A DNA stretch of 33,628 bases, taken from NCBI GenBank assembly GCA_002699105.1, contig PABJ01000166.1, forward strand, positions 1 to 33,628, in the 5' to 3' direction. Below the pieces are notes generated by a model. That model was not told the origin of the DNA, ran no database searches, and worked only from the letters and a program-made list of their open reading frames with translations. The translations under genes were made by a program, and so were the position numbers. The stretch comes from Ectothiorhodospiraceae bacterium. Its GTDB lineage: Bacteria; Bacteroidota; Ignavibacteria; SZUA-365; GCA-2699105. Each line of letters opens with the position of its first letter. Position 1 is the stretch's first letter. Shown piece by piece: positions 1-33,628 of the stretch.

Positions 1-837
1 GGTTTCTTCGGCCTCACTGCCGAGCGGACGGATACGATGCTCCTGGAGAACGCGCAGCAGTTTCCCCTGAAATACCTGGGACATCGACGATACCTCGTCG
101 AGAAATACAGTGCCATTGTCCGCACGCTGGAAGATACCCGTATGATGCCGGTCGGCTCCCGTAAACGCGCCTCTGCGATAGCCAAACAACTCTGATTCGA
201 GGAGTGAGTCAGGGAGCGCTGCGCAATTGAGCGGCACGAGTTCGCCATCGTGATACAAGCTCCTCCGATGAATAGCCCGCGCAACCAACTCCTTCCCTGT
301 TCCGCTCTCACCTTCAATAAGAACGGGTATATTTGACGGCGCAACCTTGTTTACTACCTCAAGAACCTCCCGCATCTGCGGATCGACGGCGATGATTCCA
401 TCAGCGGGTTCGAGCGGCGTATTGGAGCGGCGCCGAGCAAGGATGTCCTCGCCGAGCCTGGTAACAGTACGGATAATCTCTTCATTGTCGAACGGTTTCG
501 TCAAAAAGTGAGCCGCCCCTTTGTGGATGCATTCAACTGCCAATTCAATTGTTCCGAATCCGGTAAGCAATACCACAGATGTATCGTGCCAGCGTTTCTT
601 GATTTCATCCATTAACTGCACACCCGACATTCCTCCCATTTTTATATCCGACACGACGATATCCACGGGTTCGCGTTCAATACGTGCCAGGGCGATTTCG
701 GCGGAGCGTGCTGCATCGGCCTCGCACCCCAAAGATTTGATGAGCATCGTCAAGCCTTTGCAGATATCGGGTTCGTCGTCCACAACAAGTACCCGCAAGT
801 CCTGCAGAGTTCCGCTATATCGGCTATTGGCTGACAT
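1..837 (-). CDS. NtrC-family sigma-54-dependent response regulator (C-terminus cut by window edge)
   Basis: The reading frame starts at the ATG at 837-835 and is open to the window edge, giving 279 residues with no stop. Residues ~14-125 form a receiver domain with acidic pair D20-D21, phospho-acceptor D64, T92 and K114 (LTKPFD). The sigma-54 AAA+ domain follows from about residue 145, with Walker A GESGTGKE, the sigma-54 contact loop GAFTGAD and Walker B TVFLDEVS. The rest of the AAA+ domain and the expected Fis-type HTH lie outside the window. The start overlaps the end of the upstream kinase gene by 14 bp, so the two are co-translated partners. Phosphorylation should allow it to activate sigma-54 promoters. 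No -24/-12 promoter was recognised in the window, so its targets are unknown. Family assignment is firm; the signal is not known. Confidence 0.93.
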   Translation of the reverse strand, partial: MSANSRYSGTLQDLRVLVVDDEPDICKGLTMLIKSLGCEADAARSAEIALARIEREPVDIVVSDIKMGGMSGVQLMDEIKKRWHDTSVVLLTGFGTIELAVECIHKGAAHFLTKPFDNEEIIRTVTRLGEDILARRRSNTPLEPADGIIAVDPQMREVLEVVNKVAPSNIPVLIEGESGTGKELVARAIHRRSLYHDGELVPLNCAALPDSLLESELFGYRRGAFTGADRHHTGIFQRADNGTVFLDEVSSMSQVFQGKLLRVLQEHRIRPLGSEAEET

Positions 838-3058
838 GATCCTCTATCGATTCCGTTGCTACGCCAGCGTAGCGGTGATGCACCGTTCTTGGGAAGAGCA
901 TCCGGAACACCGTCTCCCCTGGCTCCGATCGAACGAGAAAAAGATCGCCGTGAAAGCTCTGCATTATGGTGCGCGAGATCGACAACCCAAGCCCCGTGCC
1001 TTCACCCAGTGGTTTCGACGTAACAAAGGGTTCAAAGATCCGCGGCTGAAGCTCAGGCGGAATCCCCGGCCCGTCATCTATTACATCGACGACAATTGCG
1101 TCTCCCTCACCTTCATAGGTTTGCACCATGATGCTGGTACCGCTGATCTCCAACGCCTGCAGTGCGTTCATAAGGAGATTGATCAAAACCTGGCGAATAT
1201 ATGTCTCATCGTTGATCGTGATTGGGTTGTGGGTTTGGAAATCGAGGTTAAAACTCACCTCCTTCGTTTCGTACAGAGGTTTCAGGAAGCGTATCACATC
1301 CACGAGCAATTCATGGATATCGATCTCGTCAACTTCCGCAGGCTTGCTCCGCGAATACCGAAGTAAATCGCTAATCGTTCGCTTGCACGTTTCGATGCTT
1401 CGATTGATCACATCAAGATGTTCGGAGTAACCGGCGCTCTCAGCGCCATCTTGTTTCATCATTTGAGCAAACATCGATGCAGCGGCCAGCGGATTATTTA
1501 ATTCATGGGCCATCGTTGCTGCAACCTCCCCGAGTACGGCAAGGCGGTCCTGATGGGCCTGGCGCTCGTTAATCCGAACACGGTCGCTGATATCTCTCGC
1601 GACGAGGATACGACCGTGCTGGCGATCGCCGGTTCGTACTCGTGCAGAAAGCACCTCATAGACGATATCTCCACATTCGACGATGCAACTCGGGTGCGTG
1701 AATTCAGTATCCGTCAAACAGTCGCGGCAATTCCTGCCGCAGTTCCCTTCATCCTTACATGAATTTGATAGAAGGCTGCTTGAATTGGAAATTAAATCAT
1801 TGGCCAGATTATTAGCGTTTTGATTGAAGAGAGCAACCTCACCATGTTCATTGACGTAAATGACGCCGTCCTCCATTGAGTGGATAACGGTATTGAGGAG
1901 ATCACGCTCCATGCGAAGTTCTGTACTACGGTGTTCAAGCTGACGCGCCGTTTCCTGAAGCTTTCGTGTACGTTCCTGCGTGGCTGCTGCCATGCTGTTG
2001 AACGATCTTGCCAGGTCTCCAATCTCGTCATCGGTGTCATCAATCACTCGTACAGCGTAGTCACCCTCCATCATCGCTTTGGCAGCATCCCGCATCCGAG
2101 CTAATGGATTCACTAAAAACCGAATCGGGAAGAACAAAACAACGACTGATACAAGTGCTATGACAAGTCCTGCCGCCAGAAACATGCTCTCAAGCCCGGA
2201 GACGGACTCCATCGCAGCTGCTTTTTCAACGCCAAGACTGATATCCCATGAACAATGATCCAACTTGCGGTCGAGCGTGAAGAGTTCCTTTCGCAAGAGA
2301 TTCGGCGCATCATCAGAAAGAACCGTAATCCTCGAGTAACCAGTATCAGTTTGTCCTTCATGCAATCCGTTCGAGATACGTAGAATGTTCCCGTTCGAAT
2401 CGCCAATTGTGACATACGTATTCTGACCGGGTTCAGTATCGATTGAATCGAACCAGCGCGCATGCTGCAGCCATTGCCCAACATCGATCCAGTAGACAAG
2501 GGTCCCGATTATTCTTGATCGGTCGATATCCCACAACGGCGTGAACAGTCCGAAACTCACGCTGCCTGGTGTATCATGGACGATAAATGCACTGATATAG
2601 AGTGAATCGATACCCAGCGCACCCTCTTCGGCAACGGCAACCGGGTATTCACTCCCGTGTACCGACGTGATCGTCTTCCCTTCCGTATCAAGAATAGAGA
2701 TATCGCTTACGGAAGGAACGAGAGGAAGTTTGTTGTTTGCGAGATGCTGCTGTAAACGGTTGCGAAGCTCCGAACGGTGTGCCGTCGATCCGCTCTGCAG
2801 CTGGTCGGCATGCGTGCGAATAAATCCGTCAGAAGCAAAGTCTTCCGCACGCCGTCCCAGGAGTTCTAGTTGATGCTCAAGCGATGATGCCAGCAATGTC
2901 GCTTGCGAATGCAGGCGTAGATTAATTTCTGATTCAAGCGCAGAACCTGCCGATACCGAGATTAAATAACCACCGAAACCGAACGCAACAATACAGAGAC
3001 CGACGAACGCGCCTGTCAGTTTATATTTGATCGGTACTCTGGAAAGGGGGTCGTGCAT
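824..3058 (-). CDS. Membrane sensor histidine kinase (sensor domain-HAMP-PAS-HisKA-HATPase)
   Basis: 744 residues. TM1 is at ~14-36 and TM2 at ~291-315, enclosing a ~250-residue extracytoplasmic sensor region that looks like a Cache-type fold. HAMP follows at ~316-368, then a coiled linker, a PAS domain at ~385-490, HisKA with H518 in the HELNNP motif, and a HATPase domain with N-box (NLLMNALQAL), G1 (DDGPGIP) and G2 (GEGTGLGLS). The protein is of the type that pairs with NtrC regulators, and the regulator gene overlaps its 3' end. The PAS segment carries six cysteines, C434, C440, C444, C447, C458 and C462, which could bind metal or sense redox, but similar cysteines occur in PAS domains of related kinases. 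The upstream gene is the iron-centre repair gene on the same strand, 84 bp away. The start has no obvious Shine-Dalgarno. The ligand is unknown. Confidence 0.92.
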   Translation of the reverse strand: MHDPLSRVPIKYKLTGAFVGLCIVAFGFGGYLISVSAGSALESEINLRLHSQATLLASSLEHQLELLGRRAEDFASDGFIRTHADQLQSGSTAHRSELRNRLQQHLANNKLPLVPSVSDISILDTEGKTITSVHGSEYPVAVAEEGALGIDSLYISAFIVHDTPGSVSFGLFTPLWDIDRSRIIGTLVYWIDVGQWLQHARWFDSIDTEPGQNTYVTIGDSNGNILRISNGLHEGQTDTGYSRITVLSDDAPNLLRKELFTLDRKLDHCSWDISLGVEKAAAMESVSGLESMFLAAGLVIALVSVVVLFFPIRFLVNPLARMRDAAKAMMEGDYAVRVIDDTDDEIGDLARSFNSMAAATQERTRKLQETARQLEHRSTELRMERDLLNTVIHSMEDGVIYVNEHGEVALFNQNANNLANDLISNSSSLLSNSCKDEGNCGRNCRDCLTDTEFTHPSCIVECGDIVYEVLSARVRTGDRQHGRILVARDISDRVRINERQAHQDRLAVLGEVAATMAHELNNPLAAASMFAQMMKQDGAESAGYSEHLDVINRSIETCKRTISDLLRYSRSKPAEVDEIDIHELLVDVIRFLKPLYETKEVSFNLDFQTHNPITINDETYIRQVLINLLMNALQALEISGTSIMVQTYEGEGDAIVVDVIDDGPGIPPELQPRIFEPFVTSKPLGEGTGLGLSISRTIMQSFHGDLFLVRSEPGETVFRMLFPRTVHHRYAGVATESIEDHVSQ

Positions 3059-3142
3059 ATCGCGCTACCGGAATTAGTGTCGGATTTGTCGCGAAATCAA
3101 ATACCGGCAAGGGGATATTCCATCACCCGTCCCGGTATGTAT

Positions 3143-3871
3143 CTATTGCTGAACCAGTTCAGCTTCAAGCGCTATCGCTCTTGGATGAAGGATATTATTC
3201 TCGAGATGAATGTGCTGCCAAATATCGTTCTCGAGCGTTTGAAGTTCTGAGTACAGCGCTTTCAACGTGTCATCGCTGGCGTTAGGTAAGGAATACTCAT
3301 TGGTCAAAGACCGGATTCTGCGCAGGGCATCGCAAGCCCCGCTATGCTCGGTTTCCATCACATTAATTGGCGCTTGAACACTTCCTACCTGCGACTGGGA
3401 TAGGTTTGCCTCAGACTGCTTCAGTTGCTGCAGTCGTTTGACGTATGGGAAAAGCACCTGCTCTTCTTTTCTCGTGTGTTCGCGCAATTCATGCATCATC
3501 GCCCCGTACACATCCTGCAGTTCTATAAGCTCGGGCTGGGTTTCCCCATGTGACTCCACTGCCTTGGATGTGAGTTCGGCTACACGCGGTAAGGCATCCC
3601 TCATGTACACATGATGTGTATCCACGATGTAATCGATCAGTTCATCGATATTGAGCGATGCCGGATCCGTGGACTCGTGTGTATATGGAGGCAGACCGGC
3701 TAGTTCATTCTCGAGTGCCGTGGCAGAAATCCCAGCCTCACTGCACGCCTTCTCAAGCGTCCTTCTTCCATCGCTGCTATAATCTATTCCTTTCGACTTG
3801 AGCAAGTCAGCCGCATGATGGTTTTGCAGAACTATATCGCCAATTAGTTGCGTGGTATCAACATGTGCCAT
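3143..3871 (-). CDS. ric: RIC-type di-iron protein (YtfE/ScdA family) lacking the N-terminal Cys-Cys pair
   Basis: 242 residues from the ATG at 3871, preceded by AAGGAAGAG at a good distance. An upstream in-frame ATG at 3958 lies inside the regulator box, so it is rejected. Residues ~1-60 are the ScdA_N (DUF542) domain and ~75-235 a hemerythrin-like HHE bundle. Family members repair nitrosatively or oxidatively damaged Fe-S clusters. Alignment by eye to E. coli YtfE puts the di-iron ligands at H87, H132, E136, H176, H220 and E224, all kept. The near-invariant Cys-Cys of the N-domain (DYCCGG in YtfE) is Ser32-Ser33 here (DYSSDG), while the rest of that motif and the downstream TLEKACSEAG are recognisable. 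Iron binding is therefore expected, but chemistry needing the Cys pair is not. The gene may be co-transcribed with the kinase and regulator downstream. Confidence 0.88.
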   Translation of the reverse strand: MAHVDTTQLIGDIVLQNHHAADLLKSKGIDYSSDGRRTLEKACSEAGISATALENELAGLPPYTHESTDPASLNIDELIDYIVDTHHVYMRDALPRVAELTSKAVESHGETQPELIELQDVYGAMMHELREHTRKEEQVLFPYVKRLQQLKQSEANLSQSQVGSVQAPINVMETEHSGACDALRRIRSLTNEYSLPNASDDTLKALYSELQTLENDIWQHIHLENNILHPRAIALEAELVQQ

Positions 3872-3951
3872 AGTTGGACTCTTCCTTTTCATGAACAACC
3901 ATTTCGGAGTAAGGTACGGGAACAATATAGAAAGGAGATATTGACCGCGCC

Positions 3952-3965
3952 TTGACATAAGTCAA
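3952..3965 (-). promoter_or_regulatory. FNR/DNR-type box in the ric promoter
   Basis: TTGAC-ATAA-GTCAA is a perfect 5-bp inverted repeat with a 4-nt spacer, close to the CRP/FNR-superfamily consensus TTGAT-N4-ATCAA. A TATATT hexamer lies on the minus strand at 3929-3924. A start about 7 nt beyond it (~3917) would place the box centre (3958.5) at about -41.5, the class II activator position. This fits induction of ric by an anoxia- or NO-responsive FNR/DNR-type protein. No such regulator gene is in the window. The promoter is predicted, not shown. Confidence 0.6.
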
Positions 3966-4039
3966 ATGTAGTTACTGCGTGGGTAGGCACCTGAAGTAGC
4001 GCCTGTACCCAGCAGAGGGTGTTTCTTTTACCGGTTCTA

Positions 4040-4226
4040 TTCCAGTGCTGTACCTAGGAGAACTGCATCATCCGGCGCAAATACCGCGTTTCCCGGCTCA
4101 AAATCGCCGTCTCCGAGCACATCGGAGAGGTCTGCAAGCGCTTTTAAGTCCCGTATGAAGTGGTTCGAAACAAATCCCGTTGGGTGTACCAAACGGGAAG
4201 AGCCGCTCGAATGAGCGGCTTTTTTC
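4040..4226 (+). ncRNA. Candidate structured RNA or leader ending in an orphan terminator
   Basis: No credible gene is seen in 3966-4313. The stretch holds a perfect 7-bp hairpin at 4110-4128 (TCTCCGA, 5-nt loop, TCGGAGA), a 6-bp hairpin at 4176-4197 (CCCGTT...AACGGG), and an intrinsic terminator at 4201-4226 on the plus strand with no plus-strand gene before it. A small RNA, or an attenuated leader of the glycosyltransferase gene at 4314, would explain this. It does not match tRNA, tmRNA, SRP RNA or RNase P RNA as far as can be judged by eye. The 5' boundary is arbitrary. A weak minus-strand ORF (4456-4037) crosses the area, but most of it has no family resemblance. Confidence 0.3.
4201..4226 (+). 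terminator. Rho-independent terminator
   Basis: An 8-bp perfect stem AGCCGCTC/GAGCGGCT with a GAAT loop is followed directly by T6 and further T-rich sequence on the plus strand. The minus-strand reading lacks a U-run. It precedes the glycosyltransferase start by about 90 bp, and no plus-strand gene lies upstream. Confidence 0.8.
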
Positions 4227-4313
4227 TTTGGCGGGCCGTTCGAGGCCGATCGACCTTGGAATTCAACATACGCGGCGGTACTTTTATAGTCTATATTCAG
4301 CCGAAGAGTGCAG

Positions 4314-5051
4314 ATGAAGGTCCTTGTAACTATTCCCGTATATAACGAAGAACAGGCGCTTCCCAAGAGCATCCCGACGCTGCATGCGTTCCTTTCCGAG
4401 CACCTCAGCGAATACGATTGGGAAATCGAGATTGCCGATAACGCCTCGATTGACAAGACCCCCGAGGTCTCGAAAAAACTTACTTCCGAGTTCGACCGCG
4501 TGCGGTATCTCCGCCTGGAGCAAAAAGGCCGCGGCAGAGCACTGAAGAAGTCGTGGATCGAATCCGATGCGGATATCTGCAGCTACATGGATGTAGACCT
4601 CTCCACAAATCTTGAGTCCTTCCCACCGATGATCGATGCGATAGCGAAGCAAGGGTATGATATCGGCACCGGCTCCAGGCTGATGAAGGGCGCAAACACC
4701 GAGCGCAGCTTCAAGCGCGAGTTCATCTCCCGCAGCTATAATCTCCTCGTCAAGGCAATGTTCTTCACGCGCTTCAGCGATGCCCAATGCGGGTTCAAGG
4801 CCGTCACGCGCCAAGTCATTGATAGGCTGTTTCCTGTCATTGAGGATAATGTCTGGTTCCTTGATAGCGAGCTGCTGATTATCGGCGAGAAACTGGGCTA
4901 CAAAATATTCGATGTCCCGGTGAAGTGGATCGAAGACCTGGATACCCGCGTGAAGATCTTCCGGACCGCTATCGACGATATCAAGGGACTTCTCCGCGTG
5001 CGGAAAAACTTCTGGGCGGGCAAATACAAGCACCTCCGGAAGGAAGGCTGA
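4314..5051 (+). CDS. GT2-family glycosyltransferase, dolichyl/polyprenyl-phosphate sugar transferase-like
   Basis: 245 residues from the ATG at 4314; a GTG two codons upstream (4308) is possible, but MKVLVTIPVYNEE is the usual family start. The GT-A fold is evident from the N-terminal nucleotide-binding strand, D42 in ADNAS, the metal-binding DVD at 93-95, GTGSR at 118-122 and the QCGFKA motif at 158-163. These are features of DPM1-like enzymes that move a hexose from a nucleotide sugar to a polyprenyl phosphate. There is no C-terminal membrane anchor, so it should be cytosolic or peripheral. The esterase gene follows after 10 bp, suggesting one transcript. A weak promoter (TTGGAA at 4256, 17-nt spacer, TACTTT at 4279) lies between the terminator and the gene. 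The acceptor is unknown. Confidence 0.88.
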   Translation: MKVLVTIPVYNEEQALPKSIPTLHAFLSEHLSEYDWEIEIADNASIDKTPEVSKKLTSEFDRVRYLRLEQKGRGRALKKSWIESDADICSYMDVDLSTNLESFPPMIDAIAKQGYDIGTGSRLMKGANTERSFKREFISRSYNLLVKAMFFTRFSDAQCGFKAVTRQVIDRLFPVIEDNVWFLDSELLIIGEKLGYKIFDVPVKWIEDLDTRVKIFRTAIDDIKGLLRVRKNFWAGKYKHLRKEG

Positions 5052-5061
5052 AATACCCCTC

Positions 5062-5988
5062 ATGGAACGCGGTTCGCTTATCCTGCAATCCATCAGGAGC
5101 GCCGCGCTGCACAGCATCCGCTACTATAACCTTTATCTCCCCCCGGGATACAAGCATTCCCGCGAGCGCTACCCCGTGCTCTACCTCTTCCGAGGACACG
5201 AACGAGAGTGGTGTAACCCCGAAGAAGATCCCCATCGCGGCAATACTAGCGTCATCGAAATACTTGATGAGCTTATCGGTGCAGGGAAAATCGCTCCGCT
5301 CATCGCGGTGATGCCGGGATTGAACTCCCGCGATAACAGTCTTCCCGGATTGGGGGTGAACTTCCGGCAGCCACACCGCGCGAAGCGGTCCCGCATGGGC
5401 ACCGGCCGGTTCGATGACTACCTGGTGAACGAACTCATTCCTGCCGTCGATAGGCGGTACAAAACCGCGAAGGGACTACGTGCAGTGGATGGCTTTTCTT
5501 TGGGCGGCTACACGTCCATGCTGCTCGCAGCGAAATATCCCCGGCTGTGGGTATCCGCCGGCGCGTACGATGGAACGCACATGTGGAAAGCGCTCATCGA
5601 TCCGCGGAAAAAGGACAAGCGGCCGAACGATACGACCTGGCTCGAGAATCCTATGTTCGATCCGGCATTTGGAAAGCCACGCGATCTGCGGTATATGCGC
5701 AAATACAACCCGACCGACATCGTTGCGAATATGAACCGGCGCGATCTTGCCGCCCTCCGCAAGATCAGCTTCCACATCCACTCGGCAAACTTCGATGGCG
5801 ATAAAGGAAATCTCGACCGTGCGCGGCACTTCGTTGAGGTGCTGGCTTCCAGGGGAATCGAAAACTCGTTCGCCGATACGCCGCTTTCAAAAACGGCGCT
5901 TCACACATGGCGCCATGCCGATCTACACATGCGTAAAACCCTCCCCCTCCACGATGAAGCCTTCCAGCGCCGCCGCATCCTTGCTTAG
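5062..5988 (+). CDS. Alpha/beta-hydrolase, putative esterase (esterase D/antigen 85-like)
   Basis: 308 residues. The N-terminus shows the family pattern YYNLYLPPGY followed by YPVLYLFRGH. The nucleophile is S146 in GFSLGG, and H281 in the HTW motif near the C-terminus is the likely catalytic His; D245 in NFDGDKGN is a candidate acid. No signal peptide is visible, so the protein should be cytoplasmic. It sits 10 bp after the glycosyltransferase gene with GGAAGG upstream of the ATG. Relatives hydrolyse carboxyl esters, including S-formylglutathione and siderophore or acyl-sugar esters, so the substrate is open; pairing with a sugar transferase hints at a sugar ester. Its 3' end overlaps the convergent methyltransferase gene by 66 bp. 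Confidence 0.85.
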   Translation: MERGSLILQSIRSAALHSIRYYNLYLPPGYKHSRERYPVLYLFRGHEREWCNPEEDPHRGNTSVIEILDELIGAGKIAPLIAVMPGLNSRDNSLPGLGVNFRQPHRAKRSRMGTGRFDDYLVNELIPAVDRRYKTAKGLRAVDGFSLGGYTSMLLAAKYPRLWVSAGAYDGTHMWKALIDPRKKDKRPNDTTWLENPMFDPAFGKPRDLRYMRKYNPTDIVANMNRRDLAALRKISFHIHSANFDGDKGNLDRARHFVEVLASRGIENSFADTPLSKTALHTWRHADLHMRKTLPLHDEAFQRRRILA

Positions 5989-6654
5989 CAAGTGAACGCT
6001 CACATCAACGTAGTTTTCGTTCATCACTGCGCTCATTGTGGATGACTTCCGCGTGAATCCCGCCTCCACAGCATCGTCGAAGAAGCCAGTCGCGACGGTA
6101 CGGTTCGGCTCGGTGATGAGGATGATTCCGCTATCGGCAACAGCCTCTGAGAAAAACTTCAGCAGCGGCTCCCTGAAGCGTTTTTCGTACACCACATCGG
6201 CTGCTATAACGACCTCCCACTTACGCCCGGGCGGTTGCCGGAAATCCAGGCATTCGTACGCGGCTTCTGTGACGATGCCGTTCTTCAGGGCGTTGATCTC
6301 GGAGGCGATCAGCGCGTCGGGTTCGTAGTCTGCGAAGGTCACCTTGTCGGCATACAGCCCTGCAATCACACCAGTAATACCGAGCCCGCAGCCCATATCG
6401 AGGATGTCCTTTCCCTCGACGAGCGCCGGGCAGGAGTCGATCGTCTTTGCCAGCGCGATCCCGCTATGCCACACCTCTGCCCAGTACGGCAGGCGCTCGT
6501 CGATGATGAACTGTTTCGAGGAGATCTTCTCGATAAGGTCGTTGATATCGGCAGGAGATATGATGGTGAGCGTTCTGTCGTTGATCTGAAACCTGCGCTC
6601 AAGGACGTTGTACTGCGAGGAGAAATCCGAAAGGAGGGTAGTAAGCCTGTTCAT
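5923..6654 (-). CDS. SAM-dependent class I methyltransferase (Methyltransf_16-like, protein-lysine type)
   Basis: 243 residues from the ATG at 6654; an upstream in-frame start at 6705 would add 17 residues that look unlike the family. Motif I is DILDMGCGLGITG (~83-95), the acidic residue after strand 2 is in ADYEPD (~109-113), and AADVVYE (~151-157) is the post-motif. The preceding RLPYWAEVWHSG is typical of the family containing ETF-beta and eEF1A-type lysine methyltransferases and nicotinamide N-methyltransferase-like proteins. It probably methylates a protein side chain in the cytoplasm; the substrate is not known. It runs tail to tail with the esterase gene and shares 66 bp with it. No clear Shine-Dalgarno precedes the start. 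Confidence 0.83.
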   Translation of the reverse strand: MNRLTTLLSDFSSQYNVLERRFQINDRTLTIISPADINDLIEKISSKQFIIDERLPYWAEVWHSGIALAKTIDSCPALVEGKDILDMGCGLGITGVIAGLYADKVTFADYEPDALIASEINALKNGIVTEAAYECLDFRQPPGRKWEVVIAADVVYEKRFREPLLKFFSEAVADSGIILITEPNRTVATGFFDDAVEAGFTRKSSTMSAVMNENYVDVSVHLLSKDAAALEGFIVEGEGFTHV

Positions 6655-6814
6655 ACGGCAAGATAACAAGAACGGATAAGCCTGCATAGCCGCCTCCCAG
6701 CACAATCAGATCCATGCACACCGGTAAGACGAAGCGCTGTGTTATGGTGTGAGCTTGCGCCTGACTTGCTGTTCCGAGTATGCAGGGACCTCAGGGGTTC
6801 GAGAAGAGACTATG

Positions 6815-6831
6815 CCCTCCCGTTGGGAGGG
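6815..6831. repeat. Intergenic hairpin
   Basis: CCCTCCC-GTT-GGGAGGG is a perfect 7-bp inverted repeat with a 3-nt loop and no U-run on either strand. It lies in the 239-bp stretch between the methyltransferase start and the end of the exported-protein gene. It may be a transcript-end stabiliser or a second element of the terminator next to it. Confidence 0.4.
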
Positions 6832-6839
6832 TATGGCAC

Positions 6840-6866
6840 AACAAAACGCCCGGCTAGGCCGGGCGC
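6840..6866 (-). terminator. Intrinsic terminator of the exported-protein gene
   Basis: On the minus strand GCCCGGC-CTA-GCCGGGC is followed by GTTTTGTTGT. It begins about 28 bp after the stop codon at 6894, the expected position for the end of that transcript. Confidence 0.75.
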
Positions 6867-6893
6867 TAGAAGAGCTGATACGGGAAGAACAGC

Positions 6894-7616
6894 CTAATTA
6901 TTGGCGATCTTCGTTGTGTACTTGCGGACGGTCTTCATCGTCACTTCTTTTTCAGGGCCGAGCTCATCGGCCGGGACGAAGATGTTGTTCTCTTCGGTTT
7001 CCGTCACCTGAGTGAAGAAATCGTAGCGCGTATCGAACGTGCCTTTGCCGTACTTCCGGGTTATCATGCCAACATCCTTCATCGGGTCGGGAGAGATATC
7101 CTGGATTTTGAAGGAAACGCTGCGCGTGGTGCCGCTCCCCGTGTTACTTTCAATCGTGTATTCGCGTTTGATCTTGCGCTTCAGGTCATACTTCGTCATC
7201 TGAAGCATTCCTTCCAAATGCTGTCCGGCCATGATATGGGCCGCGTCGCTGCTTGCCCGGCCTTCGCCTTTCGCGAGTTCAAATCCTGTCAACGTATTGC
7301 CGGAGACCTGGAATTTGATAACGGTCTCGGGATTCGTCGTTTCAGCCTCGGTCCCGCTTGCGCCGGAATAGACGGTCAGCGTTGCCGGAAAGCTGTTGTT
7401 CTTCATCTTGCCGGTCTCGACGCGGTACACCTGCGAGCGTGTAACCGGAGTGATATCCTTCGTGCCGTCGTTCCCGGTGATGGTTTGCACCAGCGTCGTG
7501 GTGTACACCTTGTCCGGCATGAATCGCGTGCTTGGGGCATCCTGTGCCTGTACCGCAGTCCCCAGCGCAATTAGCGCGGCAAGAGCTGCGGTGAATACGG
7601 TTGTCAATCGTTTCAT
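6894..7616 (-). CDS. Exported protein of unknown function
   Basis: 240 residues from the ATG at 7616, chosen because it begins a clean signal peptide (MKRLTTVFTA, hydrophobic core, cleavage after AVQA at about residue 25). The mature part is mostly polar and beta-rich with many Thr and Lys residues, and has no cysteine pair, lipobox, transmembrane segment or T9SS sorting tail. It should be periplasmic or outer-membrane associated. I do not recognise a family. It appears to be a single-gene unit with its own terminator downstream. The 360-bp stretch upstream (7617-7976) contains a minus-strand TATAAT at 7763-7758 without a good -35 element. Confidence 0.72.
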   Translation of the reverse strand: MKRLTTVFTAALAALIALGTAVQAQDAPSTRFMPDKVYTTTLVQTITGNDGTKDITPVTRSQVYRVETGKMKNNSFPATLTVYSGASGTEAETTNPETVIKFQVSGNTLTGFELAKGEGRASSDAAHIMAGQHLEGMLQMTKYDLKRKIKREYTIESNTGSGTTRSVSFKIQDISPDPMKDVGMITRKYGKGTFDTRYDFFTQVTETEENNIFVPADELGPEKEVTMKTVRKYTTKIANN

Positions 7617-7924
7617 TGTACTGATCATCGTTATGATTGGTTTTGTCGCTTTCGTCTGTGTTGGGGCGTCCGCATATCGATATGCAGCGCCATAAAGAGC
7701 AAATACAAGGTACCGCACCCCCGGAAAAGAGTCAAACGGCGGATACGAGCCACTCTTATTATACCCATTTTCGGATACGTTCGTTCCGGGAGCCGGGTAC
7801 CTCTCTGCGCTCCCCTCCGCAATGCCGGGGAATGGCGTACCGGCAAGAGCGCGTCAGAAGGAAAAACACTTCAGCGGGTGGAAAGTTACAGGGAGGGGGT
7901 TGGCGCTAGTTCCGATACCAAATT

Positions 7925-7950
7925 AAAAGCCCGGCATACACCGGGCTTTG
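7925..7950 (-). terminator. Intrinsic terminator (possibly bidirectional) after the PQQ-propeller gene
   Basis: AAAGCCCGG-CATACA-CCGGGCTTT is a perfect 9-bp stem with a 6-nt loop. On the minus strand it ends in CTTTTAATT, 27 bp after the stop at 7977. The plus-strand reading also has a short T-run, but no plus-strand gene needs it. The rest of 7617-7976 shows no gene I can support. Confidence 0.75.
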
Positions 7951-7976
7951 CTATATCAATCCTCATATCGCTGCTG

Positions 7977-9419
7977 TTACCGGAGGAGCACGAACTTCTG
8001 CTGTGTACTCCCGCCGCCAGCAGCAAACTGCACGTAATACACACCCGGCACATGCCGCATATAGGCGCCAAGGTCGTACGTGTGCCTGCCGGGACTGGTG
8101 CGCTCCTTTTGCAAGGAGACGACGGTCTGCCCGAGCGAGTTGAAAACCGTGAGGGAAATATCTCTGCTATCGGGTAGGGTAAACGAGACGTTCGGCAGTC
8201 CGGCTGACGGCTGAGGATGTATGGTAAGATCGAAATCCGCTGGCACAGACGGGTCGGAGACTGAGGAGGGTTCGTTTTGGAACTGCATAATGACCCCGTT
8301 CCTTGTCATCGCGAACAGCGAGCCATCGGCAATAATGGGCCTGGAGATATAGTTCTTATCGGACTCATAGAACGCCACACTGCCGTCTTCGGTATCGAAT
8401 GCCCAGAGAGACTTCGTCCACCAGTCGACGACGTACACATATCCGTTCGCCATACTCGGCGGGTAGGCGGACCGATCGTCGAAGGCATGCGACCATTGCT
8501 GCTGCCCGGTGAACTTATCCACACACACTATCGCCCCGACAGAGTCCTTATTGTATTGCAGCACGTACGCCAGGTAGCCGTCGTCTACCGCCATTGCGTT
8601 GCTCCACAGGACGTTGTAGCCGTCTTCGATGTCGTGGGTCCAGACTTCGGACCCGTCCTCAGGGTCCAGCGCAAGGATGCGGCCCTCTGCAGTGGCATAG
8701 ACGTGCTGCCCATCCGCAACGATGGCTTCCTTCGTGGAGCCGTGTACGCGCCAGAGGGGTTCGCCCGTCATCTTGTTGAAGGCGAATACCGAGTCGTCGA
8801 TCGTTACGTAGGCGTTCATATCATCAATAGCAGGCGTCGTGAACGACGGGTAGTCCTCGAACTCATAGCTCCAGATGGTGCTGCCGTCGTCGATATCGAG
8901 GCAGTAGATACTGCCTGTCACGATGTAGAGCCTGTTCCCATCGATAACAGGATCACGCGCGTAGGTGTTGTTCAACTCGCGCTGCCAGACGATTGCTCCT
9001 GAATCCAGACCGAAGCATGTAAGCGCTGCATCGTTGCCCTGCGCGCCGGAGATGAGATAGTCTTTGGTCGCGGCTGGATGGCTCCCGTACCCCCCTACGC
9101 TCTTTGCTATAACAAACAAAGGTCCGCCGGTCAGTGTCGGCCAATGCATCCATGTAGCTGCGTTGGTGTTGGTTCCCGGCGTCAGTCCTCCGAAGAAAAA
9201 GACCGAATCCTGGTAAGAGAATTCGCTCGGTGTAAACTCCTCGAACACCGGTGCCGAAAGCTCGATCTCATGTGCTGTGAATGGAGGCATGAGCTCTGTT
9301 TCTTCCGATGCCCAGGCTGTTTTACCGGGCTCCTTCGCATCCATGGGCCAATCGCCCTGACTGAAGAGCTGAGAAGTGGATAGCGCGATACAAACGAGTA
9401 TGTATAGTACTTGCCTCAT
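7977..9419 (-). CDS. Secreted PQQ-like beta-propeller protein with T9SS sorting domain
   Basis: 480 residues from the ATG at 9419, with AGGA upstream; this start gives a signal peptide (MRQVLYILVCIALSTSQLFS). About six repeats of the PQQ_2/quinoprotein type follow, each ending in a D-G-x-x-x-W pattern such as LDSGAIVWQRE, IDDGSTIWSYE, MTGEPLWRV, PEDGSEVWTHD and KFTGQQQWSH. The last ~80 residues form a type A T9SS C-terminal domain (SFTLPDSRDISLTVFNSLGQ, ending KFVLLR), which directs outer-membrane export and surface attachment. No dehydrogenase active-site disulfide or heme-binding CxxCH was seen, so an enzyme role is unlikely; binding or scaffolding at the surface is more plausible. The gene ends at a strong terminator. 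Confidence 0.88.
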   Translation of the reverse strand: MRQVLYILVCIALSTSQLFSQGDWPMDAKEPGKTAWASEETELMPPFTAHEIELSAPVFEEFTPSEFSYQDSVFFFGGLTPGTNTNAATWMHWPTLTGGPLFVIAKSVGGYGSHPAATKDYLISGAQGNDAALTCFGLDSGAIVWQRELNNTYARDPVIDGNRLYIVTGSIYCLDIDDGSTIWSYEFEDYPSFTTPAIDDMNAYVTIDDSVFAFNKMTGEPLWRVHGSTKEAIVADGQHVYATAEGRILALDPEDGSEVWTHDIEDGYNVLWSNAMAVDDGYLAYVLQYNKDSVGAIVCVDKFTGQQQWSHAFDDRSAYPPSMANGYVYVVDWWTKSLWAFDTEDGSVAFYESDKNYISRPIIADGSLFAMTRNGVIMQFQNEPSSVSDPSVPADFDLTIHPQPSAGLPNVSFTLPDSRDISLTVFNSLGQTVVSLQKERTSPGRHTYDLGAYMRHVPGVYYVQFAAGGGSTQQKFVLLR

Positions 9420-9565
9420 AGAACGTCCTGATTTATGGGTAATAACTACCTGAAGATAGAATCTCCGCGGTAAAGTCCAAAAGACGAGGGGGTGGGGGGC
9501 ACACTTCTCCACTCAACAGAATCCAAAACCACCCCTACCTACTTAACCTCGCATGAATGGAATAG

Positions 9566-11740
9566 CTACCGAATCACTGCAATTCTGCTAAAGAATGTGT
9601 GTTCTCCTCGGAGTTGAATCAGATACGTGCCTGATGCGAGGCTAGTTGAATTCCATTGTATCTCGTACGTCCCCGCTTCTTGCAATCCCGAGTGCAGTGT
9701 CTGGACAAGACGGCCCAATGCGTCGTAGACTTCCAAGACTATTTGTTGACGAGTAGTTAGCGTATAGGTTACGGTCGTACGCGTGGAAAATGGATTCGGA
9801 TAGTTTTGAGCCAGGACTGCTTGATCGGGGATCACCATAGTCGAGATATCTACAACAACTGGGTCGATGGTGCGATACACACCATCAGGTGTAGAACAAT
9901 AAACACGATGGTCTGATTCATCGTAGTATAAATCATAAATATACTTGGTCACTATTCCGCTATCGTAGCGTTGCCATGTGTCACCGAGGTCAAATGTTCT
10001 ATACACGCCATACTGGTCCCCAGAGTACACAATATTATCCTCATTCGCACAAAAACTTGTTACGTAGTGATACAGGCCCAAATTGGTTGGATTATATGGT
10101 ATCGTATCGGCAACTATACTTCCAGAATCAACCCGAAACAAATCACCCCCCCATAATGACCCCAGAAAAGCCCCAGAGTAGGTAATGACAGACCGATAAA
10201 ACGAAGGCGGGTATGAAGGCGAACCATAGAAGTTTATTGGTATACTGTCGTACTCATTGGAGCCACGGCGCTGTCGGTGAAAGCTATGGTCTATGAAATA
10301 GATACGGCTATCCGGCGATGAGAACAGGTAAAATAGTGACGTATCCCTGAAAGAACTCCAAGTTGACCCCTTATCATGTGAGACAACGACAGAACCTGGA
10401 GAATTCCCCGTCAAGTATATACCTCCAACGTATATATCGCCGTTCTCAAGACAAGTGAAATCTGAATAATATGGGTAAGGGGGCGACACATCTACACCTT
10501 TATATGTACTTCCATGATCATTGGAGACAATAAGGGTATCACTTGTCATCGCATATATTTCTCCTTCTGGACCTAGGCAGATCTTCTCAGCAAAGAAATC
10601 CTTGTGAGACCACAATGAGCCGTTACCAGAAGAGCACAACATACCGAGTCTCCCATTAAGCAGTAGCTCGCCATTTCCAAGCCGACGTATATCAAAATAT
10701 GGATATAGCGCCGCATCGCCGGTTATATTCATCCACGAATCCCCTTTATCATTCGAATGCAGGGTCTTCCCTCCGAGGCTAAGATAAAGGTCCTTACCGA
10801 CAGACAGTCGCCCAACGCTATTTCTATCGCTAACCCAACGTAGCGTATCCCATTCAGTACTCCCATAATTAAGGCGCATGAGTCTGTACTTATTGTAGTT
10901 ACCCCATCCTGACGGCGTTCTGCTTATGATGTAGAAGTCTCCTTCACTTGAAAGCCTGGCCAAGCGCTCATCAAAAGTATGTCCAGGGATAGAGGGGTAT
11001 GTAGCATATACGAACCAGCTGCGACCATCATCGCTGGTCGTGTAGATGCCATCCGATAAAGGAAGGCATAGACGGCCATCTGGAAACTCGAATATTTGTC
11101 CTACATCCCATCTTCGAGAATAGAGTGTATCAAATGACATTGGCTCTTGACGCCAGTTGTTCGATCTGAGCAGTAAATCCCTACCTGTAAGATACAGTCT
11201 GTCCTGACCGTCGAGATGGGGTACGAATCCGCCACCAGCATCACCTAACCCACTCCTGAGTTTTTCCCATGATCCTCCCCCATCTATCGAGAATGCAAGA
11301 CTATCTAATGCCCCAACAGCAATCACCATGTTTCCATGTGTAGATAGCCGCACGCTCTGCATCGAATATGCTTTGTGCCAAGTCCTACCTGTATCCGTTG
11401 AGGTCAGTATATCATCCAGATCTGGATTGTGCCAAACGTTGGTGAAGAGTTTTCCATCATCAGTTTCAACAATATCGTCAATCCACGCTTGGATTTTATA
11501 TGCCACCCAATGCTTGAAAGGTGATTCAGACCTATACAAAGTATGTGCAATACCTGAAGATAACCCGAAACTCGCTGGATCTGCATATGCGTGACCGATA
11601 AGTATGCCGCTCGAGTGTTCGTGCATTGTACGCATATACACATTCGGAGGTATTTGAACTGACTCCCAAACTACTTCCTGGGCGATGGTAGAGTGATAAA
11701 GTAGAACTAAGCAGATACCGCTAAAAAGACTTTTTAACAT
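9566..11740 (-). CDS. Secreted BNR/sortilin-type beta-propeller protein with T9SS sorting domain
   Basis: 724 residues from the ATG at 11740, preceded by AGGGGCC; this start begins the signal peptide (MLKSLFSGICLVLLYHSTIA). At least seven BNR/Asp-box-like repeats are visible, for example STDTGRTWHK, SIDGGGSWEK, TSDDGRSWFV, SNDKGDSWMN, SHDKGSTWSS and TFDLGDTWQR, as in sialidase and Vps10-type propellers. No sialidase FRIP motif or catalytic arginine triad was noticed. The C-terminal ~80 residues, from AQNYPNPFSTRTTVTY to SRIAVIR, are a T9SS type A sorting tail. Base composition looks clearly more AT-rich than the paa operon next to it, suggesting a different history. It is likely a cell-surface or released protein of unknown ligand. 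Confidence 0.88.
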   Translation of the reverse strand: MLKSLFSGICLVLLYHSTIAQEVVWESVQIPPNVYMRTMHEHSSGILIGHAYADPASFGLSSGIAHTLYRSESPFKHWVAYKIQAWIDDIVETDDGKLFTNVWHNPDLDDILTSTDTGRTWHKAYSMQSVRLSTHGNMVIAVGALDSLAFSIDGGGSWEKLRSGLGDAGGGFVPHLDGQDRLYLTGRDLLLRSNNWRQEPMSFDTLYSRRWDVGQIFEFPDGRLCLPLSDGIYTTSDDGRSWFVYATYPSIPGHTFDERLARLSSEGDFYIISRTPSGWGNYNKYRLMRLNYGSTEWDTLRWVSDRNSVGRLSVGKDLYLSLGGKTLHSNDKGDSWMNITGDAALYPYFDIRRLGNGELLLNGRLGMLCSSGNGSLWSHKDFFAEKICLGPEGEIYAMTSDTLIVSNDHGSTYKGVDVSPPYPYYSDFTCLENGDIYVGGIYLTGNSPGSVVVSHDKGSTWSSFRDTSLFYLFSSPDSRIYFIDHSFHRQRRGSNEYDSIPINFYGSPSYPPSFYRSVITYSGAFLGSLWGGDLFRVDSGSIVADTIPYNPTNLGLYHYVTSFCANEDNIVYSGDQYGVYRTFDLGDTWQRYDSGIVTKYIYDLYYDESDHRVYCSTPDGVYRTIDPVVVDISTMVIPDQAVLAQNYPNPFSTRTTVTYTLTTRQQIVLEVYDALGRLVQTLHSGLQEAGTYEIQWNSTSLASGTYLIQLRGEHTFFSRIAVIR

Positions 11741-11833
11741 GGCCCCTTCATGCTGGATAATATAATTGGACACCAGTCCCAGCAAAGTCTACATTCCTGG
11801 CCAAAACTTAGAATAAACAAATCGCATAGCTGA

Positions 11834-11856
11834 TTTCCGAACTAGTGTGTCGGAAA
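11834..11856. repeat. Intergenic inverted repeat
   Basis: TTTCCGA and TCGGAAA form a perfect 7-bp inverted repeat around a 9-nt loop in the 206-bp gap between the BNR gene and paaD. There is no U-run after it. It could be an operator or an RNA hairpin at the end of the paa transcript. Confidence 0.35.
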
Positions 11857-11946
11857 TGTATGAAGCTCAAGGCAAAGATGCAATGCATCATTACATGCCT
11901 ATATCGTGGCCAAGGTTTATGTTCAACCCCCTACTGTCCACCCCCC

Positions 11947-12441
11947 CTACAGCTGCTTGAACCTCTCGAACGGCTGCTGGCAGGAGTTGCAGTAGTAGAT
12001 CGCCCGGCAGAGGGTGGGGCCGAAGGGCGAGGTGATTTCGGTATCCATGCTTTCGCACCAGGGGCAGGGGATCTTCGTGAACATCTCCCATTCCACGTTC
12101 CCGCCGTGCTTGGCCGGCGGCGCCAGCCCGATCGTTTTCATCTTCTCCCGCGCAGAATCCGCCATGCGGTCGGTGCTCCAGGGCTTGCGGAGAACGGTGA
12201 CCTTGGCTTCGTAACCTGCTTCGGTCAGTTTCTCCCTGATGTCGCTTTTCATGACGTCGAGAGCCGGACAGCCCGAAAACGTCGGGATCATGCCGATACC
12301 GACGCGGCCGTCCGAGATCGCTACAGAATCGATCACTCCAAGCTCGACGAGGGAAACGTTCGGTATCTCCGGATCCATCACCTCGTCGAGGAGTTCCCAG
12401 ATGTGCTTTTCTGCTGTTGCTGTCGTTGCTTCGGTACTCAT
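11947..12441 (-). CDS. paaD: PaaD: phenylacetyl-CoA epoxidase maturation/auxiliary subunit
   Basis: 164 residues, the usual length (PaaD is also called PaaJ). The N-terminal ~90 residues are a MIP18/DUF59 domain with the TFSGCPA motif (residues 54-60), a fold involved in Fe-S or metal-centre assembly. The C-terminus has a zinc-type cluster of C126, C129, C145, C151 and C154 (CPWC, then CNSC). PaaD is needed for an active PaaABC epoxidase in vivo, probably for maturation of its iron centres or those of its reductase. It is the last gene of the operon, 78 bp after paaC. The reductase gene paaE does not follow: the next gene downstream is the BNR protein. Confidence 0.95.
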   Translation of the reverse strand: MSTEATTATAEKHIWELLDEVMDPEIPNVSLVELGVIDSVAISDGRVGIGMIPTFSGCPALDVMKSDIREKLTEAGYEAKVTVLRKPWSTDRMADSAREKMKTIGLAPPAKHGGNVEWEMFTKIPCPWCESMDTEITSPFGPTLCRAIYYCNSCQQPFERFKQL

Positions 12442-12519
12442 TCACTCTTCTCCATACTCAAAATCGTGTTGACCGCCTGCGTCCATCCAGAGCGCCGGCG
12501 GTCTCCACTACAAACGTTC

Positions 12520-13305
12520 TCACCAAACGGCTTCCGGGTCTTCGCGCTGGAGCGTCTTCATCGCGTCCAGGATATTCATCATGTGCTCGGTATGCTCGCC
12601 CTTACGTCCGCCGTTCTTCGGCACGATCTCGGTCTTCCAGTCGCTGCCGACCTTCACTGCCGGGACGTGCAGTCCATAGCTTGCGAGCATCGGGCAAAGC
12701 TTGTTGAGCCAGCGCTGCTTGATCTCGCTTTCGGATATGGCAATCTTCGCATCGACGAGATCGCTCTCTCCTTCGTAGGATTCGAACAGCCCAAGCGCAT
12801 AGGCGAACGCTTCATCCAGTGCAGCCTGCATACGGATTTTGCTTTCTTCCGTACCGCCGCTCAGCCGCTGCACCATGGAGGTATTATGTACCCAATGGTA
12901 GCGCTCTTCCTGGAGGATCTTCGTCGCCACATCGCGGAGGGCTTCATGGGAGGATTCTTTGAGTGCCTGCAGCCGCTCGGACTTTGCGCCGTCATAGAGG
13001 AACTGCCGCATCATCGTGAAGCCGTAATCGCCGCGCGGCAGCTCGGTGAAGATCGCGTTCTTGTACTCGCCGACCTCGCGCTTGAAGGCCAGGTCATCGG
13101 GGTCTTCGCCCGTCATATCCTCGATGATGGAATAATACGCCAGCGCGTGGCCGAGCTCATCCTGCGCCATGCTGGAGCACGCGATATCCTCTTCGATGAT
13201 TGGACCGAGCCCTGTCCATTCCGAGAGCCTGTGGCCCAGGATAAAATCGTCATCGCCCAGGCAGAGGAGCATGGTACGGAGTGCGGATTGTTGCTGGTCG
13301 GTCAT
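12520..13305 (-). CDS. paaC: PaaC: structural subunit of phenylacetyl-CoA 1,2-epoxidase
   Basis: 261 residues, ferritin-like fold. LGHRLSEWTG near residue 23 and the DELGH (49-53) and EERYH (133-137) segments mark the family. In the enzyme PaaA carries the catalytic di-iron site, and PaaC is its partner that forms the PaaAC core. The start codon directly follows the paaB stop codon (TAA then ATG with no gap), indicating translational coupling. Confidence 0.95.
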   Translation of the reverse strand: MTDQQQSALRTMLLCLGDDDFILGHRLSEWTGLGPIIEEDIACSSMAQDELGHALAYYSIIEDMTGEDPDDLAFKREVGEYKNAIFTELPRGDYGFTMMRQFLYDGAKSERLQALKESSHEALRDVATKILQEERYHWVHNTSMVQRLSGGTEESKIRMQAALDEAFAYALGLFESYEGESDLVDAKIAISESEIKQRWLNKLCPMLASYGLHVPAVKVGSDWKTEIVPKNGGRKGEHTEHMMNILDAMKTLQREDPEAVW

Positions 13306-13674
13306 TTAGTCGTCCTCCTCTACGGATGCGGGTTTGTTGAGTTTGAAGCCTGCGGCCAGGCGGTACTTGCGGTCGAATGCAGGTGCGAACATATCGGCGT
13401 CTTGGTACGAGGTTGCATGCACATCATCCTGCTTGACGATCCACAGATTCACACACGGCTGGCGGCGGATGAAGCTTTCCTTCGCCATCAGCAGTGCCAT
13501 TTCCGGATCGGGTGCATGGACAGAGCCTACCCATTCGTGGCAATCGCCGCGCTTCTCCTGGACGAACACTTCCCACTCGGGCCATTGCGTATCGTTTTCA
13601 TCGAACGGTGCCTGCGCTTTCTCTATCGCCTCGTCGATGCGTTGGTGGTACGGGTTGAATTTGTATTCGGGCAT
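13306..13674 (-). CDS. paaB: PaaB: phenylacetyl-CoA epoxidase bridging subunit with N-terminal extension
   Basis: 122 residues from the ATG at 13674, which follows a strong AAGGAG. The conserved core starts at about residue 42 (WPEWEVFVQEKRG) and includes the GSVHAPDPEMALLMAKE segment. E. coli PaaB is about 95 residues and begins almost directly at this core, so this protein has about 30-40 extra N-terminal residues (EYKFNPYHQRIDEAIEKAQ). PaaB bridges PaaAC heterodimers in the complex. The gene lies 10 bp after paaA, whose stop codon overlaps the Shine-Dalgarno, and abuts paaC. Confidence 0.94.
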   Translation of the reverse strand: MPEYKFNPYHQRIDEAIEKAQAPFDENDTQWPEWEVFVQEKRGDCHEWVGSVHAPDPEMALLMAKESFIRRQPCVNLWIVKQDDVHATSYQDADMFAPAFDRKYRLAAGFKLNKPASVEEDD

Positions 13675-13684
13675 TCCTTTCTCC

Positions 13685-14614
13685 TTAGGCCATCTTTCCT
13701 TCTTCCACAAACCGTTCCAGCGCTTCGCGCACCCAGCGCCCTTCGTCGTGGGCAAGCCGGCGCACGGCAATGCGTTCCTTGTTCATCGGGCCGTTCCCGC
13801 GAATAACGCGCTTGAATTCGTCCCAATCAGGCTCGGTGAAGAGCCATTCGCCCTTCTCCTCATCGTACCGCAATTCCGGATCGGGGATCACGAGTCCGAA
13901 TGCGCGGATTTTCGGAACAAACTTGCCGAGGAATTCCTGGCGCAGCTCGTCGTTCGATTTGATCTTCACCTTCCAGCGCATAAGCTGTGCCGAGTGGACG
14001 GAGTCCTTATCGCGCGGACCGAAGAACATCATGATCGGCCACCACCAGCGGTTCAGTGCGTCCTGCACGAGGTCGCGCTGATTCTTTGTTCCGGCCATCA
14101 TCTCGCAAATCGCATCGTAGCCCTGCTTGAGATGGAAGCCTTCTTCGTAGCAGATGCGCTCCATGGCGCGGGCATAGGGACCGTAGGACCCGAGGAGCAG
14201 CTTCGTCTGGTTCACGATGGCAGCCCCGTCGATAAGCCAGCCGATGATAGCAACGTCCGCCCAGGTCTCCGCCGGGTAGTTGAACACATTGCTGTACGTG
14301 GCGCGCCCCATCAACAGATCGTTGATCATCTCCTCGCGCGATACGCCCAGCGTCTCGGCGGCTTTGTAGAGCATCTGTCCGTGACCGACCTCGTCCTGCA
14401 CTTTGGCAATGAGCGCCATCTTGCGCTTGAAGTTCGGAGCATACGGAATCCACGTTCCCTCGGGCAGCGCACCCACGATCTCGCTATGCGCATGCTGTGA
14501 TATCATACGGATGAGGTTTTTGCGGTAGTCCTCCGGCATCCAGTCGCCGGGCTCCACCTTATCGCCACGGTTTACCCGCGCCTCAAATTCCTGCAGTTTG
14601 GCTTCTTCGGTCAT
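13685..14614 (-). CDS. paaA: PaaA: catalytic subunit of phenylacetyl-CoA 1,2-epoxidase
   Basis: 309 residues from the ATG at 14614 (AAGGAT upstream); an in-frame ATG at 14653 would run into tetR and is unlikely. It is a ferritin-like di-iron oxygenase. Candidate ligands are E45 (HAHSEIVG), E75 and H78 (DEVGH), and E158 and H161 (EEGFH). It uses O2 and electrons to make the ring-1,2-epoxide of phenylacetyl-CoA, the key step of aerobic phenylacetate and, indirectly, phenylalanine, styrene and ethylbenzene breakdown. The gene follows tetR by 7 bp and heads paaABCD. The later pathway genes paaG, paaZ, paaJ, paaH, paaK and paaE are not in the window. Confidence 0.96.
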
Positions 14615-14621
14615 ACTGTAT

Positions 14622-15245
14622 CTATCCTTTTGTTGAAACGATTTCTTGTTCAATTTCTTTGCGAGCCGGCGTGCCGTTCACAAGTGCGGCAATCAGAAAG
14701 TCGGCGTACATCGAGCCGACCTCCCCAGCTTTCAATCCGCCGCCCGGACGGTACCACGTGTAGATGGCATTCAGCGATGAAAGCAGCATGATAGAGGCAT
14801 ACTTGGCGTTCTTCACGCTGAACGCTCCTTGGCGTATCCCGCGCTGAATTACTGCACGGAACTTGCCTTCGTAGGTATCGCGCCGCTGGCGGACCTTCCT
14901 TCTGCGTTCTTCGCTTAGGAACTTCCATTCATGAAAATAGATCGTCGCGCTTTCGATGTTATCGGTAATCACCGATACATGCGCCACAATCGCCCGGCGC
15001 AATGCGTCGACCGGCGACGACTTGTCTTCGAGCTCCGGCACGACGCGTTCACGGAACGCATCCGCAACCTCCATGACCATATCCCAGAGCAATTCTTCCT
15101 TCCCGCTCACATGAGCGTACATGCTTGCGCCCTTGATGCCGACGGCATCAGCGATATCGCGAACCGACGTGGCATAGTAGCCGCGTTCGCTGAAGAGTGC
15201 CCGCGCCGCCTGGTAGATGGTATGTTTCGTGCCGTTTTGTTCCAT
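14622..15245 (-). CDS. TetR-family regulator of the paa operon (PaaR-like)
   Basis: 207 residues. The TetR_N HTH lies at ~8-55 ([20 protein letters not shown], then [14 protein letters not shown]), followed by an all-helical ligand domain of the usual length. It is the first gene of the paa operon, 7 bp before paaA, and a perfect palindrome sits at the predicted start site 25 bp upstream of its ATG. Known PaaR proteins repress paa genes and release DNA on binding phenylacetyl-CoA; that ligand is inferred here from context. Autorepression with the whole operon is the simplest model. No strong Shine-Dalgarno is visible. Confidence 0.88.
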
Positions 15246-15269
15246 AAGTTAAATCGTGCGTTCACCTAA

Positions 15270-15315
15270 CTAACGCCCGTTAGGGCAATATCGTTCCGAA
15301 GATGGAAAGATGCAA
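15270..15315 (-). promoter_or_regulatory. paa operon promoter with palindromic TetR operator
   Basis: On the minus strand TTGCAT (15315-15310), a 17-nt spacer and GATATT (15292-15287) make a moderate sigma70-like promoter. Immediately downstream CTAACG-CC-CGTTAG (15283-15270) is a perfect palindrome covering the expected start site (~15280), the classic place for a repressor. The arms resemble AACG/CGTT half-sites bound by some TetR regulators of acyl-CoA pathways. Confidence 0.6.
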
Positions 15316-15324
15316 GCGGGTGGT

Positions 15325-16833
15325 TTACCGCTTCAGAATCGGCTTCGTAACGGTTGATGCACCTGAGCTTGTTCGGATGCTATACATTCCCGTCGGCAAA
15401 TCCTGGAGTGGGATCCTGATCACCGATTCACCTCCTTCTCCACTCACATAACTGTCCCTCACGAGCTTGCCCAGCACAGAGTAAACCTGTACACGCATAT
15501 CCGATGCAGCGCGGGTATGCACCTTCACATGCACGTACCCGGTAGCCGGGTTTGGATATAGCCCGACATCTAATTCCTGTGGTATCGGCTCGATGAACTC
15601 GTCCTCGATACCCACCGTTGGCGGGTTGCCCTCTGCAGCGCCGATGGAGCGGGGCCGGTTGTACAGGGAGTCATAGTAATCCCGCGTAGGCTCGTCCACA
15701 TACAGCCCTGCCGCTATGGCCGGGGATTGTGCACGAATCTTGAATTCGCCGAGGCTGGGATCAACCAATAACGGGTCCTGGTTCAGGACACCATCGCTCT
15801 CTGTCACCGGCAGATTCGGGCCGTTCCAACTCTGGTTATCGTCATTATACCAGAGGTTGTTAGCGAAGGTAAATGTCTCGGGAGCTGTATTCGGTCCGAT
15901 GTTTATAGTGGGCGATGCTGCTCCATTGTCTATCACTACAATGTTATTAATGAAGCTGTTATTCCCGCAGGGAAGGAAGCCGGGTGCGGTTGTCTCCTGC
16001 AGAATACGGATTGCCCACTTCTCGGGCATATATATGGTATTGTTTATTACCTCACAGTTCGTTGCACCTACGTATGCTATCGGCGCATTTCCCCTGACAA
16101 ATATATTGGAGTATACTTTGATTTCGGCGGCTTCGTAGTTCGCCCCAAGTGGACGAAAGAATTGTAGTCCGGTGGAGCCGCCGATGTTAATTCCTCGCTG
16201 GTAGCCATCGACGAATCGGCATTGTGTTATAAGAATATTTCTCGTCCCGCCCTTTGCCTGAATGCAATTTGAACCCGCTTGACTGAAATATGATCGCTGT
16301 ATCACTCCATCATGACAGCCGACCATATCTATTTGGCTCCCGCCTGCAGAGCCGTCTGCGAAGTTGCAATTGAGAATGGTGAAATTATCCAGGCCGGAGA
16401 GCTTGAGCTGATCGTTGTTGCCGGATGCATTAAGCGCGTTAAACCGGCAGGCCCTGATCTCTACATGATGGGCAGGCGTATCGTACGTCCCGCCGTCGTC
16501 GATGTTCACGCCGTTCCCGGTTTGTCCTTCGAATGTAAATCCTTCGATTCTCACATACGCCGGATCGCTGAAATGGAACGCATTCGTTCCTCCTTGAATG
16601 GTCACAGCCTTGCCATGAATGAGGATCCAACTATCGGATGTGCCCTGTAGATTCTCTATATACTCTCCGCCGGGATATGTGCCAGGAACGACAAGGATTG
16701 TGTCTCCCGGCAGCGCATCGTCAGCGGCCTCTGCTACGCGCGTGTACGGCTGTCCATCGCCGACTTGCAGGATGCGTGCCTGCGCAGCAATCGAGAAAAA
16801 TAGTATTGCAGCAGTGTAAAAAAGCGGTTTCAT
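15325..16833 (-). CDS. Secreted right-handed beta-helix protein with T9SS sorting domain
   Basis: 502 residues; GAGGA precedes the ATG. A signal peptide (MKPLFYTAAILFFSIAAQA) is followed by the pattern PYTRVAEAADDALPGDTILV, the usual opening of parallel beta-helix proteins, and by repeated short strands with N/G turns (RFNALNASGNND, NCNFADGSAGG, NNTIYMPE, NNIVVIDNG) to about residue 390. Such folds occur in polysaccharide lyases and surface adhesins; no catalytic triad was recognised. The last ~80 residues (LYPNPATGYVHVKVHT to KPILKR) are a T9SS type A tail. It starts 56 bp after the carotenoid operon's last gene on the same strand, with no terminator seen between. Confidence 0.86.
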   Translation of the reverse strand: MKPLFYTAAILFFSIAAQARILQVGDGQPYTRVAEAADDALPGDTILVVPGTYPGGEYIENLQGTSDSWILIHGKAVTIQGGTNAFHFSDPAYVRIEGFTFEGQTGNGVNIDDGGTYDTPAHHVEIRACRFNALNASGNNDQLKLSGLDNFTILNCNFADGSAGGSQIDMVGCHDGVIQRSYFSQAGSNCIQAKGGTRNILITQCRFVDGYQRGINIGGSTGLQFFRPLGANYEAAEIKVYSNIFVRGNAPIAYVGATNCEVINNTIYMPEKWAIRILQETTAPGFLPCGNNSFINNIVVIDNGAASPTINIGPNTAPETFTFANNLWYNDDNQSWNGPNLPVTESDGVLNQDPLLVDPSLGEFKIRAQSPAIAAGLYVDEPTRDYYDSLYNRPRSIGAAEGNPPTVGIEDEFIEPIPQELDVGLYPNPATGYVHVKVHTRAASDMRVQVYSVLGKLVRDSYVSGEGGESVIRIPLQDLPTGMYSIRTSSGASTVTKPILKR

Positions 16834-16889
16834 GCAATCCTCGGGCGGTTAGTGGATTGCTAGATAGATACGGAGGATTTAGGAAAGGT

Positions 16890-17641
16890 TCAAGTGTCTG
16901 CTTCAGATATGTTAGAGGAGCGTGTTGCTGCGCGCTTTTGCGGCAGAAGCCACCAAGGCGTGCCGGGGTATTGGTGGTGCTCCCAGTGGTATCCAAAGTG
17001 ATAGCATGTAAGAAAGGACCAAAGCACGGAGTATTCGTTACTGCGCGCATGGTGAGCGTCTTCGAATGATTCTACCTCCCCGCGGTGCGGCAGATACGTG
17101 CCGAAGTAGAATAGCTGGAATGAGCTCACAATCGGGGGAAGCGCCCAGAAGAGCGCGATATTCAATGCCGATAAGCCGACGATGTGTTCGAGCACCTGAA
17201 ATATGAGCGCCAGACCAATGAGCTGGAATATAGACATGTATTCCCGCATAAAAGAGAAATACCATGCTGGGAAGGAACGGTGCTCGCCATCGTGGTAATC
17301 CGGGTCTTTGGACGAGGCGGGGTGATCGTGATGCTGCCAGTGTTTTCGGATCGTCTTCCGAAAGCTGAACAGCGCAAAGCAAATTAGTGCGACCGTGCCT
17401 ACGAGGTTGTTTACGATTTTTTTTTTCGCGGGTAGACTGTCCCGTGCATTGCATCGTGGGCTGTTATAAACAGACCTGTATATAACTGTGTAATGACCGC
17501 AAACAACACGATATACAGCGGGATGAATTCCTCAGTGAGAGGGACAGTCAATCCCGTAACCACTGCACCAGCCCATAGCGTCAGAACAAGAAGCGCTATC
17601 GGTAAACCGCGGTTCGATATGTATGCTATGCGATCGCTCAC
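16890..17641 (-). pseudogene. crtW: CrtW-type carotenoid 4-ketolase, frameshifted in an A10 tract
   Basis: The 5' part starts at a GTG (17641), one base after the cruF stop, and reads to TAA at 17411, ending TVYPRKKKS. The 3' part continues in another frame from about 17416 to TGA at 16890. Joined at the ten-base A run (minus strand; 17426-17417), they give about 250 residues, full CrtW length. The joined protein has the His motifs of this membrane fatty-acid-desaturase-like di-iron family: HDAMH, HWQHH, YFGTYLPHR and HFGYHWEHHQYP. CrtW adds the 4-keto group to a beta-ionone ring. Adding one A or removing two restores the frame, so this may be a true lesion, phase variation, transcriptional slippage or a sequencing error. 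All conserved residues beyond the shift are intact, which argues for recent or non-genuine disruption. Confidence 0.85.
17417..17426 (-). repeat. A10 homopolymer tract inside crtW
   Basis: Ten consecutive T on the plus strand (A on the coding strand) at the exact place where the crtW frame breaks. Runs of this length are prone to replication and RNA-polymerase slippage. Confidence 0.95.
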
Positions 17642-17642
17642 G

Positions 17643-18320
17643 TTATGCAAGTTGTGACGACATGAAGAAATATATAATCTGTGCTGCGTATGCATGCAGC
17701 GCGAACTCCGGGATCGGCCGTTTGAAGAGAGCGAGCGCTTCACCAGCCATCGTGAATGCAAGCCCAAGAACGAACCACATGATATAATTCTGCATCGGGA
17801 CAATGCCCTCCGCCCAGTCCCAATAGCCGAGCGCCATAGCGGCGGGTTCCATCAGCAGATCAAACAACACCATCAGGACGGTTGCCGTGAGCGGGGTCAT
17901 CCACCGGTTTGCTCTTCGCCGTTCAGGGATGAATCGCTGTGCAATCGACACCGATGCTAGCGCCGTACCCAGCCAGGCGAACCCAATCGCCAATGGCACA
18001 CCCGCTATTTGTAGTGTCAACGTATCGCCGTACCCGTACGTTCCGAATAACAGGCCGCTAGCCACACCATACCCTTCGACTGCCATGCTAAGAACAATCA
18101 CCGCCAGCGACCATGCGAAAAACCTCATTTGATTCATATTCTCCTGCTTCACGTATGCAGTATAGGCATACCATGCAATCGCGATATTTAACCCGATAAT
18201 AAGCGGGGTTGCCATTGCTGTCATAAGCTCGGTAAACAGGCCGAGGATATTCCACAGACCTCCTGCAATGAGAAGGATGTACACTATTATTACCGGGACG
18301 TGCTGACGGATGTTATGCAT
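17643..18320 (-). CDS. cruF: CruF-like carotenoid 1',2'-hydratase
   Basis: 225 residues from the ATG at 18320, which overlaps the previous stop by 8 bp; an in-frame ATG at 18359 would add 13 polar residues and a 47-bp overlap. The protein is nearly all membrane, with about seven helices, and matches the CruF/DUF422 family: FGTYGYGDTLTLQIAGVPLA and the FDLLMEPAAMALGYWDW-type acidic motif followed by PMQNYIMWF. CruF hydrates the psi-end of gamma-carotene-type molecules to give a 1'-hydroxyl, the attachment point for the sugar added by CruC-type enzymes. Its place between the glycosyltransferase and ketolase genes fits that order. Confidence 0.85.
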   Translation of the reverse strand: MHNIRQHVPVIIVYILLIAGGLWNILGLFTELMTAMATPLIIGLNIAIAWYAYTAYVKQENMNQMRFFAWSLAVIVLSMAVEGYGVASGLLFGTYGYGDTLTLQIAGVPLAIGFAWLGTALASVSIAQRFIPERRRANRWMTPLTATVLMVLFDLLMEPAAMALGYWDWAEGIVPMQNYIMWFVLGLAFTMAGEALALFKRPIPEFALHAYAAQIIYFFMSSQLA

Positions 18321-19455
18321 GGCGAGATGTCGGGATGGTTCGTTCTTTCCAGATGACACTGCCCTGGTATGTTTTCACGATGGAGCGGATACCCATACCG
18401 ATGAGCACCATAATGCCAACCGGATGAAGCACTGCCCCGAGAACAACAGGGTGCTTATATACAACCGCAACAGCGACCCGCAGCGCGATATTCGCAGCTA
18501 CCAGCATAAGAGCATACTCCATAACTCCCGGCACAGCAACCAACGCGTACGGAAGTATGAACGCAGCAAACAGCGCTGCAGATCCGGCAGCGAATATAAT
18601 CACATTGCTGCCGGCTATTGCGAATAGATTCTTAGTAAATCCTTCAACGACTTCCGCTGCGTTCTTGTACATCCGGCAGTATACGGCACCTGTCCCGGCA
18701 GTTGTCAGGACTTTTACTCCTCGCCGCTTGGCCACGCGGCTAAGCTCTATATCCTCGACGATGTTGTTCCGGACAGATTCGTGTCCGCCGATGCTGTTGT
18801 ATGCATTGCGCGTAAATGCTATCCATTGCCCGTTCGCACCGGCTACAGAGGGTGAGCGCAGCTTATATACTAACGGAAGGGGCAAAAGGCAATATAGCAG
18901 CATATCCACCAATGGAACGACCAGCCGTTCCATGAAGCTCACAGTTACTTGCTGACTGAATGCGGAGATCATTCCGGCATCGGTCCCATTGAGCCATGCC
19001 ACCGTATGTGAGACTGCATCCGGATCATGGTATGTGTCTGCGTCCGTGAAGAGCAGGATATCGCCTTGCGCTTCTTCGCCAAGCTGCGCACAGGCCCAGG
19101 CTTTGCCATACCACCCATCAGGAAGGGGTTTCCCGTCATATAGTTGAAGCCGTTTATCCTGGTCAGCATACGATCGTACGATTTCTGCTGTATTATCCGT
19201 TGATTGATCGTTCAACACTGTTATAGAAAGATTCGGATACGTTTGCTTCATCAGCGATTCAATGCACGCCCCTATATTCCCTTCTTCATTCCTCGCGGGG
19301 ATGAGGATGCTTACCTCTGGGAACTCCGACGGTTGCCCATCGGGAGGTTTCCTCAACCTGGGAGCTGCAACAATATTATATAAGGTGATCGCAGCAATCG
19401 GTACAAATGCCAAAGCGGAGATCAAAGCGAGTATTTCTGCGGTTGATAGGTTCAT
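18313..19455 (-). CDS. cruC: GT2-family carotenoid glycosyltransferase (CruC/CrtQ-like)
   Basis: 380 residues. An N-terminal membrane helix (~6-30) precedes a GT-A domain with PARNEE (53-58), ND at 82-83, DAD at 138-140, the acceptor-loop GWYGKAWACAQ (114-124) and an ED pair in VEDIELSR; three or four hydrophobic segments close the C-terminus. This layout is shared by chlorobactene glucosyltransferase CruC and staphyloxanthin CrtQ. Here it would glucosylate the 1'-hydroxyl made by CruF. It overlaps the acyltransferase gene by ATGA (4 bp) upstream and cruF by 8 bp downstream. The exact sugar is inferred. Confidence 0.82.
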   Translation of the reverse strand: MNLSTAEILALISALAFVPIAAITLYNIVAAPRLRKPPDGQPSEFPEVSILIPARNEEGNIGACIESLMKQTYPNLSITVLNDQSTDNTAEIVRSYADQDKRLQLYDGKPLPDGWYGKAWACAQLGEEAQGDILLFTDADTYHDPDAVSHTVAWLNGTDAGMISAFSQQVTVSFMERLVVPLVDMLLYCLLPLPLVYKLRSPSVAGANGQWIAFTRNAYNSIGGHESVRNNIVEDIELSRVAKRRGVKVLTTAGTGAVYCRMYKNAAEVVEGFTKNLFAIAGSNVIIFAAGSAALFAAFILPYALVAVPGVMEYALMLVAANIALRVAVAVVYKHPVVLGAVLHPVGIMVLIGMGIRSIVKTYQGSVIWKERTIPTSRHA

Positions 19456-20171
19456 TGCTGGTACTTACCGCGCATTTTATCCAGCCTGTCATTAACCGAA
19501 ACAGACCCAGCCATGATATCCTCTCCCGTTTCGCCGCTCGCTATACGATCGAGAAGCTCTTCGAGTAGTTTTGTTTCGTCCGATTCAAGTTGCTCGGATG
19601 CTATATGATCGCCTGGGCTGTAATGCCGCGGTTCACCGAACAGGCAGTAACAGCTGGGTTTCTGATCTTGCTGGAACTCACATCGCATAGCAAGCGGCAG
19701 GATCGTTACAGGCGTTGTAATCGAATCGCACACCCGTTCCAGGCCTTTTTTGTAGCCAAGTGGACGCGCATTCCAGGGGAGTAGCTCCCCCTGCGGGAAG
19801 TAGCACACCAGTCGGCTACCTGGAGATTCGTCAAGCTGAGTGCTTGTGTAGTGAATCGATTCAATAATCTTCTTGGGCTTCTCCGGATCGATGCTGTATG
19901 CGCATATCCTCCGGAAGAACGAGTATTTCCGCAGCTGCCTCTCTAGCATCATTATATAAGGTTTGCGCTTAAAGATGCGTTCATTCAGCAGCAGAACGAA
20001 GAAACCGTCCCACCACGTGCTGTGATTCGGCAAGAGGAATAGATTCGTGTCAGTGCTGCATTCCGGAACAGGACCTAAAACGGCAATCCGCCGAAAGCTT
20101 CGACGGATAAGCCAATGTAGGTATGGGTAGAATATCCATTCTGCCCATCTCGTATGCCGGGCTTCGATCAT
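19452..20171 (-). CDS. cruD: PlsC-type acyltransferase, likely carotenoid-glycoside acyltransferase (CruD-like)
   Basis: 239 residues with the lysophospholipid acyltransferase signature: NHSTWWD (H50 and D55 as the HX4D catalytic pair) and FPQGE (125-129). Relatives esterify glycerol phosphates, but position in the middle of a carotenoid operon, overlapped by the glycosyltransferase gene, points to acylation of the carotenoid-bound sugar as done by CruD in green sulfur bacteria. A general phospholipid role cannot be excluded from sequence. It starts 14 bp after crtB. The symbol is by analogy. Confidence 0.75.
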   Translation of the reverse strand: MIEARHTRWAEWIFYPYLHWLIRRSFRRIAVLGPVPECSTDTNLFLLPNHSTWWDGFFVLLLNERIFKRKPYIMMLERQLRKYSFFRRICAYSIDPEKPKKIIESIHYTSTQLDESPGSRLVCYFPQGELLPWNARPLGYKKGLERVCDSITTPVTILPLAMRCEFQQDQKPSCYCLFGEPRHYSPGDHIASEQLESDETKLLEELLDRIASGETGEDIMAGSVSVNDRLDKMRGKYQQ

Positions 20172-20185
20172 TACTTACTCATGTA

Positions 20186-21109
20186 TTAAAGCGCATTCCT
20201 TGGCATAAGCGGCGATACTCTGCCGGGCTCCGGCCTGAACTTTGTCATAAGATATTCCCGCAGCATAATTGCCACCTTTTGCTTCCCGGAGACATACACA
20301 CGCTCTGGAAACGGATTATAACCAGCATCCTCTATCTTGTACAAGATACCACGGTATATATTGCTTGCAGCATAAATGGCAAAACGAGATTCACGTTTTA
20401 ACATTGCAATGCCGGTGTTTGCTTTCTCGAAGTACTGATGCGCTTCTTCGGTTTTCGTTCGCATATACGCATCCATTGCCGGCGTGAATCGTTCATGCAA
20501 TATATCGCTCTCGCGAATTCCGTTCGCATCCAACTCCGCAAGCGGGAGGTATATCCTGCCGCGATCCTTGTCCTCTTTCACATCGCGAAGGATGTTGGTG
20601 AGCTGCATCGCCGTACCGAGTTCCTTCGCATATCCAAACGCTTCATTGGTATTATAACCAAGGACATGGGTCATCATCAAACCAACAGTTGAAGCGACAC
20701 GGTAGCAAAACAGCTCCAGCTCCTCAAACGTCTCATAGCGGGTATGCAGCAAGTCCATGCGCACCCCTTCGATAAGATCGAGGGGATACTGTTTTGGTAT
20801 ATCGTACTCATTCGCCGCGACTATGAAAGGCCCTAGTACCGGATGCTCCGATTCCCCGGTCCGGTATGCAGTCTCCAATTCGGCACGCAACGCATCGAGC
20901 TCATACATAAGTTCGTCCTGCGACCTGCTGCGCGGGTTATCCACAATGTTATCTGCATAGCGGCAAAAGCCGTACAGCGCGTATGTAGCATTCCTTCGGT
21001 CGGCCGGTAGAAGCTGGGTTGAAAAATAGAAGCTCTTCGAATGACGTTTCGTGGAACGTCTCACGTATTCGAATTCGTCCTTATAGTGCTGTTTCATTTG
21101 TATATTCAT
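20186..21109 (-). CDS. crtB: Phytoene synthase
   Basis: 307 residues from the ATG at 21109, spaced well from AGGAA; another ATG at 21118 touches that AGGAA directly and is less likely. It has the trans-isoprenyl squalene/phytoene synthase fold with two Asp-rich motifs, DNIVD (53-57) after YALYGFCRYA, and DVKEDKDRG in the second half (preceded by AMQLTNILR). It condenses two geranylgeranyl-PP into phytoene, the first committed step. It lies 16 bp after crtI and 14 bp before the acyltransferase gene. No GGPP synthase gene is in the window. Confidence 0.95.
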   Translation of the reverse strand: MNIQMKQHYKDEFEYVRRSTKRHSKSFYFSTQLLPADRRNATYALYGFCRYADNIVDNPRSRSQDELMYELDALRAELETAYRTGESEHPVLGPFIVAANEYDIPKQYPLDLIEGVRMDLLHTRYETFEELELFCYRVASTVGLMMTHVLGYNTNEAFGYAKELGTAMQLTNILRDVKEDKDRGRIYLPLAELDANGIRESDILHERFTPAMDAYMRTKTEEAHQYFEKANTGIAMLKRESRFAIYAASNIYRGILYKIEDAGYNPFPERVYVSGKQKVAIMLREYLMTKFRPEPGRVSPLMPRNAL

Positions 21110-21125
21110 AGGTATCATTTCCTGG

Positions 21126-22628
21126 CTATGCGTGTCCGTTCCCGTTCAATCCAAAATCCTCTTTTATGCATTGTTCCGTCGCTTCCGCGGTGAGCATCAC
21201 CCCCGGTACGCCAGCCCCAGGATGAGTGCTGGCACCGACGATATACATTCCTTCCATGCCTTCGCTTCTGTTCTTCGGCCTGAATGAAGCCGTCTGCGTG
21301 AATCGGGGTTCAACACCCCAGGCGCTGCCCAAATAGTTATTGCGTGTGTCCCGAAAGTCTTCGGGAGTGAACAATTCCATGACTTCGATATTATCGCGCA
21401 AATCATCCAGGCCCCACTCTTCAAGGAAGGTGATAATTTTATCAGCATACGCTTGTTTGTGTTCTGTCCAATCGTAACCATTTGCGAGATTAGGCACCGG
21501 AACAAGCACATACATACTTTCGCATCCCGGCGGCGCCATGTCGGGGTCGGTCCGTGTCGGCGCATGGAGGTACATGCTGAAATCATCCGCAAGGACCTTC
21601 CTGTCGAATATATCTTTCACAAGTTCCTTGTACCGCTTGGACAGAATAAGCGTATGGTGCAGCAATTGCGGATATTGCTTCTTCACTCCGAGATATATAA
21701 GAAAAGTGCTCATGCCGTAGTTCATGTTCTTGACTCGGCTGGGGCTCCACTTCCTGGGGACATTCTCAGGCACCAAATTCATATACGTATGCGCGAAATG
21801 CGCATTTGAAACTACGGCATCTGCATGGTGGTTTTCCCCGTTCACACGGACGCCGTTTGCTTTACGGTTCTCGATTAGAATCTGCTCGACCGCTGCATTT
21901 GTTGTAATCGCCCCTCCAATATCAACGAATAGCTTTTCGAGAGCTTGCACGAGACTATACATGCCGCCTTTCGTGAACCACACTCCCCCGTCCTTCTCCA
22001 GATACGGGATCATCAGATACACGGCCGGTGACCGGAACGGGCTCCCGCCTATAAACAACGGGTGGAAAGAAAATGCGAACCTGTTCCGTTCGTCCTCGAA
22101 GTATTTTGCCACTACGTTGTATGTCGGCTGAAGCGCCTTCAGGCGCATTGCCTTCGGGAGAAACTTCAGCAGAGTACTTGTATCGAATGGCCGACCGCCC
22201 AAGCCATCCTTGATTACAGCCGTATGCAATTGCTCGACGAGCTTCATAAAGTCATCGTACGCAGCTGCGTCCTTTTCACTGAATGCCGCCATACTCTTCT
22301 TCATTGCCTCACCGTCACCGGTGTAATCCAGCATCGATCCATCATGGTAGTATATCCTGTAGAATGGATCCAACGGTATGAGCGACAGGTAGTCTTCCAT
22401 TCTTCGGCCTGCTGACGCGAAAATATCCTGAATAATATCAGGCGCTGTAATCAGCGATGGGCCAAGATCGAATGTATATCCGTTCTTCTTCATTTGGTAT
22501 GCGTGCCCGCCAACCTTCGCATTCTTCTCGAAGATCGTCGTTTCGAAACCGAGCGCCTGGAGACGTATGGCCATCGAAAGCCCTCCGAATCCTGCACCTA
22601 TAACTATCGCTTTCCGTTTCTCACTCAT
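21126..22628 (-). CDS. crtI: Phytoene desaturase
   Basis: 500 residues. An N-terminal FAD-binding Rossmann motif (IVIGAGFGGLSMAIRL) and the C-terminal signature GASTHPGAGVPGVMLTAE define the CrtI family, as does FDLGPSLITAPDII near residue 53. It converts phytoene to lycopene by successive dehydrogenation at the membrane. Between this and the neighbouring paralog, this one is assigned the phytoene-desaturase role because it adjoins crtB and carries the more typical CrtI features; the assignment between the two is inference. It is 13 bp after the crtD-like gene. Confidence 0.9.
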   Translation of the reverse strand: MSEKRKAIVIGAGFGGLSMAIRLQALGFETTIFEKNAKVGGHAYQMKKNGYTFDLGPSLITAPDIIQDIFASAGRRMEDYLSLIPLDPFYRIYYHDGSMLDYTGDGEAMKKSMAAFSEKDAAAYDDFMKLVEQLHTAVIKDGLGGRPFDTSTLLKFLPKAMRLKALQPTYNVVAKYFEDERNRFAFSFHPLFIGGSPFRSPAVYLMIPYLEKDGGVWFTKGGMYSLVQALEKLFVDIGGAITTNAAVEQILIENRKANGVRVNGENHHADAVVSNAHFAHTYMNLVPENVPRKWSPSRVKNMNYGMSTFLIYLGVKKQYPQLLHHTLILSKRYKELVKDIFDRKVLADDFSMYLHAPTRTDPDMAPPGCESMYVLVPVPNLANGYDWTEHKQAYADKIITFLEEWGLDDLRDNIEVMELFTPEDFRDTRNNYLGSAWGVEPRFTQTASFRPKNRSEGMEGMYIVGASTHPGAGVPGVMLTAEATEQCIKEDFGLNGNGHA

Positions 22629-22641
22629 CGTGTCATGACAT

Positions 22642-24135
22642 TCATTGTGATGTTGTATACTGATTATCTTTGACGGCTTCCTTTTGGAGAAGCTCTGCGG
22701 TTATCTTTCCCGATAGCATCACGAGCGGTACGCCGCCGCCCGGATGAGTCGATCCGCCAACGTAGTACAATCCCTTGACGCTTCTACTGCGGTTCGCAGG
22801 CCGCCGGAACGCCGACATCGGGGAATTTGACGACAGTCCGTATATACTGCCGGCGTTTGCATGGTAGCGGGAAGCGAAGTCCTGCGGCGTGATAGTTTGC
22901 TCGTACTCGATTCTCCCGTCTACTTCAATGCCGTGTTTTGCAAGCCGTTCTATGACGGCTTTCTTCGTCCGCTTGATATAGTCGCCCCAGTCCGATGTAT
23001 CGCGGAGGAACGGCATATTGATAAGCACAAACCAGCTCTCCTTCTCGCCGGTATCGATCGAGGGGTCCGTCTTTCCCGGAACGGCTATATAAATAGTAGG
23101 ATCGTCCGCGGGGCGGCCCTCATCGAAGAGCTGCGTAAATTCCGTATGGTAGTTCTCCGAGAAGAATACATTGTGATGCGAGAGACTAGGGAATTTGTCA
23201 TTCATCCCCCATAGGAATACAAGTCCCGAGAGCGACGGCTCCATTTGCTGTAACTTGCGCTCGCTCTCATCAAGCAGGCCGGCGGACGCCGTCACAACAT
23301 CCTGATTGCACACCACAAAATCAGATCGGAAATACTCGCCGTTTACCATGACACCGGTTGCCTGTTTACTCTGTTGTACGATGGATGCAACCTCGGCAGA
23401 AGTTCGAATCTCAATCCCTAATGAATCGGCGAGGTTTGTCAGGGCTTGTACGAGGGAATATACGCCTCCCATGATATAATTTCCACCCATCCCATGCTCG
23501 ACATGCTGAATAATATTGAGCGTTGCGGGAGCTTTGTAAGGACTTGATCCGTTGTACGTGGCAAAACGCGAGAACAACTGCACGATCCTCGGGTCAGAGA
23601 AATACTTGCGTATTCCTGCATACATCGTCCTGAACGGATCGATATCGAGTATATGGAAAAGCGTGCCGAGGTTTTCGCGATCCATGATCTCGGCTGGTTC
23701 ATGTATTGCGCTTTCGAGAAACACCCGATGCGTGCGCTCGTAGATTTTCCTGCTGTATGCTGCAAAGTCCTGGTAATGGCGCGCATCGGTTTCGTTCAGC
23801 GCGGCAAGCCGTTCTTGCATAATCTCAATGTCCGTCGCGGCATCCAGCATGGTTCCATCAGTCCATCGGTAGCGGCACACCGTTTTGAGCGGGACGATCT
23901 CCAGGAAGTCCCGGACGTCCCTCCCTGCGAACGCAAAGAGCTCCTCAATAACATGCGGCATGGTGATAAGCGATGGTCCGCAGTCGAAGTAGAATTCGCC
24001 GTGCTCTACCTTCCTGACCTTCCCGCCAGTGACGTCGTTTTTTTCGAACACTGTCACATCATGGCCCAGGACACGCAGCCGAATCGCTGCGGAAAGCCCG
24101 CCCAGCCCTGCACCGATAACGGCAATTCTAGCCAT
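22642..24135 (-). CDS. crtD: CrtI-family carotenoid desaturase, likely CrtD (1-hydroxycarotenoid 3,4-desaturase)
   Basis: 497 residues from the ATG at 24135, preceded by GGGAGG; an upstream in-frame start (24198) adds residues before the FAD motif and is rejected. It has the dinucleotide motif IAVIGAGLGGLSAAIRL, FDCGPSLITMPHVIEEL and the terminal GGSTHPGGGVPLVMLSGK. It is paralogous to the adjacent crtI. In operons with cruF the second desaturase usually introduces the 3',4' double bond next to the 1'-hydroxyl. It overlaps the cyclase gene by 8 bp. Confidence 0.83.
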   Translation of the reverse strand: MARIAVIGAGLGGLSAAIRLRVLGHDVTVFEKNDVTGGKVRKVEHGEFYFDCGPSLITMPHVIEELFAFAGRDVRDFLEIVPLKTVCRYRWTDGTMLDAATDIEIMQERLAALNETDARHYQDFAAYSRKIYERTHRVFLESAIHEPAEIMDRENLGTLFHILDIDPFRTMYAGIRKYFSDPRIVQLFSRFATYNGSSPYKAPATLNIIQHVEHGMGGNYIMGGVYSLVQALTNLADSLGIEIRTSAEVASIVQQSKQATGVMVNGEYFRSDFVVCNQDVVTASAGLLDESERKLQQMEPSLSGLVFLWGMNDKFPSLSHHNVFFSENYHTEFTQLFDEGRPADDPTIYIAVPGKTDPSIDTGEKESWFVLINMPFLRDTSDWGDYIKRTKKAVIERLAKHGIEVDGRIEYEQTITPQDFASRYHANAGSIYGLSSNSPMSAFRRPANRSRSVKGLYYVGGSTHPGGGVPLVMLSGKITAELLQKEAVKDNQYTTSQ

Positions 24136-24862
24136 GCTGCACCCTCCCCATGAAACGCTGATACAACACAACTCCGCCGAGGAGCAGGGCAAAACCATAG
24201 ATAAAATCTTCGACCGGTATTGTGATGATACGGAATCCCAACTGGTATTCTTCGCCGTACAACACGACAGGGCGAGCGGTTAAGTAACCGTTAAAGATCA
24301 GAATCAGACCTGCGACCATCAGTGTAAAGAGATACGCGGTTGCGCGCTGGAAGATATGCGTCCGAAGGACTATATCCAGCAGGGCTGTAAGACCGAGCGA
24401 AATGAGAGCCAATCCGGTGTATTCCAGTCCGGTGCTGAATACCCACCCGCCGAACGGTACAAGCAAGGGAAGCGCCATTTGCACACCCCGAAGGAACGGT
24501 TTCCCTGGTACATCGTTTTTCGCGGCGAAGAACATCTCCCATGTGAAAATACACGCGTATGGAACAGTGAGGAAGAACAGCCACTCTCCGAGAGGCAGTC
24601 CTGCTATATGAAATCCCAGCGTGTATGCATCGTTGAACCACCAGTGCCTGCCGGTGACCAGGATATCCCAAGGAACAAACACCGCTGCCATAAGTGCAAG
24701 CGCAGCAAGGGCTTTTGGCGCTTTCTCGGCAAAGTTTGCGCCCCTTGTAAACGTCAGGTACACGGGTCCCGCTGCTACGATGATGTTAAATATGAGGTAT
24801 TCTGCACTCACGCCGGAAAAAGAGCCGTTCGGTTGATAATAGATGCTTGCCTGAAAACTCAC
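24128..24862 (-). CDS. crtYcd: Fused heterodimer-type lycopene cyclase (CrtYc-CrtYd)
   Basis: 244 residues starting with GTG at 24862; no earlier start fits. Seven or so membrane helices form two lycopene-cyclase domains. The first has VPWDILVTGRHWWFND and LPLGEWLFFLTVP (E93), the second VVLYGEEYQLGFRI and IPVEDFIYGF (E218, D219). These acid-containing PxE(E/D)-like motifs are the signature of the FAD-independent cyclases known from actinobacteria, archaea and some Bacteroidota such as Salinibacter. It cyclises one or both ends of lycopene; the presence of cruF suggests one end stays open (gamma-carotene type). It is the first gene of the operon, behind a recognisable promoter. Confidence 0.88.
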   Translation of the reverse strand: MSFQASIYYQPNGSFSGVSAEYLIFNIIVAAGPVYLTFTRGANFAEKAPKALAALALMAAVFVPWDILVTGRHWWFNDAYTLGFHIAGLPLGEWLFFLTVPYACIFTWEMFFAAKNDVPGKPFLRGVQMALPLLVPFGGWVFSTGLEYTGLALISLGLTALLDIVLRTHIFQRATAYLFTLMVAGLILIFNGYLTARPVVLYGEEYQLGFRIITIPVEDFIYGFALLLGGVVLYQRFMGRVQHG

Positions 24863-24890
24863 TCAAGTAAGTTCAACATGTCAACACATA

Positions 24891-24919
24891 ACAATAGGGA
24901 TTTAGTTCACTCGAATCAA
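24891..24919 (-). promoter_or_regulatory. Promoter of the carotenoid operon
   Basis: On the minus strand TTGATT (24919-24914), a 17-nt spacer and TATTGT (24896-24891), 29 bp upstream of the crtYcd GTG. Predicted start about 24884. Repeated CGCTCATTT motifs lie just upstream of its -35, at about -47 and -65. Confidence 0.55.
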
Positions 24920-24926
24920 ACAAAAT

Positions 24927-24969
24927 CGCTCATTTCGCCTATTACGCTCATTTTGTTGCCGACTGAGCG
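24927..24969. promoter_or_regulatory. Operator array: two direct CGCTCATTT repeats plus an inverted half-site
   Basis: CGCTCATTT occurs at 24927-24935 and 24945-24953, an 18-bp period, and the reverse complement core TGAGCG at 24964-24969. They sit between the two divergent promoters. MerR/CarH-type proteins bind as tetramers across several half-sites, so these are the best candidates for the binding sites of the adjacent regulator. Binding is inferred. Confidence 0.5.
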
Positions 24970-24984
24970 AACCATCCGTATATT
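24956..24984 (+). promoter_or_regulatory. Promoter of the MerR/CarH-like regulator gene
   Basis: TTGCCG (24956-24961), exact 17-nt spacer, TATATT (24979-24984), predicted start about 24991. The inverted half-site TGAGCG falls inside the spacer, which suits MerR-type control or autorepression. Confidence 0.55.
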
Positions 24985-25026
24985 TACGATGTTGTTTTAG
25001 CGACACGAATGATAAGGACATGAGAA

Positions 25027-25884
25027 TTGCGATACCTAAATAGTAAGGAAGCCGCCGAGATACTCGGAGTGAACGTCTCGACGATTAAACGCTGGACGGA
25101 CGAAGGCAAGCTCGAATGCATGAAGACCGCGGGCGGTCACCGGAAATTCCTCCCGGGTCACCTCACCAAATTCCTCGAAGAAAACGAACAGCACGCAGGC
25201 AGCGAAAACGTTTCGTTGCTCTCGAAGGAGCTTGATCCCGATTTGCGGTCGCTGAAGCTTAACGGGCATCTCGGCTCGGCGAAGGACTATTTCATGCAAC
25301 ACGCATTTGCATGCAACCACGATAAGGTCTCGCAGCTCCTGACGCTTCTCTTTGTCAAAGAATACCCTGTCTATCAAATTTATGATGAACTGGTGTCGCC
25401 GACGCTCCATGATGTGGGTGAGCTGTGGAAGGATGGAAGCATTGCCGTTGCCGAGGAACACCTTGCATCCTCGACGATCAGCGATGCGCTTGTGCGATTT
25501 CAAACCGTCACCGACTACCCGCCCAAGGGCGAAGGACGGGCGTTGCTACTGAACATGTCCACCGAGCTGCACACCATTCCGCTAAAGATGCTCCAGCATC
25601 TGCTGGAACTGCGCGGGTTTGCGGTGCTCAGTACGGGTCAGGTGACCCCTTCGGATGATTTTGAACATCTCGTCGTTTCTCTGAAGCCGACCAGGGTGTA
25701 CATCTCCAGCACCTACATCCACAATTGGCACGAAATGCAGCGCGAATTTGAAGAGCTCAGCATTATCGCGAACAGCAACAGGGTCCCTCTGTTCATCGGG
25801 GGTGCGGGATTCGATATCTTGCGCGTTGTACACCCATCGAATACGCAGCGGCTCCTGACGTTCCAGGAGGCGTTCGAAAAGTAA
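25027..25884 (+). CDS. MerR-type regulator with B12-binding domain, CarH/LitR-like
   Basis: 285 residues starting with TTG at 25027, eight bases after AAGGA; the ATG at 25019 is out of frame and closes after seven codons. Residues 1-50 are a MerR HTH (SKEAAEILGVNVSTIKRWTD, then TAGGHRKF). Residues ~85-160 are the B12-binding four-helix cap, with W134-x9-E144-H145, the signature of CarH-type coenzyme-B12 photoreceptors. Residues ~168-280 are the Rossmann B12 domain; the usual DxHxxG is E180-L-H182-T-I-P185, so the lower-ligand His is kept but Asp and Gly are replaced. Residue 135, a His next to the Trp in Thermus CarH as I recall it, is Lys. Known relatives repress carotenoid genes in the dark and let go in light. 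The divergent carotenoid operon supports that role here. Confidence 0.87.
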   Translation: MRYLNSKEAAEILGVNVSTIKRWTDEGKLECMKTAGGHRKFLPGHLTKFLEENEQHAGSENVSLLSKELDPDLRSLKLNGHLGSAKDYFMQHAFACNHDKVSQLLTLLFVKEYPVYQIYDELVSPTLHDVGELWKDGSIAVAEEHLASSTISDALVRFQTVTDYPPKGEGRALLLNMSTELHTIPLKMLQHLLELRGFAVLSTGQVTPSDDFEHLVVSLKPTRVYISSTYIHNWHEMQREFEELSIIANSNRVPLFIGGAGFDILRVVHPSNTQRLLTFQEAFEK

Positions 25885-25900
25885 TCCGCCGCAACAGCAG

Positions 25901-27586
25901 CTACCGTACCATCATCATTTTCGCTGCCGATCTACCACCCGCCGATAGTATATAATAGTACACGCCTGGCCTGAGCGTATTCAACTGCAATTCCGCCTGA
26001 TGCTCACCTGCTCCTAACCTGCCGTACTCCGCAGTCTGTACCAGCCTGCCCAGTAAATCATAGAGACGAATGCTGACCTCCTCCGGCCGATCCAATGAAT
26101 ACCGCACTACAGTTCGGCCGTTCGTGACTGGGTTCGGGTAATTCTGACCGAGTGCAAAGGAGGAAGGGGTCTCAGGTGCAGCAGTTGAGGTGACAGTTCT
26201 TTGGACCTCCGCGGCGTATAGCCTCATATCAGCAAGTGTCGCGTTTATGCTATCCCGAAATGGAATCACCATATGAGCATATACCACAGTCTGTGTATCT
26301 CCAGGCGCAAACACAAATGGTCCCGTACCCAGGCCACCGGAACGTGGTCCCGGTGAAAAGAAGTATCCATCATACCATCCAATGTATTCCTCTGGGTAAC
26401 CAGCCATAGGATACTCGCATTCCATCTCAGTAGTGAGGTCTATATACGGTCTCTCATTCCAAAACGTTCGTTGCAAATAATTGTACCACATAACTGCGCC
26501 ATATTTCGCAGCCGTAGAAGGAACTTCGTAAACTCCTGTACCTGATTGTGGTAGATATGTGTACGACGACATCTCCATATTCCGGTAACCTGAGAGTGGA
26601 GTAAGATCGAAGAGCGCTTCGCTGCCGGCATGTAGCTCTACCGGTCCAGCGAGCAATTTTGTAGCGACCACAGGCGGTGTTGCTTCATATACAGAGTCAT
26701 AGGCCTGGCCGTTGTAGAAATACATCATTTGGAGCGTAGTATCAACGCCGGTGTAATCATCGTATTCGAGTCCGATATCAGAGTCAGCATAGCGTAAAAA
26801 GTATGCTTCCGGAAAAGTATGCTGGCCCTTGTTGATAACTTTATACTGAATGAAGGTCGTGAGCGGGTACCGGGATTTATACTGCCAGGCAGTGACTTGA
26901 ACCTCCATTCCGATTGGGGTCATATCAAATAGGCGATAAACACGAGATGAATCCAGGTCATTCATAACATACCATAGCATCTCATCGCCCTGGATTCTTG
27001 GGGCATCGGAACTGCTCTTATCTGTGAGCCAAGCATAGAAATCCGGATCGTAAACCCCATTCCCGTTCCGGTCTATATACGGTGCGCCCAGATCGACAGG
27101 ATACTCAAGGAAATCGGTTCTACACTGCGCTTGAAGGTGCGGAGGAAGGTTTATAAATTCGAGGTTGCTTAGGTTTCTGACACGGTATATTCTATTCTTC
27201 GCATCCCTTTTCTCGTTCGGCACCCCGCTTGGAAGAATCCGTCCAGCCTGCATGACATCCGCATAATATGAACCGACAGCACGAATGTCATTCTCCAACC
27301 AGCCACATAGCAAGAAACCTTCGGTATAAGATAAGCCTTTCGAACTGCCTGCGGGATATACGATGCCTATTCGTTGTTGATCCGCCCAAAGTGTATCATA
27401 CGGGTGCGTGCCCGTCGACCCATTGGTTGAGAACCAATATTTGACACCATTGATTGAAAGTGTATCGTAATAATCGCCTGAACCAGATACATAATTATAG
27501 ACGGGTTGTCCGTGTATCGGATGCAGAGCGATAATCAACACACCCAAAAAGACTACGCCTATTCTGAATTTGAGCAAGATCTTCAT
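25901..27586 (-). CDS. Secreted T9SS protein, tandem paralog A
   Basis: 561 residues from the ATG at 27586 (GAGAGG upstream), with signal peptide MKILLKFRIGVVFLGVLIIA ending near HPIHG. The body is of unknown function; it contains an EF-loop/dockerin-like stretch D172-RNGNG-VYD180-PD182 that may bind calcium, and GDEMLWYVMNDL about 20 residues later. The last ~85 residues (FALGQNYPNPVTNGRTVVRY to KMMMVR) are a T9SS type A sorting domain. It shares these elements in the same order with the next gene, so the two arose by duplication. It ends 16 bp from the convergent regulator gene. Confidence 0.85.
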   Translation of the reverse strand: MKILLKFRIGVVFLGVLIIALHPIHGQPVYNYVSGSGDYYDTLSINGVKYWFSTNGSTGTHPYDTLWADQQRIGIVYPAGSSKGLSYTEGFLLCGWLENDIRAVGSYYADVMQAGRILPSGVPNEKRDAKNRIYRVRNLSNLEFINLPPHLQAQCRTDFLEYPVDLGAPYIDRNGNGVYDPDFYAWLTDKSSSDAPRIQGDEMLWYVMNDLDSSRVYRLFDMTPIGMEVQVTAWQYKSRYPLTTFIQYKVINKGQHTFPEAYFLRYADSDIGLEYDDYTGVDTTLQMMYFYNGQAYDSVYEATPPVVATKLLAGPVELHAGSEALFDLTPLSGYRNMEMSSYTYLPQSGTGVYEVPSTAAKYGAVMWYNYLQRTFWNERPYIDLTTEMECEYPMAGYPEEYIGWYDGYFFSPGPRSGGLGTGPFVFAPGDTQTVVYAHMVIPFRDSINATLADMRLYAAEVQRTVTSTAAPETPSSFALGQNYPNPVTNGRTVVRYSLDRPEEVSIRLYDLLGRLVQTAEYGRLGAGEHQAELQLNTLRPGVYYYILSAGGRSAAKMMMVR

Positions 27587-27669
27587 GGTCGGAACCTCTC
27601 GTAAGCGGCTAACTAAATGGTGTCGTATTCTATTGGTACTAATGTACAAATTTCAACATGGTGATACCG

Positions 27670-29328
27670 CTATTGTATTACCATCATCGTTCTGGTTGCG
27701 GTTCTGGATGCCGAAATCAGCGAATATTTGTACATTCCCGGCGGGATACTCAGGCTTTTCATGTCGAGCGATATCGACGATCTTCCGGAAACCGCTTGCT
27801 CGTACACCAGTTTTCCTAGTATGTCATACACCCGTAGAATAGAACTCCGGCCCTGGGGCAGTTCGATTGGTATCACCGTTCGGCCGTCCGAGACCGGATT
27901 CGGGTAGTTCTGGCCGAGTGCGAAGGAGGAAGGGGTCTCAGGAGCCGTTGTTGAGGTCACATGCCTTTCCCTGAAAATACTACGCAATTGCGAAGCATTC
28001 TGCAATACCAACTCCAAACTATTCAACCTATCCACACCTTGTGCAACGGTATAAGCATAAATCACTTCTTGCGTATCTCCGGGTGCGAAGTCGAATGGTC
28101 CTGATGCAAAGTAGTATGTCCTATCGCGAGTTTCCCAGATATCTCGATCCAACCATCCATCGCCTGTGAGTGGATTGCCTGAAATCGGATATGTTGTCGA
28201 ATCGCCGCTGATTGGATCGAGATATGGTTCTCCGTTCCATCGCTTTCCGCGTGAGTTGTTATACACCATGTTGGCTCCGAAAGTCGTTCCGAGTGCCGGT
28301 GACCTGTATTCTTCGGTGTTCCATATATAGAATGTATATCCTGCTACGTCGATATTCTCATACGCTTCCCGGTATTTGCCCATAAACGTGGCCGGTTCTC
28401 GAATGCCTGTGGCAGGAATCACAGGGCCCTGAACGAGCACATGTGCGGAGGCCGGCGGAATACCATAGTATGAATCTATTTCCTGACGATTGTATGTGTA
28501 CGCTGCGAAGAACGTAGAATCATAGCCGAGAAAGTCATCCATTGAATCACCGATATCAGGATCGCAAAACTTTCCGAAATACGCATCTTTCACATCGTGT
28601 ATGCCTTTGTGTATCATTCGGTAGCGAGTGAACAACGTGTTACTCAACAACGGTGTATCGTTGTATCCCCAAACGGAGACCTGATATTCTATGCTTGTCG
28701 GCGGACTATTGAACAAACGGGCGAGCTTCTTCTCATTCAAGTCGTTTGCGACATACCACAACATTTCGTCGCCTTCGAATATAGGCTGATCGGAACTTCC
28801 CTGGTTCTGAAGCCAGGCATTGAAGTCGGGGTTATACATCCCATCCGAGTTACGGTCAATGAATCCCCCGCTTGATTCGACAGGCCAGTTAACAAAGTCC
28901 GAACGCAAGCGTTGTTGCTCCTCCACCGTCAGCTGTTGGTATTCTTGAGCTGTCATCTTTTTGATCTTGTAGACATGGTATTTCGCATCATTTGTATCTG
29001 CAGCGCTGTAGGGTGATAGAATGTTACCTCGCTGCAAGGATTGCCAGTACCAAGAGCCGCAAGATCGCAATTGACTGTTCACATGTCCGATCAATACAAA
29101 GCCCTCGGTGAACATGGTGACATTCCCGGAGTGCTTGGGAAATTCCATCCCTCCTTCGAATGTGTACGGATTGTGGCCGGCTAACCCATCGTTGCCGATG
29201 AAAGTTTTAAGGTTGTTCACGGCGATACTGTCGTAAAAGTACTCTGGCGCAATCTGGCTAAAGGCCGGGACATACGAGAACGCAATAACCGACACAGCCA
29301 CCACAATAGCTAGTATCCTGAGGTTCAT
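27670..29328 (-). CDS. Secreted T9SS protein, tandem paralog B
   Basis: 552 residues from the ATG at 29328 (GAGG upstream; the in-frame TTG at 29343 is rejected). Signal peptide MNLRILAIVVAVSVIAFSYV ends near PAFS. Like paralog A it has the Ca-loop-like segment D158-RNSDG-MYN-PD and GDEMLWYVANDL, FAPGDTQEVIYAYTV before the tail, and the T9SS domain starting FALGQNYPNPVSDGRTV and ending RTMMVIQ. No enzyme motif is visible. The 83-bp gap to paralog A has no terminator, so co-transcription is likely. Confidence 0.85.
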   Translation of the reverse strand: MNLRILAIVVAVSVIAFSYVPAFSQIAPEYFYDSIAVNNLKTFIGNDGLAGHNPYTFEGGMEFPKHSGNVTMFTEGFVLIGHVNSQLRSCGSWYWQSLQRGNILSPYSAADTNDAKYHVYKIKKMTAQEYQQLTVEEQQRLRSDFVNWPVESSGGFIDRNSDGMYNPDFNAWLQNQGSSDQPIFEGDEMLWYVANDLNEKKLARLFNSPPTSIEYQVSVWGYNDTPLLSNTLFTRYRMIHKGIHDVKDAYFGKFCDPDIGDSMDDFLGYDSTFFAAYTYNRQEIDSYYGIPPASAHVLVQGPVIPATGIREPATFMGKYREAYENIDVAGYTFYIWNTEEYRSPALGTTFGANMVYNNSRGKRWNGEPYLDPISGDSTTYPISGNPLTGDGWLDRDIWETRDRTYYFASGPFDFAPGDTQEVIYAYTVAQGVDRLNSLELVLQNASQLRSIFRERHVTSTTAPETPSSFALGQNYPNPVSDGRTVIPIELPQGRSSILRVYDILGKLVYEQAVSGRSSISLDMKSLSIPPGMYKYSLISASRTATRTMMVIQ

Positions 29329-29391
29329 GATATACCTCGGCAATTCGTTGAAAAACGCGGTTTATATACGTCCTGACGGACGGGGGTGAAG

Positions 29392-29411
29392 CTTCTGTAG
29401 AGTGACAGAAG
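29392..29411. repeat. Intergenic hairpin
   Basis: CTTCTGT-AGAGTG-ACAGAAG, a perfect 7-bp stem with a 6-nt loop, lies in the 143-bp gap between the transporter stop and the start of paralog B. No U-run follows on either strand, so it is not a classic terminator. Confidence 0.4.
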
Positions 29412-29471
29412 AAAGGCTAGTTCAGTTACAGGTATCGGAGTGTTTAGTTGGGATTTGCGTACAAGAAGCGC

Positions 29472-31547
29472 TTACAGCCCGTACTGCTTCCGGAATTTCT
29501 CCACGCTTCTCGGATCGCCGATGACCGTTACCTGGTCGCCGTGCAGGAGCCGCGTATCGCCGCGCGGAATGACGAGCTCGTCTGTCCTGCGTATCATGGC
29601 AACAAGGCAGCCGTCCGGGAATTCTGCATCGTACAGGCAGACATCGTGGAAGGCTGCTGTGCTCCCATCCTTATCAACGCTGAAGATGATGAAGCCTTCC
29701 TCTTTCGTCAGGATGCGTTTGATTTCCTCTTCGGTGTCGGCGTTTTCCCAATCGGCAGTAAATTCATCGTCTTCAATGCGGCTGGCGATCTTGGCAAGAA
29801 TACGCAAATGCTGCGCCGGATCTTTCAAGGGGCTCACAAGGAAAAATGCCGCCTTCACGGTTTCCTCTTCCATCGCTCCGTCGGTCAGCGGATTGTTGAT
29901 CGATACCGTCATCCCGTCCACGGCGCGGACAAGTACCATCACCGGCCGTTTGATGCCCTCCAACCGCAGGTGCGGGAGGATAATGTTATGCGTTACAGGC
30001 GTAGCGCCGGTCCGGTTGCCTTCCATGAACTTCGCCTTGATATCCTCCGCACCGAGCTCAGTAAAACCAGAGAGCCACTCGGCAACATCGGTCACGACTT
30101 CGTCGAAGGTCTCAGCTTTCTTCAGATTCATCACGTGGCTGCGTGCGATGGTTTCATGGAACGGGTCGTCCTTACGGAGCCCCTTCTCCTTGAGGATATC
30201 GCGAAGCTCAGCGTTCAAGCCCTCGTAGCGGAATTTCCCGAGGCGTTCGAAGAGATGGTAGATCGCGCCGGTGCGGATAACACGCTTCCGGGCGTAGAAG
30301 TAGTACCACGCCACGCCGAGTATCACAAGTCCGCTGGAGAAAAGGATCGCCTTCATTCCCAGCACGTTGATGAGATACAGGGAACTGCCGATCCCGAACC
30401 AATGCACCCACGGGTACAGCGGCGACTTATACCCGGGATCGTAGGCGTCGATGTGGGATTCGCGCATGATGATAACTGCGAGGCAGGCCATCGCGAATAC
30501 CAGCAGTTGGAACGCGCCGGCGAGCTTTGCAATCGCAGCGGCATCGAAGAGCAGCAGCACGGCGATAATCGATACGACCGTGATCAGAATGGAGTATATC
30601 GGCGCGCCGTTCCCGGTGAGCTTCATGAAGATGCGCGGGATGACGTGATCCCGGCTCATTGCAACGGGGAACCGCGATGCGCTCATCATTCCTGCGTTCG
30701 AGACGGAAAGGAATGCAATGATCGCTGCAGCCGTGACGACGATAGCTCCCCAACCGCCAAGGAATTCCCGTGCCGCAAGCGTTGCCGGTATCAGCGAACC
30801 GGATAGCTCCTCAATCGGCAGGACGCCGACCATCACGATACTGCCGAGAACGAAGACAAGAATCGTAACCCCAAGCGCGAGGAACATGCCTAGCGGGAGG
30901 TTGCGCTCGGGATTCTGGATTTCTTCGGAAAGACTGACGACTTTCGTCAGGCCGCCGTAGCTGATGTATATCAAGCCGGATGTGGCAATCACCGCATCGA
31001 TGTCGAAATCGAAAATCGCATTCACGCGATCCATCTGCAGCGATGGCATGCCTCCGCCGATGAAGAGTCCGAGGACGGCCAGCAGCACGACGACGAGGAT
31101 TATCTGCAGCGCACCGCTTTTCTTTGCGCCGTAGATGGCTATCACGCCGAGCGCGATTGCAATACCGACCTCGATCATCGTCACCGGCAGGTGCTGATAA
31201 AACACCTGGAGGTACGCGCCCATCCCAATGAGTGCGAATGCAATCTTAAATATGAGAATGAGCCAGGAGCCGATCCCGCCAATCGTCCCGACCATCGGAC
31301 CCAGCGTGCGGTCAAGGAAGTAGTACAGTCCGCCTGCACGGGGCATGGCGGTACCGAGCTCTACGATTGCAAGAATGGCTGCAACGAGTGGAATCGCTGC
31401 GATGACAAAGCTCAGCACCATAGCCTCGCCTGCCAGACTTGCCGTAAGCCCGGGCAGAATAAAGAAGCCCGCACTCAGCGATGTTCCCGCCGCAATGGCG
31501 AACACATCGAATAAGCGCAGTTCTTTCTTAAGTTTTTGCTTGGCCAT
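29472..31547 (-). CDS. APC-superfamily permease fused to PTS EIIA-like and TrkA-C-like domains
   Basis: 691 residues. Residues ~10-420 are an APC-type amino acid/cation permease with about 12 helices; AGTSLSAGFFILPGL near residue 19 is the TM1 substrate-binding stretch, and SLSEEIQNPERNLPLG (~205-220) is a typical loop. Residues ~440-605 resemble a PTS EIIA type 2 (mannitol/Ntr) domain, with H520 and the candidate phospho-His H526 in the context PVTHNIILPHLRLEG. Residues ~615-691 resemble a TrkA_C/RCK_C ligand-binding domain (GCLVAMIRRTDELVIPRGDT, then GDQVTVIGD). The cytoplasmic domains suggest transport gated by phosphorylation state and a small ligand. The substrate is unknown. A close paralog lies 143 bp upstream. 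Confidence 0.88.
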   Translation of the reverse strand: MAKQKLKKELRLFDVFAIAAGTSLSAGFFILPGLTASLAGEAMVLSFVIAAIPLVAAILAIVELGTAMPRAGGLYYFLDRTLGPMVGTIGGIGSWLILIFKIAFALIGMGAYLQVFYQHLPVTMIEVGIAIALGVIAIYGAKKSGALQIILVVVLLAVLGLFIGGGMPSLQMDRVNAIFDFDIDAVIATSGLIYISYGGLTKVVSLSEEIQNPERNLPLGMFLALGVTILVFVLGSIVMVGVLPIEELSGSLIPATLAAREFLGGWGAIVVTAAAIIAFLSVSNAGMMSASRFPVAMSRDHVIPRIFMKLTGNGAPIYSILITVVSIIAVLLLFDAAAIAKLAGAFQLLVFAMACLAVIIMRESHIDAYDPGYKSPLYPWVHWFGIGSSLYLINVLGMKAILFSSGLVILGVAWYYFYARKRVIRTGAIYHLFERLGKFRYEGLNAELRDILKEKGLRKDDPFHETIARSHVMNLKKAETFDEVVTDVAEWLSGFTELGAEDIKAKFMEGNRTGATPVTHNIILPHLRLEGIKRPVMVLVRAVDGMTVSINNPLTDGAMEEETVKAAFFLVSPLKDPAQHLRILAKIASRIEDDEFTADWENADTEEEIKRILTKEEGFIIFSVDKDGSTAAFHDVCLYDAEFPDGCLVAMIRRTDELVIPRGDTRLLHGDQVTVIGDPRSVEKFRKQYGL

Positions 31548-31601
31548 GAATGGTGCTATGAATGAGACTCAAATACCGGGAGAGCGATTACACGCAGTTA
31601 C

Positions 31602-31616
31602 ATTTGCGATGCAAAT
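31602..31616. promoter_or_regulatory. Palindrome upstream of the transporter gene
   Basis: ATTTGC-GAT-GCAAAT, perfect 6-bp arms with a 3-nt centre, lies about 55 bp upstream of the ATG at 31547 in the gap between the two transporter genes. It could be an operator for the downstream copy. No regulator is assigned. Confidence 0.35.
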
Positions 31617-31690
31617 ATGCGCAATCTTCTACAGGAATAACAACGTTTCAGGGGAGGTAGTTGCAGGTGTGGTACCGTGTGGGTGCGAGG

Positions 31691-33628
31691 TCAATCCAGA
31701 TCGTAGCGTTTCCGGAGGTCTTCCACGCCTTTCGGCTCCCCGATAACCGTTACCTGGTCGCCGTTGAAGAGCCTGGTATCGCCCTTCGGAATGATGATCT
31801 CATCGGTCCTGCGTATCATGGCAACGAGGCAGCCTTCCGGGAATTTCGCATCGAACAGCGGCACATCGTCGAGCGTCCCGGTCTTTTTCTCCCTCTCTAC
31901 CTGGAAGGTGATAAAGCCCTCTTCCTTCGTCAGCACGCGCTTTATCTCCTCCTCGCTTTTTGCCGTCTGCCATTCTGCAGGGAAGTCGTCGTCTTCCACA
32001 CGGCCGGCAATCTTCGCCAAAACCCTCAGATGAAGCCCCGGATCGTCCATCGGGCTTGCGAGAAAGAATGCAGCTCGCACGCTTTCATCCTCCATGCCGT
32101 GGTCCTTCATGGGGTTGTTCAGTTCAATGTGCAGCCCATGATTCGCACGCACAAGAACCATTATCGGGCGCTTCAATCCGTCGATGCGCAGATGGGGCAA
32201 CGCAATGTGATGGGTGACGGGCGTCGCGCCGGTGCGGTTTCCTTCGAGGAATTTGTTCTTGATTTCCTCGCTTTTCAGGACGGAATGCTCAGAGAACCAG
32301 TCTGATACCTGAGTGACGACGTTCTCGAACTGCGACTCCTCGGGCAGATCCATCACGTAGCTGCGGGCGATAATCTCGCGGAACGGGTCCTTATCGCGCA
32401 GGCCCTTTTCCTTGAGAATCCCGCGGAGTTCGGTATCCAATCCTTCGTACCGGTACCTTCCGAGGCGTTCGAATATATGATAGATCGCACCCGTCCTCAC
32501 TACACGCTCTCGCGCATACTTGAAATACCAGATCACCGAGATAACAACGAGTCCGCTGGAAAAGAGCATCGGCGCAGGCCCCATTTCGATGATCATCCAG
32601 AAGGAGGCGAGAATTCCTACGATCTGTATCCACGGATACAGCGGCGCTTTGAATCCGGGATCGTAGGACTGAATCTTGCTTTCGCGCATAATAATGACCG
32701 CGAGGGAGACGAGCGCGAACATGAACAATTGGAAGGCACTGGCGAGCTTGGCGATCCCCATAGGATCGAAGGAAACCAGGAAAATAACGATGACGCCGAC
32801 CGTCACAAGAATGGAGATGTAGGGAGTATCGAACCTGCTCATTTTCATGAACCAGCGCGGTACGATGTGATCGCGGCTCATAGCGAGCGGGTAGCGCGAT
32901 GCGCTCATCGTGCCGGCATTCGCAACGGAAACGAAAGCGACAAGCGCGGCGACCGAGAGGATTATTGCCCCGAACTCTCCAAAAAACACACGCGCGGCAT
33001 CGGCTGCAGGGGTGAGCGTTCCGGTGAGCGATTCTATATCCAGCGTTCCGACCATGACCAGTGTACCCAACACGTACACCACAAATGCAGCGCCAAGGCT
33101 CAGAAATATTCCGAGGGGGAGATTCTTTTCCGGGTTTTTCACTTCCTCGGAAAGGCTGGCAATCTTTGTAATGCCGACATAGCTGATATAGACAAGTCCC
33201 GCCGAGGCCACCATCGAGCTGACATCGAAGTCCCAGAACTCGGCGAAATGCGAGGCTTGCAGACTCGGCAGTCCGCCGCCGATAAACGCCCCGAGAATAG
33301 AGAGGAGAACGAGCACGAGAAACACCTGAAGTGCGCCCGTCTTCTTGGCGCCGAGGATGTTGAGCACACCAAGCACAATTGCCAGGCTCACTGCCACCGG
33401 GACTATCGGCAATGAAGGGAAGAACAGTCCGATGTACGCGCCCATCCCGATAAGCGCAAAGGCGACCTTCAGAATGAGTGCGAGCCAGGTGCCGATTCCT
33501 CCAATCGTTCCGACGAGCGGTCCCAGCGTCCGGTCCAGGAAGTAATACACGCCCCCGGCACGAGGCATGGCGGTGGCCAGTTCAACGATGCTCAGCATCG
33601 CCGGGACGAGGGGTACGGCAGCCAGCAC
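31691..33628 (-). CDS. APC permease-EIIA-TrkA_C fusion, paralog (N-terminus cut by window edge)
   Basis: 645 residues are inside the window; the frame is still open at the edge, where the GTG codon is internal. By comparison with the neighbour about 46 N-terminal residues are missing. All three modules are present in the same order: permease with MPRAGGVYYFLDRTLGPLVG, SLSEEVKNPEKNLPLG and AMSRDHIVPRWFMK; EIIA-like domain with PVTHHIALPHLRIDG (candidate phospho-His in LPH); and TrkA_C-like end with GCLVAMIRRTDEIIIPKGDT. The two proteins are alike along their whole length, pointing to tandem duplication followed by divergence, perhaps to different substrates. Confidence 0.88.
   Translation of the reverse strand: MLAAVPLVPAMLSIVELATAMPRAGGVYYFLDRTLGPLVGTIGGIGTWLALILKVAFALIGMGAYIGLFFPSLPIVPVAVSLAIVLGVLNILGAKKTGALQVFLVLVLLSILGAFIGGGLPSLQASHFAEFWDFDVSSMVASAGLVYISYVGITKIASLSEEVKNPEKNLPLGIFLSLGAAFVVYVLGTLVMVGTLDIESLTGTLTPAADAARVFFGEFGAIILSVAALVAFVSVANAGTMSASRYPLAMSRDHIVPRWFMKMSRFDTPYISILVTVGVIVIFLVSFDPMGIAKLASAFQLFMFALVSLAVIIMRESKIQSYDPGFKAPLYPWIQIVGILASFWMIIEMGPAPMLFSSGLVVISVIWYFKYARERVVRTGAIYHIFERLGRYRYEGLDTELRGILKEKGLRDKDPFREIIARSYVMDLPEESQFENVVTQVSDWFSEHSVLKSEEIKNKFLEGNRTGATPVTHHIALPHLRIDGLKRPIMVLVRANHGLHIELNNPMKDHGMEDESVRAAFFLASPMDDPGLHLRVLAKIAGRVEDDDFPAEWQTAKSEEEIKRVLTKEEGFITFQVEREKKTGTLDDVPLFDAKFPEGCLVAMIRRTDEIIIPKGDTRLFNGDQVTVIGEPKGVEDLRKRYDLD

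Follow-up and report, generated by a model that had tools for sequence, protein, structure and literature searches.

The crtW-like carotenoid ketolase gene described here is split between two reading frames that meet at a run of ten adenines (A10). This raises the question whether the tract switches or tunes the gene, whether it has damaged the gene by accident, or whether the break exists only in the assembly. We analyzed the locus within a window of 33,628 nucleotides, the whole stretch of DNA under study, which belongs to a draft genome of 3.22 Mb in 208 contigs that is 74% complete.

A carotenoid gene row ending in a split ketolase gene

The window holds eight carotenoid genes in one orientation on the minus strand. 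The crtW-like gene is the eighth and thus the last of the row, as an earlier note on this DNA had stated, and a CarH-like regulator gene adjoins the row. The features are:

16890..17641, minus strand: crtW-like gene as a whole, from GTG at 17641 to the stop at 16890, split between two frames
17411..17641, minus strand: crtW-like gene, 5' half, ~75 codons matching the family, HDAMH among them, closed by TAA at 17411-17413
17417..17426, minus strand: A10 run at the junction of the two crtW frames, exactly ten T on the plus strand
16890..17426, minus strand: crtW-like gene, 3' half, read in the second frame, carrying HWQHH and GYHWEHH and running open until its stop at 16890
17643..18359, minus strand: CruF-like carotenoid hydratase (Caroten_synth), directly upstream of crtW
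18313..19455, minus strand: family 2 glycosyltransferase (HpnB/CruG-like)
19452..20171, minus strand: acyltransferase
20186..21118, minus strand: phytoene synthase-type CrtB
21126..22628, minus strand: CrtI-family phytoene desaturase
22642..24198, minus strand: CrtD-like 3,4-desaturase
24128..24862, minus strand: lycopene cyclase (CarR-domain type)
25027..25884, plus strand: MerR/B12-binding regulator, CarH/LitR-like, divergent from the pigment genes

The GTG start of the crtW-like gene lies one base past the CruF stop. The divergent CarH/LitR-like regulator suggests that the pigment genes are under light control. In seven order-level relatives (L236-L242), crtW is located apart from the other pigment genes, none of which lies within ~9 kb. 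The class-level relative G197 (L243) carries crtI, crtB, the acyltransferase gene, cruF, and crtW in the same order as the window, so that the position of crtW after cruF is not unique to the window. Phenylacetate-degradation genes are found next to the pigment genes at 11947-15245; their PaaD zinc ribbon and TetR_C_24 domains were confirmed with Pfam, and paaA-C were assigned by inspecting the ORFs. Scanning the window for Rfam families and tRNAs yielded no matches.

The two frames meet at ten adenines

The claim that the two crtW frames meet at ten adenines proved exact, with the run located at 17417-17426; the interval 17411-17454, to which the earlier note had assigned the interruption, takes in the run, the stop of the zero frame, and the last part of the HDAMH region. 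In the zero frame the sequence is ...TAC CCG CGA AAA AAA AAA TCG TAA, with the stop at 17411-17413 (ORF 17411..17803), and the frame after the run is open as far as 16890. Within the run, a slippery heptamer, A_AAA_AAA, lies in the phase of the zero frame, CG[A AAA AAA] AAA TCG TAA. One additional A would give R-K-K-K-I-V-N-N across the junction, and two A fewer would give R-K-K-I-V-N-N. The A10 run is the only A/T run of at least 8 in the window.

The read-through protein is CrtW-like and conserved in both halves

The best match of the read-through protein is the NCBIfam family for the beta-carotene ketolase CrtW (NF045690), with 289 bits compared to a curated equivalog cut-off of 350. Relatives from the same order score 310-315 and thus also fall below the cut-off, while two other proteins tested (L139, L121) exceed 350. 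Because of this score we refer to the protein as CrtW-like; it resembles CrtW in its best family match, its His motifs, and its membrane di-iron superfamily fold, but differs in the lower score and the frameshifted gene. All invariant columns and conserved His motifs are kept, and the protein matches Pfam FA_desaturase with 87.8 bits versus 29.7. A PDB sequence search gave no close match. An AlphaFold model built for the A8 reading (pLDDT 89) agrees with the membrane di-iron fold of CrtW; its nearest known folds include SCD1 and AlkB, albeit weakly. The residues of the tract region are modeled as a loop (66-73) followed by the start of a helix (74-89).

Both halves had been described as fully conserved, and our comparison with 104 distinct related proteins bears this out: all 48 positions with a conservation of at least 95% are kept, 15 of 15 before the tract and 33 of 33 after it. 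The crtW-like gene is thus not decaying; either the lesion is recent, or enough product is made for selection to act on, or the lesion is not real.

Relatives fit a tract of eight adenines

One A more or two A fewer had been put forward as alternative ways to restore a ketolase of ~250 residues. Both changes do reopen the frame with the His motifs kept, but they are not equivalent when measured against the family. Among 112 related loci, the distance from HDxxH to HxxHH is that of the A8 reading in 98 and one residue shorter in 14, and it corresponds to the A11 reading in none. An independent spacing measure on 91 loci gave the same picture (86 matching A8). Since relatives match A8 and never A11, A8 is the best estimate of the family-like length, and from this comparison the tract looks like an A8 that has grown to A10. 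It follows from the A8 family length that the likeliest slippage product, whether it arises from an 11-A RNA or from a ribosomal slip by -1, would contain one extra lysine. This lysine is present in no relative, which weighs against slippage as the designed route to the enzyme.

Comparison of tract lengths in related genomes had been proposed as a means to detect variation, but no relative shares the tract: none of those checked has a run of more than 7 or a frame break at this site, which makes the tract a private feature of this genome. The relatives are unbroken through the tract region, with 169-199 residues following the HD motif, and 70-odd class-level homologues are intact at the site, except ones split by contig ends. 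When contigs were scanned for closer relatives, no match exceeded 57% identity, and no other member of the window's family was present among the relatives searched.

The tract is unlikely to be an assembly error

Under a sequencing or assembly error, the true tract would be A8 (or A11) and the gene an ordinary one. The perfect conservation of both halves would be expected in this case, A8 restores the family spacing exactly, and the genome is a fragmented, incomplete draft. We inspected how other homopolymers behave in this assembly. Pattern searches of the genome counted 89 A/T runs of at least 8, 12 of at least 9, and 2 of at least 10, compared to ~54, ~13, and ~3 expected from base composition (A=T=0.24). 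With ~3 runs of at least 10 expected, one A10 in the genome is unsurprising in itself; what is notable is its placement in a conserved gene, which it breaks. The longer of the two runs is an A12 at C6:112-123 (L051), 111 bases from a contig end and apparently outside genes.

We examined the surroundings of ~75 A/T runs of at least 8 with an open-frame scan, which was used in place of a codon-score scan for frame switches (150 bases) that did not discriminate. About ten runs lie clearly inside genes, and all of these stay in frame. The only other frame break is the programmed -1 frameshift of an IS3 element between orfA and orfB at an A8. In addition, the 21 other genes checked in the window are intact and carry no homopolymer of more than 7. 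Since other long A/T runs break no genes and the window genes are intact, homopolymers are not generally miscalled. A +2 miscall of an A8, which the error would need, is unusual on any sequencing platform. The poly-G contig ends described below may moreover indicate short-read data, with which an A10 is called fairly reliably. We thus regard an error as unlikely, and as less likely than the earlier note had suggested, given that no other examined long A/T run breaks a gene outside the programmed IS3 site.

Several candidates for a second broken gene were discarded in this survey. At L073 the true gene lies on the opposite strand, at L089 and L080 separate genes are present, the genes at L101 and L072 end ahead of the run, L053 consists of intergenic tandem repeats, and L067 is the programmed IS3 element rather than an accidental break. 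The L053 array (L053:1800-2350, C82) has a unit of ~94 bases, each copy having 7, 8, or 9 consecutive T following a GC-rich stretch, and displays natural drift of tract length by +/-1 in this genome. A G14 or G15 stands at the very start or end of four contigs (L224, L225, L231, L232, at the ends of C13, C161, C20, and C155), and two of these ends share an adjacent 65-base repeat. These ends are either a sequencing artefact or real poly-G beside a repeat; they would fit two-colour short-read data, a reading tempered by the shared repeat. Located exactly at contig ends, these four longest poly-G tracts were not taken as genes of a contingency repertoire.

Phase variation and programmed slippage are not supported so far

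The earlier note had also raised the possibility that the cell switches between keto and non-keto carotenoids or makes a programmed mixture of them. Neither is supported so far, as the tract is unshared, no stimulatory structure was found, and a set of similar broken tracts is absent. Under reversible phase variation, high-rate flips of the tract would generate subpopulations with and without ketocarotenoids. As in phase-variable genes, a long simple repeat is located within the reading frame, the A10 is among the two longest A/T runs of the genome, and the gene is otherwise intact and last in its row, so that only the end product would change. However, A/T runs of at least 9 are no more common than base composition predicts, no second gene with a broken tract indicates a repertoire, and no relative has a tract at the site. 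Phase variation hence appears improbable.

Long A/T runs are known to slip, as the earlier note had pointed out (PMC1088944, PMC4256274, PMC3812077). In Thermus thermophilus, slippage of RNA polymerase on an A9 in dnaX generates two protein lengths (PMC1088944), and genes with frames disrupted at slippage-prone A/T runs have been described by Baranov et al. 2005 (PMC1088944). In Citrobacter rodentium tssM, an A11 is rescued by transcriptional slippage that yields mRNAs with 10 to 15 A's (PMC4256274). An A8 repeat in a test gene was the most indel-prone site and was bypassed or tolerated under selection (PMC3812077), while the RNA polymerase of E. coli shows little slippage on A runs of ~8 (PMC6260861). 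Based on these precedents in other bacteria, some leakage from the A10 is to be expected.

The likeness of crtW to each of these cases is partial. In the genes of Baranov et al., as in crtW, a run of at least 9 A interrupts a conserved ORF and slippage would restore the frame, but the restored crtW product would differ in length from all relatives. C. rodentium tssM1 likewise has a stop just past a long A run, an added A that gives full length, and no ribosomal stimulators nearby; there, transcript heterogeneity and the need for both products were shown, whereas the crtW tract is unique to one genome. T. thermophilus dnaX also carries a long A run inside the gene, but there the long product is encoded in frame and the short one arises by slippage.

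Programmed slippage would imply that the A10 is fixed and that slippage by RNA polymerase or the ribosome normally sets the amount of full-length ketolase. As expected for transcriptional slippage, a run of at least 9 A is located at the frame junction and one additional A restores the frame; the dnaX and tssM precedents likewise favor this view. For -1 frameshifting, the in-phase heptamer is present and has a counterpart in the same genome: the IS3-family transposase at C23:1346-1353 (L067), HTH_Tnp_1 followed by rve, joins orfA and orfB by a -1 frameshift on an A8 (CTA AAA AAA ACG) with the same heptamer phase as in crtW. A second IS3-like copy at C45:134-141 was seen only as the same 17-base context. 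The shared motif and phase make a -1 slip plausible here, but in the IS3 family the heptamer is a programmed transposase signal, whereas the crtW relatives lack it. Moreover, the stretch of 87 bases that starts with the tract shows no better folding than shuffled sequences (z = -0.20), inspection upstream of the tract revealed no Shine-Dalgarno-like (AGGAG-like) element, the tract is not conserved, and the spacing that a +1-A or -1 product would have occurs in 0 of the 112 relatives. Taken together, programmed slippage appears quite improbable. Finally, an old pseudogene drifting without function, to which the frameshift could belong, is highly improbable, as there is no second lesion, every conserved position downstream is retained, and when identity to outgroups is compared between the N half and the C half, the ratio (0.86) falls in the range of intact relatives (0.81-0.97).

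A proposed recent length change with leaky rescue

The explanation that we favor, and to which we give an even chance, is that the slippery tract changed length recently and by accident and that the gene is leakily rescued. The ancestral crtW-like coding sequence would have contained an A8 (CGA AAA AAA ATC), and the tract would recently have changed to A10, so that the remainder of the gene is frameshifted in the population that was assembled (the majority). Translation would then mainly give an inactive fragment of ~77 residues. Unassisted slippage on the A10, either by RNA polymerase adding one A or as a -1 ribosomal slip on A_AAA_AAA, would probably yield a small amount of a 250-residue protein, which would carry the extra lysine in the loop after HDxxH and may be active. 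A point against this scenario is that going from A8 to A10 means a net gain of two bases (+2), an event less frequent than a slip by one base; A10 could be reached in one step from A11, but this length is supported by the sequence of no relative. In addition, the perfect conservation, which we take as a sign of recency, could also be explained by selection via efficient slippage or frequent reversion.

It is rather doubtful that the A10 tract is a working dial or switch, through which changes in tract length, or slippage, would determine what fraction of the cells or of the enzyme molecules adds the keto group, on top of CarH-like control. If it were, it would to our knowledge be the first known pigment-tuning tract of this kind; a search of the open literature found no carotenoid example, although this is weak evidence, given its incomplete coverage. 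The crtW A10 case is a good small example of a known phenomenon rather than a shown genetic switch. If the tract is real, it offers a clean case from nature in which to test the tolerance of a frameshift within a long A run, and it warns annotators not to label such genes as simply dead or simply intact.
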